Part shown: one piece after another, positions 1 through 64,000 of the stretch | How the letters are laid out: every line of letters starts with the position of its first letter | Position numbering within the stretch: the stretch's first letter is position 1 | Assembly (NCBI GenBank): GCA_034520365.1 | Contig: JAXHNP010000002.1 | Location: 310,001-374,000 of the forward strand | Origin: Desulfobacterales bacterium | Lineage (GTDB): Bacteria > Desulfobacterota > Desulfobacteria > Desulfobacterales > Desulfosalsimonadaceae | Direction of reading: 5' to 3' | Length of the DNA: 64,000 nucleotides | The notes under the pieces: model-generated | What the model was told of the DNA's origin: nothing | Seen by the model: only the letters and a program-made list of their open reading frames with translations | The model's database searches: none | Program-made: the position numbers and the translations under genes

Positions 1-502
1 CGGCAATTACATCCGTATTTCCGATTAAAAACGCGGCTGCGCCGTCGCCGAACCACATCTCATGGAAATAGGCGGGCTTGGTTTCGCGTTTATCCGTGGC
101 TGACACCAATAAACTGTCACGCTCTCCGCTTTTGACGGATTCAATGGCTGCGAGCAGGGCGTTGGTGCCCGCTTTCTGAGAAGAGGTGAAATCTGCGGTC
201 ATGATGTCCGCCCGCAGATTAAGTGCCGTGGACAAAATGCCTGCATTCTGCCGGTCGGCAAATGGGAAGGTGGTGGAGGCCAGCATGAGGCCATCCAAGT
301 TTTCTTTTTTATGCTGTGTCAGGCACTCTTTGGAAGCCGTAACCGCCATGGTGATGGCGTCTTCATCCCAGTTGCACATGGACCGCTCCCCCTGGGCCAC
401 CATGACAATGGCCGGGGCAAACCATCCCATGTTTTCATAGATCGCCATGCGGTTTAACCGCAGGCGGGGAATATATGCACCGTAATCAGTAATCCCAATC
501 AT
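1..502 (-). CDS. HMG-CoA synthase/ketoacyl synthase III-like protein, 3'-truncated by window edge
   Basis: The first 167 residues of a thiolase-superfamily protein are present; the 3' part lies beyond the left edge. The start (MIGITDYGAYIPRLRL) matches the opening of archaeal/bacterial HMG-CoA synthase-like proteins, and the ATG at 502 has AGGAG seven bases upstream. These enzymes normally condense acyl-CoA thioesters through an active-site Cys in a motif like ACKAGT. Here the matching stretch reads SSQKAGT, so Gln (codon at 176-178) sits where Cys is expected, and the usual upstream Glu is not evident. The gene lies 29 bp after the multifunctional hydratase/dehydrogenase gene on the same strand, so a role in acyl-CoA or ketoacyl metabolism is inferred. 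The reaction is unknown; it may not be a true HMG-CoA synthase. Confidence 0.75.
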   Translation of the reverse strand, partial: MIGITDYGAYIPRLRLNRMAIYENMGWFAPAIVMVAQGERSMCNWDEDAITMAVTASKECLTQHKKENLDGLMLASTTFPFADRQNAGILSTALNLRADIMTADFTSSQKAGTNALLAAIESVKSGERDSLLVSATDKRETKPAYFHEMWFGDGAAAFLIGNTDVIA

Positions 503-531
503 TTTTTCATCTCCTGTATGGTTTATACGGG

Positions 532-2637
532 TTACATCTTAAACAGTTTTTCGATCAACTGAGATTTCATGATATCGCCTTCGATTTTTAATTTTCCGGA
601 GGTATATGCCTGCATGGCCGGCAGGGTCCCGTTGATCATATCCAGAAAATCCGAATCCTTCATTTTAAGCGTGCAGGTCGGTTTTTCATGGACCCCGGAT
701 TCAATGGTGCACTGCTGGTCCTTGATCACGCAATACCAGTCGCCGCTGTCATCGCCGGAAATGTGGTATTGGAATATGACGTCCGCGCCTTTTGCGGCAT
801 CCGGATCAAAGGCCTGGGCCATGGCATCAAAGACCGCCGGCACCGACGTCATTTTTCCGCTGCTGTCGCCGGTTTGCTGCGAAGGCTTGGAAAATGCGTT
901 GATCACGTCGCCTACCTGTTCGTTGAGTTCTGAATATTCTTTGCCGCCTTTTAAACTGTCAATGGCGTTAAATTGATCCATAACAGCTTCAATGGTGGGC
1001 GGATTCTCGCCGTCGCCAAGGGTTGTCCCGGGGCCGGTCACCACCGCGGCCCGGTTAAAGCTGTTCACGCCGGCATTATAGATAAAGCCGGTCTCCTTGC
1101 AGCGGCCGGAGGCGAGATAGACCACAATCGGGGCCACGAATTCGGGTTTGACCTTATCCAGCAGATCCTGGGGCAGCACATCTTCGGTTAGCCTTGAGGC
1201 GGCCAGGGGCGCCACGGTGTTGACCCGGATATTGTATTTTTTTCCCTCCAGTTTGAGGGTGTTCATCAGCCCGACCAGGCCCATTTTGGCGGCGCTGTAG
1301 TTGGATTGGCCGAAATTGCCATACAGCCCGGCCGCAGAGGTAGTCATAATAATCCGGCCGTAGCCCTTTTCCCGCATAACTTTAACTGCCGGGCGGGTTA
1401 CGTGATAGGCGCCGTTTAGGTGCACATCCACAACGGTCTGCCAGTTTTCCGGCTCCATCTTGACAAAGCTCTTATCTCTCAGGATACCCGCATTATTGAT
1501 CAGAATGTCCACGGTGCCGAATGCATCCAGGGCGGTTTTGATGATATTTTCCCCGCCGTCCGGGGTGGCCACGTTATCGTAATTGGCCACTGCCTGGCCG
1601 CCATCTGCCTTGATTTCGTTTACCACCTCGTCTGCGGGTGTTGCGGCCCCGCCGGTGCCGTCCCGGCTTCCGCCAAAATCGTTGACCACGACTTTGGCCC
1701 CCCGCCGGGCCAGTTCCAGTGCATATACCCGGCCCAGTCCGCCGCCTGCCCCGGTGATCACCGCCACCTGGTCATCAAATCGGATTTCGTCCTTGGGAAC
1801 TTCACCATATTCAAAAACCCCGTTGGTAATGATCACCTCGTCCGTTCGGCTATTGACAGTCTGCCACACCGCCTGGTTATCTTCGGTTTTCCAGATCCGG
1901 GTTTTAATGGGATCACCAGGATAGAGGGGTCTTGAAAAACGGCATTTCATGCGTCGAAGTTTTTCCGGCTCGCCAGGGGTCAAACTGTTAATTAACGCCC
2001 GGCAGGCAAACCCATGGGTGCAGAGACCGTGCATAATCGGCTGCTCAAAACCAGCCATTTTTGCAAATTCCGGATCCACGTGCAGCTGAAACACATCTCC
2101 GGACAGCCGGTAGAGCAGGGGCTGATCCGGTGACGGACGGCCCTCTACTTCAAAGTCCGGCGCCCGATCCGGGAATTTTACCTCTGATTTGGGGGCCGGC
2201 TCCCCCCCGAAGCCGCCGTCTTTGCGCCCCACAAGGGTAATAATGGCGGTAAAGAGCTTTTTCCCGTTGGAATGGTATGTCTCGCTTTCACCGACAACCA
2301 CCGCCCCCTTGTCCTTACCATTGTCGTAGATATGGGTGATGGTGCCTTCGGTGGTTAGGGTCCCTTCGGTGGGAATGGGGTTGTGGATAATCAGATCCTG
2401 CTCGCCGTGAAGTATGCCTGAAAGATCGATGTTGGCATTTGAGCCGATGTGGGAGAGAAACTCAAAAATCGCCGCCACTGCAAAGCTTGGGATAACCTTC
2501 AGGTCCCTTTCGTACACATACTCCAGTTCATTAAAACCGGCGCCGACCCCAAGGGCATAGAGGACAACATCCCTCCAGGTATAATCCTTGGTAACCGGCC
2601 CGATCTTTTTGCCGATGGCATCCAGGTTTAGCGCCAT
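532..2637 (-). CDS. Hydratase-2 / short-chain dehydrogenase / SCP-2 multifunctional enzyme (MFE-2-like)
   Basis: This 701-residue protein has three parts. Residues about 1-285 are a MaoC-type (hydratase-2) double hot-dog domain (YALGVGAG near residue 28, SGDVFQLHVD near 180, MHGLCTHGF). Residues about 290-590 are an SDR domain (TGAGGGLGR cofactor loop, NNAG, YSAAK active site). Residues about 600-701 are an SCP-2 sterol-carrier domain. Eukaryotic MFE-2 is ordered SDR-hydratase-SCP2, so the first two domains are swapped here. The expected activity is hydration of a 2-enoyl-CoA and NAD-dependent oxidation of the 3-hydroxyacyl-CoA. In the hydratase motif the catalytic Asp and His remain, but the intervening Asn-Pro is Phe-Gln. 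The ATG has AGGAG eight bases upstream. It precedes the HMG-synthase-like gene and diverges from the CaiB-like gene. Confidence 0.9.
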   Translation of the reverse strand: MALNLDAIGKKIGPVTKDYTWRDVVLYALGVGAGFNELEYVYERDLKVIPSFAVAAIFEFLSHIGSNANIDLSGILHGEQDLIIHNPIPTEGTLTTEGTITHIYDNGKDKGAVVVGESETYHSNGKKLFTAIITLVGRKDGGFGGEPAPKSEVKFPDRAPDFEVEGRPSPDQPLLYRLSGDVFQLHVDPEFAKMAGFEQPIMHGLCTHGFACRALINSLTPGEPEKLRRMKCRFSRPLYPGDPIKTRIWKTEDNQAVWQTVNSRTDEVIITNGVFEYGEVPKDEIRFDDQVAVITGAGGGLGRVYALELARRGAKVVVNDFGGSRDGTGGAATPADEVVNEIKADGGQAVANYDNVATPDGGENIIKTALDAFGTVDILINNAGILRDKSFVKMEPENWQTVVDVHLNGAYHVTRPAVKVMREKGYGRIIMTTSAAGLYGNFGQSNYSAAKMGLVGLMNTLKLEGKKYNIRVNTVAPLAASRLTEDVLPQDLLDKVKPEFVAPIVVYLASGRCKETGFIYNAGVNSFNRAAVVTGPGTTLGDGENPPTIEAVMDQFNAIDSLKGGKEYSELNEQVGDVINAFSKPSQQTGDSSGKMTSVPAVFDAMAQAFDPDAAKGADVIFQYHISGDDSGDWYCVIKDQQCTIESGVHEKPTCTLKMKDSDFLDMINGTLPAMQAYTSGKLKIEGDIMKSQLIEKLFKM

Positions 2638-2856
2638 GTTGATTTCTCCTCATGCATTAACGAATTAGGATTGATATGAATTAATAGTTCCTTGTATCTG
2701 CGGCACTTGAAAATCGCTCAATTTCGGTTGGAGAAAATAGTTGATGTAAAAAATACAGCTTTTTTTTAGATCAGTTTATTCCAGCAAATGATGGAAAAGA
2801 TTATGATGTTTTTTTACGCATGTCAAAAGTTTTTTTTAGCTTCCGCGCTTGGTGGC

Positions 2857-2888
2857 GGCTGGTAAATTTTATGGCTGGTAAATTTTAT
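2857..2888. repeat. 16-bp perfect tandem duplication
   Basis: The unit GGCTGGTAAATTTTAT occurs twice head to tail (2857-2872 and 2873-2888) without mismatch. It lies 30 bp before the palindrome in the divergent spacer. It may be a recent replication-slippage duplication that alters promoter spacing; no protein-binding role is evident. Confidence 0.85.
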
Positions 2889-2917
2889 TGACTAAGCGTT
2901 AATTAACGGATACTTTA

Positions 2918-2954
2918 TGTTTCAAGCAATTGATGGAATCAATCGCTTGAAACA
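2918..2954. promoter_or_regulatory. 17-bp-arm palindrome, candidate TetR operator
   Basis: The left arm TGTTTCAAGCAATTGAT (2918-2934) and the right arm ATCAATCGCTTGAAACA (2938-2954) are inverted copies with one mismatch in 17 and a 3-bp spacer. There is no T-tract, and it lies between divergent promoters rather than at a gene end, so it looks like an operator rather than a terminator. The core AAGCAATTGAT recurs at 2971-2981. The TetR-family gene at 4263-4880 is the obvious candidate binder; this is inference from position and symmetry. Confidence 0.6.
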
Positions 2955-3055
2955 TTTAGTTCGGACGATTAAGCAATTGATTTGAAGGGGATGAATTGCA
3001 GCATTCAGGCAATCACCCTTATAAAACGAATGAATATTTTAACACCGGAGGAAGT

Positions 3056-4204
3056 ATGAGCCCGCAGGGTGCGTTGTCAGGTATTACTGTGCTCGATTTG
3101 TCCCGGCTGCTTCCCGGCCCTTATTGCTCAATGGTGCTCGCGGATCACGGCGCAAGAGTCATTGCCATTGAGGATAAACGGTTTGCCGCCGAAGCCCTCG
3201 GAAGTGCGGCCGTCTACCGGAATAAAACCCACATGACGCTCAATTTAAAATCCGAACAGGGCCGGCGCATATTCTTTCATATGGCGCAATCCGCGGATGT
3301 GGTGCTGGAAGGGTTTCGGCCAGGGGTGACCAAGCGGCTTGGCGTTGATTACGAGGCGGTTTCCGCGGTGAACCCGAAAATCATTTACTGCTCCATTACC
3401 GGTTACGGACAGACCGGACCCTATGCCGGCATTGTCGGCCATGATGTCAATTATTTGAGCGCCGCCGGGGTTCTTGATCTAATCGGGGAAAAGGACCGGC
3501 CGCCCAGCATTCCCGGCATTCAGATTGCCGATATCGCCGGCGGGGGGATGAACGGCGTGATCGGGATTTTATTGGCGCTTTATGCCAGAAATACCACCGG
3601 CAAGGGGCAGTATATCGATATTTCCATGACAGACGGCTCGTTGAGTCTGCTGTCCCTGGCGGTCCACTTGAAAGAATTGACCGGACTGCCGCTTAAACGA
3701 TCGGATTCTTTGCTTTCCCATCGGTATGCCTGTTACAATACTTATGAAACTGCGGATCATCGGTATCTGTCCATAGGGGCGGTGGAAAACCGATTCTGGC
3801 AGCAGTTATGCGATTTTTTCAAGGTCCCGGAATACGGCCCGCTCCAGTATGACGAGAAAAGACGTGAGGAAATCAAAGGGTATATGCGGGATCAGTTCAA
3901 ATCAAAAACACTGGCGGAATGGGAAAGGGCGCTGGATGGGCTGGAAATCTGCTGGGCGCCGGTCCGCACGCCGGATGAAGCCCTGGCATCGGATCTGTTT
4001 GCAGCCCGCGATATGGTAACCGATCTTCTGTATCCGGACGGAAAGACGCGCAGGGCCCTGGGCGTGCCCGTTAAGATGAGCCACACGCCCGGCGCCATAC
4101 AAAGCCCGCCGCCCGGTTTTGGCCAGGATACAGCAGCGGTGTTAAAAGAATTCGGCTACTCTGATACGGAAATTGATGAATTCTACCAGCAGGATGTGTT
4201 ATAA
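3056..4204 (+). CDS. CaiB/BaiF family CoA-transferase or alpha-methylacyl-CoA racemase-like enzyme
   Basis: A 382-residue family III CoA-transferase fold protein. The N-terminal block LDLSRLLPGPYCSM is typical. GHDVNYLSAAGVL near residue 125 and the following IADIAGGGMN resemble the His and Asp catalytic segments of alpha-methylacyl-CoA racemases more than the oxalyl/carnitine transferase group. It would epimerise a 2-methyl-branched acyl-CoA, or move CoA between acids. The ATG at 3056 has GGAGG six bases upstream; an in-frame ATG 60 bp earlier lacks such a site. It is followed by a TetR gene and diverges from a peroxisomal-type beta-oxidation enzyme, which fits branched-chain or sterol-like side-chain oxidation. 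Family certain; substrate unknown. Confidence 0.88.
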   Translation: MSPQGALSGITVLDLSRLLPGPYCSMVLADHGARVIAIEDKRFAAEALGSAAVYRNKTHMTLNLKSEQGRRIFFHMAQSADVVLEGFRPGVTKRLGVDYEAVSAVNPKIIYCSITGYGQTGPYAGIVGHDVNYLSAAGVLDLIGEKDRPPSIPGIQIADIAGGGMNGVIGILLALYARNTTGKGQYIDISMTDGSLSLLSLAVHLKELTGLPLKRSDSLLSHRYACYNTYETADHRYLSIGAVENRFWQQLCDFFKVPEYGPLQYDEKRREEIKGYMRDQFKSKTLAEWERALDGLEICWAPVRTPDEALASDLFAARDMVTDLLYPDGKTRRALGVPVKMSHTPGAIQSPPPGFGQDTAAVLKEFGYSDTEIDEFYQQDVL

Positions 4205-4262
4205 TTGCTTGTTTTATCCCAGATTAGGGCTAACTGCAGCAATACATAAGGAAATACGGCAA

Positions 4263-4880
4263 ATGGCATCGTCACTTGAGAAGGCAAAACAGAATCCGGA
4301 TTCCATGAAAGCCCGGATTTTAATGGCGGCCCGAAAAATATTCGGTGAATACGGATTCCACGGCACCACCACCCGCATGATTGCTAAAGCGGTGGATATC
4401 GATATTTCAACCCTTTACTATCACTGGGGGGAAAAGGGGGATTTATATGAGGCGGTGATCCGGGATATTAATGAGGGGATGCGTAAAAAACTGGTGGAGG
4501 TAGAGAAAATCATCCGGGGCCGGCCGCTTGCCGAACGCATTGAAATCGCCATTGACGAGATGTCGGAATATTTGTTTGAGCACCCCGAAATTTCCAATTT
4601 AACACTGTTCCGGTATTTCACCAAGACCCGGCACGGCAGCCAGCTGGATTTTCAGGTGCCGGAATTTATATCAGATATTGCATACTCCATGGGGCTGGCC
4701 AAGGACCGGAAAAATGTGTCGCTCGATGCCAAGATGAAGGTGCTCTCCATCATGAACGCCATCCACAACTTTGTTTCCGGAGAGAATTTTTTTCGGCCCA
4801 TGCTGGAGGTTGACCGCGAAAAATACATTCGCGAGGCCAAAGAAACATTGAAATTTTTTAATTTATCCGCCTTTGTTTGA
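4263..4880 (+). CDS. TetR/AcrR family transcriptional regulator
   Basis: A 205-residue one-component repressor. The N-terminal helix-turn-helix is clear (ARILMAARKIFGEYGFHGTTTRMIAKAVDI, then STLYYHWGEKGDLYEAV), followed by an all-helical ligand domain with no recognised family. The start at 4263 is preferred; a longer frame beginning at 4173 would run through the end of the CaiB-like gene. An AAGGA lies about 11 bp upstream, so the ribosome site is mediocre. It probably forms one transcript with the CaiB-like gene and may control the divergent acyl-CoA genes through the palindrome at 2918-2954. The ligand is likely an acyl-CoA, by analogy with similar neighbourhoods. Confidence 0.88.
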   Translation: MASSLEKAKQNPDSMKARILMAARKIFGEYGFHGTTTRMIAKAVDIDISTLYYHWGEKGDLYEAVIRDINEGMRKKLVEVEKIIRGRPLAERIEIAIDEMSEYLFEHPEISNLTLFRYFTKTRHGSQLDFQVPEFISDIAYSMGLAKDRKNVSLDAKMKVLSIMNAIHNFVSGENFFRPMLEVDREKYIREAKETLKFFNLSAFV

Positions 4881-4919
4881 TTTACCGCAAAAGTGCATAA
4901 CGCGTCTTGAAACACAGAC

Positions 4920-4940
4920 GGCCCATTTACCGGGCTTTTA
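4920..4940 (+). terminator. Weak hairpin with T-run between convergent genes
   Basis: GCCC (4921-4924) and GGGC (4932-4935) can pair around a 7-nt loop and are followed by TTTTA on the plus strand. It lies 40 bp after the TetR stop and just before the convergent MerR gene ends. The stem is short, so this is tentative. Confidence 0.35.
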
Positions 4941-4949
4941 AAATCCTGT

Positions 4950-5345
4950 CTATCCGATTTCCGCCAGCCGGTCGATAATTTTCTGCCTGGCTGCCAGGAG
5001 ATCCTGCTTTAGAATCTGCAATTCCTCCATCCGCTCATCGATTTCCTTGAGTTTTTTATCCCCGTAAGCCAGACTTTTTTTCAGCTGGTCGATTTCATCC
5101 ATATCGAATTCAGCCATCCCGATCATTTCAGCGATTTCATCCAGGGAATAGCCCAGCCGTTTGCCCCGAAGGATAAGCTTTAACCGCGCCCGGTCCCGTC
5201 TTCGGTAGATCCGGTGGTTGCCCCGGGTGCGTTTCGGCAGGATCAGTCCCTTTTCCTCATAAAACCGGATCGCCCGGGTGCTTATATCCAGTTCATCCGC
5301 AAGCTCAGAGATCGAAAAGGTTTTTGCCTTATCCCTTTGTTCCAT
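4950..5345 (-). CDS. MerR family regulator, LiuR-like
   Basis: A 131-residue MerR protein. The winged-helix N-terminus (FSISELADELDISTRAIRFYEEKGL), then RIYRRRDRARLKLILRGKRLGYSLDEI, matches the pattern of LiuR-type regulators of branched-chain amino-acid and acyl-CoA catabolism. A C-terminal dimerisation coiled coil follows (LKKSLAYGDKKLKEIDERMEE). It has no metal-binding cysteines, so it is not a heavy-metal sensor. The ATG at 5345 has AAAGGAG at ideal spacing. An earlier ATG at 5396, overlapping the mtaB stop as TAATG, would add 17 residues and cannot be excluded. It is co-directional with mtaB, though the function is probably unrelated. The target genes are not identifiable. Confidence 0.85.
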   Translation of the reverse strand: MEQRDKAKTFSISELADELDISTRAIRFYEEKGLILPKRTRGNHRIYRRRDRARLKLILRGKRLGYSLDEIAEMIGMAEFDMDEIDQLKKSLAYGDKKLKEIDERMEELQILKQDLLAARQKIIDRLAEIG

Positions 5346-5395
5346 ACCACTCCTTTCCACTGTTATTCGGCGGGGCAGCATCTTGCTGCGCCGCA

Positions 5396-6730
5396 TTAAT
5401 CAATCAACTCCCCGATAATACCGTTTGAAAATACCGGACCGGTCAGGCGGCATTTAACCCCTGTGTTTTTACAATTTTTGGGCGCATATGTAAATACATT
5501 AAGATAGTTGGCGCTCACCCCCTTAAATCTGCCGGAAACCGGATCCGGCTCGCCCTCGATGATGACATCCATATCGCGGCCGAGCTGTGATTGATAGAAG
5601 GCCGCTTTTTTATCCCCGCTTAGCTGCCTGAGCCGGGCGCACCGCTGTTTGATAACTTTTGGATCAACCGGGTCTGGATATCGGCTGGCCGGGGTTTCGG
5701 GCCGCGGTGAAAACGGGAAAACGTGGAGGTAGCTGATGGGGAGGGATTTCAATAGATTATAAGTATTTACGAATGCGTCCGCATCCTCCCCCGGAAATCC
5801 TGCCAATACGTCCACGCCGATGGCCGCGTCCGGCATCTGGCTATGAATTCGCCATACCAGGTCCTTAAAAAAATCCGGGTCATAGGGGCGTTTCATTTTC
5901 TGAAGAATGGTCTTATCTCCGCTTTGCAAAGGAATATGGAAATGCCGGCATATCCGGGGGCTCTGGGCAGCCATTTGAATGATTTCAGCGGAGAGCTCCC
6001 TGGGTTCAATGGAACTTAACCGCACCCGATCAATCGCATCTATGGCCTCGATCCGCCGGAGCAGTTCCAAAAGACCGGATGGCGGAGAGAGATCAAGCCC
6101 GTAGCGGCCCAGGTGAATGCCGGTCAGCACAACCTCCTTGGCACCATGGGACTTGAGTTGAGTGAGTTTTTGGACAACCGTATCCATCGGCAGGCTGCGG
6201 CTCGGACCACGGGTATACGGGACAATACAGTAAGTGCAGAAATCATCGCATCCGTCCTGGATTTTTAGGTACGGCCGGGCCCGGGCGCTCACATTCGGCA
6301 GGGCGGATGTCTGAAATTTCCGAAGTCTGCGAATCGGCCGGCAGACAATGTTCGGCTGACCGGACGGGCTTTTCGGCGTCTCGGAAATGATTTCGTGGAT
6401 GCGGTGCTTATCCGAATTGCCGATGATATGATGCACACCCGGCAGCTCGGCAAACACCCGGGGGTCAGCCTGTACGTAGCAGCCGGTTACAAGCACGGCT
6501 GCATGCGGAAATTCTCGTATCGCATGGCGCACCGCCTGCCTGGACTGCATGGCGGCCTTTGCCGTCACCGTGCAGGTATTGATGATCAAAAGATCCGCAT
6601 CACTTTCTTTTTCAGCGCTGATCCATCCGTTTCGGTCCAGGTCAGCTGCAATGGATTCGGATTCATACTGATTGACCCGGCAGCCCAGGGTGATTGCCCG
6701 ATATTTTGCGATCACATTGTTATTCAACAA
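5396..6730 (-). CDS. mtaB: tRNA (t6A37) methylthiotransferase MtaB
   Basis: A radical-SAM methylthiotransferase that converts N6-threonylcarbamoyladenosine at tRNA position 37 into its 2-methylthio form. The N-terminal UPF0004 domain carries three cluster cysteines (TLGCRVNQYES, NTCTVT, GCYVQ). The radical-SAM motif is CDDFCTYC, and a TRAM-like RNA-binding tail ends the protein. RVNQYES distinguishes MtaB/MiaB-type proteins from RimO. The frame is open to 6868, but the family starts near TLGC. A TTG at 6730 has GGAGG five bases upstream and overlaps the mnmA stop; a GTG at 6715 is the alternative. It probably forms an operon with mnmA and the NIL-ferredoxin, all serving tRNA sulfur modification. 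Confidence 0.9.
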   Translation of the reverse strand: MLNNNVIAKYRAITLGCRVNQYESESIAADLDRNGWISAEKESDADLLIINTCTVTAKAAMQSRQAVRHAIREFPHAAVLVTGCYVQADPRVFAELPGVHHIIGNSDKHRIHEIISETPKSPSGQPNIVCRPIRRLRKFQTSALPNVSARARPYLKIQDGCDDFCTYCIVPYTRGPSRSLPMDTVVQKLTQLKSHGAKEVVLTGIHLGRYGLDLSPPSGLLELLRRIEAIDAIDRVRLSSIEPRELSAEIIQMAAQSPRICRHFHIPLQSGDKTILQKMKRPYDPDFFKDLVWRIHSQMPDAAIGVDVLAGFPGEDADAFVNTYNLLKSLPISYLHVFPFSPRPETPASRYPDPVDPKVIKQRCARLRQLSGDKKAAFYQSQLGRDMDVIIEGEPDPVSGRFKGVSANYLNVFTYAPKNCKNTGVKCRLTGPVFSNGIIGELID

Positions 6731-7802
6731 TCCATCCTCCGGCAACCACTTGATCCCCGTAATAGCAAACTGCGGCCTGCCCGGGGGTAACCGCTGGCTG
6801 GGCATTTGTAAAACGGATTTCAGCGGAGTTCTTTCCGGCGGGAAAAATTTTTGATTCTGCCGCCTCATGGCGGTAGCGGAGTTTGGTCATAACCGGCAGT
6901 GAGTTTTCAGGGACCTCAGAAAGCCAATTGATCGGATGGATCTTGCATGCGCTCTGATACAGATCCTTTTTGGTTCCGACGATCAGGCGATTGTTCCGGA
7001 CGTCCAGCCGAACCACGTAATAGGGTTCGGGGCCGGGGCAGTTGATGCCGCGTCTCTGGCCGATGGTATAGCGGTGCAGGCCGTGATGGGTGCCGAGACG
7101 CCGGCCGTGCAAGTCGGTGATGGCTCCGGCGGTTTGATTCAATCCCGCCTGCTCGGCAAGAAACCGGCTGTAATGCATGTTTTTGATAAAGCAGATATCC
7201 TGGCTTTCATTCCCGGAAACGGGGGTTAAGCCATTGGCTTGGGCCAGATTTCCAACCTGGGCTTTCGTCATCCGGCCCACCGGAAAAAGGGCATGGGCCA
7301 GTTGATCCTGGGTTAGCATGGCCAGAAAATAGGACTGCTCCTTTGCCGGGTCCCTCCCTTTTTTTAATTGAAAAACATTTTGCTTTGATTTTTCGACAAT
7401 GGCGTAATGGCCGGTGGCCAGGTGCGAGGCCCCCAAATGCCTGGCCGTTTCAAGCAGCCCTCCGAATTTGATGGCGGCATTGCAAGCCATGCAGGGGTTG
7501 GGAGTTTTTCCGGTCATATAGGAGTGGATGAAATAATCAATAACCTTTTCTTTAAACACCTCCCGGCAGTCAACAGCCCAAATCTCGGTATTCAGCTGGT
7601 CTTTAACAACTGAAAGCGGGTGCTCTGAAGGGATCCGGACCAATTTTGAGTCCGTCCATTCTAAACTTGGTTCAGGTGCAAGGGGGTCATATCCGGTCAC
7701 AAAGTGTAGACCGAAGATCTCATGGCCGGATGTTTTTAAAAGATGGGCGGCGACCAGGGAGTCAATTCCGCCGCTTAACGCAACTGCGGTGGTGGGTTTC
7801 AT
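6720..7802 (-). CDS. mnmA: tRNA-specific 2-thiouridylase MnmA
   Basis: An ATP-dependent sulfurtransferase that thiolates C2 of the wobble uridine of Lys, Glu and Gln tRNAs. The PP-loop SGGIDS (residues 10-15) activates the uracil as an adenylate. Cys204, in SQDICFI, is the conserved second active-site cysteine. Cys104 and Cys107 form a CxxC (NPCMACN) where E. coli has a single Cys, giving a three-cysteine set seen in MnmA proteins suggested to hold an Fe-S cluster. The 360-residue length is normal. The gene starts inside the end of the NIL-ferredoxin gene (ATGA overlap at 7799-7802), implying coupled translation. Confidence 0.93.
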   Translation of the reverse strand: MKPTTAVALSGGIDSLVAAHLLKTSGHEIFGLHFVTGYDPLAPEPSLEWTDSKLVRIPSEHPLSVVKDQLNTEIWAVDCREVFKEKVIDYFIHSYMTGKTPNPCMACNAAIKFGGLLETARHLGASHLATGHYAIVEKSKQNVFQLKKGRDPAKEQSYFLAMLTQDQLAHALFPVGRMTKAQVGNLAQANGLTPVSGNESQDICFIKNMHYSRFLAEQAGLNQTAGAITDLHGRRLGTHHGLHRYTIGQRRGINCPGPEPYYVVRLDVRNNRLIVGTKKDLYQSACKIHPINWLSEVPENSLPVMTKLRYRHEAAESKIFPAGKNSAEIRFTNAQPAVTPGQAAVCYYGDQVVAGGWIVE

Positions 7803-8227
7803 TCAAAAAAGGCTTCTGAGGAGGGCTGGATTTTCATGGCCCGGGTCAGACAGGCCCGAACGCAAAGTTCGCACACGCTGCATTTTTTCTGATCAAAAAT
7901 AACCGACATTTCCGGGCGTTTGATGGAAAGCGCGCCGGTTGGGCAGACTGCCGTACATGCCCCGCAATGGATGCATTTTGCATTATCCCGGGCGATCTCC
8001 TGGGATGCGTTTTTAACAATAACGCCCTGATTCCTCAGGTACTGAACCCCGTTTTTAAAATTTTTTTTCGAACCAGAAAGCTCAAGCACCATCACCCCTT
8101 CCTTGCGGGGCAGAATGGTGGCTTTGAGAATATTGAAAGACAGGTCATAATATTTGGTTAAGTAACAGACCACCGGCTTTTTGACTTCTCCGCTCGGAAA
8201 CTGCAGAACAAGGATTTTAGAGTACAA
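7799..8227 (-). CDS. NIL-domain 2x[4Fe-4S] ferredoxin
   Basis: A 142-residue protein. Residues about 1-75 are a NIL domain, the ACT-like fold found at the end of methionine ABC transporters. Two ferredoxin motifs follow (Cys85/88/91/95 and Cys116/119/122/126). The layout matches methanogen MA1822, which acts with the DUF39 protein MA1821 to make homocysteine from aspartate semialdehyde and sulfide. The DUF39 partner is also in this window (29265-30434). The start codon is TTG with a strong GGAGGT six bases upstream. It overlaps mnmA by 4 bp, so it may also supply electrons or sulfur for tRNA thiolation. Domain assignment is firm; partner choice is inference. Confidence 0.88.
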   Translation of the reverse strand: MYSKILVLQFPSGEVKKPVVCYLTKYYDLSFNILKATILPRKEGVMVLELSGSKKNFKNGVQYLRNQGVIVKNASQEIARDNAKCIHCGACTAVCPTGALSIKRPEMSVIFDQKKCSVCELCVRACLTRAMKIQPSSEAFFE

Positions 8228-8371
8228 ATTAAACCTCCGCTGATCACATCGCCCAAGAGTGCGGTGCCGTTTGATGAATCATAAAACGTAAAAATAGATA
8301 CTTAGAAAAAAGGCGGCGGCCTGTCAATGATTTCGTAAGCGGGATGCGGAAAAGGGAAGGGCGGATAGAAA

Positions 8372-8415
8372 AACTCTGACCGGGGGCGGAAAATCAACTG
8401 CCCCCGGTCAGAGTT
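8372..8415. terminator. Strong bidirectional rho-independent terminator
   Basis: A perfect 16-bp stem (8372-8387 paired with 8400-8415), very GC-rich at its top, closes a 12-nt loop. On the plus strand it is followed by CTTTTTG, and on the minus strand by TTTTTC. It lies about 50 bp past the stop of the minus-strand gene at 8466-9467, which it most likely terminates. Confidence 0.85.
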
Positions 8416-8465
8416 CTTTTTGTTATAAACTTGATGGCTTCTCAAAAAGTCCAATATTTTTCGAG

Positions 8466-9467
8466 CTAGAACATGTAGCCAAAGGTGATTTCCCCGATGG
8501 GCACGTATTCTTCATCATTTCTAAATGGCCTTTCGGTCTGATCCCAATTGATATAGGCGGCGCCAATGCCGGCCCGGATATCCAGGTGATCCATTATATA
8601 ATAGCGGTACCCGGCCAATAATCCATAGATCCGGCCGATTTCATCCACCCCGCCATCCTCGTCGTCATAATAGGCCCCCGAGAGTGTCAGGAATGGGGAA
8701 TTGCCCGATGCATGAAGATAGTATGAGAGGCCGCTGGCAAAACCGGCCTCATTTGCTAAAATGGAGAATGACAAATTGGAAAAGCGCACTTCAAAGCCTA
8801 TCCCTAACTCGAATCCATCATCACTTCCGGCGCCGCCAATCCGCGGACCGATCTGAAACGCTTTTTCTTCCGCCGGCTCGGCCTTGGCTTCATGCTTGGG
8901 TGCGGGTTTATCAGGTGATGGTTTTTCAGGCTTTTCCCTCTTTGCCGGAGGTTTGGTCGGGGCTCCCCAATCCGGCGGTGTCTTCTGTACATTCAGCAAA
9001 GAGCGGATATTATGGGGGGGGGCTTTTTGAATAAATTCCTCCCGGGTTCCTTCAAGGTCTGTGACCGCAGAATTGACAATGGTGGCGGTCTCAACATTCA
9101 GGAAAGTGGTCTCCAGGGAGTAAAGCCCTCCCACATGACCAAGCGTTCCGAATATGATATAATCCGCATTTACCATTTTTCCGATATTTATCGCACAGTC
9201 CTTATCCCTGCAAGGGTCAGCCGTTCGCTCAGCGCCCAGTGACTGCTCGATTTGCTCCGGCGGAATCACTTCATAAATATTTAGCTGGTCAAGCAAAATG
9301 GCATACCGATTGGTGATATAACGGCTTTCATGGAACTCTGTTGAGGCCTCATCCGGATAAAACCATAATATCCCGCAAGTGGGCTTGGCATAACCCTGGC
9401 CCATAAATGCAAAAATGAATAAAAATGTTAAAATTGCTGTTAAGAGAATCCGTCCAGCCAATCTCAT
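8466..9467 (-). CDS. Secreted CsgG/TolB-like domain plus outer-membrane beta-barrel protein
   Basis: A 333-residue exported protein. A Sec signal peptide (hydrophobic residues 7-25, cleavage near GYA-KP) leads into a domain of about 130 residues resembling the nucleotide-binding-like fold of CsgG/FlgO/TolB-type envelope proteins (NADYIIFGTLGHVGG, then SLETTFLNVETATIV). A Pro/Lys/Glu-rich linker spans roughly 165-200. The remaining part alternates hydrophobic and polar residues as an outer-membrane barrel does and ends in Phe, the usual BAM signal. No specific family or function is recognised. It is a single-gene unit with its own strong terminator. Confidence 0.65.
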   Translation of the reverse strand: MRLAGRILLTAILTFLFIFAFMGQGYAKPTCGILWFYPDEASTEFHESRYITNRYAILLDQLNIYEVIPPEQIEQSLGAERTADPCRDKDCAINIGKMVNADYIIFGTLGHVGGLYSLETTFLNVETATIVNSAVTDLEGTREEFIQKAPPHNIRSLLNVQKTPPDWGAPTKPPAKREKPEKPSPDKPAPKHEAKAEPAEEKAFQIGPRIGGAGSDDGFELGIGFEVRFSNLSFSILANEAGFASGLSYYLHASGNSPFLTLSGAYYDDEDGGVDEIGRIYGLLAGYRYYIMDHLDIRAGIGAAYINWDQTERPFRNDEEYVPIGEITFGYMF

Positions 9468-9782
9468 AATCGATTCTCCTTGTTCGAGTGAGAGGGTAAG
9501 ATTGAGATTTTAATTTACAGTATTAAACAATGTTACGTTAGGCGAATACAAATAAAATTTCAAATAACCATATCATTTAATTTGGCCGTCTGCAATTAAA
9601 TAAATTTGACGAATACGGCAAGATTGCGAGTTTAGCCGGATGGAGATGTCGTGGCAGGCTTTTTACAACCCTTAATAAGTTGGTTTATGGTTTATTTATA
9701 ATATTTTGAAATAAATATATATTAATGAAATATATGATATGCTGTCATAAAATCGAAAGGGCTCTCTGCCTCTCCAACCCTT
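9468..9782. other. AT-rich intergenic spacer
   Basis: These 315 bp between two minus-strand genes are very AT-rich (notably 9670-9750). No ORF with a ribosome-binding site, no hairpin with a T-run and no convincing promoter was found. It presumably holds the promoter of the gene ending at 8466. Confidence 0.5.
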
Positions 9783-10484
9783 TTAAGCCCTTGTTTCCCG
9801 GATTAACAGAGTAGACGGGTCAAGGAAAATATCCGGCTGGTTGGCGGTTTCTTTTTTCAAGGGCTTGACCTGGATCTGATCCTTCTCCGGAGAAAGCTGC
9901 AGGATGACATCAAAAAGTTCACCGTACCGGTCGAGGAATTTTGCCGAAAAAGCGGCCGGCGTCTGGGATTCCCCCCGATGGCCGCGAATGGTAAACCAGA
10001 CGGTGACGCCATTGTTTTGGGCAAACGTCCTCAGGTCATTTAATTGTTCCGGATTGGCGTCCTCTGTTGAAAATCCGTCAATCATGATCAGGCGCGGGGA
10101 GAAGATATCCTGCGTGCGCAAATCCTCTACCTTATCCATCAGGCGGCCCAAAGTAAATACGTTTTGGTCGAAGGTCATAATGAATCGATAGGGGAGTAAC
10201 TCATCCCAAAGCTGATTGGCATCGTGGATCCCATGGATTTTGGTGATTTTCTGAAAAACCTCTTTATACCAGAGATCCACCTTGTCTACCGGGTCCTTGA
10301 GGCTGATGTGGAGCACCGGTTTTTCCTGCAGCAGGCTGTTGATGGCAAGCTGGACCAGTAAAGCGGTTTTTCCCACTCCGGCCCTGGCATAAATGGCCCC
10401 ATAGACGCCATTTTGGAAAGTTTGATCGGTATCCAGACCGAGAAGCTTCAGCGGATCCTGAATAATGCGGGATTTATCTAGCAT
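9783..10484 (-). CDS. RecA/KaiC-like P-loop ATPase of unknown function
   Basis: A 233-residue P-loop protein. The Walker A is ARAGVGKTAL near residue 33 and the Walker B is PRLIMIDGF near residue 133, with a RecA-like strand order. ISLKDPVDKV follows the first strand. There are no DNA-binding, AAA+ arginine-finger or membrane features, and the C-terminus (about 200-233) is short and charged. It lies 27 bp downstream of the EF-G gene on the same strand, so the two are probably co-transcribed, and AAGGA precedes the ATG. No characterised family is recognised; a KaiC/RadA-type regulatory ATPase is the best structural guess. Confidence 0.7.
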   Translation of the reverse strand: MLDKSRIIQDPLKLLGLDTDQTFQNGVYGAIYARAGVGKTALLVQLAINSLLQEKPVLHISLKDPVDKVDLWYKEVFQKITKIHGIHDANQLWDELLPYRFIMTFDQNVFTLGRLMDKVEDLRTQDIFSPRLIMIDGFSTEDANPEQLNDLRTFAQNNGVTVWFTIRGHRGESQTPAAFSAKFLDRYGELFDVILQLSPEKDQIQVKPLKKETANQPDIFLDPSTLLIRETRA

Positions 10485-10511
10485 AATGCGTATTCCTTTT
10501 TTTGTTTATGA

Positions 10512-12599
10512 TCAGGTACCCGTCTTGGATGTTTTTTCATTCTTTTTTAAGATATCTTCAGTGATGGACTGCGGAACCTGTTTATAGGCAAAAAATTCCA
10601 TTGTAAACTGGGCTTTCCCCTGGGTTAATGAGCGCAGCACTGTTGTGTAGCCAAACATTTCGGCCAGCGGCACCTGGGCTTCAATAATACTTGAGGTTTC
10701 CTCATCCTGGGAGCCCACAATAATGCCCCGCCGCTGGGTCAGCGTGCCCATGACCGTGCCCTGAAATTCGGCCGGTGTCTCGACCACCACCTTCATGACC
10801 GGTTCCAGCAGCACAGGCGCCGCCTTAGGATATGCCTCGCGGAAAGCCCCTTTGGCCGCTGCCTTAAATGCCATTTCGGAAGAGTCCACCGAATGGCTGC
10901 CACCGTCGTTGATGGTCACTTTGATGCCGCTTGCCGGGTATTTAAATGCCGGGCCTTTGGCCATGCATTCCTTAAACCCCTTTTCGCAGGCCGGGATATA
11001 TTGGGTCGGGATAACACCGCCGGTGATCCTGTTTTCAAAAATAAATTCCTCATCACTGCACGGCTCAATAAAACCGGCCACGCGGCCGAATTGACCGGCG
11101 CCGCCGGTCTGCTTCTTATGAATGTAATCGAAACTGCTTTGCCGGGTAATGGTTTCGCGATAGGCCACGCGCGGTTCCCCCACGGATATCGATGCGTTGT
11201 ATTCCCGCCGCATGCGCTCCAGGTATACCTCCAGGTGCAGTTCACCCATCCCGGAAATCAGGGTATCCCCGGTTTCCTCATTGACCGCCGTCATAAAGGT
11301 GGGGTCCTCCTTGGTGAACCGGTTCAAGGCTTTGGCCATATTGGTTTCGGATTTAATGTCATTGGGCTGTACGGCAAGCGATATGACCGGCTTGGGCACG
11401 TACATGGAGGTCATGGAGAGTCTTTTGTTCTTTGATGTAAAAGAATCCCCGGACACGCAGTCAATTCCGAAGAATGCGCCGATATAGCCGGCCGGGATCC
11501 GGCCGATTTCCTCCATCTGATCCGCGTGCATCCTCACCACACGGCCAAATTTCACAATTTGCCCGGTTCGGACATTAACCGCGGAATCGCCCTTCTTAAG
11601 CTCGCCCTGGTATACCCGGATATAGGTCAACTGCCCGTATTTTCCGTCTTCCAGTTTAAAGGCCAGCGCCACCAGGGGCGCATCAGTGGCGCAGGTTAAT
11701 TTAACCGGCGCCTCATCATTTTCCAAGTCCAGGGCGATATTTTCGACATCGTTGGGTGATGGCAGGTACCGGTTGACGCCATCGAGAAGCGGCTGGACGC
11801 CTTTGTTCTTGTATGCAGATCCCATGAAAACCGGGGTGAGTCCCCTTTTCAGCGATCCGTCCCGTATCGCGCGGATCAACAGATCTTCAGGCACGTCCTG
11901 TTCTTCAAGCGCCAGTTCGGTTAATTCATCCGAATACATAGCCGCCGCATCGATCAGTTCTTCGCGTTTTTGCCGGGCGGTTTCAAGCAGGGATTCCGGA
12001 ATTTCGGCTTCTCGTACGGTGTCGCCGAATTCGCCCTCAAAATAAAGGGCTTTCATGGAAACAAGATCAACCAAACCCTTATGGTCCGCCTCGAGTCCGA
12101 TCGGTATTTGAAGGGCTACCGCATTGTGCCCCAGTTTTTCCGAAAGCTGATTAATTACACGGAATGGATCCGCTCCGCTTCGGTCACACTTGTTGATAAA
12201 CGCAATGCAGGGAACATTATAGCGCTTCATCTGCTGATCAACTGTTATTGACTGGGATTGAACCCCGCCGACCGCGCATAACACCAAAACCGCTCCATCC
12301 AGCACCCGAAGGGCTCTTTCCACTTCAATGGTAAAGTCAACATGGCCCGGCGTGTCAATAATGTTGACTTCATTATCTCTCCACTCGCAATAGGTGGCGG
12401 CTGAAGCAATGGTAATCCCCCGTTCTTTTTCAAGGGCCATGGAATCCATTGTGGCGCCAACACCGTCTTTGCCGCGCACTTCATGAATTTTATGGATGCG
12501 CTTGGTTAAGTAGAGGATTCTTTCGGTCAGGGTGGTTTTCCCTGAATCGATATGCGCGCTGATACCGATATTTCTGACTTTTTCAATGTTCGTGTACAT
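10512..12599 (-). CDS. fusA: Elongation factor G, spd/mitochondrial EFG1-like type
   Basis: The 695-residue translocation GTPase moves tRNAs and mRNA through the ribosome after peptide transfer. The G motifs are [17 protein letters not shown] and NKCDR, and domains II-V are complete (GGAGQFGRV and MGELHLEV seen). IDSGKT in place of the common IDAGKT, plus [16 protein letters not shown], places it with the spdEFG1/mitochondrial EFG1 group. In that group translocation and ribosome recycling are split between two EF-G proteins. It is not in an str operon: neither rpsG nor tuf is adjacent. The only close co-directional neighbour is the P-loop gene downstream. Subtype assignment rests on remembered motifs and deserves a tree. 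Confidence 0.9.
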
Positions 12600-12798
12600 A
12601 TCAATCTCTTCTGTTAATTGCTAAAATTATTAATTATAAATAATTATTTATTTGAAGTCAATATAATTTATTTTGGCTACTTCATTAAAATTTTAAGTAT
12701 CAACAAAAAATTTTAATATCTTGAAAGGATAGGGGGATTTGTCGGAATTTGGCTATTTAGGGATTTGTAATTGGAAGCGGGAGTTATAACTTATTGTT

Positions 12799-13584
12799 TC
12801 AGTTGCCATTGCAATTACATCTGCCTGCTTTTTGAACCTCCATGTCTTCAGTTGTCATTTCACCATTGGAGGATCCAGGCAAATTGGTTTCGCTTCTTAC
12901 CCAGACCATTACATTACCTCTAATTCGAACAGTTCCATCTAACAAAAGATGTCGACCGAATAAACTCATATTGGCAGAATATTCGTTAACGTTAACTTCA
13001 ACATCAACATATCCCCAGTATGCCATTTCTACGATTTGATTGTTAATCGGTTCCCTGATATTATCGCTACCAATGAAAAATCCCGGCGGATTTAAACGAT
13101 CTTGTTCTCGCAAATCAGGTAGCTGGTAAAAATTGTATTTATAGCTTTCATCAACAAAAAACTCGTTTGGCGGGTTTGTCAGGCTGGTATATTCTTTCCT
13201 AACAATGTTGTGACGACTTAGATAAACGACTTCAATGCTACTTGGAGCTTCTTGGTTTTTCAACACCATTTCAAGGTCTTCATCCCGGATCCGGTGATTG
13301 ACCACTGAATAGGGATAGTTCCCATCTGCTTCAAGTTCCATGTCCGGCTTGCCGGCTGCAATAAAAAAGTCGGCCTGCTCATCATCAATATACTGATCCG
13401 CTTTGTCGGTTTCCGCCGTAAATTCATGGTTTCGCGGGGATAAGTGGAATATGCCGTTTTGTACATCGCTTAGTTCTTTGAGCATCTGCGAGCGGGCAGG
13501 CAAATAAGTAAGCATTATTACCAGGCCAATCACGGACAGGGTCCCAAAAAATATTTTTAGCTGAGGGACAAATTTGATAAGCAT
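12799..13584 (-). CDS. Hypothetical protein with N-terminal membrane anchor
   Basis: A 261-residue protein with one hydrophobic segment (residues 10-28) behind a short Lys-containing start, so it is probably anchored with a periplasmic body, or secreted. The body is acidic and rich in Asn, Glu and Tyr. The last 30 residues are polar and hold a CNCNGN end with two cysteines. No domain is recognised. The ATG has AGAGG about 11 bp upstream. Its base composition is more AT-rich than that of its neighbours, and AT-rich spacers flank it, which could mean later acquisition. No close operon partner is visible. Confidence 0.6.
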   Translation of the reverse strand: MLIKFVPQLKIFFGTLSVIGLVIMLTYLPARSQMLKELSDVQNGIFHLSPRNHEFTAETDKADQYIDDEQADFFIAAGKPDMELEADGNYPYSVVNHRIRDEDLEMVLKNQEAPSSIEVVYLSRHNIVRKEYTSLTNPPNEFFVDESYKYNFYQLPDLREQDRLNPPGFFIGSDNIREPINNQIVEMAYWGYVDVEVNVNEYSANMSLFGRHLLLDGTVRIRGNVMVWVRSETNLPGSSNGEMTTEDMEVQKAGRCNCNGN

Positions 13585-13696
13585 TTGATGCCAACCTCTT
13601 GGGGTTGCAGTTAAGAATCGACTCTAATTGTAATTATACTGAAAATAAATTAAAAAAAAAGGGAATTTTTAAATTGTCCCCAACATCTACATATTT

Positions 13697-14107
13697 TTAA
13701 TCGCCATATTCGATCAGGCGGTCCAATATTAATCCGAAAAAGCTCTCGGTATCCGCGGATGTGAAAAACCAGCCCATATGGGTGAGGCAGGCCCGGCAAA
13801 GGGCAACCTGCCACATATAGCCGGCAAACCAGACGAATTCATCGGTCGGGGTGCCGACTGCGCCGCACCCCTCTGCTTCTTTGAAGCAGCCGATATCGAA
13901 TACAATTCCGTGGGGATTGGCAAACGTGTGCTGATAGGCTCCGTTTATAGAGATTCTGGCCGATTTGGGGGTTATTGGGTTTAAGCATTGCCGGCAGAAA
14001 AAAAAAGGCGCCTCTTTTTCTTCTTCCTGCGCCTTTTCCGCTTCCTTAATATCGGCCTGAGAATTTCCATTTCTCAGGGATGTTTTAAAAAAATAAGTAT
14101 TTAGCAA
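13697..14107 (-). CDS. CULT-domain (bacterial cereblon-like) protein
   Basis: A 136-residue protein whose residues 35-133 match the CULT domain, the thalidomide/cyclic-imide-binding module of cereblon. Zinc ligands are Cys38/Cys41 and Cys104/Cys107. The tryptophan cage is Trp93, Trp99 and Trp113. These spacings equal those of human Trp380/386/400 and Cys391/394. TFANPHG in the middle is also typical. Residues 11-33 are a charged, probably disordered lead. There is no ATG in frame before the domain: the start is TTG at 14107 with only a weak ribosome site, so the true start is uncertain. Bacterial CULT proteins bind uracil-like and imide ligands in vitro, but their cellular role is not known. 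No operon partner is adjacent. Confidence 0.85.
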   Translation of the reverse strand: MLNTYFFKTSLRNGNSQADIKEAEKAQEEEKEAPFFFCRQCLNPITPKSARISINGAYQHTFANPHGIVFDIGCFKEAEGCGAVGTPTDEFVWFAGYMWQVALCRACLTHMGWFFTSADTESFFGLILDRLIEYGD

Positions 14108-14226
14108 TGCCCTGGGTCCCCGGCGCTTGAAAAATCATATAATAAGCATAAATTAAAAGAACCAATAAGGATTGTCAACCAGGGCAAGCCGTCCATTAAA
14201 GGCACTGAAGGAAAAAACGAACAATG

Positions 14227-14294
14227 GTTTCAGGTTTCGGGTTTCAGGTTTCAGAAAAAAACCCATTGAACTGTGAACCGTGAACTGTGAACCC
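14227..14294. repeat. Two heptanucleotide tandem-repeat tracts
   Basis: Four units of GTTTCRG occupy 14227-14254, and four units of TGAACYS occupy 14267-14294. They lie upstream of asnB and leave no room for a coding role. The 7-bp period resembles short tandemly repeated repetitive sequences known from some bacterial intergenic regions. A similar tract lies at 47124-47203. Confidence 0.8.
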
Positions 14295-14341
14295 CAAGTT
14301 ACTTAAAAAATTATGATACGGCGACAGGGGACTCGGATTAA

Positions 14342-16228
14342 ATGTGCGGAATCTACGGGATTGTTTCAAACCAATTGACATCCGCCCGGATTCGTTATTT
14401 GCTCGCCCGGATGCGCCATTGCCTGCGTCACCGGGGGCCGGATGATTTAAAAGAAAATGTATACCCGGTCAACAATACCGCGGTTGGCCTGGGGTTTACC
14501 CGTCTTTCCATCCTGGATCTGGATACCGGCATGCAGCCGATTCAGTGCCCCGCTGATGAGACGGCCATTGTCTGCAACGGCCAGATATATAATTATCTTG
14601 AGCTCAAACAAAGCGTTTCTTCCGAGCCCTTCGTATCCAAAGGCGATGCGGAGGTGGGGCTTCATCTTTATCGGAAAAAGGGGCCTGCGTTCTTAAATGA
14701 ATTAAACGGCATGTATGCCGGTGCGATTCTGGACCCACTGAAACAACGGCTTTTACTGTTTCGCGACCGGTTCGGGATTAAACCCCTCTACTTTTGTGAA
14801 AATAACGGCCGATTTGCTTTCTCCTCCGAGATCAAAGCGCTTTTTAACGGCGCGGAAATGGAGAAAACCTTAAACCGTAAAAATCTGTTCACATATTTTA
14901 CCTATCGATACGTGCCGGGCAGCGAAACCATGTTCCAGGGGATTCAAAAGCTTCCGCCCGGGGCGTTTCTGGATTATGATCTCGCGTCCGGAACATATTC
15001 GATCAAAAGATACTGGGATTACCGGCTGGATCAGGTAAATCCGGATATGGATGTGGAAGATGCGGCTGACCGTTTCTATGAACTGTTTTCAGATGCGGTT
15101 CGGATAAGGCTTCGCTCGGATGTTGAGGTCGGCTGTCTGCTCAGCGGCGGGATAGATTCCTCTGCTGTCTGCGCTCAGGCTGCCATGAGCCGGCCGCTTT
15201 TAAAGTTGTTTACCATTGGTTTTGGCGTGGATAAATATGATGAGCTGCCTTTGGTCAGAGAGTTTCTGGCCGATCATCCCCGGCGTTTCAAGGATACCCG
15301 GCTTTTTTCAGGGGATTGCCGACAGGAAATGTTAAATGAGCTGCCTGCGCTTGTGGCCGCCATCGAGGAACCGATCTCTTTGGGTACCATCCTGCCCACG
15401 GATCAGGTCTGCCGGATGGCAAGTGAGAAGGTAAAAGTTGTTTTGACAGGGGAGGGGGCGGATGAAATATTTGCCGGATACAGAAAGTTCATGATTGAGA
15501 TGGCCGCCGCCCATTATCCGGAATTGCCGAAGGATCAGCAGGAGGCCCTGATAAAGGCTTACCCTGAGTTAATGGCATACATAAGCAACAGGGATTCGGA
15601 TCCGGCCCGGCGCTATATCCAAACCGAGGCGCTTTTTGACCCGGAAGAGATTAGCCGATTAACCGGGATGGAGCATTCCGGTCCGTTTTTTCCGGAAGAT
15701 GCCCGGCCCTGTTTAAGCGGCAGTGAGCATCCGGTAAACCAAATGATCGGCTTTGAAACCCGGTTTCGCCTGCCGGATTACGTGATACTCCGGCTCGATA
15801 AACTATCCATGCGCCATTCCCTGGAAACCCGGACTCCGTTTCTGGATTATCGGCTGGCCGAGTTTGCCGCCTCCCTGCCGGTGCATTTAAAAGTCAACCT
15901 GGCAGCGGATCGGGAAAAATATATCTGCAGCCATGCGTATTTAAAGCACGGACTCATGAATAAAAAAAACGCCTTCCGAAAAAAGCAGCCGTTTACCATC
16001 CCCGTCGCCCATTGGCTGGCGGATGCGAAAACCCGGCCGGAGTTTGTGGATGAAATTTTATCCGGCGACATGATCCGTCGGCAGGGAATTCTAAATCCAG
16101 ACTTTGTATCGCAAATCGGCCGACAGGTAAAAACCGGGGGGGTTGGTCCGGAAACGCTGGTTTCAGAGGCAGATCGCTTGTTTGCCATCATTGTTTTTAC
16201 CCTCTGGTACGATACATTTTTCATGTAA
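14342..16228 (+). CDS. asnB: Asparagine synthetase (glutamine-hydrolysing)
   Basis: A 628-residue two-domain amidotransferase. The N-terminal class-II glutaminase begins MCGIYGIVS, so Cys2 is exposed after Met removal; RHRGPD and CNGQIYN line the glutamine site. The C-terminal synthetase domain carries the PP-loop LSGGIDSSAV (near residue 270), which activates aspartate as beta-aspartyl-AMP. The later GEGADEIFAGY is typical. The length and MRHSLETRTPFLD fit AsnB rather than a natural-product cyclase. It is followed after 7 bp by a glutamate-cysteine ligase-family gene. Homologues in polysaccharide clusters modify sugars, but no such cluster is present, so amino-acid biosynthesis is the likely role. 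Confidence 0.92.
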   Translation: MCGIYGIVSNQLTSARIRYLLARMRHCLRHRGPDDLKENVYPVNNTAVGLGFTRLSILDLDTGMQPIQCPADETAIVCNGQIYNYLELKQSVSSEPFVSKGDAEVGLHLYRKKGPAFLNELNGMYAGAILDPLKQRLLLFRDRFGIKPLYFCENNGRFAFSSEIKALFNGAEMEKTLNRKNLFTYFTYRYVPGSETMFQGIQKLPPGAFLDYDLASGTYSIKRYWDYRLDQVNPDMDVEDAADRFYELFSDAVRIRLRSDVEVGCLLSGGIDSSAVCAQAAMSRPLLKLFTIGFGVDKYDELPLVREFLADHPRRFKDTRLFSGDCRQEMLNELPALVAAIEEPISLGTILPTDQVCRMASEKVKVVLTGEGADEIFAGYRKFMIEMAAAHYPELPKDQQEALIKAYPELMAYISNRDSDPARRYIQTEALFDPEEISRLTGMEHSGPFFPEDARPCLSGSEHPVNQMIGFETRFRLPDYVILRLDKLSMRHSLETRTPFLDYRLAEFAASLPVHLKVNLAADREKYICSHAYLKHGLMNKKNAFRKKQPFTIPVAHWLADAKTRPEFVDEILSGDMIRRQGILNPDFVSQIGRQVKTGGVGPETLVSEADRLFAIIVFTLWYDTFFM

Positions 16229-16235
16229 GGCAGAT

Positions 16236-17177
16236 ATGGCACTGAACAATCAAGGCGGCAACCCTGATTTTAATCAATTACTGACGGTGTTTAAGCGGCA
16301 TTACCTGTCTGTTTTATCCGGCTTAACCGGCGGGAGGCAGCGAAGCTACGGATTTGAATATGAATTTTTGCCTGTTCGCCCGCTTTCTATGGATGATGTC
16401 GCTGCAGTTGGGCCTTGCCTGACTGAACTGGGGTTTTCGCCCAGAAAAAAGGATTTTATCCACCCGGATCTCGGCATGTGTGTTGACTTTGAACCCGGCG
16501 GGCAAATCGAGTATTGCAGTCCGCCGCTTAAAAGCGATGACCATCAAAGGTTTGCGAAGCTGATCTCGCTTATTCAGACCACCAACGCGCAAATCAAATC
16601 AAAGTTGGGCATTGAATATATTGGCACCGATTTTTTGCCCGGAAGGACTGGCGCCCCCTTATGCTTGAGTTCAGAGCGATACCGGCAGCTCCATGAAAGG
16701 CTTTCGCAGGTAGGCAGCCGGGGGCTTGAAATGATGAAGGGGACGGCCTCAATTCATCTGCATGTGGTGATATCCAATTTTGACAATCTGCTGCCGTTAT
16801 TCAATGCGCTTTGCGAATTATCTGTGGATAAGGATTTTCGGATGTCATGGCACAGACGCCACATATGGGATCATACGGATGCCACCCGCTGCGGTCGTCC
16901 ACCGTGCTGCTTTGCCAACCTGGAGACAGCGGATCAATTGATCCATCGATTAATCGGTTTTGCCCTGCGGGCAGAGGTGCTTGGCGAGGAGGTTCCGTTT
17001 GCCAAAACCGCCGATCAATCCTATGAGGCATTTCTAAATCATATGACAACCGTGTTTACCGATATTCGATTTAACCTGAAAGGGCCGACCCTTGAACTGC
17101 GGACGCTTGACAGTATGCCGGTATCCCGGTTCAGGGAAAAATGGCAAAAATTTATTCAAATAATGGAAGAGATCTAA
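16236..17177 (+). CDS. Glutamate-cysteine ligase family protein (GCS2-type carboxylate-amine ligase)
   Basis: A 313-residue ATP-dependent carboxylate-amine ligase. RSYGFEYEF near residue 35 and KGTASIHLHV near residue 170 match the metal/glutamate-binding strands of GCS2 enzymes, and LELRTLDSMP near the end fits the family. The expected reaction joins glutamate to cysteine, the first step to glutathione. The start at 16236 follows the asnB stop by 7 bp; a longer frame from 16143 would overlap asnB heavily. A glutaredoxin gene starts 16 bp downstream, supporting a thiol-redox role. No glutathione synthetase gene is seen here, so gamma-glutamylcysteine could be the end product. Substrate is inferred. 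Confidence 0.8.
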   Translation: MALNNQGGNPDFNQLLTVFKRHYLSVLSGLTGGRQRSYGFEYEFLPVRPLSMDDVAAVGPCLTELGFSPRKKDFIHPDLGMCVDFEPGGQIEYCSPPLKSDDHQRFAKLISLIQTTNAQIKSKLGIEYIGTDFLPGRTGAPLCLSSERYRQLHERLSQVGSRGLEMMKGTASIHLHVVISNFDNLLPLFNALCELSVDKDFRMSWHRRHIWDHTDATRCGRPPCCFANLETADQLIHRLIGFALRAEVLGEEVPFAKTADQSYEAFLNHMTTVFTDIRFNLKGPTLELRTLDSMPVSRFREKWQKFIQIMEEI

Positions 17178-17193
17178 AAGGAGGGATTGGTTT

Positions 17194-17454
17194 ATGCCGG
17201 AAATCGAAATCTATACATCAAGCACTTGCGGATACTGCAAACAGGCCAAAAAACTGCTTGACGGCAAGAATGTGGCCTATGATGAAAAGGTAGTGGATGC
17301 AAATCCCCAAGTTATTGCCGAGGCGGTTAAACGCTCCGGCGGCAGACGGACCGTGCCCCAGATTTTTATCAATGGCCAGCATGTGGGCGGCTATGACGAG
17401 CTTGCTGAATTGGACAAGGCCGGTAAGCTTGATCCGCTGCTGAGTGACAATTAA
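17194..17454 (+). CDS. grxC: Glutaredoxin 3-like dithiol glutaredoxin
   Basis: An 86-residue cytoplasmic thiol-disulfide oxidoreductase. The active site is Cys12-Gly-Tyr-Cys15, close to the CPYC of GrxC. The TVPQIFING cis-Pro loop and the GGYDEL glutathione-binding segment are intact, and the length is standard. It is reduced by glutathione or a related thiol and passes electrons to protein disulfides. AGGAGG lies just before the ATG. Being joined to the glutamate-cysteine ligase gene suggests that the thiol made by that enzyme is its reductant. Confidence 0.92.
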   Translation: MPEIEIYTSSTCGYCKQAKKLLDGKNVAYDEKVVDANPQVIAEAVKRSGGRRTVPQIFINGQHVGGYDELAELDKAGKLDPLLSDN

Positions 17455-17470
17455 CCCCAATCCTGTAGAG

Positions 17471-17662
17471 CTAACGGGATCCCCGGCGTCTTTTTGATGA
17501 ATTGCGGTCAAGGGCTGTCAGGATAATAAAGGGGAAGGTGATTACATATTCAAAAATAAACCCGATCGGTATCATGATAAAAATTAAGGGCAGTTTGATG
17601 CAGTAGAAATGGAGAGTTTTATAGATTTTGTAAAGTCTGTCGGATAAACTGCGGGAGTCCAT
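17471..17662 (-). CDS. Small predicted membrane protein
   Basis: A 63-residue frame with a hydrophobic stretch of about 30 residues that could form one or two membrane helices (FYCIKLPLIFIMIPIGFIF, then VITFPFIILTAL) and a basic C-terminus (SSKRRRGSR). The positive-inside tail would be cytoplasmic. AGGGG lies eight bases before the ATG at 17662. It is on the same strand as secG and tRNA-Leu but beyond their likely terminator. No family is recognised, and it could be a spurious frame. Confidence 0.4.
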   Translation of the reverse strand: MDSRSLSDRLYKIYKTLHFYCIKLPLIFIMIPIGFIFEYVITFPFIILTALDRNSSKRRRGSR

Positions 17663-17701
17663 ATTTAACCCCTGTATGAGAAAAATGAGCCCTGAATAAA
17701 C

Positions 17702-17733
17702 AAGCCTTGCAATTTGCCAAAATTGCAAGGCTT
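17702..17733 (-). terminator. Hairpin terminating the secG/tRNA-Leu transcript
   Basis: A perfect 14-bp stem (17702-17715 with 17720-17733) has a 4-nt loop and is followed on the minus strand by TTGTTTATT. It lies 11 bp after the 3' end of tRNA-Leu, where a terminator is expected. Confidence 0.7.
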
Positions 17734-17744
17734 AATTTTAAAAG

Positions 17745-17830
17745 TGGTGCCGAAGGCCGGATTTGAACCGGCACGGGCGTAACCCACTACCCCCTCAAGA
17801 TAGCGTGTCTACCAATTCCACCACTTCGGC
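17745..17830 (-). tRNA. tRNA-Leu(GAG)
   Basis: An 86-nt class-II tRNA. The acceptor stem GCCGAAG pairs with CTTCGGC and CCA is encoded. The D-loop holds GGTAGACAC, and the T-arm is CCGGTTCAAATCCGG. The anticodon stem CTATC/GGTAG closes the loop TTGAGGG, giving anticodon GAG, which reads CUC and CUU. A long variable arm confirms leucine. Its 5' end is separated from the secG stop codon by one base, so it is almost certainly cut from the secG mRNA. E. coli also has a tRNA-Leu(GAG) after secG. Confidence 0.95.
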
Positions 17831-17831
17831 A

Positions 17832-18251
17832 CTATTGGGATTGCGGTGTCTGCTGGGCTGGGGCGGTTTCCTGGGCGTTTTCCCCTTCATCCCCGGTATT
17901 TGCCGCTGATTGGGAATCGGCGTTTTCAGATGTCTGTTCGGGTGAAGCTGCATCTGCCGGCAGAGTTTGGGTTTGGGTCTGCTGGGCAGCGGGTTTGACA
18001 TTGGAGACCACGGATTCATCGCCGCTTTTGGATATATAGGCCAAGCTCAGGGATGTCAGCATGAAAATTATCGCCGCCACAGTTGTGGCTTTGCCCAGAA
18101 AAGTCGTTGCGCCGGTATTTCCAAAAAGGGTTTGGTTGCCGGCCCCGCCGAATACAGCGCCCATGTCTGCGCCCTTGCCGGTTTGCAAAAGCACAATCGC
18201 AATCAGCGAAAAACAGACAAGCAGATGTAAGATAATAATTAGTATAGCCAT
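17832..18251 (-). CDS. secG: Preprotein translocase subunit SecG
   Basis: An inner-membrane subunit of the SecYEG channel that assists protein export. Two membrane helices (residues 2-22 and about 52-72) flank the conserved LLQTGKGADMGAVFGG loop. Residues beyond 80 form a long Gln/Ala/Thr/Glu-rich tail, longer than the roughly 110-residue E. coli protein and probably disordered. The stop is one base from the tRNA-Leu gene. tpiA lies 30 bp upstream on the same strand, so gap-tpiA-secG-tRNA forms one likely transcript. Confidence 0.93.
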   Translation of the reverse strand: MAILIIILHLLVCFSLIAIVLLQTGKGADMGAVFGGAGNQTLFGNTGATTFLGKATTVAAIIFMLTSLSLAYISKSGDESVVSNVKPAAQQTQTQTLPADAASPEQTSENADSQSAANTGDEGENAQETAPAQQTPQSQ

Positions 18252-18281
18252 GCGTCAGGTGTCTACTGCCTAAATTTTTGA

Positions 18282-19040
18282 TTATTGGTAATGAATAATT
18301 TCACTAAACGTTTCAGGCTTAAGGCTTGCGCCCCCAACAAGCGCCCCGTCAATATCCGGGCAGGCCATGAGTTCGGCAATATTATTGGGTTTAACGCTTC
18401 CGCCGTAAAGGATGCGGATACTTTCTGCCAGTTGACCGTCAAAGGCTTTGGCGATTTGTTCCCGGATATATGCATGGGCTTGCTGGGCCTGATCCGAAGT
18501 GGCCGTTTTGCCGGTACCGATCGCCCATACCGGTTCATATGCAAGCACCGGGGGATTATCCGCATCGAAATTTATATTCTCTAACCCTTTTTGTATCTGT
18601 TTGTCAAGTACTGAAAATGTTTTTCCCGCATCCCGTTCAGATTCTGTTTCCCCGACGCAGATCACCGGAATCAGGCCGGCATCCATGGCCGCCGGGATTT
18701 TTTTATTGATCAGGGCATCGGTCTCACCGAATAACTGCCGTCTTTCCGAATGCCCGATAATGACGTACCGGCAGCCGGCGGAGGCAATCATCGGGGCGGA
18801 TATTTCACCGGTATACGCGCCTTCAGATTCCCAGAAAAGATTCTGCGCCCCAAGTTCAATCGGGGAGTCCGCGATAATTTCAGAAACCGTCGTCAGTGCG
18901 GTAAACGGCGGGGCGATCATCATGTCAACCGTTTCATTTTTCTCAACTAAAGCGACCAACTGACTGGCGGTTTCCGCAGCTTCCGGACAAGTTTTAAACA
19001 TTTTCCAGTTGCCGGCGATAAGCGGTTTACGTGATGCCAT
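18282..19040 (-). CDS. tpiA: Triose-phosphate isomerase
   Basis: A 252-residue TIM barrel that interconverts dihydroxyacetone phosphate and glyceraldehyde 3-phosphate. The catalytic Lys (GNWKM, residue 13), His (IGHSERRQ) and Glu (AYEPVWAIGTG) are present, as are the phosphate-binding loop GGSVKPNN and the terminal GALVGGASL. Normal length. It lies 27 bp after gap and before secG. The neighbouring GAPDH supplies the next glycolytic/gluconeogenic step. Confidence 0.96.
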   Translation of the reverse strand: MASRKPLIAGNWKMFKTCPEAAETASQLVALVEKNETVDMMIAPPFTALTTVSEIIADSPIELGAQNLFWESEGAYTGEISAPMIASAGCRYVIIGHSERRQLFGETDALINKKIPAAMDAGLIPVICVGETESERDAGKTFSVLDKQIQKGLENINFDADNPPVLAYEPVWAIGTGKTATSDQAQQAHAYIREQIAKAFDGQLAESIRILYGGSVKPNNIAELMACPDIDGALVGGASLKPETFSEIIHYQ

Positions 19041-19067
19041 GGGCGACCTCCTGGGAAGAAGACTTAT

Positions 19068-20072
19068 TTACAATTTGGCTGCGACCAGCTCGGCCAGATC
19101 CACCATACGCTCGGAATAGCCTGCTTCATTATCGTACCATGAAAGGACTTTGACCATGTTGTCCATCATATATGTAACCTCGGCGTCGACAATGGAGGAG
19201 AGTTTGGAGCCGTTAAAATCACAGGACACCAGAGGCTCCTCGCTATAGCCGAGAATCCCGGCCAGCGCCCCTTCAGATGCGGATTTCAATGCGCTTTTAA
19301 CCTCCTCGACGCTTACGCCGGATTTATTCAGATTGGCGACCAGATCGACGATTGACACATTGGGCGTGGGCACGCGGATGGCAAGCCCGTTTAATTTGCC
19401 CTGAAGCTCGGGTATCACCACCCCGACAACTTTGGCAGCGCCGGTGGTGGTGGGTATCATGGAAAGGGCGGCTGAGCGCGCGCGGCGAAGATCCTTGTGC
19501 GGGGCATCCAGCAGACGCTGGTCACCGGTATAGGAATGGATTGTGGTCATAAGGCCGGATGTAATGCCGAACTCATCATGTAAAACCTTGGCCACCGGTG
19601 CCAGGCAATTGGTGGTGCAGGAAGCGTTGGACAGAATATGATGGCTGTCCGGATCATATGTTTCCGCATTGACCCCTATGACAACCGTCAGGTCCGGCTC
19701 CTTGGCCGGGGCGGAGATAATCACTTTTTTCGCCCCTGCTGCCAAATGTTTGGACGCCCCCTCACGATCCCGGAAAAGGCCGGTACACTCTGCCACGATC
19801 TGGACCCCGTAATCTTTCCAGGGAAGCGCCGCCGGGTCTTTTTCGGCGTGCACGGCGATTGATCGGCCATTGACTTCAATCGCATTGTCTTTGGGCACAA
19901 TGGGAACATCCAGGTTTGGGTGCACTGAATCAAATTTCAGCAAATGGGCGAGGGTGGCCGGATCCATCAAATCGTTGACTGCCACGATATCAATATCCGA
20001 ACGATTCAAAGCGGCCCTGAAAATCATTCGACCGATTCTGCCCATACCGTTAATTGCAATTTTTGCGCTCAT
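19068..20072 (-). CDS. gap: Type I glyceraldehyde-3-phosphate dehydrogenase
   Basis: A 334-residue phosphorylating GAPDH that links glyceraldehyde 3-phosphate and 1,3-bisphosphoglycerate. The NAD fold begins INGMGRIGR. Asp34 at the end of the second strand indicates NAD rather than NADP. The catalytic Cys152 sits in NASCTTNC, and the conserved SWYDNEAGYS is near the end. Its start overlaps the end of rimI by 23 bp, so translation is coupled to the upstream regulatory cluster. In a bacterium living on organic acids it probably serves gluconeogenesis as much as glycolysis. Confidence 0.96.
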   Translation of the reverse strand: MSAKIAINGMGRIGRMIFRAALNRSDIDIVAVNDLMDPATLAHLLKFDSVHPNLDVPIVPKDNAIEVNGRSIAVHAEKDPAALPWKDYGVQIVAECTGLFRDREGASKHLAAGAKKVIISAPAKEPDLTVVIGVNAETYDPDSHHILSNASCTTNCLAPVAKVLHDEFGITSGLMTTIHSYTGDQRLLDAPHKDLRRARSAALSMIPTTTGAAKVVGVVIPELQGKLNGLAIRVPTPNVSIVDLVANLNKSGVSVEEVKSALKSASEGALAGILGYSEEPLVSCDFNGSKLSSIVDAEVTYMMDNMVKVLSWYDNEAGYSERMVDLAELVAAKL

Positions 20073-20526
20073 AAGAACCTCCTTTGAATATTTTGCCCAT
20101 TATCATCGCATCCTCTCCGGAATCCGTGTAATAAGCGGGGCGCCTGCCGATTACGGAAAATCCCGCTTTCTCATACAAACGGATGGCCGCAAGGTTTGCC
20201 GGCCTTACTTCCAGAAAAGCATTATCTATCGATTCAGGAATCTGGTCCAGGCACTGATCGAAAAATGCTGATGCAATGCCTTTGCGGCGGTGGGTTTCGC
20301 TCACCGCCACCTTCAGCACATGCAGGTCCCCGGCAATCAGGCGAAAACAGAAATAACCGATGATTTTCCCCTGCACGGATTTTAACACATAGTTATAGGC
20401 ATATTCCTGGGCCAGTTCGTTAACAAAGGCCAATATGCCCCATGGATTTTTAAAGGCCTGGTTCTCAATGGCCGCCACATCCGCCAAATCATGCAGGCCC
20501 ATCGGCATCAGTTGTATCCGCTTCAT
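20050..20526 (-). CDS. rimI: GNAT acetyltransferase, RimI-like
   Basis: A 158-residue GNAT protein. The acetyl-CoA loop (VSETHRRKGIASAFFD, Q/RxxGxG/A type) and the EVRPANLAAIRLYEKAGF block match RimI, which acetylates the N-terminal Ala of ribosomal protein S18. Related GNATs share these motifs, so the target is not proven. It begins inside the EIIA gene (ATGA overlap at 20523-20526) and ends inside gap, making it a tightly packed operon member. The last 15 residues are basic and specific to this copy. Confidence 0.85.
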   Translation of the reverse strand: MKRIQLMPMGLHDLADVAAIENQAFKNPWGILAFVNELAQEYAYNYVLKSVQGKIIGYFCFRLIAGDLHVLKVAVSETHRRKGIASAFFDQCLDQIPESIDNAFLEVRPANLAAIRLYEKAGFSVIGRRPAYYTDSGEDAMIMGKIFKGGSYERKNCN

Positions 20527-20939
20527 TCGCGCTTATTGCCTTTAACCAGTTCACTGGCCAGGGAAATGCTCTTTTTGCCATAGGTTTCAATGGTTTTTCC
20601 CATGGCATGGAGGTCGGTCTCCTTTTTTCTCAGATTTACCGCCTTTATCAGCATGGGCAGATTGACCCCGGAAATCACCTCGATTTTTCCTTCTTCAAGG
20701 AAGGAATAGCTCAGGTTAGACGGCGTGCCGCCGAACATGTCGGTCATAATCAGGATGCCGTCATTTTGGCTGACTTCACTAATTCCATTATTAATCTTTT
20801 TTCGAAGCTTTTCAACATGCTCTCTGAGATCGATGGAAACAGCTGCAACAGCTTCCAGCCGGGTATCAAAAATGGTTTCCGCCGTATCAATGAGTATATC
20901 GCCGAATTGACCGTGCGTGACAATGACAATGCCTACCAT
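20523..20939 (-). CDS. PTS EIIA component, mannose/fructose/sorbose family
   Basis: A 138-residue EIIA-Man domain. His9, in VIVTHGQFG, is the phosphorylation site; DMFGGTPSN and GVNLPMLI are family marks. No sugar permease (EIIC/EIID) or EIIB lies nearby. It sits between rapZ and rimI in a cluster with rpoN, hpf and ptsN, so it probably acts as a regulatory phosphocarrier rather than in sugar uptake. The HPr gene that often follows in such clusters is not present here. Spacing to rapZ is 13 bp. Confidence 0.9.
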   Translation of the reverse strand: MVGIVIVTHGQFGDILIDTAETIFDTRLEAVAAVSIDLREHVEKLRKKINNGISEVSQNDGILIMTDMFGGTPSNLSYSFLEEGKIEVISGVNLPMLIKAVNLRKKETDLHAMGKTIETYGKKSISLASELVKGNKRE

Positions 20940-20952
20940 AGTTCTCCTTGCA

Positions 20953-21822
20953 TCATGCGTTCACATTAATATCGCGATGGGTGATATGGATCGGCCGGCC
21001 CGGCCGTTTGATGTTTTCGCAAATGGCCTCCGCAATCACAACGGATCGATGCTGGCCGCCCGTGCAGCCGATGGCAATGGTTAAATAGGCCTTCCCCTCC
21101 TTTTCATACAAGGGAATAAGGAAATTTAAAAGGCTCTGGAACCTGTCGATAAATTCGCGGGCGACCGGATTGTTTAACACAAACTGCTGAACTGTTTCGT
21201 CCCGGCCGGTTTTGGTTTTCAGGTGAGGGACAAAAAACGGATTTACAATAAACCGGACATCCATAATGATATCCGTATCCGGGGGAATGCCATGCTTAAA
21301 GCCGAAGGATATTACCTGGATCCGCATCGGGATGGCATCCAGACTGCTCTTGACGATATCAAAGATAATCGACTTCAGGTCATGGATATTGTATTTGGTC
21401 GTATCCAAAACGCGCGTGGCCGAGTTTCTTAATGGCTCCAGCAGCTTTTTTTCCTCACGGATACCCTCCAAAAGGGGCTTGTCCTGGGCCAGGGGATGGT
21501 GGCGCCGGGTTTCGCTGTAGCGTTTGACCAGCGCCGTTTCCTCGGCCTCCAGAAACAGAATTTCAAAATTGTAATTTTTCTGGCGGAGTTCATCAAGCAC
21601 CGGCCCATAGGTGGACAAAAACCGTTTTTCGCGCAAGTCCATGACAAATGCAAATCCATGAATATCCGAATCCCGCTGAATCGGAAGCTCCAGAAATTTG
21701 GGCAGCAGCTCGGCCGGCAGATTATCCACGCAGTAAAAGCCGGCATCTTCTAAAGCCGCTATCGCCGTGCTTTTCCCTGAACCGGACAGACCGGTGATGA
21801 TAATAATTTTTAGTTTTTTCAT
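20953..21822 (-). CDS. rapZ: RNase adapter protein RapZ (YvcJ family)
   Basis: A 289-residue nucleotide-binding protein. The Walker A GLSGSGKST lies at residues 10-18, and the C-terminal GCTGGQHRSVV block is diagnostic. In E. coli RapZ senses glucosamine-6-phosphate and guides RNase E to the sRNA GlmZ; elsewhere the role is less clear, and no GlmZ-like RNA was identified here. The protein is full length. It follows ptsN by 98 bp in the conserved rpoN-hpf-ptsN-rapZ order, linking nitrogen-PTS signals to envelope precursor supply. Confidence 0.94.
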   Translation of the reverse strand: MKKLKIIIITGLSGSGKSTAIAALEDAGFYCVDNLPAELLPKFLELPIQRDSDIHGFAFVMDLREKRFLSTYGPVLDELRQKNYNFEILFLEAEETALVKRYSETRRHHPLAQDKPLLEGIREEKKLLEPLRNSATRVLDTTKYNIHDLKSIIFDIVKSSLDAIPMRIQVISFGFKHGIPPDTDIIMDVRFIVNPFFVPHLKTKTGRDETVQQFVLNNPVAREFIDRFQSLLNFLIPLYEKEGKAYLTIAIGCTGGQHRSVVIAEAICENIKRPGRPIHITHRDINVNA

Positions 21823-21920
21823 GGGAGCATCATGGGATCATATGATTTGATTGCTTGCGGCTTTTGCAGAATTTTTTGATTGACGGTTCGGCCTGCAGGG
21901 GACGGCCGGTGATGTGCGCG

Positions 21921-22379
21921 CTAGAATTCCTCATCGACTTCCTGTATGGTCCGGATTACATCATCTGTTTCAGCGGCTTCCAACAGCCGGGTTTTAAACC
22001 CCTCGTCTTTTAAGAGTTTGGATATTTGGGCCAAAAGTCGTAAATGAATACCGGCTGAATTATCCGGCGTCAATAATAGAAAAAAGATGTGCGTCGGTTT
22101 TTTGTCAATGGCGTCAAAGTTAACCCCCTTGCGGCTGAGGCCAAAGCCCAGGATAAGCTCAGAGAGGTTTTTAAGCTTGCCGTGGGGAATCCCGATCCCT
22201 CCGCCAATGCCGGTGCTTCCCAGATGTTCGCGTTCAATAAGTACCCGGACCAGTTCTTTATGATCCACCTGGGTGATCCGGGATACCGGCAGCGTCAGTT
22301 CTTCCAGCACGCCCTTTTTATCCGTGGCCTGAAGATCGGTGTTAATGGTTTCTTTATATAAAAAATCCAGGATGTTCAT
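21921..22379 (-). CDS. ptsN: Nitrogen regulatory PTS protein EIIA(Ntr)
   Basis: A 152-residue EIIA-fructose/Ntr fold protein. The phospho-acceptor His66 lies in GGGIGIPHGK, and VLIEREHLGSTG is typical. It is phosphorylated through the nitrogen-PTS and regulates potassium, stress and sigma-54-linked functions in other bacteria. The ATG at 22379 is preferred; an in-frame TTG 27 bp upstream is possible, and neither has a strong ribosome site. It follows hpf by 59 bp in the standard order. No EI(Ntr) or HPr gene is present in the window. Confidence 0.92.
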   Translation of the reverse strand: MNILDFLYKETINTDLQATDKKGVLEELTLPVSRITQVDHKELVRVLIEREHLGSTGIGGGIGIPHGKLKNLSELILGFGLSRKGVNFDAIDKKPTHIFFLLLTPDNSAGIHLRLLAQISKLLKDEGFKTRLLEAAETDDVIRTIQEVDEEF

Positions 22380-22438
22380 ATGGCTGAAGATTTCGTGTCT
22401 GGGCAAAACAGTTGATACCGTTTGCGGGTTAAAAATTA

Positions 22439-22987
22439 TTAGAGCGGCTGGATGAGGCCGATATCCCCGTCATTTCGCCGATAGATGACATTGATCTGAT
22501 TGGTCCGGGCATTGGTAAAAACCAGAAAATTGTCCGGGATCAGTTCCAGCTGCATGCTGGCCTCTTCAATGTCCATGGGTTTGTACTCGATATTTTGAAC
22601 CCGTATCCGGGGGGGCGCGTCTTCTTCAGCTTCTGCCGCCGGGCCGGGGTTGGGGGCTTGCTGCATGGCCATTTCCTTCATTTCGCCGCGCGGCCCCTGC
22701 CGGTGCTTGCGGATTTTCTGTTTATTTTTTTTGAGTTGTTTTTCCAGTTTATCAAGCGCCAGGTCAATGGAGGAGTACATGTCGTTTGACTCTTCCCGGC
22801 AGTTCAGATTCAAACGGTCGCCGATAAGCTTGATCTCCGTGATATGCCGAATTTTTTCAACAGACAGCACCACATTGGCCTCCGCCGGGTTGTCCAACAG
22901 TTTATCGAACTTCTGGAGCTTGTTCGTGACATAGGATTTAAGGTTTTCGGAAGGCTCAATGTTTTTAAATGTCACGGATGTTTGCAT
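22439..22987 (-). CDS. hpf: Ribosome hibernation promoting factor, long form
   Basis: A 182-residue long HPF/RaiA protein. The N-terminal domain (about 1-100, FKNIEPSENLKSYV) binds the 30S decoding region. A charged Pro/Ala/Glu linker (about 100-125) leads to the C-terminal dimerisation domain (IEYKPMDIEEASMQLEL, FVFTNA-like FLVFTNARTNQINVIYRR). The long form pairs ribosomes as 100S dimers by itself. It lies 12 bp after rpoN, as in many proteobacteria, and is probably made in slow growth. Confidence 0.94.
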   Translation of the reverse strand: MQTSVTFKNIEPSENLKSYVTNKLQKFDKLLDNPAEANVVLSVEKIRHITEIKLIGDRLNLNCREESNDMYSSIDLALDKLEKQLKKNKQKIRKHRQGPRGEMKEMAMQQAPNPGPAAEAEEDAPPRIRVQNIEYKPMDIEEASMQLELIPDNFLVFTNARTNQINVIYRRNDGDIGLIQPL

Positions 22988-22999
22988 ATTTATTCCTCC

Positions 23000-24421
23000 C
23001 TAGAATTGTTTCCGTTTGCTGGATGAGAGAATCCCTAAATTCTCGCGGTACTTCGCTACCGTCCGGCGGGCAATGTCGATATCCTGCGCTTTAAGCATTT
23101 CAGTGATTTTTTTGTCACTGAACGGTTTTTTCGGGTTTTCCGACTCAATCATTTTACGGATCTCCGCCTGCACGCTGGCAGACGCAATGCTTTCCCCATG
23201 GGAGCGATGGATCGAACTGTTGAAGAAAAACTTCAGTTCAAAAATGCCTTGCGGCGTATACGCATATTTGTTGTTGGTCACCCGGCTGATGGTGGACTCG
23301 TGCATTTCAATGTCATCGGCCACATCCCGGAGCACCAGGGGTTTTAGATGAGAGATGCCGTATTCAAAAAAATTCCGCTGGAATTTAACAATGCTCTGCA
23401 TGACATTATATATGGTTTTTCTCCGGTGCTGGATGCTTTTGATCAACCATTCCGCTGACCGAAGCCGGTCTTTGAGGTAATTTTTGGCTTCATCCGAAAT
23501 CTGTTCCCCTTTCTTGGCCGCCTTTTTATAATAGGAATTGATCTGCACCCGGGGCATGTCGTCCTCATTTAGCATGATAACGAAATCATCTTCATACTTA
23601 TAGACATACACATCCGGTACAATATATATTTGCTCATTCTCGGCAAACGGGTCGCCGGGTTTGGGATTCAGGCGCTTGATCAAATTAACCGCGGCAATAA
23701 CATCATCTAAATGGGTATTCAATGCTTTTGCAATAATTTTATACCGTTTATTTTCAAGATCTTTGATATGATCCGAGATGATCCGGACCACCAGCGGGTC
23801 ATCAATGCCGAGATGGGCGGCCTGAATCAGCAGACACTCCTTCAGATCACGCGCGCAGATACCCGGCGGATCAAATGTCTGCATCAATTCAAGCACCGGT
23901 TTGACCTTACTCGCCGACATATCGGCCATTTGGGCGAGTTCCGCCACACTTAAATCCAGATACCCGTCCTCATTGATGCTGCCGATGATATAGCTCCCGA
24001 TGGTTTCCTCTTCTCCCGTGGGTTTGGTCATCAACAGCTGCCATCTCAGATGATCGGCGAGCGAGGTCTTGCTTGCGGTAAACGCCTCATAATCCGGGGC
24101 TTCTTTTTTTTCGGATTCAAAATGAACCTTGCCGGTGGAGCTGAATTCATCCATGTAGTTCTGCCAGTCGGCAAAGTCTTCAAATTTTTCTTCAATCGAG
24201 ACCTCCTGGGGGGACTCATCTTCTGCTGCTGGCGCCTCCGCCGCTTGTTCGGCATCCATCTCCTGCTCTTCTTCCAGCGTGGGGTTGGTTTCCAGCTCCT
24301 GCTGGATCGTTTCAACCAACTCCATGCGCGAGAGTTGAAGCAGCTTAATGGCCATCTGCAGCTGGGGCGTCATGACCAGCTGCTGCTGCAGACGGAGGTT
24401 TTGTTGAAGTTCAAGCGCCAT
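23000..24421 (-). CDS. rpoN: RNA polymerase sigma-54 factor
   Basis: A 473-residue sigma-54. The N-terminal Gln-rich region I (LQLQQ-type repeats) receives the activator, an acidic stretch (about 50-90) forms region II, and the C-terminal RpoN box reads ARRTVAKYRE. It directs transcription from -24/-12 promoters with AAA+ activators such as the PilR-like protein at 33355-34776. It starts one base after the lptB stop, so it is translated with the LPS-export genes, a very widespread arrangement. Full length. Confidence 0.96.
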   Translation of the reverse strand: MALELQQNLRLQQQLVMTPQLQMAIKLLQLSRMELVETIQQELETNPTLEEEQEMDAEQAAEAPAAEDESPQEVSIEEKFEDFADWQNYMDEFSSTGKVHFESEKKEAPDYEAFTASKTSLADHLRWQLLMTKPTGEEETIGSYIIGSINEDGYLDLSVAELAQMADMSASKVKPVLELMQTFDPPGICARDLKECLLIQAAHLGIDDPLVVRIISDHIKDLENKRYKIIAKALNTHLDDVIAAVNLIKRLNPKPGDPFAENEQIYIVPDVYVYKYEDDFVIMLNEDDMPRVQINSYYKKAAKKGEQISDEAKNYLKDRLRSAEWLIKSIQHRRKTIYNVMQSIVKFQRNFFEYGISHLKPLVLRDVADDIEMHESTISRVTNNKYAYTPQGIFELKFFFNSSIHRSHGESIASASVQAEIRKMIESENPKKPFSDKKITEMLKAQDIDIARRTVAKYRENLGILSSSKRKQF

Positions 24422-24422
24422 A

Positions 24423-25145
24423 TTAAAGTCTAAACTGCTCTCCCAGATAAATTTGTCTTGCGGTCGGACTGTTGGCGATCACCTCCGGGGCGCCGGATTC
24501 AATAATCCGGCCCTCGCTCAGAATGTAGGCCTGATCGCATACGCCCAGGGTTTCCCGGACATTGTGATCTGATATCAGAACACCGATGCCGCGCTCCGAA
24601 AGGTGATGAATGATATTCTGGATATCGATGACCGCGAGCGGATCAATGCCGGCAAACGGCTCATCCAGCAGAATGAAGCTCGGATCTGTGGCCAGGGCGC
24701 GCGAAATCTCAAGGCGGCGGCGCTCACCCCCGGACAGCACGCCGGCTTTTTGATGCATCAGCCGGTGAATGCCAAGCTCTTCCAAAAGCGCCTCGGCTTT
24801 TTGCCGCTGTTCGTTTTTATTTGAGGTTAGGGTCTCCAGAATCGCCATGATATTTTGATAAACCGTTAGCTTGCCGAATACAGAGGCTTCCTGGGGCAGA
24901 TACCCGATCCCCTTTCGCGCCCGCTGATGCATGGGATAGCCGGTAATATTTTCTTCGTCCAAAAAAACCTCGCCGCGATCCGGCCGGATCAGCCCCACGG
25001 TCATATAAAACGTCGTGGTTTTACCCGCCCCGTTAGGCCCGAGCAGTCCAACCGCCCTGCCGCTATGGATATCCAGGTCAACGGCGTCCACGACCCGTTT
25101 GCCATTATAAATTTTTACCAGATGTCTCAGAGATAGAACCGTCAT
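24423..25145 (-). CDS. lptB: LPS export ABC transporter ATP-binding protein LptB
   Basis: A 240-residue ABC ATPase that drives extraction of lipopolysaccharide from the inner membrane. The Walker A is GPNGAGKTT, the signature LSGGERRRLEISRAL and the Walker B ILLDEPFAGIDP. Both the signature and GLLGPNGAGKTTTFYM are characteristic of LptB. The frame is open to 25223 but would overlap lptA; the family starts near the ATG at 25145. It lies between lptA and rpoN. The permease genes lptF and lptG are not in the window. Confidence 0.95.
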   Translation of the reverse strand: MTVLSLRHLVKIYNGKRVVDAVDLDIHSGRAVGLLGPNGAGKTTTFYMTVGLIRPDRGEVFLDEENITGYPMHQRARKGIGYLPQEASVFGKLTVYQNIMAILETLTSNKNEQRQKAEALLEELGIHRLMHQKAGVLSGGERRRLEISRALATDPSFILLDEPFAGIDPLAVIDIQNIIHHLSERGIGVLISDHNVRETLGVCDQAYILSEGRIIESGAPEVIANSPTARQIYLGEQFRL

Positions 25146-25182
25146 AAAAGGGGTGCCGGTATTTAATATCTGCTTTTCGGTT

Positions 25183-25767
25183 TCAGTTGTTTGCCTCCGG
25201 TTTTGTCTGCCGGCGCTTTTCAATTTGGCGAATTATCGCATTTACGCGCTGCTCCGGGGCGCCGTCAACGATTATTTCACCGGTTTTTTGGTTAAAGGTG
25301 ATTTTGCTGCCGGACACCACGTTGTTTTCACTCTTAATTTCAACTGTTTTACCGGTCAACACCAACACTTGTTTTTCCGGATGATAGACGGCCTTGTCGC
25401 AATGCGCGGTCCGGTTTTCCATGTTTATGCGGACATTTTCTATCGCCACCACCTTTTCAATATTTTCAGCGGCCATGGCGGATTCGTCAGCATCCCCTTT
25501 TTCATAAAAAATCCTCAGCTTATTTGACTTGATGGTCGCATCGGACATATCGACTTCAACATTGCCTGTAAATTGAATATAATTCGACTCCCGCAGGGAT
25601 ACAAGCTTGTCCGCCCGGATATGCAGTTTATTATTGGCCGGGGCGGTTTCATCGGCCGATTGTGTCTCAGCATAGGCGACCGAAAGCCAGGCGGCCGAAA
25701 TCAGCCAGCCGGTCAGCAGACATATAAAAATTTTGAAAACAATCGGATTAAAAATTTTCAGCCGCAT
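25183..25767 (-). CDS. lptA: LPS transport periplasmic protein LptA
   Basis: A 194-residue OstA-fold protein that forms the periplasmic bridge carrying LPS. A signal peptide covers about residues 1-33 (GWLISAAWLSVAYA). The body shows the beta-jellyroll pattern of this family (HIRADKLVSLRESNYIQFTGNVEV, VLTGKTVEIKSENNVVSGSKI). The ATG overlaps the end of lptC by 20 bp, and GGAAG precedes it. The C-terminal 20 residues are basic. Confidence 0.9.
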   Translation of the reverse strand: MRLKIFNPIVFKIFICLLTGWLISAAWLSVAYAETQSADETAPANNKLHIRADKLVSLRESNYIQFTGNVEVDMSDATIKSNKLRIFYEKGDADESAMAAENIEKVVAIENVRINMENRTAHCDKAVYHPEKQVLVLTGKTVEIKSENNVVSGSKITFNQKTGEIIVDGAPEQRVNAIIRQIEKRRQTKPEANN

Positions 25768-26320
25768 TAATGCTTCCTTTCACATGCCCCTGGCATTCAA
25801 ATTTGCCGGCTGCCAAATCCACTGTCAGGGTGTCGGCTGTCAGCTCAATGGCCGGGCCGGCAATATTGACGCCGCTCTGGGTTGATATTATATGCGAGTC
25901 ATGATTGTATTTCAAGATCTCGGTTGTCAGCAGATAACGGCGATTTTCAACAGTGACATGACCGGAAACCCGCATATTATTGGTTTTTAAGTCCAAAAGC
26001 CCCTTGTCCGCGGTCAGGGAAGCCTCTGATGCCGATGAATCCAGAAAAAAAACAACACTGACCTCCGTTAGCCGGACATGATTTTTATTCGAGAGGAATT
26101 CGGCAGATCGGGCCTTAAGCTGCCATTGGGTTTTGCCCCCCTGGGTGGCAGTGTGATGAAAATTATTAATCGAGAGCTCGGCTTTTTTCTGCGCCGGTTT
26201 ATCCGGCGGTGCCGGTTCACCATTGTTTTTCGGGGAAGAAAAGAAAGATATGAGCAATATAGTTATTAAAAGAAGGCCGGCGCCGATGAAAAATATTTTA
26301 AGCCTGGTTTTCCGGTGCAA
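25748..26320 (-). CDS. lptC: LPS export protein LptC
   Basis: A 190-residue bitopic protein. One membrane helix (about residues 8-27, FFIGAGLLLITILLISFF) anchors a periplasmic OstA-like domain that receives LPS from the LptBFG complex and passes it to LptA. Sequence conservation is low, as usual for LptC; position between kdsC and lptA is a strong part of the case. The start codon appears to be TTG at 26320, 4 bp after the kdsC stop. Confidence 0.88.
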   Translation of the reverse strand: MHRKTRLKIFFIGAGLLLITILLISFFSSPKNNGEPAPPDKPAQKKAELSINNFHHTATQGGKTQWQLKARSAEFLSNKNHVRLTEVSVVFFLDSSASEASLTADKGLLDLKTNNMRVSGHVTVENRRYLLTTEILKYNHDSHIISTQSGVNIAGPAIELTADTLTVDLAAGKFECQGHVKGSINAAENF

Positions 26321-26324
26321 CTGT

Positions 26325-26840
26325 TTATGTCCACTGTTTGATCAGGGGGTCCCAAAGGCCCTTGGATTTAAGGAGCATTTCACAGACTTCGCGCACTGCG
26401 CCCCGCCCCCCGCATTTTTCGGTGATGATATCCGCCTGTTCACAAACCATTGAATGGGCATCTGCCACAGCAATGGCCAAGCCGGCTTTTTTAAACATGG
26501 GCAGATCCGGCAGATCATCGCCCATAAAGGCGATGGCCGAAGCCGGCAGTCCGGTATGTTGTGAAATCCGGTCGAAAACCGCGCCCTTGTCCTTAACATT
26601 ATCATAGACCATTTGAATGCCCAGTTCACGGCAGCGGCGCAAAAGCGCCGCCGATGACCGCCCGGTCACAATCCCGGTGCGGATGCCGGATTGGTGAAGC
26701 ATTTTAATGCCCAGGCCGTCCCTGACATTAAATACCTTGGTCTCGGTCTGATCCTCAGTATAGGCGATGGCACCGTCAGTTAACACGCCGTCAACATCTG
26801 TCAAAAGCAGTTGGATTGGCTTAAATCGTTTGTCAGTCAT
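26325..26840 (-). CDS. kdsC: 3-deoxy-D-manno-octulosonate 8-phosphate phosphatase KdsC
   Basis: A 171-residue HAD-superfamily phosphatase that removes phosphate from Kdo 8-phosphate. Asp15 and Asp17 in LLTDVDGVLTDG are the catalytic pair, GIVTGRSS is motif II, and MGDDLPDLPM is the metal-binding motif. The small size with no cap domain is typical of tetrameric KdsC. It follows kdsA by 28 bp, so the two consecutive steps of Kdo synthesis are co-expressed. Confidence 0.95.
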   Translation of the reverse strand: MTDKRFKPIQLLLTDVDGVLTDGAIAYTEDQTETKVFNVRDGLGIKMLHQSGIRTGIVTGRSSAALLRRCRELGIQMVYDNVKDKGAVFDRISQHTGLPASAIAFMGDDLPDLPMFKKAGLAIAVADAHSMVCEQADIITEKCGGRGAVREVCEMLLKSKGLWDPLIKQWT

Positions 26841-26868
26841 GGGATTTGATCCATAAAGGAGAGCAGGG

Positions 26869-27687
26869 CTAATTAACCGCCTGCTGAATATTCTTGAGCC
26901 GGATTAGCAGCTTTTCAACATCATCGAGCTTTATCGCATTGGGCCCGTCTGAGAGCGCCTGATCGGGATCGGGATGGACTTCAATGAAAAGGGCGTCCGC
27001 CCCGACAGCAATCGCCGCCTTGGCAAGCAAAGGGGCAAACTCGCGCTGGCCGCCGGAAGCCGTCCCCGCCCCGCCGGGCAGCTGGACACTGTGCGTGGCA
27101 TCAAAAACCACGGGGCATCCGGTTTTCTGCATAATCGGGATGCTTCGGAAATCCGAGACCAGGTTGTTATATCCGAACATAGCGCCCCTTTCCGTGATCA
27201 GGATTTGATTGTTGCCCGCATGCCGGATTTTTTCCACCACATTGGTCATATCCCAGGGCGAGAGGAACTGGCCTTTTTTGATGTTTAACGGCTTGCCGGT
27301 CTTGGCCGCCTCAACCAACAGATCCGTCTGGCGGCACAGGAAAGCCGGGATCTGTATAACATCAAGGACCCGGCCGGCGGGCGCGACATCGGTAAGCTGG
27401 TGAATATCAGAGAGCACCGGCACCCCGAGTTCCTGTCTGATCCGCGAAAGCACTTCAAGCCCTTCGGTTATCCCGGGCCCCCGGAATGAATGAATAGAGG
27501 TGCGGTTGGCTTTATCATAGGAGGCCTTGAAGATATAGGGAATATCCAGCCGCTCGGTCAATTGTTTAAGCCGGGCAGCGATTTCATATGGCGTTTCATG
27601 ATTCTCAATCACGCAGGGCCCGGCAATCAAAGCAAAGGGGAGGCCGCTGCCGATGGAGAAGCCGCCGATTTTGACCGGTTGTGTCAT
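26869..27687 (-). CDS. kdsA: 3-deoxy-8-phosphooctulonate synthase KdsA
   Basis: A 272-residue TIM-barrel enzyme that joins phosphoenolpyruvate and arabinose 5-phosphate to form Kdo 8-phosphate for lipid A-core. IAGPCVIENHE, FKASYDKANR, GVPVLSDIHQ and FDATHSVQLPG are diagnostic. The ATG at 27687 has AAAGGAG at good spacing; the open frame upstream is not used. It is the first gene of the long minus-strand run, diverging from the M23 peptidase gene. Confidence 0.95.
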   Translation of the reverse strand: MTQPVKIGGFSIGSGLPFALIAGPCVIENHETPYEIAARLKQLTERLDIPYIFKASYDKANRTSIHSFRGPGITEGLEVLSRIRQELGVPVLSDIHQLTDVAPAGRVLDVIQIPAFLCRQTDLLVEAAKTGKPLNIKKGQFLSPWDMTNVVEKIRHAGNNQILITERGAMFGYNNLVSDFRSIPIMQKTGCPVVFDATHSVQLPGGAGTASGGQREFAPLLAKAAIAVGADALFIEVHPDPDQALSDGPNAIKLDDVEKLLIRLKNIQQAVN

Positions 27688-27729
27688 ATATGCTCCTTTG
27701 GCAAGAATTCTGATTGTTAACAAGCCTCT

Positions 27730-27801
27730 GTTATCCCGGGGGTTGCGAAAAGTCAAGATGCGAAAATAAGATCTTGCTTAGCATTCACATAGCTGTTAAA
27801 T
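27730..27801. promoter_or_regulatory. Divergent promoter region between kdsA and the M23 peptidase gene
   Basis: The 156-bp spacer 27688-27843 must drive both units. Toward kdsA, TTGACT (minus strand, 27751-27756) and GATAAC (27730-27735) are 15 bp apart. Toward the peptidase, TTGCTT (27774-27779) and TTAAAT (27796-27801) are 16 bp apart. Both are approximate sigma-70 matches found by eye. Confidence 0.35.
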
Positions 27802-27843
27802 AAAAACAATTTTTTTAGCGCCAAAAGCAGGGAGAAAACGGCA

Positions 27844-29235
27844 ATGCGGTTTAAACGCAAAGAAAAGGGGAAGCGGCTCAAGCTTTTTCTCGTTATTATA
27901 CTCGGTGCCGCCATCATTTTGCCGGGCGGATGGTTTTTGTGGACCAAGTACGAGGGCAGCGCCCCGGAGATCGAGCTGGATCTTGAGAAAGATGTGATCG
28001 GCGCGGAGACAGAGATCTCATGCACGATCAAAGACCGTTTCAGCGGGGTTGGAAAGCTGTGGGTGGGGTTAATCAAAGACGGCGATGAAACCGTGCTGCT
28101 TGAAAAATCGATCGATGCCGGTAAGAAAGCATCCCCTGGTGCAGGCCGTACCGTAGATTTCAATATCACCATTAATACCAAGGAACTGGGGCTATCGGAC
28201 GGCCCGGCGGTTCTTCGGATTGCCGCCTGGGACCATTCCTGGCGTAACTGGTGGAAGGGAAACGTCGCCTATCTGGAAAAAGAACTGGCGTTTGACACCC
28301 GGCCGCCCCGGCTGACAGTGCTTACAAACCAGCATAATGTGGCCCAGGGCGGCGCCGGCCTGGTCGCCTATCGACTGTCCGAAACCTGTGAGAAAAGCGG
28401 GGTATATGTTGGAGAAGAATTTTTTCCCGGCTATAGCGGCTATTTTGCGGATGAGGCGATTTATGTCGCCCTGTTCGCGATGCCCTATGATCATAGTGTG
28501 GACACAGACCTGTATGTCAAGGCCGAGGATGCGGCGGGCAATACCGCAAGGAGCGGATTTTATCACTATATCCGGAAACAGCAGTTTAAAACCGATATTC
28601 TTCCGATATCAGACCGGTTTTTAGAATGGAAAATGCCGGAATTTCAGGATCAAATAGCACTCTCCGAAGACGCCTCCCTGATTGACAGGTTTCTCTACGT
28701 CAACCAGAAACTTCGGAAGAAGAATAACCAGACGCTTCTTGACGCCGGCGGGCGCTCTGAGCGCGGCTTTCTTTGGCAGGGGGCGTTTGGTCGGCTGCCG
28801 AATTCTGCCAGGCGCGCCAACTTTGCGGATCATCGGGTCTATACCTATAATGGAGAAAATATCGACAGGGCCGTTCACATGGGCATTGATCTGGCCTCCA
28901 TCCGTCATGCAGAAGTTCCTGCGGCCAATGCCGGAAAAGTGGTTTTTGCCGGTGAGATCGGCATATACGGAAATACCGTGGTGATTGATCATGGATTCGG
29001 GCTGTTCAGCGTATATTCGCACTTAAGCCGGATCAATTTAAATCAGGGAGAGCACGTCGCCAAAGGCGAAATAATCGGCAACACCGGCACCTCGGGTCTG
29101 GCCGGCGGGGATCATTTGCATTATGGCATGTTTATCAATCATGTATATGTGAATCCGGTGGAATGGTGGGATGGGACCTGGATTGCGCACAATATTACAT
29201 CCAAGCTCGATAATATCGAATCAATGGTCAACTAA
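27844..29235 (+). CDS. Membrane-anchored M23 family metallopeptidase
   Basis: A 463-residue protein. One membrane segment (about 14-34) follows a very basic start (RFKRKEKGKRLK), so the bulk is periplasmic. Residues about 40-330 hold Ig-like beta-rich parts. The C-terminal LytM/M23 domain has its zinc ligands at His345 and Asp349 (HMGIDLA) and His426 (HLHYG), with His424 catalytic. All catalytic residues remain, so an active peptidoglycan endopeptidase is likely, unlike degenerate LytM activators. AGGGAG precedes the ATG. It is 29 bp before the DUF39 gene on the same strand, though a functional link is doubtful. Confidence 0.9.
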   Translation: MRFKRKEKGKRLKLFLVIILGAAIILPGGWFLWTKYEGSAPEIELDLEKDVIGAETEISCTIKDRFSGVGKLWVGLIKDGDETVLLEKSIDAGKKASPGAGRTVDFNITINTKELGLSDGPAVLRIAAWDHSWRNWWKGNVAYLEKELAFDTRPPRLTVLTNQHNVAQGGAGLVAYRLSETCEKSGVYVGEEFFPGYSGYFADEAIYVALFAMPYDHSVDTDLYVKAEDAAGNTARSGFYHYIRKQQFKTDILPISDRFLEWKMPEFQDQIALSEDASLIDRFLYVNQKLRKKNNQTLLDAGGRSERGFLWQGAFGRLPNSARRANFADHRVYTYNGENIDRAVHMGIDLASIRHAEVPAANAGKVVFAGEIGIYGNTVVIDHGFGLFSVYSHLSRINLNQGEHVAKGEIIGNTGTSGLAGGDHLHYGMFINHVYVNPVEWWDGTWIAHNITSKLDNIESMVN

Positions 29236-29264
29236 TTTTATAAATACGGGAAAGGCACCAGCCA

Positions 29265-30434
29265 ATGGCGGGGTATCGCGTCAATAAAACCTATGCCGAA
29301 ATCAACGAAAAAATCCGATCCGGGGAAGTGGTGGTGGCCACGGCCGAAGAAATTATCGATATCGTCAATGAGAAAGGGGCGGTGGAGGCTGCCCGGACTG
29401 TGGATGTGGTGACCACCGGGACTTTTTCCCCGATGTGCTCATCCGGCGCATTTATTAATTTCAAGCAGAGTTCGCCCACGATCAAGGCCTCGAAGGTCTG
29501 GTTTAACAATGTACCGGCATACGGCGGACTGGCCGCAGTCGATTGCTTTTTGGGGGCAACCGAGCCCTGTGAAGAGGATCCTTTGAACAAAGTCTGGCCC
29601 GGAGAGTTCAATTACGGCGGCGGCCATGTGATTCAGGATTTGATTGCCGGCCGAACCATCCATATGCGGGCCACGGGATATGGCACTTCATGTTATCCCA
29701 ACCGGGAAGTGGAGCGCGAAATCACGCTGGATGATCTGCCCCAGGCCATCCTGTGCAACCCCAGAAACGGATATCAGAATTACAATTGCGCCATTAACCT
29801 GACCAATAAAACCATTTATACGTATCTCGGCACATTAAAACCAAAGGCGGGCAATGCCAACTATTCGACCGCCGGTCAGCTAAGCCCTTTATTCAATGAT
29901 CCCTATTACAAAACCATCGGCCTGGGCACCCGGATTTTTTTAGGCGGCGGCGTGGGCTACGTCACCTGGCAAGGCACCCAGCATAAACCCTCTGCACAGC
30001 GCTCAAAAGGCGGAATTCCGATGAGCCCGGCCGGAACCCTTTGGGTGATGGGCGATCTCAAACAGATGTCGCCGGATTGGATTGTCGGGGTCAGTATGCA
30101 GGGATACGGGGTATCTTTGGCTGTCGGCCTGGGTGTTCCGATCCCCATCCTTAATGAGGAGATGGCCCGGTATACGGCAGTTTCGGATGCAGATATCCAT
30201 ACCCAGGTGGTCGACTACGGCAATGACTACCCTAACGGCGTGGACAGAAATTACGGGTATGTCAGTTATGCGGAATTAAAAAGCGGTGTTATCCGGATAG
30301 ATGACAAAGAAATCCCCACGGTTCCTATATCCAGCGTGGTTAAAGCGCGGGAAATCGCCCGGCAGCTTAAAAAATGGATTGAAAAGGGGCAGTTTTTTAT
30401 CGGCGAGCCCCAGTTTACACTTCCGGTCTGTTGA
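29265..30434 (+). CDS. DUF39 homocysteine biosynthesis protein (HcyBio family)
   Basis: A 389-residue DUF39 protein. Homologues in methanogens (MA1821) and sulfate reducers are needed to form homocysteine from aspartate semialdehyde and sulfide without the usual O-acyl-homoserine route. Conserved-looking cysteines are Cys58 (SPMCSSGAF) and Cys143 (GYGTSCYP). There are no CBS domains at the end, unlike some archaeal copies. The methanogen protein works with a NIL-ferredoxin; a matching one lies at 7799-8227. Immediate neighbours (M23 peptidase, lepB, pyrBC) are not sulfur genes. Family is certain; mechanism is unresolved in general. Confidence 0.9.
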   Translation: MAGYRVNKTYAEINEKIRSGEVVVATAEEIIDIVNEKGAVEAARTVDVVTTGTFSPMCSSGAFINFKQSSPTIKASKVWFNNVPAYGGLAAVDCFLGATEPCEEDPLNKVWPGEFNYGGGHVIQDLIAGRTIHMRATGYGTSCYPNREVEREITLDDLPQAILCNPRNGYQNYNCAINLTNKTIYTYLGTLKPKAGNANYSTAGQLSPLFNDPYYKTIGLGTRIFLGGGVGYVTWQGTQHKPSAQRSKGGIPMSPAGTLWVMGDLKQMSPDWIVGVSMQGYGVSLAVGLGVPIPILNEEMARYTAVSDADIHTQVVDYGNDYPNGVDRNYGYVSYAELKSGVIRIDDKEIPTVPISSVVKAREIARQLKKWIEKGQFFIGEPQFTLPVC

Positions 30435-30463
30435 GCCGGGACACTTCTAACTTGACAGGTTAA

Positions 30464-31144
30464 ATGCCGGTGGATGAAAAGACCGAATTAAAATTGAAAA
30501 CAGACAAGACGGGCAAAGCGGATACCCAAAAACAGCACCGAAAAAAGGGCAAGCTCCGGGAAAATATTGAGGCTGTTATCATTGCGGTCATCCTTGCCCT
30601 GTTTATCCGGACTTTTGTGGTACAGGCGTTTAAAATCCCCTCCGGCTCGATGCAGCCCACGCTGCAAATCGGGGATCACATTCTGGTGAACAAATTCATC
30701 TATGGGGTTAAGCTCCCCTACGTCCGCACCACGATCATTCCTGTGACCTCGCCCGAAAGGGGGGATATCATCGTATTTAAATACCCGGAGGCGCCGGATA
30801 AGGATTTTATCAAACGTGTGATCGGCATCCCCGGGGATACGGTCCAAATCAAGGACAAACAGGTGTTTGTCAACGGCCAACCCTTTTCGCATGACTACGG
30901 CATGCACACCGACTCAAACGTGATCCCAGCCCGCGTGAATCATCGGGATAATTTCGGGCCGGTAACCGTGCCCGAGAATGCCTATTTTGTGATGGGTGAT
31001 AACCGGGACAACAGTTATGACAGCCGTTTCTGGGGATTCGTAAAGAAGTCTGCCATCAAAGGCGAGGCATTCATCATTTACTGGTCCTGGGACAGCCAGG
31101 ATTTTGGTGTCAGGTGGGGGAGAATCGGAACGATCCTTGAATAA
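30464..31144 (+). CDS. lepB: Signal peptidase I
   Basis: A 226-residue inner-membrane protease that removes Sec signal peptides. A charged cytoplasmic lead (1-35) precedes one membrane helix (about 36-55). The catalytic Ser62 lies in PSGSMQPT and the general-base Lys117 in FIKRVIGIPGD. MGDNRDNSYDSRFWG is the C-terminal box. One helix rather than the two of E. coli is common. A short AGG site precedes the ATG, and pyrB follows 15 bp later. Confidence 0.95.
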   Translation: MPVDEKTELKLKTDKTGKADTQKQHRKKGKLRENIEAVIIAVILALFIRTFVVQAFKIPSGSMQPTLQIGDHILVNKFIYGVKLPYVRTTIIPVTSPERGDIIVFKYPEAPDKDFIKRVIGIPGDTVQIKDKQVFVNGQPFSHDYGMHTDSNVIPARVNHRDNFGPVTVPENAYFVMGDNRDNSYDSRFWGFVKKSAIKGEAFIIYWSWDSQDFGVRWGRIGTILE

Positions 31145-31159
31145 GGGAGATATTCGGCC

Positions 31160-32098
31160 ATGGGGCTTTTAAAAAAAGATTTGTTAGACATTGACTCCCT
31201 TTCTGTTGATGAAATCCAGACCATACTCGATACGGCGGACGGATTGAAGGAGATCTCCAGCCGGCCGATTAAAAAAGTCCCCACGCTGCGGGGCAAGACC
31301 GTTATCCTTTTTTTTCACGAACCCAGCACCCGCACCCGTATGTCTTTTGATATCGCTGCCAAGCGGCTCTCAGCGGATTCGATCGCCATTACCGCCAACA
31401 CCAGCAGCATGGTCAAGGGAGAAACCCTGATTGATACGGCTAAAAACCTTGAGGCCATGGCCCCGGATATTATCGTCATGCGCCACAGTTCGGCAGGCGC
31501 CCCCTATTTGCTGGCCAAAGCGCTTAACGCCGGGGTTATTAATGCCGGCGACGGCATGCATGCCCATCCGACCCAGGCCCTGCTCGACATGATGACGGTC
31601 CGGGAGGCAAAAGGTGATTTGGCCGGGCTTCGGATCGCTATCATCGGGGATATTGCCCATAGCCGGGTGGCCCGATCCAATGTGGCAGGGTTTACCAAAA
31701 TGGGCGCCGAGGTTCGGCTGGCCGGACCGCCGACCATGATCCCGCAAGGCGCGGATAAGCTGGGCGCGCATGTGACCTATGATATGGCGGAGGCGATTGC
31801 GGATGTGGATGTGGTCATGATGCTAAGGGTCCAGAAGGAGCGGCAGAGAAGTTTTTTGTTTCCGTCCGAACGGGAATACGCCGCGCGATACGGCCTTAAC
31901 CGGCACCGGCTGAAAACAGCAAAAAAAGACGCTCTGATCATGCATCCCGGCCCGATGAACCGGGGGGTTGAAATTTCCCCGGATGTTGCCGACGGCCCTT
32001 ATTCGGTGATTCTTGATCAGGTGGCCAACGGGGTGGCGCTTCGGATGGCGCTGCTCTACCTATTGGCAGGAGGTGTTCGCAATGCGGATCATCATTAA
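31160..32098 (+). CDS. pyrB: Aspartate carbamoyltransferase catalytic subunit
   Basis: A 312-residue enzyme that joins carbamoyl phosphate and aspartate, the first committed pyrimidine step. The carbamoyl-phosphate site [10 protein letters not shown] is intact, and HPTQALLDM and MHPGPMNRG are typical. No regulatory pyrI gene is adjacent. Its end overlaps the pyrC start by 17 bp, so the two are translationally coupled and probably form the ATCase-DHOase assembly known from other bacteria. Confidence 0.96.
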
Positions 32099-33365
32099 AG
32101 GCGGGCGCGTGCTTAATCCCGGAGAACTGGACGGTTTAATGGACGTCTATATCCAAGATGATGTGATCGCCGGCATTGTCGAAAATGCGGACGCCACCCC
32201 TCCATTTGAGGCGGATAGCGCGGATCGAATTATCTCTGCAGACGGCTGCATCGTTTCGCCGGGCTTGATCGATATGCATGTGCATCTGCGCGAGCCGGGC
32301 GAGGAATACAAGGAAACCATTAAAACCGGCATACAGGCGGCTGCGGCCGGCGGCTTTACCGGCATATGCTGTATGCCCAACACCCTTCCGGTAAATGATA
32401 GCAAAGAGGTAACACGCTATATAATCGGCCAGGCAAAAGCATTGGCCTCGGTCCGGGTATTTCCGATAGCCGCCGTAAGCCGGGGGCTGGCCGGGGATTC
32501 CCTCTCGGAATACGGGGAGTTGAAAGAGGCCGGGGCAATGGGGATTACGGATGACGGAAAACCCGTAAAAAATTCCCAGCTGATGCGGCGGGCTTTAGAA
32601 TATTCAAAAAGCATTGGCCTCCGGATGATATCCCACAGCGAAGAGCTCGCCCTTGCAAACGGGGTGATGAACGAGGGGCCGACCGCCACCCGGCTGGGCC
32701 TTTCAGGTATTCCGAATGCAGCGGAAAGTATTATGGTGATGCGCGAAATCGCGCTTGCTGAACTCACCAATACACCTGTCCATATTGCCCATGTAAGCAC
32801 CCGGGAATCCGTCCGGGCGATCCGCGCGGCCAAAGCCGAGGGAATACCGGTCACCGCGGAAACCGCCCCCCATTATTTTACCCTGACGGATCAGGCGGTG
32901 GCCGAATATGACACGCATGCCAAGATGAATCCGCCGCTGCGGTCGCCGGAAGATCGGGAGGCGGTTTGCGAAGCTTTAACAGACGGCACCCTTGACGTTA
33001 TTGCAACCGATCATGCCCCGCATTCGGATCTTGAAAAGCAGGTGCCGTTTGACGAGGCCGCCAATGGCGTGATCGGTCTGGAGACTTCGCTTTCCCTGGG
33101 GCTTCGGCTGGTGGATGCAGGCGTTCTCACCATCTCCCGGTTAATCGAAATAATGGCTTTAAATCCCGCCCGGATTCTCGGATTGGGCAGCGGACTGCGG
33201 GTCGGCGGCAAGGCGGACCTGACAGTGATTGATTTGTCCGTAAACTATCAATACCGTGCAGCCAACGGATTTTCCAAAAGCCGAAACACCCCCTTTGACG
33301 GCTGGGAATTTCAGGGCCGGGCCAAATGCACTCTGGTCAGCGGCCGGATCGTGCATGAAATCTAA
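32082..33365 (+). CDS. pyrC: Dihydroorotase
   Basis: A 427-residue amidohydrolase-fold enzyme that closes carbamoyl-aspartate to dihydroorotate. Metal ligands include the His pair of [17 protein letters not shown] holds the catalytic Asp; ISHSEE, HVSTRE and [10 protein letters not shown] are present. The ATG at 32082 has AGGAGGT seven bases upstream, inside the end of pyrB; a longer frame from 32013 lacks support. All zinc-site residues remain, so it should be catalytic rather than an inactive PyrC' partner. Confidence 0.95.
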
Positions 33366-34776
33366 AAATACCCAAAAACTTTTAATGACCGAGCAAGCCT
33401 TTAACATTCTGGTGGTTGACGATGAGCTCAGCATGCGGGAGTTCCTTGAGCTGATGCTAAACCGCGAGGGCTATGCCGTGACCGGCGCTGAAAGCGGGCA
33501 CCAGGCCAATCAGATGCTGGAAAAACAGTTTTTCGATCTGATTCTGCTGGATATCCGATTGGGTGACATCAGCGGCCTGGATGTGCTGAGAAAGGCCAAG
33601 GCCATTCACCCGGCCACCATCGTTATCATGATTTCCGCCTATGCAACCGCCGAAAATGCGGTTGAAGCCATGAACGAGGGGGCATACGACTATCTTCCCA
33701 AGCCCTTTGACAATGATGAGTTAAAAGACACCATTGCCAATGCCCTGCAAAGAAAGACCCTGAAGGATGAAAAAAAGCATATTGACTCCGAACTTCAGGA
33801 ATCTCTGCATTTTGATCTGCTCATCGGCAACAGCCCCCGGATGATACACATTTATGAGATGATCGATCAGGTTGCCCCCACCCGCACCAATGTACTGATC
33901 ACCGGGGAGAGCGGCACCGGCAAGGAGCTGATCGCCGGGGCCATTCACAATCAGAGTCCGCGCCGGGATAAGCCCTTTATGGTGATAAACTGCGGGAGCA
34001 TTCCGGAAACCCTGGTGGAAAGCGAGTTTTTCGGATACAAGAAAGGGGCCTTTACAGGGGCCAATCAAGACAAAAAGGGGCTTTTTGAGGCCGCTGACAA
34101 GGGCACCCTTTTTTTGGATGAAATCGGTGAACTGAGTCTTCAGATGCAGGTAAAGCTTTTGCGGGTGCTGCAGGAGCGGGGATTCAAACCGGTGGGCGGC
34201 AATGAGGATATCAACGTGGATATCCGGATTCTTGCGGCCACCAATAAAAACCTTGAGGAAGAGTTGATTGCCGGCCGTTTCCGGGAGGACTTGTTCTACC
34301 GGATCAATGTGGTCGAGATCAAGGTGCCGCCCCTTCGGGAGCGGAAAGGGGATTTGCGGGCGCTGGCCCAGCATTTTCTGGATAAGTATTCCCGTGAATC
34401 CGGAAAAGAGATTACCAAAATTTCCTCTTATGCCGTGGATCTATTAAAAAAATATGATTTCCCGGGAAATATCCGTGAGCTTGAAAACCTGATTGAAAGA
34501 AGTGTGGCGCTTTCCACCACCAATATTATTCTGCCGGACAGCCTGACTCTGTCCATCCATAAACGCCGATGGATAGAAGGCATTGAGAATCGGCGGTTTG
34601 ATCTGGATGAGGTGGCCAAAGGGGTTTCGCTCGACAGCATCCTGGAGGAAATTGAAAAAGCCTATCTGGAAAAGGCGCTTGAATGTGCAAACAACAACAA
34701 GAGCAAGGCTGCCGAGCTTCTGGGAATCAGCTTCCGCTCCTTTCGGTATCGCTGCAGCAAGCTAAATATCGACTGA
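33355..34776 (+). CDS. Sigma-54-dependent response regulator, PilR-like
   Basis: A 473-residue NtrC-family activator. The receiver domain (about 15-130) has its phospho-acceptor Asp66 in ILLDIRLGD. The AAA+ domain holds Walker A GESGTGKE and the sigma-54 contact loop GAFTGA. A Fis-type helix-turn-helix ends the protein ([16 protein letters not shown]). The C-terminal pattern is that of PilR, the type IV pilus activator. No sensor kinase (PilS) is adjacent, which is unusual. The start could also be ATG 33385; neither has a strong ribosome site, and 33355 would overlap the pyrC end. A PilB-type ATPase lies 4 kb downstream. Confidence 0.88.
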
Positions 34777-34811
34777 TCCGCCGATTATCTCGTGTCCTTA
34801 GCAAATAACTT

Positions 34812-36707
34812 ATGATCAGTGTAGAGGGTCTGACAAAAAGTTACGGGGATCTGCTGCTTTTCGACGATGTGGCCTTTAAGGTAAATCCGGGCGAACGCGT
34901 CGGTCTGGTGGGCCGGAACGGCCATGGCAAAACCACGCTGTTTCGGATTATCATGGGCGTTGAATCCCCGGATGCCGGCCGGATCGGTGTGCCCAAAAAC
35001 TATCGGATAGGCTATGTGACCCAGAATATTGACTTTAGGGCGCACACGGTCCTTTCCGAGGGTATGCGCGGTCTTGCGCCGGATGCGTCCGGAGAACACT
35101 GGAAAGTTGAAAAAATTCTGTTCGGGCTTGGGTTTACGGCCCTTGACATGCAGCGCTCCCCCCTTGAATTCTCCGGCGGATACCAGGTACGGCTCAATCT
35201 GGCCAAAGTTCTGGTGTCAGAACCGGACATGCTGCTTCTTGACGAACCCACCAATTACCTGGATATAACCTCGATCCGCTGGATAAAGGGGTTTCTGAGA
35301 TCCTGGCCGCGGGAGGTCTTTCTGATCACCCATGACCGCAGTTTTATGGACGATGTGGTGACCCATGTGCTGGGCATTCAGCGTCGGAAGACCAAAAAAG
35401 TGCGCGGCAACACCGAAGCCTATTACGCCCGGATCGCCCAGGAAGAGGAAATTCATGAGAAAACGCGGCTTAAAAATGAGCGCCGGCAAAAGGAGATGGA
35501 GCGTTTTATCAGCCGTTTCCGGGCCAAGGCCAGGCTTGCCAACCTCGTTCAGTCGAGAATCAAGCAGCTGGACAAGCTGAAAACCCATGAGAAGCTGGAG
35601 GGTTTTAAAAACCTTGACTTTAAATTCCTGCAAAAGCCGTTTAACGGAAAATATGTCCTTGAGGCCAAGCATCTGGCATTTGCCTATTCCCGGGAAGATC
35701 CCCTGCTGATCGATGATTTCAGCCTTACCATCGGTCCCCGTGACCGGATCTGCATCATCGGCAAAAACGGGGCGGGCAAAACCACCCTGCTGCGTCTGCT
35801 GGCCGGAGACCTGGAGCCGGTTCGCGGAACCATCAGCCGCCAGCCCAACGTAGCGGCCGGTATTTTCGAGCAGACCAACATCAACACCCTGGTACCGGAG
35901 CGAACCATCGAAGAAGAGATCGGCTGCACCAATCCGGAACTTGACCGACAGGCGGTTCGTAATATCTGCGGAGCCATGATGTTTTCCGGCGATGCGGCGC
36001 TGAAAAAAATCAGCGTGCTCTCAGGGGGTGAAAAATGCCGGGTGATGCTGGGCAAGCTCTTAGGTACGCCGGTTAATTTTCTGCTCCTTGACGAGCCCAC
36101 CAATCATTTTGATTTGGAATCCACGGACGCCCTCCTGGCCGCAGTGGACGCATTTGACGGGGCGGTGGTGATGGTCACCCATAACGAGATGTTTTTGCAT
36201 GCCCTGGCCGAGCGCCTGATCGTATTCCAGGAAGATGGCATCTCTGTTTTTGAAGGCGGGTATCAGCGGTTTCTGGAAACCGTGGGCTGGGAGACTGAGG
36301 CCGCAGAGGGTGGAGAAAACCAAAAACCGGCGGAATCATCTGACGAAAGCGATAAAGCCGGGCCGGTGGATCCATCGATGGATAAAAAAACTTTCCGCCG
36401 GCTGCGTTCAACGATTATCGCCGAACGGGGCAGCGCGTTAAAACCGCTGGAGGATCGGATTGCCGGGCTTGAGGAAGCGATTGTAAACGCAGAAGCCCGG
36501 CTTGAAGCCTTGAATGAACAGATGCAGGCGGCGAGCAACAACGGGGACAGCGCCAAAATTGTTGAGCTGTCCCGGGAGATTAACAAATGCCAGCGCCGGA
36601 TTGATGAGGATTTTGAAACGCTGGAATCAGTCACTGCCGAGGCTGATCAGAAGCGGGCAGAGTTCGACGGCCGGCTGACGGAACTGGAAAGCAGAAAACC
36701 TTTCTAG
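34812..36707 (+). CDS. ABC-F family ATP-binding protein
   Basis: A 631-residue soluble protein with two ABC cassettes and no membrane part. The Walker A motifs are GRNGHGKTT (about residue 34) and GKNGAGKTT (about 318). The signatures are FSGGYQVRLNLAK and LSGGEKCRVMLGK, each followed by LLDEPTN. The inter-domain linker is charged, and a C-terminal coiled coil (about 540-625) recalls Uup/YheS. ABC-F proteins act on the ribosome to relieve stalling, or give drug resistance. Closest subtype not resolved. Its last 4 bp overlap the convergent GNAT/nitrilase gene. Confidence 0.9.
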   Translation: MISVEGLTKSYGDLLLFDDVAFKVNPGERVGLVGRNGHGKTTLFRIIMGVESPDAGRIGVPKNYRIGYVTQNIDFRAHTVLSEGMRGLAPDASGEHWKVEKILFGLGFTALDMQRSPLEFSGGYQVRLNLAKVLVSEPDMLLLDEPTNYLDITSIRWIKGFLRSWPREVFLITHDRSFMDDVVTHVLGIQRRKTKKVRGNTEAYYARIAQEEEIHEKTRLKNERRQKEMERFISRFRAKARLANLVQSRIKQLDKLKTHEKLEGFKNLDFKFLQKPFNGKYVLEAKHLAFAYSREDPLLIDDFSLTIGPRDRICIIGKNGAGKTTLLRLLAGDLEPVRGTISRQPNVAAGIFEQTNINTLVPERTIEEEIGCTNPELDRQAVRNICGAMMFSGDAALKKISVLSGGEKCRVMLGKLLGTPVNFLLLDEPTNHFDLESTDALLAAVDAFDGAVVMVTHNEMFLHALAERLIVFQEDGISVFEGGYQRFLETVGWETEAAEGGENQKPAESSDESDKAGPVDPSMDKKTFRRLRSTIIAERGSALKPLEDRIAGLEEAIVNAEARLEALNEQMQAASNNGDSAKIVELSREINKCQRRIDEDFETLESVTAEADQKRAEFDGRLTELESRKPF

Positions 36708-38239
36708 TTTTTCTTCCAGACGATCTGGTACAGGTCCAGCCGCCGGCTGCGCACATTACGGACGCTTCCCTGCTCTCTGAGTTCCTTCAGCAGATCCAGA
36801 TCCAGGTCCACCATAAGCGTCATTTCCGTGTTCGGCGTGGCCTCGGCGGAGATGGCGTCATGGGGAAAGGCAAAATCCGAGGGGGTAAAAACCGCGGACT
36901 GCGAATACTGGATATCCATGTTTTCGACGTTCGGGAGGTTTCCGACGCTGCCCGAAATCGCGGCATAGCATTCATTCTCAATGGCCCTTGCCTGGGCACA
37001 GCGCCGGACCCGCAGATACGCGTTTTTGGTGTCCGTCCAGTAGGGGATTAAGAGAATATTCATCCCTTTTTCCACCAGATACCTTGACAGCTCAGGAAAC
37101 TCCGCATCATAGCAGATCAGGATGCCCACTTTGCCGATATCGGTATTAAAAATCTTGAGCTCATCCCCGCCTTTTAACCCCCAGTACTGGGATTCATCCG
37201 GGGTGATATGGAGTTTGTACTGGCAGTCCCAGGTGCCGTCGCGCCGGCACAGATAGGAAACATTATAGAGGTTGCCGTCCCGGTACTCCGGCATGCTGCC
37301 GGCCACAATGTTAATATTGTAGCTAAGGGCCATTTTGATGAATTCATCCCGCAGGGGCTCGGTATATTCGGCCAGGGAGCGCATGGCCTCAGCCGGGTTT
37401 TCCTGGTTGAAATTTCTCATGAGCGGGGCATTTAAAAGCTCCGGGAAGAGAATCAAATCCGAATTATAGCCGGCCACCGCATCAATAAAAAACTCCGCCT
37501 GCTGCATGACATCCTCAAACCCCTGAAAGGGCCGCATCTGCCACTGCACCACCCCCAGCCGGGGATAGGCTTTTCGGCCGCCGAAAAGCGGGCGGCGCTT
37601 TTCATAATAAATATTGTTCCATTCCATGAGGATGCCGTAGGAATGCGACTGCCGGTCTTCCGGCATGTATCCCCGCATGACCTTTTTGATATGGAAGTCA
37701 TTGGCCAGCTGAAACGAGAGGACCGGATCATAGATTTCGTTGTTTCGGACTTTCTGAATATACTGCTCAGGGGTCAGTTCGTGTGAGTAATCCTTGTATC
37801 CGGGGATACGCGCCCCGAACAGGATGCCTTTCAGGTTCATCTCTTCGCAGAGCTCTTTTCTGGCATCATAGAGCCTTCGGCCAAGGCGCAGCCCCCGATA
37901 TTGCGGATGTACAAACACATCAATGCCGTAAAGCGCATCCCCGTTGGGATCATGTGAGCGCATGCGGCCGTCGCCGACCAAGTCACCATAGGCATGACGG
38001 GTTTCATACTCATCGTGATTGACCATCAACGCCAGGGCGCCGGCCACCACTTTGCCTTTATCTTCAATACATATCTGGCCTTCCGGAAACCGTTCAATCA
38101 GGGCGGCAAATTCCTCAAAATCCCATGCCCCGCCCATGGCCGGATAGACCAGCTCCATGATTTCCTTTATGTCCTGATAATCGGAAAGCCGGAGATTGCG
38201 GAGTTCAAGTTTATGTTCATATTGTTCATCAACGCTCAT
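36704..38239 (-). CDS. Fused GNAT acetyltransferase / carbon-nitrogen hydrolase
   Basis: A 511-residue two-domain protein. Residues about 10-200 are a GNAT acetyltransferase (HPQYRGLRLGRRLYDAR is the CoA loop). Residues about 220-500 are a nitrilase-superfamily C-N hydrolase with catalytic Glu (LFPELL), Lys (CQYKLHITPDE) and Cys (GILICYDAEFPE). All three catalytic residues remain. Such fusions occur in several bacterial phyla; the substrate is unknown, with an amide or deaminated metabolite likely. GGGAG lies nine bases before the ATG. It is a single-gene unit, convergent with the ABC-F gene. Confidence 0.9.
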   Translation of the reverse strand: MSVDEQYEHKLELRNLRLSDYQDIKEIMELVYPAMGGAWDFEEFAALIERFPEGQICIEDKGKVVAGALALMVNHDEYETRHAYGDLVGDGRMRSHDPNGDALYGIDVFVHPQYRGLRLGRRLYDARKELCEEMNLKGILFGARIPGYKDYSHELTPEQYIQKVRNNEIYDPVLSFQLANDFHIKKVMRGYMPEDRQSHSYGILMEWNNIYYEKRRPLFGGRKAYPRLGVVQWQMRPFQGFEDVMQQAEFFIDAVAGYNSDLILFPELLNAPLMRNFNQENPAEAMRSLAEYTEPLRDEFIKMALSYNINIVAGSMPEYRDGNLYNVSYLCRRDGTWDCQYKLHITPDESQYWGLKGGDELKIFNTDIGKVGILICYDAEFPELSRYLVEKGMNILLIPYWTDTKNAYLRVRRCAQARAIENECYAAISGSVGNLPNVENMDIQYSQSAVFTPSDFAFPHDAISAEATPNTEMTLMVDLDLDLLKELREQGSVRNVRSRRLDLYQIVWKKN

Positions 38240-38562
38240 GCAGTCATACTCCCAAAATAAAGTGGATCAGATAATAAATGCCCGGCTGTTTCTATTATAA
38301 GATAAAGCGGGCAGCGGTCAAGCAGTAAGGTAAATTTGTTCTGTCTTTTTTAGGCAGGCACGGTGGCCTGCCCTACGGCGACATGCGTCGTAGAGTCGGC
38401 CACCGTGCCGACTGTCTGTCCGTTAACAGGACTGTGGTTATGGGCTTTGCGGTTAGAACAAATTAGCCGTGGGTCAAGCAGAAACCCGATTGACATTTAA
38501 CGATTTTTGAATGTAATATAAATAGATATTGGTCAAAGGTCTACAGCTATAGGGCAGTCAAA
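38240..38562. other. Intergenic region holding an inverted-repeat element
   Basis: This 323-bp spacer separates the start of the GNAT/nitrilase gene from a plus-strand gene. No coding frame is supported. Its centre holds the nested inverted repeats described at 38333-38464. The remainder is unremarkable and must contain promoters in both directions. Confidence 0.6.
38333..38464. mobile_element. MITE-like or REP-like inverted-repeat element
   Basis: The ends AATTTGTTCT (38333-38342) and AGAACAAATT (38455-38464) are perfect 10-bp inverted repeats. Inside, GGCACGGTGGCC (38357-38368) and GGCCACCGTGCC (38398-38409) form a perfect 12-bp stem. A second near-perfect stem (CTACGGCG/CGTCGTAG) lies within that. 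The nested symmetry, small size (132 bp) and lack of a gene suggest a non-autonomous or REP-type element. No flanking duplication or second copy was confirmed in the window. Confidence 0.45.
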
Positions 38563-38811
38563 ATGAAGGAATATCGGGATATTTTTCAAACCGTGTGGGG
38601 TGTTGCTCTCCTGCTGATGGGAATCGGCGTTTTTTTCCGCGTCCCTTATCTCATGGAACAGGTGGGGGATATCGAATATTTTGTCAGCATCCTGGTGTTT
38701 ATTCGCATCTGTTTTTATCTCATCGGCATCATTTTGATCGGGGGCGGCATCAAAAAGCTCTACGGACTCTGGTATCCCGGCGGGCAGTCCAATAATGCCG
38801 GCAGCCAATAG
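38563..38811 (+). CDS. Small two-helix membrane protein
   Basis: An 82-residue protein with two predicted membrane helices (about 10-27 and 40-62) and a short polar C-terminus. AGGGCAG precedes the ATG. It lies 37 bp upstream of the GAF-PilB ATPase gene on the same strand, so it is probably co-transcribed and may be an accessory membrane partner. No family is recognised. Confidence 0.65.
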   Translation: MKEYRDIFQTVWGVALLLMGIGVFFRVPYLMEQVGDIEYFVSILVFIRICFYLIGIILIGGGIKKLYGLWYPGGQSNNAGSQ

Positions 38812-38848
38812 TTCGCTTAACAAACCCTCAAACTGAACAGGGGGAGGT

Positions 38849-41179
38849 ATGGACGCTTCCGAAAAACTCAACCAAGTCCTCAAAACCACACCTGAAGATG
38901 AAACGGATGTACATCATCTAAAATCAGAGGTTGAATACCGCACCAAGCTCCAGGAAATCAGCAACCAGATTTATGCCGCGTTTAATCTCGATGAGATACT
39001 GATCGATTTGAAAGATGATATTGTCGACCTTATCGGGGCCGAACGCATTACCATCTACTATGTGGACGGCATTAAACGGGAGTTGGTGTCAAGGTTTAAA
39101 TCCGGTGAAGAAATTTCAGAAATCCGGGTGCCCATATCAGATAAAAGCATTGCCGGCTATGCGGCCACCCATCAGCGGATGTTAAACATCAAGGATGTTT
39201 ATGACACCAACGAGTTAAGCGCTCTGGATGCCTCATTGAAATTCGATAACCGCTGGGATAAGCGCTCCGGTTTTCGCACAAGGCAGGTGCTGGTGGCCCC
39301 CATCCTGTTTAAATCCTATCTCCTTGGCGTTATCCAGCTGATCAATCGAAGGGGCGGCGGACCTTTTACGCGGCGGGATGAGGACAACCTGAAAGAACTT
39401 ACCAAGATCATGGGCATTGCCCTTTATAAACAGAAGCGCATGGCTTCGCAGGGCAAGGGCAAATTTGACTATCTTTTGGAAAATCATATCCTTACCCAGA
39501 AAGAGCTGAACAATGCCGTCTCCAAGGCCCGGGAGAAGCGGGAGCCGGTTGAAAACATCCTGATATCCGATTTCAAGATACCGAAAAAGGAAGTCGGCGT
39601 CGCATTGAGCCGGTATTTTGATTTGCCCCTTGTGGAATATAACAGCAACATGCCAATTCCCGGCGAACTGCTGCACGGGTTGAAGGTCAAGTTCATGAAA
39701 ACCAACGCCTGGGTGCCGATCCGCTCGGAAAACGGCGATATCATCATTGCCATAGACAACCCGGATGACATCCGGCGGGTGGATGAGATTAAAACGCTTT
39801 TTCCCAAAAAGAGCATTAAATTCAATGTTGCGGTCCGGGAGGATATTCTAAAGCTAATCGATCTGTTTACCTCGGAGAAGGGCCCTGCGGAGGGCTCCTC
39901 CATCGATGATATTATTTCCCAGCTCCAGGATGACGATGAGACTTTCGAAGAGGAAGCCTATGATGTGTCCGAGGAAAGCAGCGCAGTGGTGCAGCTGGTC
40001 AACAAGGTTATTCTGGATGCGAATAACCGGGGGGCTTCGGATATTCATATCGAGCCGCAGCCCGGTAAAAAAAATACCGAAGTCCGGATTCGGGTGGACG
40101 GTGCCTGCACCCTGTATCAGACGATTCCCTATAGCTATAAAAACGCGGTTATCTCCCGAATCAAGATCATGTCTGACCTGGATATCGCCGAACGCCGAAA
40201 GCCCCAGGACGGAAAAATCCGTTTTAAAAAGTACGGCGGAAAGGATATCGAACTGCGGGTGGCGACCGTGCCGACCCAAGGAGGGCTTGAGGATGTGGTC
40301 ATGCGGATTCTGGCCTCCGGCGAGCCGATTCCTTTGGATAAGATGGGGTTTTCGGATCGTAATTATGAAAACTTTATTAATGCGGTAACCAATCCTTATG
40401 GGCTGATTTTCTGCTGCGGTCCCACCGGTTCCGGGAAAACCACCACCCTGCACTCCGCCCTGGCGCATATTAATGAGGTGGATCGAAAGATCTGGACCGC
40501 GGAAGATCCGGTGGAAATCACGCAAAAGGGCTTGCGGCAGGTGCAGGTCAAACCCAAAATCGGCTATGATTTTGCCGCTGCCATGCGGGCGTTTCTGCGG
40601 GCGGATCCGGATGTGATCATGGTCGGTGAGATGCGGGACCGGGAAACCACCCAGATGGGCATTGAAGCATCGCTCACCGGTCACCTCGTGTTCTCCACGC
40701 TTCATACCAACAGCGCGCCGGAAAGTGTGACCCGATTGCTGGATATGGGCATGGACCCGTTTAATTTTGCAGATGCCCTGATCGCCATTCTGGCCCAGCG
40801 CCTGGTGCGCACACTTTGCAAAAACTGCAAGGAGCCTTATCACCCGGATAAATCCGAATATGAGGCGCTGGTGCGCGAATATGACGAAAAATTATTTAAA
40901 AAGAACGTCAATATTCCGTATTCAGACCAACTGATGCTTTACCGGCCCGCGGGCTGCGAGCAGTGTAACAATACCGGCTATCGCGGCCGCATGGGCATCC
41001 ATGAGCTCCTTGTGGCCTCGGATGCCATTAAATCGCTGATTACGAGCCGGGCGCCCATGTCTGAAATCCGGGATCAGGCCATTGCCGAGGGCATGACCAC
41101 CTTGAAGCAGGACGGCATCGAGAAAATATTTGAAGGCCACTGCGATCTCCTGGAAGTGCGCAAGGTCTGTATCAAATAA
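38849..41179 (+). CDS. GAF-domain PilB/GspE-type secretion ATPase
   Basis: A 776-residue ATPase of the type IV pilus/type II secretion family. Residues about 30-195 are a GAF sensor domain (GAERITIYYVDG). Residues about 205-340 form an MshEN-like domain, often a c-di-GMP-binding module. The motor domain has Walker A GPTGSGKTTT near residue 524, an Asp box (EDPVE) and a His box (GHLVFSTLHTN). A tetracysteine zinc site follows (LCKNCKEP, CEQCNNTGY). It should power pilin assembly or secretion. GGGGGAGG precedes the ATG closely. No pilin, PilC or PilT gene is adjacent. Confidence 0.9.
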   Translation: MDASEKLNQVLKTTPEDETDVHHLKSEVEYRTKLQEISNQIYAAFNLDEILIDLKDDIVDLIGAERITIYYVDGIKRELVSRFKSGEEISEIRVPISDKSIAGYAATHQRMLNIKDVYDTNELSALDASLKFDNRWDKRSGFRTRQVLVAPILFKSYLLGVIQLINRRGGGPFTRRDEDNLKELTKIMGIALYKQKRMASQGKGKFDYLLENHILTQKELNNAVSKAREKREPVENILISDFKIPKKEVGVALSRYFDLPLVEYNSNMPIPGELLHGLKVKFMKTNAWVPIRSENGDIIIAIDNPDDIRRVDEIKTLFPKKSIKFNVAVREDILKLIDLFTSEKGPAEGSSIDDIISQLQDDDETFEEEAYDVSEESSAVVQLVNKVILDANNRGASDIHIEPQPGKKNTEVRIRVDGACTLYQTIPYSYKNAVISRIKIMSDLDIAERRKPQDGKIRFKKYGGKDIELRVATVPTQGGLEDVVMRILASGEPIPLDKMGFSDRNYENFINAVTNPYGLIFCCGPTGSGKTTTLHSALAHINEVDRKIWTAEDPVEITQKGLRQVQVKPKIGYDFAAAMRAFLRADPDVIMVGEMRDRETTQMGIEASLTGHLVFSTLHTNSAPESVTRLLDMGMDPFNFADALIAILAQRLVRTLCKNCKEPYHPDKSEYEALVREYDEKLFKKNVNIPYSDQLMLYRPAGCEQCNNTGYRGRMGIHELLVASDAIKSLITSRAPMSEIRDQAIAEGMTTLKQDGIEKIFEGHCDLLEVRKVCIK

Positions 41180-41235
41180 GTCCCCGCCTTTAAAAACTTG
41201 TTTGCAGGAAAATCCTTGACATGATGTTTTTGTGC

Positions 41236-41252
41236 AAGTAAGTTTTACTTAT
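41236..41252. promoter_or_regulatory. Candidate TetR operator 1 (6-3-6 palindrome)
   Basis: AAGTAA (41236-41241) and TTACTT (41245-41250) form a 3-bp-spaced palindrome 25 bp before the TetR start codon. The same architecture, sharing the right arm and 12 of 15 bases of the core, recurs at 41914-41930 after the gene. Position suggests autoregulation; binding is inferred. Confidence 0.55.
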
Positions 41253-41276
41253 GAAAATTACCACTGAAGATAATAA

Positions 41277-41903
41277 ATGAATGATACCCCCAAACATACG
41301 GCTGACGCCAAACAGGCCAGGCCATCCGGGCGCACCAAGCTGGCTGATGCCCTTCGGCACCTGCTTGCGAAAAAGGATTTCAGCTCCATCACCACCGCTG
41401 AAATATCGCGGACCTCAGGGGTCAATGAATCTTTGATATATCGCTATTTCGGCGATAAGCGGGGCCTTCTGCATGCGGTGCTTGACGAGTACCTGGAAAA
41501 TTTCGTTGAGCAGGTGGATTGGGGATTAAAGGGGATTGAAGGCGCAAAGAACAAGCTGCGCAAGTATATCTGGAGCACCATTTATTTTTATGACCAGGAC
41601 CGGGTGTTTTCTAAAATCCTTCTGCTTGAAGTGCGCAACTATCCCGGCTATTTTACGAGTGAAACATACGGGATTGTCAAGCAGTATACCAACATAATGC
41701 TTGAGCTGATCGAAGACGGTGCAAAGGCGGGGGAAATCCGAGGGGACCTGGATCCCGGAACTATCCGCCAGGTTGTGCTCGGCGGCATTGAACACCTGGT
41801 CTTGCCAGCGGTTATCAATGACGGCCCGCTGGATCCGGATCTGCTTACGGATCAGTTCTGTCTGCTGATTTTTAACGGGGTCTCCGGAGAAAGAAAAAAC
41901 TAG
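41277..41903 (+). CDS. TetR family regulator of the methylmalonyl-CoA cluster (predicted)
   Basis: A 208-residue TetR protein. The helix-turn-helix is clear (LADALRHLLAKKDFSSITTAEISRTSGVNESLIYRYFGDKRGLL), with a helical ligand domain of no named family. It lies 44 bp before the methylmalonyl-CoA epimerase gene and begins the propionate/succinate gene block. Matching palindromes at 41236-41252 and 41914-41930 flank the gene, suggesting it controls both itself and the downstream operon. The ligand would plausibly be a CoA thioester. GAAG is the only ribosome-site match. Confidence 0.85.
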   Translation: MNDTPKHTADAKQARPSGRTKLADALRHLLAKKDFSSITTAEISRTSGVNESLIYRYFGDKRGLLHAVLDEYLENFVEQVDWGLKGIEGAKNKLRKYIWSTIYFYDQDRVFSKILLLEVRNYPGYFTSETYGIVKQYTNIMLELIEDGAKAGEIRGDLDPGTIRQVVLGGIEHLVLPAVINDGPLDPDLLTDQFCLLIFNGVSGERKN

Positions 41904-41913
41904 CCAAAAATGT

Positions 41914-41930
41914 ATGTAAACCTTACTTAT
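41914..41930. promoter_or_regulatory. Candidate TetR operator 2 (6-3-6 palindrome)
   Basis: ATGTAA (41914-41919) and TTACTT (41923-41928) repeat the layout and right arm of the site at 41236. It lies about 18 bp before the epimerase start codon, where a bound repressor would block the metabolic operon. Inferred from similarity of the two sites. Confidence 0.55.
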
Positions 41931-41947
41931 AACTATAGAGGTGTCCT

Positions 41948-42349
41948 ATGAAAATATTGAAAGTCGATCATTTAGGCATAGCGGTAAATGATATCCACGC
42001 GGCCAAAGCCTTCTGGACCGACATCCTGGGCCTGCCGTTTGAAGGCGAAGAAACCGTTTCCGAGCAAAAAGTTAAAACCGCTTTTTTCCCGGTGGGCGAA
42101 AGTGAGGTGGAACTTCTGGAATCCACCGAGCCGGACGGGCCGATTGCCAAATATATTGAAAAAAAAGGGCAGGGCATTCAGCACGTTGCCTTCCGGGTGG
42201 ACGATATTGCCCAGGCGCTGGCAGAGCTTAAGGAAAAAGGGGTCCGGCTGATTGATGAAACCCCGAGACAGGGGGCAGGCGGAGCGAAAATCGCTTTTTT
42301 GCATCCCAAGGCAACAAATGGCGTGCTGGTTGAACTATGTGAACGTTAG
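41948..42349 (+). CDS. mce: Methylmalonyl-CoA epimerase
   Basis: A 133-residue glyoxalase-fold enzyme that converts (S)- to (R)-methylmalonyl-CoA, linking carboxyltransfer to the mutase. Metal ligands match the family: His8 in VDHLGIAV, His in IQHVAFRV and Glu in LVELCE. Length is standard. It is placed between its predicted TetR regulator and the mutase gene, 104 bp upstream of the latter. Confidence 0.95.
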   Translation: MKILKVDHLGIAVNDIHAAKAFWTDILGLPFEGEETVSEQKVKTAFFPVGESEVELLESTEPDGPIAKYIEKKGQGIQHVAFRVDDIAQALAELKEKGVRLIDETPRQGAGGAKIAFLHPKATNGVLVELCER

Positions 42350-42453
42350 GGCTTTGGCATTGACTGGGATTATGCTATTGTCGGACAATAAATCCCGCAA
42401 GTTAAACCATACTTTACCAGAAACAGTTGATAAAATGATGATGGAGTTTAGCA

Positions 42454-44580
42454 ATGAGTGAACATCCGGATATAGAAAAATGGAAAGAGCTTGCCCAAAA
42501 GGAGCTGAAAGGTAAGTCCATAGAGGCCCTTAACCGGCAAACCCCGGAAGGCATCACCACCAAGCCGCTCTATACCCGCGAGGATCTGGAGGAGATCTCC
42601 TTTGAAAATACCCTTCCGGGAATGGCGCCCTTTGCCCGTGGGGTTCGGGCCACCATGTATACCAACCGGCCCTGGACCATTCGGCAGTATGCGGGCTTTG
42701 CCACGGCCAAGGAATCCAACGAGTTTTACCGTAGGAGTCTGGCCGCCGGCCAGAAGGGGCTCTCCATTGCCTTTGATCTGGCCACCCACCGCGGGTATGA
42801 CTCGGACCATCCGCGTGTGGCCGGCGATGTGGGTAAAGCCGGGGTGCCGGTGGATTCTGTTGAGGATATGAAGATCCTCTTCGATAGCATTCCTCTGGAT
42901 GAGATGACCGTTTCCATGACCATGAACGGCGCCGTACTGCCGATCCTTGCCGGCTATATTGTGGCGGCCGAAGAGCAGGGCGTTTCCCGGGAAAAGTTGG
43001 GAGGCACCATCCAGAACGATATTTTAAAGGAATACCTGACCCGAAACACCTATATCTATCCGCCAAAACCATCCATGCGGATCGTCTCGGACATCATCGG
43101 CTATTGCTCCAAACACATGCCTAAATACAATTCGGTCAGCATCAGCGGCTATCATATGATGGAGGCCGGTGCGGATTCGGTGCTGCAGACCGCGTTTACC
43201 CTGGCTGATGGCCTGGAATACGTAAAGACCGCGTTAAATGCCGGCTTAGACGTTGATGACTTCGCCCCCCGGCTATCCTTTTTCTTTGGTGTGGGCATGA
43301 ACTTTTTCATGGAAATCGCCATGTTGCGGGCGGCCCGCTATTTGTGGCATGAGCTGATGAAACAGTTCAATCCGAAAAATCCCAAATCGCTCATGCTGCG
43401 GACCCATGTACAGACTTCGGGCTGGAGTCTGACGCAGCAGGACCCATACAATAACATCATCCGCACCACCCTTGAATGCCTGGCGGCCGTTCTTGGCGGC
43501 ACGCAGTCGCTTCATACCAATTCATTTGATGAGGCGGTCAGCCTGCCGACAGATCTTTCCGCCCGGGTTTCCCGGAATACCCAGCTGATTGTCCAGGAAG
43601 AATCCCATGTGACGGATGTGGTTGATCCCCTGGGGGGCTCATATTATATTGAATCTTTGACGCAGTCCATTATTGAAGAAGCCAGAAAAATTATCAATGA
43701 AGTCGAGGAACTCGGCGGCATGGCCAAGGCCATTGAATCCGGCATGCCCAAAATGCGGATTGAAGAGGCCGCCGCCAGGCGGCAGGCCAAGATCGACCAG
43801 GGCCATGAGACCATCGTCGGGGTCAATAAATATCAGGTGGATGAGCAGACGGAAATCGATGTGCGGGAGATATCCGCTGCTGTGCGTGAAGAGCAGATCG
43901 CGCGTTTAAAATTCGTGCGGGAAAACCGGGATGAAGCCAAAGTCAAAGCTGCTTTGGGAAAACTCACCCAATACGCGGAATCCGGCGGCAACCTGCTGGA
44001 GGCTAGCATTGAGGCTGTCCGCGCCCGGGCCACGGTCGGAGAAATCAGTGATGCCATGGAAAAAGTTTTCGGCCGGTATGTGGCCACCACCCAGTGTATT
44101 TCCGGCGTTTATGCCTCGGAGTATCAGGATGATGAAATCATTGCTGCCATCCGGAAACGTACCGCGCAGTTTGCGGAAAAAGAAGGCCGCCGGCCGCGCA
44201 TTCTGGTCACGAAAATGGGTCAGGACGGCCATGACCGCGGAATTAAGGTGGTGGCCACCGCATTCGCGGACCTGGGCTTTGATGTAGATATCAGCCCCAT
44301 GTTCCAGACCCCGGGGGAAGCCGCCCGTATGGCGGTTGAAAATGATGTGCATGTGGTGGGCGTGTCAAGTCTTGCGGCCGGCCATAAAATCCTGGTGCCG
44401 GAGTTGATCGAAGCCCTGAAAAAAGAGGGTGCAGAAGATGTGCTCGTGGTGGTCGGCGGAATTATTCCGCCGGCGGATTATGAGTTTTTGTATAACAGCG
44501 GTGTGTCCAAGGTATTCGGGCCGGGCACGCAGGTGACCGAATCCGCCAATCAGGTTTTAAACGCTCTGGAACAGCGCTGA
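42454..44580 (+). CDS. scpA: Methylmalonyl-CoA mutase, single-chain
   Basis: A 708-residue adenosylcobalamin enzyme that isomerises methylmalonyl-CoA and succinyl-CoA. The N-terminal TIM barrel binds substrate ([30 protein letters not shown]). The C-terminal flavodoxin-like B12 domain has the lower-ligand motif DGHDRG (His near residue 593) and GGIIPPADY. Both parts are in one chain, so it should be the active homodimer/alpha type. GGAG precedes the ATG. Its TGA overlaps the meaB start (TGATG), implying coupled translation of enzyme and chaperone. Confidence 0.96.
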
Positions 44581-45590
44581 TGGAAACTGATCCGGAATAC
44601 TTTATTCAGGGGGTTCGCTCCGGGGATCGGAAAATTCTGGCCAAAACCATTACTCTGATTGAAAGTTCCCTGTCAGCACACCACCGGCTGATGACCACAG
44701 TTCTTGACGGGCTGCTGCCCCATACCGGAAACGCCATTCGCCTTGGTATTACCGGTGTACCCGGGGCTGGCAAAAGTACCTTTATTGAAAACATTGGGCT
44801 TAAGCTGATCGATGAGGGGTATCGACTGGCTGTTTTAGCCGTGGATCCCAGCAGCGCGCGAAGCGGCGGCAGCATACTCGGGGACAAGACCCGAATGGAG
44901 AAACTCTCATCCCGGCCCGAGGCTTTTATCCGGCCATCCCCGTCCGGCGGCTCGCTGGGCGGGGTGTCCAGAAAAACCCGGGAAGCCATGCTGATCTGTG
45001 AAGCGGCCGGGTTTGATATCATCATTATCGAAACCGTGGGGGTGGGCCAGTCCGAAGCTTCGGTCGCTTCCATGGTGGACTTTTTTTTGATACTGATTCT
45101 GGCCGGGGCGGGCGACGAACTTCAGGGCATCAAGCGCGGGGTTCTCGAGCTGGCGGATGCGATAGCGGTTAATAAGGCGGATGGCGAAAATATCAAAAAC
45201 GCCCAAAAAACCCGGAAAGCCTATGAAGACGCCCTGCACCTGCTGACCCCGTCTTCATCCGCCTGGGTGCCGCCGGTTATGACCTGTAGCGCCCTGACCA
45301 TGGACGGGATTAAGGAAATCTGGGATACGGTTTTAAGCCACCGTCGGCAGATGATTGAAAGTGGCGATCTGACGGCCAAGCGAAAGCGGCAGGCGCTGGA
45401 TTGGATGCACTACTTACTTGAAGAAGGCTTGAAGGAGTGGTTTTACAATACACCTTGTGTCAAACATGAGCTGCCCGAATTAAAACGGGCGGTTGAGAGA
45501 GGCGAAACCACGCCGACAGCTGCAGTAAAAAAATTGCTGGATATATTCACCCGGGGACAGGAAAGGAACGTATATGGGTCAAAATGCTGA
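44580..45590 (+). CDS. meaB: Methylmalonyl-CoA mutase-associated GTPase MeaB
   Basis: A 336-residue G3E GTPase that loads and protects the mutase cobalamin cofactor. The Walker A is GVPGAGKS (near residue 58), VDPSSARSGGSILGDKTRM is the family block, and VNKAD is the guanine motif. It starts on the last base of the mutase stop and overlaps the next gene by 17 bp. The name ArgK was used earlier for E. coli homologues, but an arginine role is not supported. Confidence 0.95.
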   Translation: METDPEYFIQGVRSGDRKILAKTITLIESSLSAHHRLMTTVLDGLLPHTGNAIRLGITGVPGAGKSTFIENIGLKLIDEGYRLAVLAVDPSSARSGGSILGDKTRMEKLSSRPEAFIRPSPSGGSLGGVSRKTREAMLICEAAGFDIIIIETVGVGQSEASVASMVDFFLILILAGAGDELQGIKRGVLELADAIAVNKADGENIKNAQKTRKAYEDALHLLTPSSSAWVPPVMTCSALTMDGIKEIWDTVLSHRRQMIESGDLTAKRKRQALDWMHYLLEEGLKEWFYNTPCVKHELPELKRAVERGETTPTAAVKKLLDIFTRGQERNVYGSKC

Positions 45591-47127
45591 AAAAATCGAA
45601 GAGCTAAAGAAAAAAAGGGAAAAAGCGCTTGAAATGGGCGGGGCCAAAAGCGTGGCCAAGCAGCGCGAGCAGGGCAAAATGATCGCCCGGGAGCGGCTTG
45701 AACATTTATTTGATCCAGGCACCTTCCGTGAAGTGGATATGTTTGTCAAGCACCGGTGCGTGGATTACGGCATGGATGAAACCGATATTCCGGCCGACGG
45801 CGTGGTCACCGGGTACGGGTATGTTGATGGGCGGCCGGTTTTTGCCTTTGCCCAGGATTTTACCGCTCGGGCCGGAACCCTTGGTGAGATGCATGCCAGA
45901 AAAATATGCAAGGTCATGGATCTGGCCCACAAGTCCGGGGCGCCGGTGGTGGGATTTAACGATTCCGGCGGGGCTCGCATCCAGGAAGGCGTGGATGCGC
46001 TTTGCGGGTATGGCGAAATTTTTTATCGAAACTCCATCTGTTCCGGTGTGATTCCGCAGATCTCGGCGATTATGGGGCCGACTGCCGGCGGTGCGGTTTA
46101 TTCCCCGGCCATGACCGACTGGATCTTTATGGTCAAAAAAACCAGCCACATGTTTATCACCGGCCCGCAGGTCATTAAATCCGTCACCGGTGAAGAAATT
46201 ACCTTTGAGGAGCTGGGCGGGGCCATTGCACACAATGAAAAGAGCGGCGTGGCCCATTTTGCCAGTGAATCCGAAGAACATGCCATTGAGCAGATAAAGA
46301 CCCTGCTCTCTTATTTGCCCTCAAATAACATGGAGGACCCCCCGATCTTAGAAACCACCGATGATCCCGGCCGGACGAATCCAAACCTGGACGCATTTGT
46401 TCCCGATGACGCAAATACCGCCTATGACATGAAAAAAATCATTGAATCCATCGTGGATAACGGCGAATTTTTTGAACCCCATGCCTTGTATGCCAAAAAC
46501 ATGATCGTCTGTTTTGCCCGGTTAAACGGCAAAACCGTGGGCATTATCGCCAATCAGCCCAACTATCTGGCCGGATGTCTGGATATTGATGCATCGGACA
46601 AAGCCACCCGGTTCATCCGGTTCTGTGATGCGTTTAACATACCGCTTTTGACCATCGCGGATGTGCCCGGCTATATGCCCGGCAGCAACCAGGAATGGGG
46701 GGGGATTATCCGGCACGGGGCCAAGCTTTTGTGGTGTTATTCCGAGGCCACCGTACCCAAGCTCCTGTTAATCGTCAGGAAAGACTATGGCGGGGCCTAT
46801 ATCGCCATGTCTTCAAAGCATCTGGGCGCAGACATCGCCTTTGCCTGGCCCTCTGCGGAAATCGCTGTCATGGGCGCAGAAGGCGCGGCGAATATCATTC
46901 ACAGAAAGGCCATCCAAGAGGCGGATGATCCGGACGCCAAACGCAAAGAAAAAATCGAAGAGTATCGGGAGCTGTTTTCCAATCCTTACCGGGCAGCCCG
47001 GCGCGGCTATGTGGATGATGTAATTATGCCCAGCGAGACCCGTCCCCGGTTGATTGAGGCACTTGAGATCATGTATAACAAACGGCAGATGCTGCCGCCC
47101 AAAAAGCATGGGAATATACCGGTCTAG
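45574..47127 (+). CDS. Methylmalonyl-CoA carboxyltransferase 12S-type subunit
   Basis: A 517-residue acyl-CoA carboxylase carboxyltransferase with two crotonase-like halves. GFNDSGGARIQEGVD and PTAGGAVYSPAMTD form the first oxyanion site, and VPGYMPGSNQE and KDYGGAYIAMSSKHLGAD the second. It moves a carboxyl group between methylmalonyl-CoA or propionyl-CoA and biotin. With the biotin/5S protein at 47543-49582 and no biotin carboxylase gene present, a transcarboxylase coupling to pyruvate/oxaloacetate is more likely than an ATP-dependent propionyl-CoA carboxylase. A Na+ pump beta subunit is absent, arguing against a decarboxylase pump. Confidence 0.92.
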   Translation: MGQNAEKIEELKKKREKALEMGGAKSVAKQREQGKMIARERLEHLFDPGTFREVDMFVKHRCVDYGMDETDIPADGVVTGYGYVDGRPVFAFAQDFTARAGTLGEMHARKICKVMDLAHKSGAPVVGFNDSGGARIQEGVDALCGYGEIFYRNSICSGVIPQISAIMGPTAGGAVYSPAMTDWIFMVKKTSHMFITGPQVIKSVTGEEITFEELGGAIAHNEKSGVAHFASESEEHAIEQIKTLLSYLPSNNMEDPPILETTDDPGRTNPNLDAFVPDDANTAYDMKKIIESIVDNGEFFEPHALYAKNMIVCFARLNGKTVGIIANQPNYLAGCLDIDASDKATRFIRFCDAFNIPLLTIADVPGYMPGSNQEWGGIIRHGAKLLWCYSEATVPKLLLIVRKDYGGAYIAMSSKHLGADIAFAWPSAEIAVMGAEGAANIIHRKAIQEADDPDAKRKEKIEEYRELFSNPYRAARRGYVDDVIMPSETRPRLIEALEIMYNKRQMLPPKKHGNIPV

Positions 47128-47203
47128 AGACTGGAAACTAGAAACTAGGTAAAGGATTTTTATCATTTTTTATACGCGATATCTGAAAGCTAACAGCTAA
47201 TAC
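47124..47203. repeat. Degenerate heptanucleotide repeats
   Basis: Units resembling CTRGAAA run from 47124 to 47151 (four), and CTRAMAG-like units run from 47183 to 47203 (three), with a 7-bp period. The first unit overlaps the carboxyltransferase stop codon. Compare the tracts at 14227-14294. Confidence 0.6.
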
Positions 47204-47234
47204 CCAAAAATTTATACCTGGCAACGGAGAGACG

Positions 47235-47483
47235 ATGAAACCGGATCGGAAAAAAACAGCAGCCATTGCCGCGGTAACGGCCTACATTAAATCCCAGGAG
47301 GAAGCGGCAATAAGCATGGAACCCCAGCTGGAACGGGTTGAAGGCGTTGAAATGCCAGCTAAATCGGCAATTTCTCAGGCGCCCATGCCGGTCTGGCGGG
47401 TCAGCGGCCGCCAGCAGCAGATGCAGTTGCGGAATCTGATGCAGATGAAGGCGCTGCAGCGGGCGACCGGATGGCGGCGATAA
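47235..47483 (+). CDS. Small protein of the carboxyltransferase cluster, OadG-tail-like
   Basis: An 82-residue soluble protein. The start (AAIAAVTAYIKSQEE) and end (VWRVSGRQQQMQLRNLMQ) recall the C-terminal part of oxaloacetate/methylmalonyl decarboxylase gamma/delta subunits, but the membrane helix of those proteins is missing. GGAGAG precedes the ATG. It lies between the 12S-type and the biotin/5S-type genes, which suggests an assembly role in the transcarboxylase. The resemblance is from memory of short motifs and is moderate. Confidence 0.65.
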   Translation: MKPDRKKTAAIAAVTAYIKSQEEAAISMEPQLERVEGVEMPAKSAISQAPMPVWRVSGRQQQMQLRNLMQMKALQRATGWRR

Positions 47484-47542
47484 ACAGATATGGGCAGAAT
47501 TTTTAATTCCCGGCGATACCACGCAAATGAGGAGAAAGAGAT

Positions 47543-49582
47543 ATGACCGACCATTTTCAAGTTAAAATGACCTCGATGGATTATGACAAGGATCGACCCA
47601 AGGCAAAAAATCCCGTTAAAATACAGGATCTGACCCTTAGGGACGGCCACCAGTCGCTTTTTGCCACCCGCGGCCGAACCGAAGACATGATTCCGGTTGC
47701 GGAGATGATGGATGAAATCGGATTTTGGGGTGTGGAAACATGGGGTGGCGCCACATTTGATACCATGCACCGATTCTTAAATGAGGACCCCTGGGAGCGC
47801 ATTCGCACCCTGAAGCGTTACCTTAAGAAAACCCCGTTTTCCATGCTGCTTCGGGCACAAAATCTGGTCGGCTACCGCAATTATGCCGATGATGTGGCCC
47901 GGGCTTTTGTCGAGCGCTCCGCGGAAAACGGCATTGATATCTTCCGAACATTTGATGCCTTAAATGATTTCCGAAATTTTGAAACCGTGGTGGAGGTGAT
48001 CAAGAAATGCGACAAGCATTTTCAGGGTTCCATCTGCTATTCGCTGACTGAGCCCCGCATGGGCGGAGAGGTCTACAACCTTGACTATTACCTGGCAAAG
48101 GCCAGGGAATTGGCGGATATGGGGGCGGACACCATCTGCATCAAGGACATGGCCGGGCTTTTGGCGCCCTATGACGCCTTTGAGCTGATCAAGGCCCTTA
48201 AGGCGCAGACCAAAATTCCCATTCATCTGCACAGCCATTTCACCTCGGGCATGGCCTCCATGACTCACCTGAAGGCGGTTGAAGCGGGCGTGGACATTAT
48301 TGACACCTGTATGTCGAGCTACGCATACCGCACGTCCCATCCCGCGATTGAGCCCCTGGTTATGGCACTTCTCAGCACCAACCGGGACACCGGTTTTAAC
48401 ATCCAGGCGCTGGCGGATATCAACGATATCCTGGAAAAACAGATTCTCCCCAAATACAAGCATCTGCTGGATGACTCCAAGGTCTCGATCATAGACATCA
48501 ACGTGCTGCTTCATCAAACCCCGGGCGGGATGCTCTCCAACCTGGTCAACCAGTTAAAGCAGATGGATGCCCTGGACCGGATCTACGACGTCTACAAAGA
48601 ACTGCCCCGGGTGCGTAAAGAGCTGGGCCAGGTCCCGCTGGTTACCCCGACCAGCCAGATTGTGGGCACGCAGACAGTGAACAATGTCCTGTTTGACGAT
48701 GAAAATGACCGGTACAAAATGATTACCGGCCAGGTCAAGGATCTCTGCTACGGATTATACGGCCAGACGCCGGCACCCATTGATACGGAAGTTCAGAAAA
48801 AGGCGCTTAAAGGCTATGAGCGGGGTGAAGAGCCCATTAAATGCCGGCCGGCGGAAGTGCTTGAACCTGAACTTGATAAAGCCAAAGAAGACATCAAGGA
48901 TATCTCCACGGATATTGATGATGTGCTTATTTATGCCCTGTATCCGATTACCGGCAAAAAATTCCTTAAATACAAATACGGTCTGGAAACCCCGCCTGAT
49001 GAGATCCAGCCCAAGACCCTGGAGGAGGCCAAAAAAGAGGAAAAGCTGGTGGCCAGGGCCAGGGCCGGGGAACTGGTAGAGAAGAAGAGCCCGGAAACCA
49101 CGGAGCATGCCCGGACCTTTAATGTGTTTGTGGATGATCAATACTATGAGGTGGTCGTTGATGAGCCGGGCGGCCCGCCGATGGTTACCCGTGCGGTTCC
49201 GCCGGCCGCTCAGCCGGAATCGCAGCCGGCGGCCCAGCCGTCTGCCGAACCCGGACCGGCCCAGGCCCAGCAGCCGGAATCGCGGGCCCCCGCGCCCGAA
49301 GCGCCACCCAAAAAAGAAGCGGCTGAATCAAAGCCTGCGCCGAAACCGTCAACCGCCGCTCCGGCCGAAGGCACGCCGGTAAAGGCCCCCATGCCGGGCA
49401 TGATTATCAGCTTTGAAAAGCAGGTCGGCGACAGTGTGGAAGAAGGCGAATCCGTGGTGATTCTTGAAGCCATGAAAATGGAGAATTCCCTTCCCGCCCC
49501 GGCCAGCGGAACGATTAAATCCATCAATTTCAGTGTCGGGGATTCAGTGGCCAAAAATGATGTCTTGTGCGTGATTGGTTAA
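47543..49582 (+). CDS. Pyruvate/oxaloacetate carboxyltransferase (5S) fused to biotin carrier (1.3S)
   Basis: A 679-residue fusion. Residues about 25-320 form an HMGL-like TIM barrel (IQDLTLRDGHQSL, carboxylated-Lys region IKDMAG, HLHSHFTSG). A PYC_OADA domain follows, then a Pro/Ala/Glu-rich linker (about 550-605), and a biotinyl domain whose EAMKM lysine is near residue 645. It passes CO2 between biotin and pyruvate. Propionibacterium splits these parts into 5S and 1.3S subunits. With the 12S-type gene upstream it should form a methylmalonyl-CoA:pyruvate transcarboxylase. GGAG lies just before the ATG. Confidence 0.93.
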   Translation: MTDHFQVKMTSMDYDKDRPKAKNPVKIQDLTLRDGHQSLFATRGRTEDMIPVAEMMDEIGFWGVETWGGATFDTMHRFLNEDPWERIRTLKRYLKKTPFSMLLRAQNLVGYRNYADDVARAFVERSAENGIDIFRTFDALNDFRNFETVVEVIKKCDKHFQGSICYSLTEPRMGGEVYNLDYYLAKARELADMGADTICIKDMAGLLAPYDAFELIKALKAQTKIPIHLHSHFTSGMASMTHLKAVEAGVDIIDTCMSSYAYRTSHPAIEPLVMALLSTNRDTGFNIQALADINDILEKQILPKYKHLLDDSKVSIIDINVLLHQTPGGMLSNLVNQLKQMDALDRIYDVYKELPRVRKELGQVPLVTPTSQIVGTQTVNNVLFDDENDRYKMITGQVKDLCYGLYGQTPAPIDTEVQKKALKGYERGEEPIKCRPAEVLEPELDKAKEDIKDISTDIDDVLIYALYPITGKKFLKYKYGLETPPDEIQPKTLEEAKKEEKLVARARAGELVEKKSPETTEHARTFNVFVDDQYYEVVVDEPGGPPMVTRAVPPAAQPESQPAAQPSAEPGPAQAQQPESRAPAPEAPPKKEAAESKPAPKPSTAAPAEGTPVKAPMPGMIISFEKQVGDSVEEGESVVILEAMKMENSLPAPASGTIKSINFSVGDSVAKNDVLCVIG

Positions 49583-49620
49583 TTTAAACACAGTTCATAT
49601 AGACCGGGAGTCGCTGATCA

Positions 49621-50784
49621 ATGAAGATTCATGAGTTTCAGGCCAAGGAGCTGTTTAAGCAATATGAGGTGCCGGTGCCAAATGGCGGAGTGGCCAAAAC
49701 GGCTGCTGAGGCCGTCCGGATGGCGGAATCCCTGAAAACACTGCCGGTGGTGGTAAAAGCCCAGATCCATGCCGGGGGCCGGGGAAAAGGCGGCGGGGTG
49801 AAGGTTTCCCAAAGCCTTGATGAGGTAAAAGAAAACGCTGAGGCCATCCTGGGGATGAATCTCGTCACCCATCAGACCGGTCCGGAAGGCAGGACCGTCA
49901 AGCAGGTCCTGATTGAAGAGGGGCTTGAGATCAAAAAAGAGCTGTATCTCAGCCTGATTATCGACCGGGAAACCGCCAATATCATGATCATCGCGTCTGA
50001 AGCCGGGGGCGTGGAGATCGAAGAGGTCGCGGCCAGCACACCGGAGAAGATCATTAAAGTCCAGATCAATCCGCTTTTAGGTATTCAGCCCTATCACGGC
50101 CGTCAGGCCGCATTCGGTTTGAATTTGCCGAAAGATGCCATCAAGCCGTTTACCCGGATGATCAATCAGCTCTACAGGCTGTTTGCGGATTACGACTGCT
50201 CCCTGGTTGAAATCAATCCCCTGGTCCTTACAGCAGACAATCAGGTGATTGCCCTGGATGCAAAAATGGATTTTGATGACAACGCCCGATTCAGGCATTC
50301 AGATATTGTGGAAAAATACCGGGATTTGGACGAGGAGGATCCGCTGGAGGTGGAAGCTTCCAAGTACAATTTAAACTACATCAATATGGATGGCAATGTC
50401 GGCAATATGGTAAACGGCGCCGGCCTGGCCATGGCGGTTATGGACACCATCAAGCTGGCAGGGGCCGAACCCGCCAATTTTTTAGATGTGGGCGGCGGCG
50501 CCACGGCTGAAATGGTTGAGAACGGATTCCGGATTATCCTAAGCGATGAAAAGGTGAAGGGAATTTTAATCAACATTTTCGGCGGCATCCTGCGATGCGA
50601 CATACTGGCCCAGGGAGTTGTGGCGGCCGCCAAAAACATGGACGTCAAAGTGCCGGTGGTGGTCCGTATGGAAGGGACCAATGTTGAAGAGGGCCGGAAA
50701 ATTCTGGAAGAATCCGGCATGAAGCTTTATACGGCAGTAGATATGAAGGATGCGGGCGAACAGGTGGCGCGGATCGTCGCTTAA
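49621..50784 (+). CDS. sucC: Succinyl-CoA synthetase, beta subunit
   Basis: A 387-residue ATP-grasp subunit of the enzyme that interconverts succinyl-CoA and succinate with ADP/GDP phosphorylation. The opening [12 protein letters not shown], the [15 protein letters not shown] nucleotide lid and [10 protein letters not shown] are diagnostic. Full length. It follows the transcarboxylase gene by 38 bp and precedes sucD by 36 bp, so the succinyl-CoA made by the mutase is used directly here. Confidence 0.96.
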
Positions 50785-50820
50785 GGCGGGAATTTCAAAG
50801 ATGATGCGGAGTGATAGCGA

Positions 50821-51705
50821 ATGAGTGTTTTCGTCAATTCAGATACAAGGCTAGTGGTGCAGGGGATTACCGGCAAAGAAGGCCAGTTTCATGCCCGGCA
50901 ATGCATTTCATACGGCACGAATGTGGTGGCCGGTGTGACGCCGGGCAAAGGCGGCGATGAAATGGATGGGGTGCCGATTTTTAATTCAGTTAAAGAGGCG
51001 GTCAGTCAAACCGCGGCCAACTGCAGCATGATATTCGTTCCGCCGCCGTTTGCCGCAGATGCGATCATGGAGTCCGCCGACGCCGGCGTTGACCTGATTG
51101 TGGCTATTACCGAAGGAATTCCGGTGCTGGATATGGCCAAAGCCAAACACGTATTGAACCAATCCGGATCCCGGCTGATCGGGCCCAACTGTCCGGGCAT
51201 CATCACCCCGGGCGAGGCCAAAGTCGGCATCATGCCGGGTCCGATCCATAAGCCGGGCGGTCCCATCGGCGTGGTTTCGCGCTCCGGGACGCTTACCTAT
51301 GAGGTGGTATATCAGCTGACCCGCGAGGGATTGGGGCAGACCACCTGCATCGGTATCGGAGGCGATCCCATTAACGGCACCAATTTTATCGATTGCCTGG
51401 CGGCGTTTGAGCGTGATCCGGATACAAAAGGCATTGTCATGGTCGGCGAAATCGGCGGCAATGCCGAAGAGGATGCGGCGGATTTTATCAAAGACCAGGT
51501 TAGCAAGCCGGTGGTAGGGTTTGTTGCCGGCATTACGGCCCCGCCTGGCCGGCGGATGGGGCACGCGGGAGCGATTGTCAGCGGCTCAGCCGGCACGGCC
51601 AAGGCCAAAATTGAGAAACTGAAATCCTGCGGGGTCCATATTTGCGAGAATTTGGGCGATATGGGTCAGGTATGTGGGGAGGTTTTTGGGAAATTGAATT
51701 TTTAG
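50821..51705 (+). CDS. sucD: Succinyl-CoA synthetase, alpha subunit
   Basis: A 294-residue CoA-binding and phosphohistidine subunit. GITGKEG and [15 protein letters not shown] bind CoA; the phosphorylated His lies in [10 protein letters not shown] near the end. GGAG precedes the ATG. Normal length. It is coupled to sucC and followed by the succinate dehydrogenase/fumarate reductase genes after 26 bp. Confidence 0.96.
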
Positions 51706-51731
51706 CAAATTTATATCATCAGGAAAGATCC

Positions 51732-52373
51732 ATGAATACATTGTCAAACGCATTTACCACCTCCATCGGCAAGAAACTGCTGATGGCTGTCACGGGCCTC
51801 GGATTCTGTATTTTTCTGCTGACCCATTTGCTGGGCAACCTGACATTGTACGTGGGACGGGAGACCTTTGAATCCTATGTGGAGCACCTGCATGCGCTGG
51901 ATCCGCTGATCAGGGTAGCTGAAATCGGTCTTCTGGCTTTTCTGCTTGTCCACGTAATCACCGGCACGCTTTTATTCATTCAGAACCGCAAGGCCCGCCC
52001 AGAGCGTTATGCCGTGAACAAATCCGGCGGCGGCCGGACCATCGGCTCAGCGACCGCGCCGTATACCGGGTTTTTAATTTTACTGTTTATCATTTTTCAC
52101 CTGTTGAATTTTCACTTTGTGGAACACCCCGAGGGGTCCGTCTTTAATACGGTCTCCAATACATTCTCCAATGCATACTACACGGGCATTTATATAGTCG
52201 CCATGATTGTTGTGGCCGTTCATGTCCGACACGGCTTCTGGAGCCTTTTTCAGACGCTTGGGGCGAATCATCCCAAATACATGCCTGTCATCCAGGGGGC
52301 GGGCATTGTTTTTGCCCTGCTGCTGGGGGCCGGGTTCGGTCTGATTCCGCCTTACATCGGGCTGGGGTTCTAA
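51732..52373 (+). CDS. sdhC: Succinate dehydrogenase/fumarate reductase cytochrome b subunit
   Basis: A 213-residue five-helix membrane protein of the Bacillus/Wolinella diheme b type. Candidate haem histidines occur in LLTHLLGNL, LLVHVITG, IFHLLNFHF and AVHVRHGFWS. It binds the quinone and anchors SdhA and SdhB. The ATG at 51732 has AGGA nearby; a longer frame from 51642 would overlap sucD. A single C subunit with no SdhD is expected in this class. Its diheme design suggests transmembrane electron transfer, which helps drive succinate oxidation with menaquinone. Confidence 0.92.
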   Translation: MNTLSNAFTTSIGKKLLMAVTGLGFCIFLLTHLLGNLTLYVGRETFESYVEHLHALDPLIRVAEIGLLAFLLVHVITGTLLFIQNRKARPERYAVNKSGGGRTIGSATAPYTGFLILLFIIFHLLNFHFVEHPEGSVFNTVSNTFSNAYYTGIYIVAMIVVAVHVRHGFWSLFQTLGANHPKYMPVIQGAGIVFALLLGAGFGLIPPYIGLGF

Positions 52374-52459
52374 AACCGGGGAATGTGGCCATAGATAACT
52401 AGAGTATGCACAGTTTTTTTTATTTTCTTTTGGTGAGTCTATAAGAAGCGAGATGAAAT

Positions 52460-54373
52460 ATGACACTTGATGCCAAAATACCCGGCGGCCCGCTGACAGA
52501 GAAATGGGACCGCCATCAATTTGAACTCAAACTGGTCAATCCGGCCAATAAGAAAAAATTCGATATTATTGTGGTCGGCACCGGCCTGGCCGGCGCATCT
52601 GCGGCCGCCACCATGGCTGAGCTCGGATATAACGTCAAAAATTTCTGCATCCAGGATACCCCCCGGCGGGCGCACAGCATTGCCGCCCAGGGCGGAATCA
52701 ATGCGGCCAAAAATTATGCCAATGACGGCGACAGCGTTTGGCGGCTGTTCTATGATACGATCAAAGGCGGGGATTTCAGGTCCCGGGAGGCCAATGTTTA
52801 CCGCCTGGCCCAGCTTTCCACCCAGATCATCGACCACTGTGTGGCCCAGGGGATTCCTTTTGCCCGGGATTACGGCGGGCTGCTGGATAACCGGTCCTTT
52901 GGCGGCGCCCAGGTCTCGCGGACGTTTTATGCCAAAGGCCAGACCGGCCAGCAATTGCTGCTCGGCGCCTACAGCGCGCTGATGCGCCAGGTGGCCAAAG
53001 GAAAAGTGGAGATGTTCCCCCGCCGGGAGATGCTGGATTTGGTTATTGTTGACGGCAAAGCCCGGGGTATTTTGGTACGAAATCTGATTACCGGAAAACT
53101 TGAAACTTATGCCGCCCATGCGGTGGTGCTGGCCACCGGCGGCTACGGCAACGCCTATTTTCTGTCCACCAACGCCATGTCCTGCAATGTAACGGCCGCG
53201 TATCGCGCGTATAAAAAAGGCGCCTATTTTGCCAACCCCTGTTTTACCCAGATCCATCCAACCTGTATTCCGGTACACGGCACTTATCAATCCAAACTGA
53301 CGCTGATGAGCGAGAGTTTGAGAAATGACGGCCGGGTTTGGGTTTCCAGGCAGCCCGGGGATAAACGGCCGCCCAACCAGATTCCGGAATCCGAACGGGA
53401 TTACTACCTGGAGCGCAAATATCCGAGTTTCGGAAATCTCGTGCCCCGGGACGTGGCCTCGCGAAACGCCAAGGAACAGTGCGATCAGGGAAAAGGCGTG
53501 GGCGAGACCGGGTTGGCCGTATATTTGGATTTCGCGGATGCGATCAAACGGGATGGGAAGGATGTCATTGAAGCCAGGTACGGTAATCTGTTTCAAATGT
53601 ATGAAAAAATCACCGGCGAAAATCCATACGAGACGCCCATGCAGATTTATCCGGCGGTTCACTATACCATGGGCGGCCTGTGGGTGGATTACAACCTGAT
53701 GAGTACGATTGACGGCTTGTTCGTGCTCGGAGAGGCCAACTTTAGCGATCACGGGGCCAACCGCCTGGGAGCCAGCGCCCTGATGCAGGGACTGGCAGAC
53801 GGGTATTTCATTATCCCCTATACCATTGGCGGATATCTGGCCGGGACAGAGCTGCCGGAAGTGAAGACGGATCACGACGCATTTGCGAAGAGCAAAACCG
53901 ATGTGACCGCGCAGGCGGAAAAGCTTCTCTCCATTAACGGCCATCGCACGGTTGACGAGATTCACCGGGAACTCGGCATGATCCTGTGGGATTACTGCGG
54001 CATGTCAAGGGATATGGAAAGCCTGGAAAAAGCGCTGAAAATGATCCGGGAGCTTCGCGCCCGGTTCTGGAAAGAAGTCAATGTGCCGGGCAGCAGCGAG
54101 GATTTGAATCAGAGCCTTGAAAAGGCCGGCCGGGTGGCGGATTTTCTCGAATTCGGCGAACTGATGGTGCTGGATGCGCTCAATCGGGAGGAATCCTGCG
54201 GTTGCCATTTCAACCTGGCCTGCCAGACAGAAGATCATGAGGCCCTGCGGGATGACGAGAATTACTGCCATGTGAATGCCTGGGAATTTAAGGGCAAGGA
54301 ACAGGCGCCGGCACTTCACACGGAACCTCTGATGTTTGAGAATGTCGAGCTGAGCCAAAGGAGCTATAAATAA
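52460..54373 (+). CDS. sdhA: Succinate dehydrogenase/fumarate reductase flavoprotein subunit
   Basis: A 637-residue FAD enzyme that interconverts succinate and fumarate. The covalent-FAD His is in [13 protein letters not shown], the dinucleotide motif is [12 protein letters not shown], and catalytic-site marks include [11 protein letters not shown] and [16 protein letters not shown]. The last block and the length fit the Bacillus/Wolinella/Bacteroides type B group, matching the single cytochrome b upstream. Its stop overlaps the sdhB start. Direction in the cell (oxidation or fumarate reduction) cannot be told from sequence. Confidence 0.95.
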
Positions 54374-55134
54374 TGAGCGCGTCAACGATTAATCTTACAT
54401 TAAAGGTTTGGCGGCAGAACCGAACAGATAAAAAGGGGCGGTTTGAAACCTATCCGGCAAATAATATTTCAACAGATATGTCTTTTCTTGAAATGCTGGA
54501 TGTGGTCAACGAGGAACTGACGCAAAAAAATATCGAACCGATTGCATTCGATCATGACTGCCGGGAGGGCATATGCGGCATGTGCGGCGCAGTCGTAAAC
54601 GGCCGGCCTCATGGGCAGGAGGCGGAAACCACCCTTTGCCAGTTGCATATGCGGCATTTTTCGGACGGTGACACCATTGTCATCGAACCCTGGCGGGCCC
54701 GGGCGTTTAAACAGGTAAAGGATCTGGTCGTGGATCGCTCAGCACTGGACCGGATTATCCAGGCCGGCGGCTACATTTCCGTAAATGCCGGGGGCGCCCC
54801 GGATGCCAATACCACGCCGATCCCCAAGGACGCCGCGGATGCGGCATTTAACGCGGCCGCCTGTATCGGCTGCGGCGCCTGCGTGGCCGCCTGCCCGAAT
54901 GCCTCGGCCATGCTCTTTATCGGGGCAAAGGTGTCGCATCTTGCGCTTCTGCCCCAGGGCCGGCCGGAGGCGGCCCGCCGGGTCCGCGCCATGGTCCGGA
55001 AAATGGATGAACTGGGATTCGGCAACTGCTCCAATGAGACCGAATGCGAGGTGGAATGCCCGAAAGGGATTTCCATCCGTGAAATCGCCCGTTTAAACCG
55101 TGAATTTATGAAGGCTGAGCTAAAGTCCGCCTGA
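54373..55134 (+). CDS. sdhB: Succinate dehydrogenase/fumarate reductase iron-sulfur subunit
   Basis: A 253-residue electron-transfer subunit with three clusters. The [2Fe-2S] site is [11 protein letters not shown] plus a later Cys (TTLCQLH). The [4Fe-4S] site is [14 protein letters not shown]. The third cluster, normally [3Fe-4S], is bound by [14 protein letters not shown]. Order and spacing are canonical for type B enzymes. It begins on the last base of the sdhA stop and ends the carbon-metabolism run. Confidence 0.95.
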
Positions 55135-55311
55135 TCATTGCAAGGATCTGTCACATGAATGCGCCGGCCTTATAAATTATTTTCAGAAAGATTATTCCGG
55201 CTAAATGAAAATATGATAGCATCCCGCAGCCAATTTCTGGTATAGGATAAGTCGATACTGCCATGACCGGTCTCAATCTCATTTGAATTCATGAAAACGG
55301 GAGGATAAGGC

Positions 55312-55611
55312 ATGACCAAGACATCTTTAGCTGGCCTGATTATTTTATTAAGCGGGGCCGTGCTTTACGGGTTTAAAATGATTGAAAAAATGATGGCGGG
55401 GTCCGGCCCCGGCGGTGGGACAAAAGTCAGCGGCCATGTTTCATTTATGAATGCATTCGGCGGTCCGGAGAACTTTGAATGGATCAGCAGTCTGCCGGCC
55501 GGTTTTATGCAGAAGTGGATGGATGGCTTTATTCATCTGCCCTTGTTTCTGGTCCTGGTTGTGCTGGGCGCCTTAATCATGATTATAAACGGTATATTTA
55601 ACAAGAAATAG
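55312..55611 (+). CDS. Small two-helix membrane protein
   Basis: A 99-residue protein. Helix one (about 5-22) and helix two (about 74-94) are separated by a 50-residue loop with a Gly-rich stretch (GSGPGGGTK). GGGAGGATAAGG before the ATG is an excellent ribosome site. It lies 177 bp after sdhB and converges with the S1-repeat gene. No family is recognised; a link to the quinone enzyme upstream is possible but unproven. Confidence 0.65.
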   Translation: MTKTSLAGLIILLSGAVLYGFKMIEKMMAGSGPGGGTKVSGHVSFMNAFGGPENFEWISSLPAGFMQKWMDGFIHLPLFLVLVVLGALIMIINGIFNKK

Positions 55612-55625
55612 ATACCGGTGATATA

Positions 55626-57122
55626 TCATTTTTTGGATTTCAGAGCTTCCTGGAGCTTTTCACCGAGCGACCCCATGCCTGCGGATGGCTTGGCGGCGTC
55701 ATCAGATGCGTATTTTTTGATGTCTGCCTGATCCACCGCATCCGCCGCTGCCAGAGTGATTTTTTTATCCCGGGTGTCCATGGCCTCTATTTTAACAGTT
55801 ATGGGATCATCGGTTTTTAGTTTTTCAATCGCCTGCGGATCGGGTGCCCGGTCAATTTTGGATTTGGGCAGCAGGCCGGTAATCCCGGGCGCCAGATTGA
55901 TGAAATAGCCGAAATCCGCTTTTTTCTCGATCCGGCCGGAAACCGTCTGCCCGACAGACAGGCGGTTTTCAATGTTAAGCCAGGGATCGCCCTCGGCATC
56001 CTTCATGCTGAGCGACATGCGCTTTTGGGCCGGATCAACGGATTTAATTGTCACCGCCACTTTATCGCCGGGGCTCACTTCGTCTTCGGCTTTAACCACC
56101 CGTTTAACATGGCTCATTTCACTGATATGGACCAGCCCTTCGATACCCGGCTCAACCTCGACAAAAGCGCCAAAATCCGCACACCGGGTGACCCGGCCTT
56201 CAACCTTATCGCCCGCATGAAATCGTTCCGCCGCGGTTTCCCAGGGATCGCTGCTGACCTGTTTGGCGGAAAGCGAGATCTTAAGGCCGCCGGATTTGGG
56301 ATCTGCCTCATTAATGGAAAGAATCTTGACCGGCAGGGGATCGCCCACCGACACCGCCTCAGCCGGCTCCGCCACCCGGGACCAGCTAAGCTCAGAAATA
56401 TGCACCATGCCTTCAACACCGGGGTTGAGTTCAACAAACGCGCCGTACGGCATCAGCTTGGAAACTTTGCCGTTTACCGTATCGCCGGGACTGACCTGCT
56501 GTAAAAACTTCTCCCGTTCTTCGGCGAGCAGCCGTTCAAGATATTTCCGGCGGTTTACCACCACATTGCGCCCCTTTTCCTCAATCCGCTCGATTAAAAA
56601 TTCCAGGGTGACGCCGACATAGGTTTCAGGCTTTTCCACGTAGGCATTGTCGATTTGGCTGATGGGACAGAAAGCTGTTTTGCCCATTACCTGCACCTTG
56701 AATCCGCCTTTACAGGTTTCTGTGACTTTGCCTTCAACGGGGATTTTGTTCTGCAGCGCATCATAGAGGAGTTCGGAACTGCCGGTGCTGCCGATGGCCT
56801 TGGAGAGCTGCAGTTCGCCGTCACCCGCGGCAACCACATAGAGCTCCAGCTGATCGCCGACTTTATAGGGGAATTCACCGTTTTCATCGATCAGCTCAGA
56901 TTTATCTACGACCCCGTCGATCTTGCTGCCGGTATTTAAGAATACGCTGTCCTGGCCGATCACAATAATTTCTCCGGAAATTTTTTCTCCGACTCGTATA
57001 TCCGGTCGCATATCGGTCATATAGGATTCAAAAAGCGATTCAAAATCTTCGCTTTCTTCATTCTCTGCGGAATTTTGATCCTGGGCGTCTTCCTCGGGAT
57101 TTTCCCAATCTTTCTCTGTCAT
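55626..57122 (-). CDS. S1-domain RNA-binding protein (30S ribosomal protein S1-like)
   Basis: A 498-residue protein with an acidic N-terminus (1-40) and five S1 OB-fold repeats starting near residues 43, 125, 210, 300 and 385. Repeats three and four (GAFVELNPGVEGMVHISEL, GAFVEVEPGIEGLVHISEM) are the most typical. Standard proteobacterial S1 has six repeats, so this is a shorter form or a paralogue. It may guide mRNA to the ribosome. AAGGAG precedes the ATG. No cmk, ispH or ihfB neighbour is present, unlike the usual rpsA context. Confidence 0.82.
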   Translation of the reverse strand: MTEKDWENPEEDAQDQNSAENEESEDFESLFESYMTDMRPDIRVGEKISGEIIVIGQDSVFLNTGSKIDGVVDKSELIDENGEFPYKVGDQLELYVVAAGDGELQLSKAIGSTGSSELLYDALQNKIPVEGKVTETCKGGFKVQVMGKTAFCPISQIDNAYVEKPETYVGVTLEFLIERIEEKGRNVVVNRRKYLERLLAEEREKFLQQVSPGDTVNGKVSKLMPYGAFVELNPGVEGMVHISELSWSRVAEPAEAVSVGDPLPVKILSINEADPKSGGLKISLSAKQVSSDPWETAAERFHAGDKVEGRVTRCADFGAFVEVEPGIEGLVHISEMSHVKRVVKAEDEVSPGDKVAVTIKSVDPAQKRMSLSMKDAEGDPWLNIENRLSVGQTVSGRIEKKADFGYFINLAPGITGLLPKSKIDRAPDPQAIEKLKTDDPITVKIEAMDTRDKKITLAAADAVDQADIKKYASDDAAKPSAGMGSLGEKLQEALKSKK

Positions 57123-57434
57123 GGATGGTTTTCTCCTTGCTGTTAAAAATTTACATCTCTTTTATCAGTATCGATACCTGCTTGCAAGCGCTATCAAAAG
57201 CGTCAGGCCGGCGGGGTTTTGCATGATCAGACAGTGTTGTTTATATTTATGGAAAAATAAGGGATAAAGTAACTCAGCAAAGGAGGCATTATATATGAAA
57301 TGTGCGCAACGCGGCGCGGAAATTATTTGTCTCTGGTAATCAATTGCCAAAAGGGGTATGTATGCGTTGATATGAATCACTGTTTTGAAAATATGCTTTC
57401 TGAGCTGATGAATTAACCCATCTTTGTATTTCAC
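57123..57434. other. Intergenic region with a possible very short ORF
   Basis: A 312-bp region between divergent genes. The only feature of note is a perfect AAAGGAGG (57279-57286) followed by short frames, described separately. No hairpin terminator is expected or seen. The promoter of the S1 gene should lie in its left part. Confidence 0.5.
57300..57416 (+). CDS. Candidate 38-residue small protein
   Basis: ATG at 57300 opens a 38-codon frame with three cysteines that ends in CFENMLSELMN, while an ATG at 57295 in another frame gives only 14 residues (57295-57339). AAAGGAGG lies 8 bp before the first ATG and 13 bp before the second. The strong site argues that something is translated. It could be a real small protein, a leader peptide for arfB or a broken gene with a frameshift. 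Not recognised. Confidence 0.3.
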   Translation: MCATRRGNYLSLVINCQKGYVCVDMNHCFENMLSELMN

Positions 57435-57851
57435 ATGCTTAAAATTTCCAACCACATCCTTATTCCCGATTCAGAGCTTGCATTCCAGCCCATCCGGGCG
57501 CAGGGGGCCGGCGGGCAGAATGTCAATAAAGTGGCAACAGCTGTGCAGCTGCGATTCGATGTCAAATCCTCCTCTTTGCCTGATTTCTATAAGGAGCGGC
57601 TGCTTCAATGCAAGGATCAGCGGATGACAAAGGATGGGGTCATCATCATCAAGGCACAGCGTTTCCGGAGCCAGCAGAAGAACAAGGAGGATGCGCTGAA
57701 TCGCTTGAAATCGCTTATAAAAAAGGTTTCTGTCGAACGAAAACAGCGCAGGCCGACCAAGCCCTCAAAGAGTACGCAGAAAAAGCGGCTGGAAGCCAAA
57801 ACCAGAAGAGGACGTTTAAAAACCCTGAGGGGCAGAGTTAAGAATGAGTGA
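57435..57851 (+). CDS. arfB: Alternative ribosome-rescue factor ArfB (peptidyl-tRNA hydrolase)
   Basis: A 138-residue release-factor homologue that frees ribosomes stalled at mRNA ends. The catalytic Gly26-Gly27-Gln28 lies in AQGAGGQNVNK. It lacks the codon-reading domains of RF1/RF2. The C-terminal Lys/Arg-rich tail (about 100-138) is the segment that enters the empty mRNA channel. Length agrees with E. coli YaeJ. The next gene starts 35 bp downstream on the same strand. Confidence 0.93.
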   Translation: MLKISNHILIPDSELAFQPIRAQGAGGQNVNKVATAVQLRFDVKSSSLPDFYKERLLQCKDQRMTKDGVIIIKAQRFRSQQKNKEDALNRLKSLIKKVSVERKQRRPTKPSKSTQKKRLEAKTRRGRLKTLRGRVKNE

Positions 57852-57886
57852 TCGGTTCGATCCGTTTAAAATGAAAGGAAATATAA

Positions 57887-58816
57887 ATGGGGGATAAAGT
57901 GGTTTACGGACCGGTCCCGTCACGCCGGCTGGGCCGGTCCCTGGGCGTTGATCTGGTTCCCTACAAAATCTGTTCATATGATTGCATTTACTGCCAGATC
58001 GGGCGCACACCGGCGCCGACTATTGAGCGAAAGCCCTATATTCCTGCCGATAAAGTGATCCACGATGTGCAAGAAGCTCTGGAAGAAGGCGTTACGCCGG
58101 ATTATATCACGCTGGGCGGCTCAGGGGAGCCGACATTGAACAGTGACATAGGGGAAATCATCACCCGGCTTAAATCCGCCACTGAAATCCCCGTCACTGT
58201 GCTGACCAATGGCTCAATGCTTATGTTTCCAGCCGTCATGGCGGATCTGATGGCCGCCGATGTGGTGCTGCCCTCATTTGATGCCTGCACTCCCGAAATG
58301 TTTCAAAAGATAAACCGGCCGTGTCCTGAAATCGGATTTGAAGAAATGGCGGAAGGCCTGGTCCATTTCCGTGAGGCATATACCGGCCAGATATGGGTGG
58401 AGATTTTTTTGATCCAGGGGATGAACACGGCGGATGCGGATATTCAAGCCTTTAAATACTCGATGGATCGGGTGCAGCCGGACAAGATTCACCTCAATAC
58501 GGCAGTCCGGCCGACGGCTGAAGCCGGCATCTCCCGGCCGTCGGATGCGCGTTTGATCCAAATCAAGCAGATGCTGGGGGATCGGGCGGAAATCGTTGTG
58601 CCATACCAGGGCGAGGCGGCCGGCGCCGCCGGATCCGCGCTAAAGGAGGACCTGATTCAGCTTTTGTCGCGCCGGCCCTGCACGCTTAAAGATATTGCCC
58701 ATGGGTTGAACACGCATCCCCATGAGATCCTAAAATATCTGGAGCCGATGGTAAGTGCCGGAGCGATTGAAATGGTGCGCAAGGACGAAGAAACCTACTA
58801 TCAGCGCCGGCATTAA
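57887..58816 (+). CDS. Radical SAM protein with C-terminal winged helix (COG0731-like)
   Basis: A 309-residue radical-SAM enzyme. Cys29, Cys33 and Cys36 (CSYDCIYC) bind the [4Fe-4S] cluster. GPVPSRRLGRSLGVD at the start is typical of the COG0731 group, whose members are related to wybutosine-type enzymes but mostly uncharacterised. Residues about 240-305 resemble a winged helix (RRPCTLKDIAHGLNTHPHEILKYL), an unusual pairing of DNA-binding-like and radical-SAM parts. Its substrate is unknown. Confidence 0.85.
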   Translation: MGDKVVYGPVPSRRLGRSLGVDLVPYKICSYDCIYCQIGRTPAPTIERKPYIPADKVIHDVQEALEEGVTPDYITLGGSGEPTLNSDIGEIITRLKSATEIPVTVLTNGSMLMFPAVMADLMAADVVLPSFDACTPEMFQKINRPCPEIGFEEMAEGLVHFREAYTGQIWVEIFLIQGMNTADADIQAFKYSMDRVQPDKIHLNTAVRPTAEAGISRPSDARLIQIKQMLGDRAEIVVPYQGEAAGAAGSALKEDLIQLLSRRPCTLKDIAHGLNTHPHEILKYLEPMVSAGAIEMVRKDEETYYQRRH

Positions 58817-58850
58817 GCGCCGCTGCCATCGCATAAATGCTTCCGGCCGG

Positions 58851-59405
58851 CTATTTTAAAATTTCCACCTTGACGTGCTGACGACCCCATTCCAGGGCTT
58901 CGGAATGGGATCTGTAATACAGATCAAGCCGATTGGGTCCTTTTATGGCGCCCCCGCGATCCTCAACCACGCCATATCCATATCCCGGCACATACATGCG
59001 GGTGCCGAATGGATGATGCCGGGTGTCTGCGGCAATAGTGCCGTCCCGGGGCAGCCAGAGCCACGGAAAAACGATCCGAAACGGGATTATCCACGGATGC
59101 TTGATACTATCCGCGGAAAACAGGCCGGGCCTGGGCTCATGCGGCTTGGTACCGCTTGCGGTCAGACCGGAATAGGGTTTTCCCGCATATTTGCCCTCAT
59201 TGATATAACGGTTCCAGAAATCCAGTTTCAGGCATTTCCAGCTGCCCCGCTCCCAGTTGCAGCATTTGCCGCAACCGCAGTAGGCTGTCACTTCCATGGT
59301 CCGGACTATCCGCTTCTGGCCGCATGAAGGCAGACTGATAAAGAGACCGAAAAGAATCAGGCTGATTAACAGCCGTCCCTTTTTTTTGCGCTCCCTTAAA
59401 CGCAT
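58851..59405 (-). CDS. 3D-domain lipoprotein (MltA/YorM-like fold)
   Basis: A 184-residue protein. A basic start and hydrophobic stretch end in a lipobox (ISLPSC, Cys28). The C-terminal half is a 3D domain (TIAADTRHHPFGTRMYVPGYG, VVEDRGGAIKG, LDLYYRSHSEAL), the double-psi barrel that in MltA and resuscitation factors cleaves peptidoglycan; its key Asp residues are present. Four or more cysteines near residue 45 (YCGCGKCCNW) are unusual. The ATG at 59405 is preferred because it keeps the signal region normal; an ATG at 59429 overlaps the previous gene. It is last in the AmmeMemoRadiSam operon. Confidence 0.82.
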   Translation of the reverse strand: MRLRERKKKGRLLISLILFGLFISLPSCGQKRIVRTMEVTAYCGCGKCCNWERGSWKCLKLDFWNRYINEGKYAGKPYSGLTASGTKPHEPRPGLFSADSIKHPWIIPFRIVFPWLWLPRDGTIAADTRHHPFGTRMYVPGYGYGVVEDRGGAIKGPNRLDLYYRSHSEALEWGRQHVKVEILK

Positions 59406-59415
59406 TCTGAATCCG

Positions 59416-60588
59416 TTATGTCCAAACACCGGGAATCCGTGTGTTGCAGAATTTGCAGTGATTGCCGTTTAAATTAAATTCCGGCATATGATAGCCGCTG
59501 CGTTTGATTAAAAGTCTGCCGCAGTTATGGCAGTAGGTATGATTGCCCTCATGGCCGGGCACATTGCCCACATACACATACCGGATGCCTTCTTTCATGG
59601 CCAGTTCGCGGAATGCGGTCAATTTGGACACAGGCGTGGGCGGCAGGCGGTCCAGTTTATACCGGGGAAAGAAGCGAAGAAAATGGAGCGGGTGATCCGG
59701 CCCCAGATTTTTAAGAATCCAGCCGCACATGTTCTTGATCATCTCCGGGTCATCGACATACCCGGGCACCACCAGCGTGGTCATCTCAAAATGTACGTCC
59801 TTATCATGCAGGGTTTTGAATGTATCCAGCACCGGCTGGAGGCGCCCGCCGTTTAATTTCCGATAAAGCGCGTCGCTGAATGATTTCAGATTCACATTGG
59901 CCGCATCCAGGACTTTACACAGATGCAAAAGCGGTTCCTGATTGATAAAACCGTTAGATACCCACACATTGTAAATCCCATGCTGATGGGCGATTGCCGC
60001 TGTATCCGTCATGTACTCGAAATAGGTGGTGGGCTCGGTATAGGTGTATGAAATCGAGGTTGCCTCGTTTTCCCTGGCTTTTTTCACTATCGCTTCCGGA
60101 AACAGGTCATAGTGCCGGACCGCCTCCGGTTTTACCTGGGATATCTGCCAGTTCTGACAGTTCAGACATCTAAAGTTGCAGCCGGTGGCGGCGATGGACA
60201 GGGATTTGGACCGGGGATGAAAATGGAACAAGGGTTTTTTTTCAATCGGGTCCAGATTTACCGCGCAAGGGTTTCCATAGGCAAGGGTATAGAGCCTGCC
60301 GTCAATGTTTACCCGGGAGCGGCATACGCTGCGGTCGCCGTCAGAGAGCTCGCAGTTGTTGGGACAAATGCCGCAGGCCATATTCCCGTTTGGCAGTTTA
60401 TGATAGTAATCAACTTCCCGGGACCATTTCCAAAGTTCATCCGGTGCGTCGTTTTTAAAAACAGTGCCGGAGATATCGGATGGTTTCTCCGATTTTCCGG
60501 CAAAAACCGAGGCCGGGCATGGCAGCAAGGCGGCGCCGGCCGCCAGCGTACCGGCTGTCAGAAATTTACGTCTGGATATGCAGATCAT
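59416..60588 (-). CDS. amrS: AmmeMemoRadiSam system radical SAM enzyme AmrS with Tat-like signal
   Basis: A 390-residue radical-SAM protein. The core motif is Cys137/141/144 (CNFRCLNC). An N-terminal cluster (Cys72/75/79/89, CGICPNNC) and a C-terminal zinc-ribbon-like end (CHNCG, CKFCN) are typical of AmrS. Residues 1-30 form a twin-arginine-type signal (SRRKFL then a hydrophobic stretch ending VFA), implying export of a folded Fe-S protein, which is odd for an enzyme needing S-adenosylmethionine. It starts 23 bp inside the end of the spermidine-synthase-like gene. Its substrate is not established for any member known to me. Confidence 0.88.
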   Translation of the reverse strand: MICISRRKFLTAGTLAAGAALLPCPASVFAGKSEKPSDISGTVFKNDAPDELWKWSREVDYYHKLPNGNMACGICPNNCELSDGDRSVCRSRVNIDGRLYTLAYGNPCAVNLDPIEKKPLFHFHPRSKSLSIAATGCNFRCLNCQNWQISQVKPEAVRHYDLFPEAIVKKARENEATSISYTYTEPTTYFEYMTDTAAIAHQHGIYNVWVSNGFINQEPLLHLCKVLDAANVNLKSFSDALYRKLNGGRLQPVLDTFKTLHDKDVHFEMTTLVVPGYVDDPEMIKNMCGWILKNLGPDHPLHFLRFFPRYKLDRLPPTPVSKLTAFRELAMKEGIRYVYVGNVPGHEGNHTYCHNCGRLLIKRSGYHMPEFNLNGNHCKFCNTRIPGVWT

Positions 60589-62674
60589 GGCCTGTTCGCA
60601 TTAAAATTAGGCTTGCGGTTTTAATCCCTGCCAGAGCCGCCGCAGCCCATAGAATCCCTGCATAGGGAATTAAGAGCACGCTCGTAATCAGCGTGCCGGC
60701 GGCCGCTCCAATCAGATCGGCTGAAAATGACTGTATGGCAGCGGACTGGTTACTTCCGCGCAGATATAGGGCCACCGGAAACTGGCAGCCGCAGGCGGCG
60801 GATACCATAAACCCGAAAGCCAGAAAACTGCCTAAGGGCAGATGATCGCCCACCACGTAAACACCGGCAATAAAAAAAAGCAGCAGACCGATCAGCAGGG
60901 CATCGGTAATCATTAGCACCTGGTGGCCGTATTGACGAAGCCGCTCGCCAAAGAAAGCCCCCGGCAGGAGTCCTGCCAGAAAAACGGTGACGATCAGTCC
61001 GATTTGATAATAAATATAGCCAAAAAAGATCTGAAACGCAAATATCACCAGGGTTTCACTGCCCATGGTCAGGCATCCGGTGGAAAAAAGTACAAACTCC
61101 TCCCGGCTGATCAGAATAAAATAAAGCCCGGCCAGCGCCGCAATCAGGACTAAAAACAAGGCGGGTGAACTGGCATACTGGGTGAACCATTCGGCGAACA
61201 TGATGCGGATCATGTTCGGGGCATGATCGCGGTTAACCGGTGCATCCGGCATCACCTCAGCCCTGAGGCGATCGATCCGGGTTTTGGTAATATTGCCGTA
61301 AAAATAGCCCTGAATATAGGTGGTTTCAATTCCCCTGGCAGCCAGCAGATCGGGGATATCCGGGTTTAGCGGGGCGTTTCGGCATAAGAAATAAATCCGC
61401 TCACCGGGCAGCATCAGAACATGCTCAAATTGGGTTTTGGCAGTCCGGTAAAGCGAGGATATCTTTTGCCGCTGGGCTTTGGAGAGATAATTGTTAATGC
61501 CGTCGACAGAAAAGAGGAATACTCCCTCGGGTTTCAACCGCTTTCGGGCCAGCTCAAAGAACCGGTCCGTATAAAAGCGGTTCAGCTGAAATGTATCCGG
61601 TTCCGGCAGGTTTAACAAAATGGCATTATAGGTTTTATCCGTTTCCTTTAAAAATGCCCGGCCGTCCTGATGGATCACGTGGAGCCAGGGCGGTTGTTGG
61701 AGCAGATTAAACCGGAATTGCACCTGTGTGATCCGGGGGTCGATTTCCACATAATCCACCTGTTCAGGCAGGTATTTGGCAATTTCTTTCATGATGCCGC
61801 CCTCTGCGGAAATCAGCAGGATTTGGTTGACCGCATCAAGCTGGGAGAGGGGGTAGTGGACGGTTTCTTCTGCCAGGGTTACATTCTCGCTGCTAAACAG
61901 CGGCACCCCGTCCAGAAATAGGGTCTGCTGACCATCGGCCTGATGCACTTCTATCCGGCCGTACCTGGACTCTTCGTAATAGGCCAGATCCCCTTCCTCA
62001 GGTACAAGCGAGGGACGTTCCATATAAAGGCCAAACGCCAGACAGGCCATGGCGGCTGTTAAACCGGCCGCAAACACGGTTTTCATCCGCCTTGGGCGGG
62101 GCATCAATAAAAATGCCGCAATTATTAGCGGCAAATTGGCAAAAAAAAGCGCCTGAAAGGGGGACAGAAAAATAACCAGGGCAAAGGAAAACAGCGCCCC
62201 GCCGGTCACATCGCCGATGTTATCGGTTATATAGATCCGGATTCCCGGATAATTGGGGATCAGCTTTTCCGCCACACTCAGGCTGTAGGGCAGGGCAAAA
62301 CCCAAAACCAGGCAGTACGGGGCAATGGTTAAAAGCGTATAAATAAGGGTTGGGTAGAAGCCGACGGATGCGCCGTGAATAAAGAAGACATCCCGCAGTT
62401 CCCGGATCGCATAAACCTCCAGCGGCGATAGCGCCACCAGTAGAAGCGAGAGCCAGCTAAGCCGCACAAGCGTTGCCCCCCGCCCGGCCGTTTTGGCCAG
62501 CATGGTACCGATGCCCCCCAGCAGCAGCCAGTTGAAAAGAATCAGGGCAACGACGAATTCATTGCCGTTAAACAGGGACAGAAACTCCCGGATGACCAGC
62601 AGCTGGGTAACCACCGAGGATATACCGGTGGTGATGACGACAAGGGCGATCAGCCGATCATTTGTGCTCTTCAA
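60566..62674 (-). CDS. Polytopic spermidine-synthase-like protein
   Basis: A 702-residue fusion. Residues about 1-210 contain several membrane helices; about 225-475 form a soluble methyltransferase/spermidine-synthase-like fold (EVDIDP-type DYVEIDPRI, then LNLPEPDTFQLNRFYTDRFF); about 490-700 again hold many helices. The aspartates that activate the amine in true spermidine synthases are replaced (NLPEPDT), so polyamine synthesis is doubtful. It overlaps amrS and the AmrB-AmrA gene, so it is a fixed part of this operon. A membrane enzyme acting on, or moving, a SAM-derived compound is one possibility. Confidence 0.8.
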   Translation of the reverse strand: MKSTNDRLIALVVITTGISSVVTQLLVIREFLSLFNGNEFVVALILFNWLLLGGIGTMLAKTAGRGATLVRLSWLSLLLVALSPLEVYAIRELRDVFFIHGASVGFYPTLIYTLLTIAPYCLVLGFALPYSLSVAEKLIPNYPGIRIYITDNIGDVTGGALFSFALVIFLSPFQALFFANLPLIIAAFLLMPRPRRMKTVFAAGLTAAMACLAFGLYMERPSLVPEEGDLAYYEESRYGRIEVHQADGQQTLFLDGVPLFSSENVTLAEETVHYPLSQLDAVNQILLISAEGGIMKEIAKYLPEQVDYVEIDPRITQVQFRFNLLQQPPWLHVIHQDGRAFLKETDKTYNAILLNLPEPDTFQLNRFYTDRFFELARKRLKPEGVFLFSVDGINNYLSKAQRQKISSLYRTAKTQFEHVLMLPGERIYFLCRNAPLNPDIPDLLAARGIETTYIQGYFYGNITKTRIDRLRAEVMPDAPVNRDHAPNMIRIMFAEWFTQYASSPALFLVLIAALAGLYFILISREEFVLFSTGCLTMGSETLVIFAFQIFFGYIYYQIGLIVTVFLAGLLPGAFFGERLRQYGHQVLMITDALLIGLLLFFIAGVYVVGDHLPLGSFLAFGFMVSAACGCQFPVALYLRGSNQSAAIQSFSADLIGAAAGTLITSVLLIPYAGILWAAAALAGIKTASLILMRTGHDLHIQT

Positions 62675-64000
62675 AATACTGTACCTGGTAGGTCAGAACT
62701 TCCAGATCCCCCTTTTTCCATTTGTCCCCCGGCAATCCGGCTTTGAGACATAGATGGGACAAAAACGATTCTTTGTCCGGAAGCTGCTCCCAGACCTGCG
62801 GAAGAAATGTTGAGCTGTGCATGCCCTTTTTAATAATTACCCCGTCCACCTGCGGCCGAATCTTGGCCAGAAGGTCATCCGCATCCTCGTATGAGAGAGG
62901 CTGCGGTTCGGTCAGGAGGCTTACCTCAATTTCGATCTGATCAAGCTCCTCCCTGGAAAGCGCCGGGAACCGGGGATCACTGAATGCGGCATTAAGCGCG
63001 TTATCCTTAACCCCTTCTGCGAGCGGTTTATCCGGCAGCAGGTTGCCGATGCATCCGCGAAGCTGGTTGTTTTTGGTCAGAGTGACGAATGTGCCCCGCT
63101 TTGATTGGAAAACCCCATCAGACATACGGGATTCAACATCTGCTGCCGCATCCGGCTTAACACCGAGCCGGCCGGCAATGCTCTGCCGCGCCAGCCGGAC
63201 CAGCTGCTGCCCTTTTTCTTCGCTCATTTCATTTGACTGTGTCATGGCATCCTCTCCGTAAAAGGCGATGGCAGCATAGCCGACAACCTGCTGGCGGGGG
63301 CCTGCCGTATCTCCGCTGTTCTCATGAAAAAGCAGCACAGGCTCCCAGTTATGCTGTTTGGACAGATTGATCAAAACCTGAAGCCCGGCCAACCCGCACG
63401 CCCGGTTACTGCCATCTGCCAAATTCTTGTCATTTAGATTTAATATCCGGTTTATGGTCTGTTGATCGCGTTTATTGGCTTTTTCATATGAAAGATAATG
63501 CGAAAGATCCGTGCTGACAACCAGCAGGGTGGTATGATCATAGATGCTGTCAATGGCTCCTGCATATTGCTCAGTATCCCCCGGGCCCATGACAATCGGC
63601 ACCATCCGGAAATCCCGCAGCTTTGCCTGGAGAAACGGGAGAATGACCTCTATGCTGTGCTCTTTTTGATCCGATGCCGGAACATGCCGAAAGCAGTCAA
63701 ACCGGCGCCGCAATTGATCGGCATCCGGATGCAGATCGATTCGCCCCAGCGGGGTTTCATATGAATCCGCGTTGCTGATGGCGCAATTTCGAAACCCCAC
63801 GCGATGGTCGGGCCCAAGAACAATAACTTTTGAGAAGTCCGTGCCATCCAAAACCCTTGCTGCATGGGCCGCCGTGCGGCCCGAATAGATATATCCGGCA
63901 TGGGGCATCACCAGCGCCCGTAAATTTTTATCCGGCGACACCTGCATATTCGTTTTTTCGGCTTCTTTCAGGAATTCTTGTATTTGCCGATCCAGCTGTT
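62658..64000 (-). CDS. AmrB (MEMO1) - AmrA (AMMECR1) fusion protein, 5' end beyond window
   Basis: The frame is open to the right edge, so 447 residues are seen and the true start is outside. The first part (about 270 residues) is a MEMO/AmrB domain (PHAGYIYSG, VLGPDH, STDLSHY), a fold related to extradiol dioxygenases. The second (about 180 residues) is AMMECR1/AmrA (LRGCIGNLLPD, SDPRFPAL). With AmrS nearby all three AmmeMemoRadiSam parts are present. An internal Met at 63947 is not the start: AEKTN precedes it without a stop. It overlaps the next gene by 17 bp. Confidence 0.92.
   Translation of the reverse strand, partial: QLDRQIQEFLKEAEKTNMQVSPDKNLRALVMPHAGYIYSGRTAAHAARVLDGTDFSKVIVLGPDHRVGFRNCAISNADSYETPLGRIDLHPDADQLRRRFDCFRHVPASDQKEHSIEVILPFLQAKLRDFRMVPIVMGPGDTEQYAGAIDSIYDHTTLLVVSTDLSHYLSYEKANKRDQQTINRILNLNDKNLADGSNRACGLAGLQVLINLSKQHNWEPVLLFHENSGDTAGPRQQVVGYAAIAFYGEDAMTQSNEMSEEKGQQLVRLARQSIAGRLGVKPDAAADVESRMSDGVFQSKRGTFVTLTKNNQLRGCIGNLLPDKPLAEGVKDNALNAAFSDPRFPALSREELDQIEIEVSLLTEPQPLSYEDADDLLAKIRPQVDGVIIKKGMHSSTFLPQVWEQLPDKESFLSHLCLKAGLPGDKWKKGDLEVLTYQVQYFEEHK

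Follow-up and report, generated by a model that had tools for sequence, protein, structure and literature searches.

A single-domain CULT protein of Desulfobacterales with an intact tryptophan cage, a possible reader of C-terminal cyclic imides

What might a protein made of little more than the thalidomide-binding domain of cereblon be doing in a bacterium? The question is raised by an open reading frame in a 64,000-nucleotide stretch from the genome of a Desulfobacterales bacterium of sulfate-reducing type (the window, by which we mean that whole stretch), in which an earlier note had recognised, from the sequence alone, a cereblon-type (CULT) protein with an intact aromatic cage. Cereblon itself is described as recognising C-terminal cyclic imides, formed mainly from asparagine through ageing, stress or the action of PCMT1 (PMC11974815; PMC13001092); we found no study of the role of CULT proteins in bacteria in the open-licence literature. 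Our preferred reading, to which we assign a probability of roughly 45%, is that this is a single-domain chromosomal CULT binder whose cage reads C-terminal cyclic imides, the same mark that is read by cereblon.

The open reading frame lies on the minus strand and encodes 136 amino acids from a TTG start, and its position was confirmed.

13697..14107, minus strand: CULT-domain protein (open reading frame; phmmer match to MsCI4; AlphaFold2; VIA-align)
14150..14178, minus strand: TTGACA-17-TAATTT, a promoter-like block 5' of the TTG (same-genus alignment; weak)

The non-ATG start that the earlier note had proposed is supported by comparison within the genus, as the window shares TTG-CTA-AAY with both same-genus relatives in the comparison, the bases immediately 5' of it differ, and one relative carries an in-frame stop three codons 5' of the TTG. 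A CULT match was not found in a third same-genus relative, G003, whose assembly is 71% complete. TTGACA-17-TAATTT or TAAATT recurs 5' of the TTG in all three same-genus sequences aligned; a promoter scan returned output from which the block at 14150-14178 is absent, and we therefore treat it as suggestive.

We find that the product is, with near certainty, a CULT-domain protein. Against solved structures, phmmer matches it to MsCI4 (4v32_A) at E 7.4e-26 and to the best cereblon chain at E 9.3e-16. An AlphaFold2 model computed from a 40-row alignment (A2) has pLDDT values that, taken in ten-residue blocks, stay at 91-98 from residue 41 to residue 130, with about 60 in residues 1-30; the first 35 among the best 50 Foldseek matches listed for this model are MsCI4 entries. 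Structural superposition with VIA-align gives Z 19.3 and an rmsd of 2.0 over 104 residues with wild-type MsCI4 (4v2y_A), Z 19.7 and 1.7 over 103 residues with mutant MsCI4 (6r0q_B), and Z 17.9 and 1.6 over 103 residues with cereblon (8tnp_B), so that the predicted structure, modelled without zinc or ligand, has a beta-tent fold like that of MsCI4. The only Pfam family to match, Yippee/Mis18 (PF03226), does so weakly at 20.2 bits, under its curated cut-off of 26.6 bits, so that membership is not supported; NCBIfam returned no match to the protein up to E 0.1.

The closest solved counterpart, MsCI4 (MGR_0879 of Magnetospirillum gryphiswaldense; PDB 4v2y and others), is likewise a single CULT domain, at about 40% identity, with the cage, zinc cysteines and NPxG motif in common. 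Identity to the thalidomide-binding domain of cereblon (CRBN) is about 33%, with the same fold and cage spacing, but the 136 residues are accounted for by the CULT domain and an arm of about 33 residues: there is no LON match in Pfam, and the LON and DDB1-binding regions that precede the CULT domain in a cereblon-type E3 substrate receptor are absent. At 11 distinct CULT loci with long open frames (12 rows, with L007 and L054 being one and the same locus) no fused domain was recognised by eye in the frames, which look like plain upstream extensions; an extra stretch fetched for this check, L227, gave no CULT match. A bacterial CULT group, found mainly in delta-proteobacteria and made up of proteins consisting entirely of the CULT domain, has been described by Lupas et al. 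2015 (PMC4287342), and the present protein is an additional member of that group and no new kind.

The residues that form the zinc site and the cage, read from the translation together with E90 and Y97, are the following; counts refer to 128 distinct sequences.

13985..13996, minus strand: first zinc CxxC, C38 and C41 (128/128, a count that is built in, the sequences having been excised at that motif; invariant in alignment A1)
13907..13918, minus strand: NPxG hairpin-tip motif NPHG, N64-P65-H66-G67 (translation; N64 and G67 in 128/128, P65 in 127/128)
13829..13831, minus strand: cage tryptophan W93 (128/128; invariant in A1)
13811..13813, minus strand: cage tryptophan W99 (128/128; invariant in A1)
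13787..13798, minus strand: second zinc CxxC, C104 and C107 (127/128, one gap; invariant in A1)
13769..13771, minus strand: cage tryptophan W113 (127/128, one gap; invariant in A1)
13763..13765, minus strand: F115, the counterpart of MsCI4 Y101 (F in 96, Y in 31 and a gap in 1 of 128)

The NPxG motif is named as such in PMC4449219. Since the search pattern that retrieved 80 of the loci, those from genome contigs, itself includes two cage tryptophans, W93 and W99 are to some extent bound to be conserved in them; in A1, a 48-row alignment whose loci came from a whole-sequence homology search, W93, W99 and W113 are all invariant, as are F94 and the four zinc cysteines. Both A1 and the 40-row A2 were chosen by hand from 61 loci, with near relatives dropped and with L099 and L102 left out, their first CxxC having been misassigned. 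CULT identity and an intact cage, as the earlier note had them, are thus borne out together by phmmer, A1, AlphaFold2, VIA-align and the counts over 128 sequences.

The same note had claimed the exact spacing of human cereblon for cage and zinc cysteines alike. This holds for the cage, where the intervals of 6 and 14 residues between W93, W99 and W113 equal those of MsCI4 (79/85/99) and of the human protein (380/386/400; numbering of both from PMC8900816), but not, it seems, for the zinc site, where the distance between the CxxC pairs appears to be two residues shorter than in human cereblon. The latter estimate comes from the residue ranges aligned by VIA-align combined with the numbering in PMC8900816, not from a residue-level alignment to the human sequence; by those ranges the human protein would have two extra residues ahead of its first cage tryptophan, and the stretch that separates the CxxC pairs is where they most likely lie. 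Relative to MsCI4, the phmmer alignment is gap-free between the CxxC pairs and through the cage, and the window protein differs in having F115 in place of Y101; the aromatic cage of an MsCI4 Y101F variant is described as chemically identical (PMC8900816). Two further cysteines are nearly invariant besides those of the zinc site, C74 (122/128) and C81 (118/128); MsCI4 has a cysteine matching the former and a leucine at the position of the latter.

What would such a cage hold? MsCI4 binds uracil and uridine (PMC4287342), and it binds thalidomide and uridine with low micromolar affinity (PMC4449219), which makes imide and uridine binding by the window protein a sound expectation by analogy. It is thus likely that the protein binds some small ring ligand of the cyclic-imide or uracil-like class in its cage, as MsCI4 does, and we propose that it acts as a binder and not as an enzyme. 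C-terminal cyclic imides are in our view somewhat more likely as the ligand than uracil-type compounds, and in the mechanism that we put forward the physiological ligand would be such an imide, aspartimide or glutarimide, on proteins that have aged or been treated by PIMT. PCMT1 is a PIMT and is able to make the C-terminal cyclic imide (PMC11974815; PMC13001092). The window's genome encodes a PIMT at G000:C2:280026-280634, which scores 235.4 bits and passes the family cut-off, and the mark could therefore form here; of the 389 genomes of the order, 387 have a match to the PIMT model and 369 have one over the cut-off, and this near universality means that the presence of PIMT does not discriminate between readings. 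Among the matches listed, most genomes have more than one, and the weaker ones may be other methyltransferases. If the cyclic-imide reading is true, the target of thalidomide would have a ubiquitin-independent counterpart in bacterial quality control.

A protein that senses uracil or uridine, in which the cage would close on free uracil or uridine and the protein, once folded, would signal to a partner, is the alternative that we weigh most seriously, and we consider it rather unlikely. In its favour, beyond the uracil and uridine binding of MsCI4 (PMC4287342; PMC4449219), a deoxyuridine complex of that protein has been solved (4v31), and part of the MsCI4 domain has been proposed to fold only when ligand is present (PMC4449219), a published precedent for partial folding upon binding. 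Low micromolar affinity, however, does not establish a pyrimidine as the physiological ligand, and no pyrimidine-metabolism gene is found among the 15 window proteins scanned, CULT included, a result that covers the window proteins, the neighbours in other loci having been clustered without annotation. We doubt more strongly that this is a zinc protein whose cage serves folding and holds no ligand: ligand binding in this particular subgroup is an expectation by analogy, which leaves room for such a role, but the cage tryptophans do not vary in A1, where homology over the whole sequence brought the rows together, and the solved relative MsCI4 does bind ligands (PMC4449219).

Cyclic imides on protein C-termini remain our preferred ligands, and the gene neighbourhood does little to sharpen the choice.

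14342-17454, divergent from CULT, upstream: asparagine-synthase-like gene, GCS2-like gene and glutaredoxin
12799-13584, on CULT's strand, downstream: 261-aa protein with no match in Pfam or NCBIfam that passes the cut-off

The asparagine-synthase-like gene (TIGR01536, 383.8 bits; cut-off 267.1) heads a divergent block that would offer a partnership in which the CULT protein senses or binds a cyclised asparagine or glutamine product. With 22 loci out of 122 distinct ones in which it divergently adjoins CULT, it is the commonest neighbour cluster within 2.5 kb, but the 21 of these with a known family are all confined to the window's own family, f1 (L124 has no assigned family), and within the same genus G002 (locus L050) keeps CULT with secG and tpiA in the place of the block, so that we regard the partnership as very unlikely. 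At 12 of the 122 loci the 261-aa protein follows CULT on its own strand, and in the window an EF-G gene is also found downstream of CULT. No neighbour cluster within 2.5 kb is conserved beyond families across the 122 loci, many of which are cut by contig ends, so that absence of a neighbour is not proof. Neighbour clusters follow families, and genomic context therefore says little on function; we reject the neighbourhood as a functional guide.

Excised inteins end in a cyclic imide, and their recognition by the protein is chemically plausible on that ground, but it is extremely unlikely: CULT is present in 13 of 18 genomes with inteins and in 235 of 371 without (389 genomes of the order; Fisher p 0.62, no association), and no intein was found in the window's own genome.

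The earlier note had suggested that the charged N-terminus is perhaps an interaction arm. This stands in part: the arm carries a motif at a near-fixed distance from the domain, mainly in Desulfobacterales, but the motif is weak across the most divergent sequences.

14069..14095, minus strand: arm motif YFFKTSLRN, residues 5-13 (motif search, regular expression)
14006..14068, minus strand: variable charged linker from the arm motif to the domain, residues 14-34 (arm sequences; low pLDDT)

The motif consists of hydrophobic residues, R or K, any residue, and P or S, and in most cases the first zinc cysteine comes 33-36 residues after it; the window copy has S where most relatives carry P. A motif search over 83 arms under 72% identity scores 267, compared with at most 133.1 in ten shuffles, and although the real set was given 12 restarts and more iterations against 4 restarts for the shuffles, which favours it, the gap is too wide for that bias and the result survives. 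With 45 arms that share less than 62% identity the search scores 131, where 15 shuffles reach 108-128, a gap not too wide for the corresponding bias of 15 restarts against 6, and the best motif differs from that of the 83 arms; when this set is split in half, held-out matches reach 9% where 5% are expected. With clades left out in turn the motif is recovered in 11 of 82 arms at scattered distances (binomial p 0.0026 against 5%), compared with 4/82 and 7/82 in the +1 and +2 frame controls, a poor test in that one clade of 53 is necessarily held out whole.

Searched as a regular expression, the motif is found in 62 of 121 distinct proteins, where 500 shuffles gave 1.8 on average and never more than 7; for the 61 proteins whose loci were fetched later the count is 44, against a shuffle mean of 0.7 and a maximum of 5. 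Both counts are to be read with the expression and its distance window having been written after the arms of both batches were seen, with the later 61 only partly independent of the first batch, where the motif was noticed, and with shuffles that ignore the kinship of related sequences. Arms under 40 residues (7/128) are excluded from the regular-expression count, short arms are likewise left out of the 83-arm, 45-arm and leave-clade-out sets, and one of 219 loci, whose first CxxC was not found, is excluded from the arm set. Alignment A3 holds 50 of the 128 proteins, chosen mainly among motif carriers. Over disjoint pairs, of which 27 of 55 are counted (those whose first member has the motif), identity is 0.56 in the motif, 0.45 in the linker and 0.27 in the upstream part; the Wilcoxon p is 0.014, and a sign test of 18 to 9 gives p 0.12. 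AlphaFold2 models the arm with low confidence and without secondary structure both in the window protein and in L133.

We read the arm motif, from these sequence comparisons, as a feature of a Desulfobacterales clade and not of bacterial CULT proteins generally. In the crystallised MsCI4 chain of 125 aa the alignment begins at residue 20, and in contrast to the longer arm of the window protein its pre-domain part is too short for the motif at that distance, so that the arm need not be part of how CULT proteins work in bacteria at large. We found no report of an arm of bacterial CULT proteins in the open-licence literature, and the CULT passages and Discussion of PMC4287342 do not mention an N-terminal arm motif.

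In the mechanism proposed here, the flexible arm would dock a partner through its motif, a protease or its adaptor, and the marked protein would be handed over. That step taken alone is improbable in our estimation, and neither the 11 long-frame loci, which yield no fusion, nor any neighbour that transcends families points to proteolysis. The same low standing attaches to the fuller proposal of a ubiquitin-free cereblon pathway in Desulfobacterales, in which imides arising from PIMT or ageing would be read by CULT, the arm would dock a protease or adaptor, and damaged proteins would be removed; were it true, the degron pathway of cereblon would have there its ancestral form or a parallel one. 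The recurring short motif offers a handle for finding the partner.

The gene is nearly always single-copy, and roughly two thirds of the genomes sampled from the order carry it. One CULT match is found in the window's own genome and matches occur in 40 of 60 genomes of relatives, its own included; an alignment query finds them in 248 of 389 genomes of the order (140 of the 201 better ones), as one match in 240 of the 248 and two in 8. A single-sequence query of the phylum finds 29 of 297 genomes, and within this phylum the class of G190 has matches in 8 of 85. Viral contigs gave no CULT match in scans that start from exact peptide patterns, nor did plasmid and phage collections queried with the window protein alone; distant members can escape both. 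A fold search of BFVD returned nothing at E 0.001 or better, with a viral peptide-methionine (R)-S-oxide reductase as best match (E 0.07); the methionine sulfoxide reductase MsrB has the same beta-tent fold (PMC4287342). Of 395 stretches that the pattern picked out on GTDB contigs, 375 were confirmed as CULT, and the 80 kept are mostly titled as Desulfobacterales, Desulfobacteraceae or Deltaproteobacteria, with one titled as SAR324 and one as Thermodesulfovibrio. The closest titled relatives are Desulfobacterales MAGs (L109, L110).
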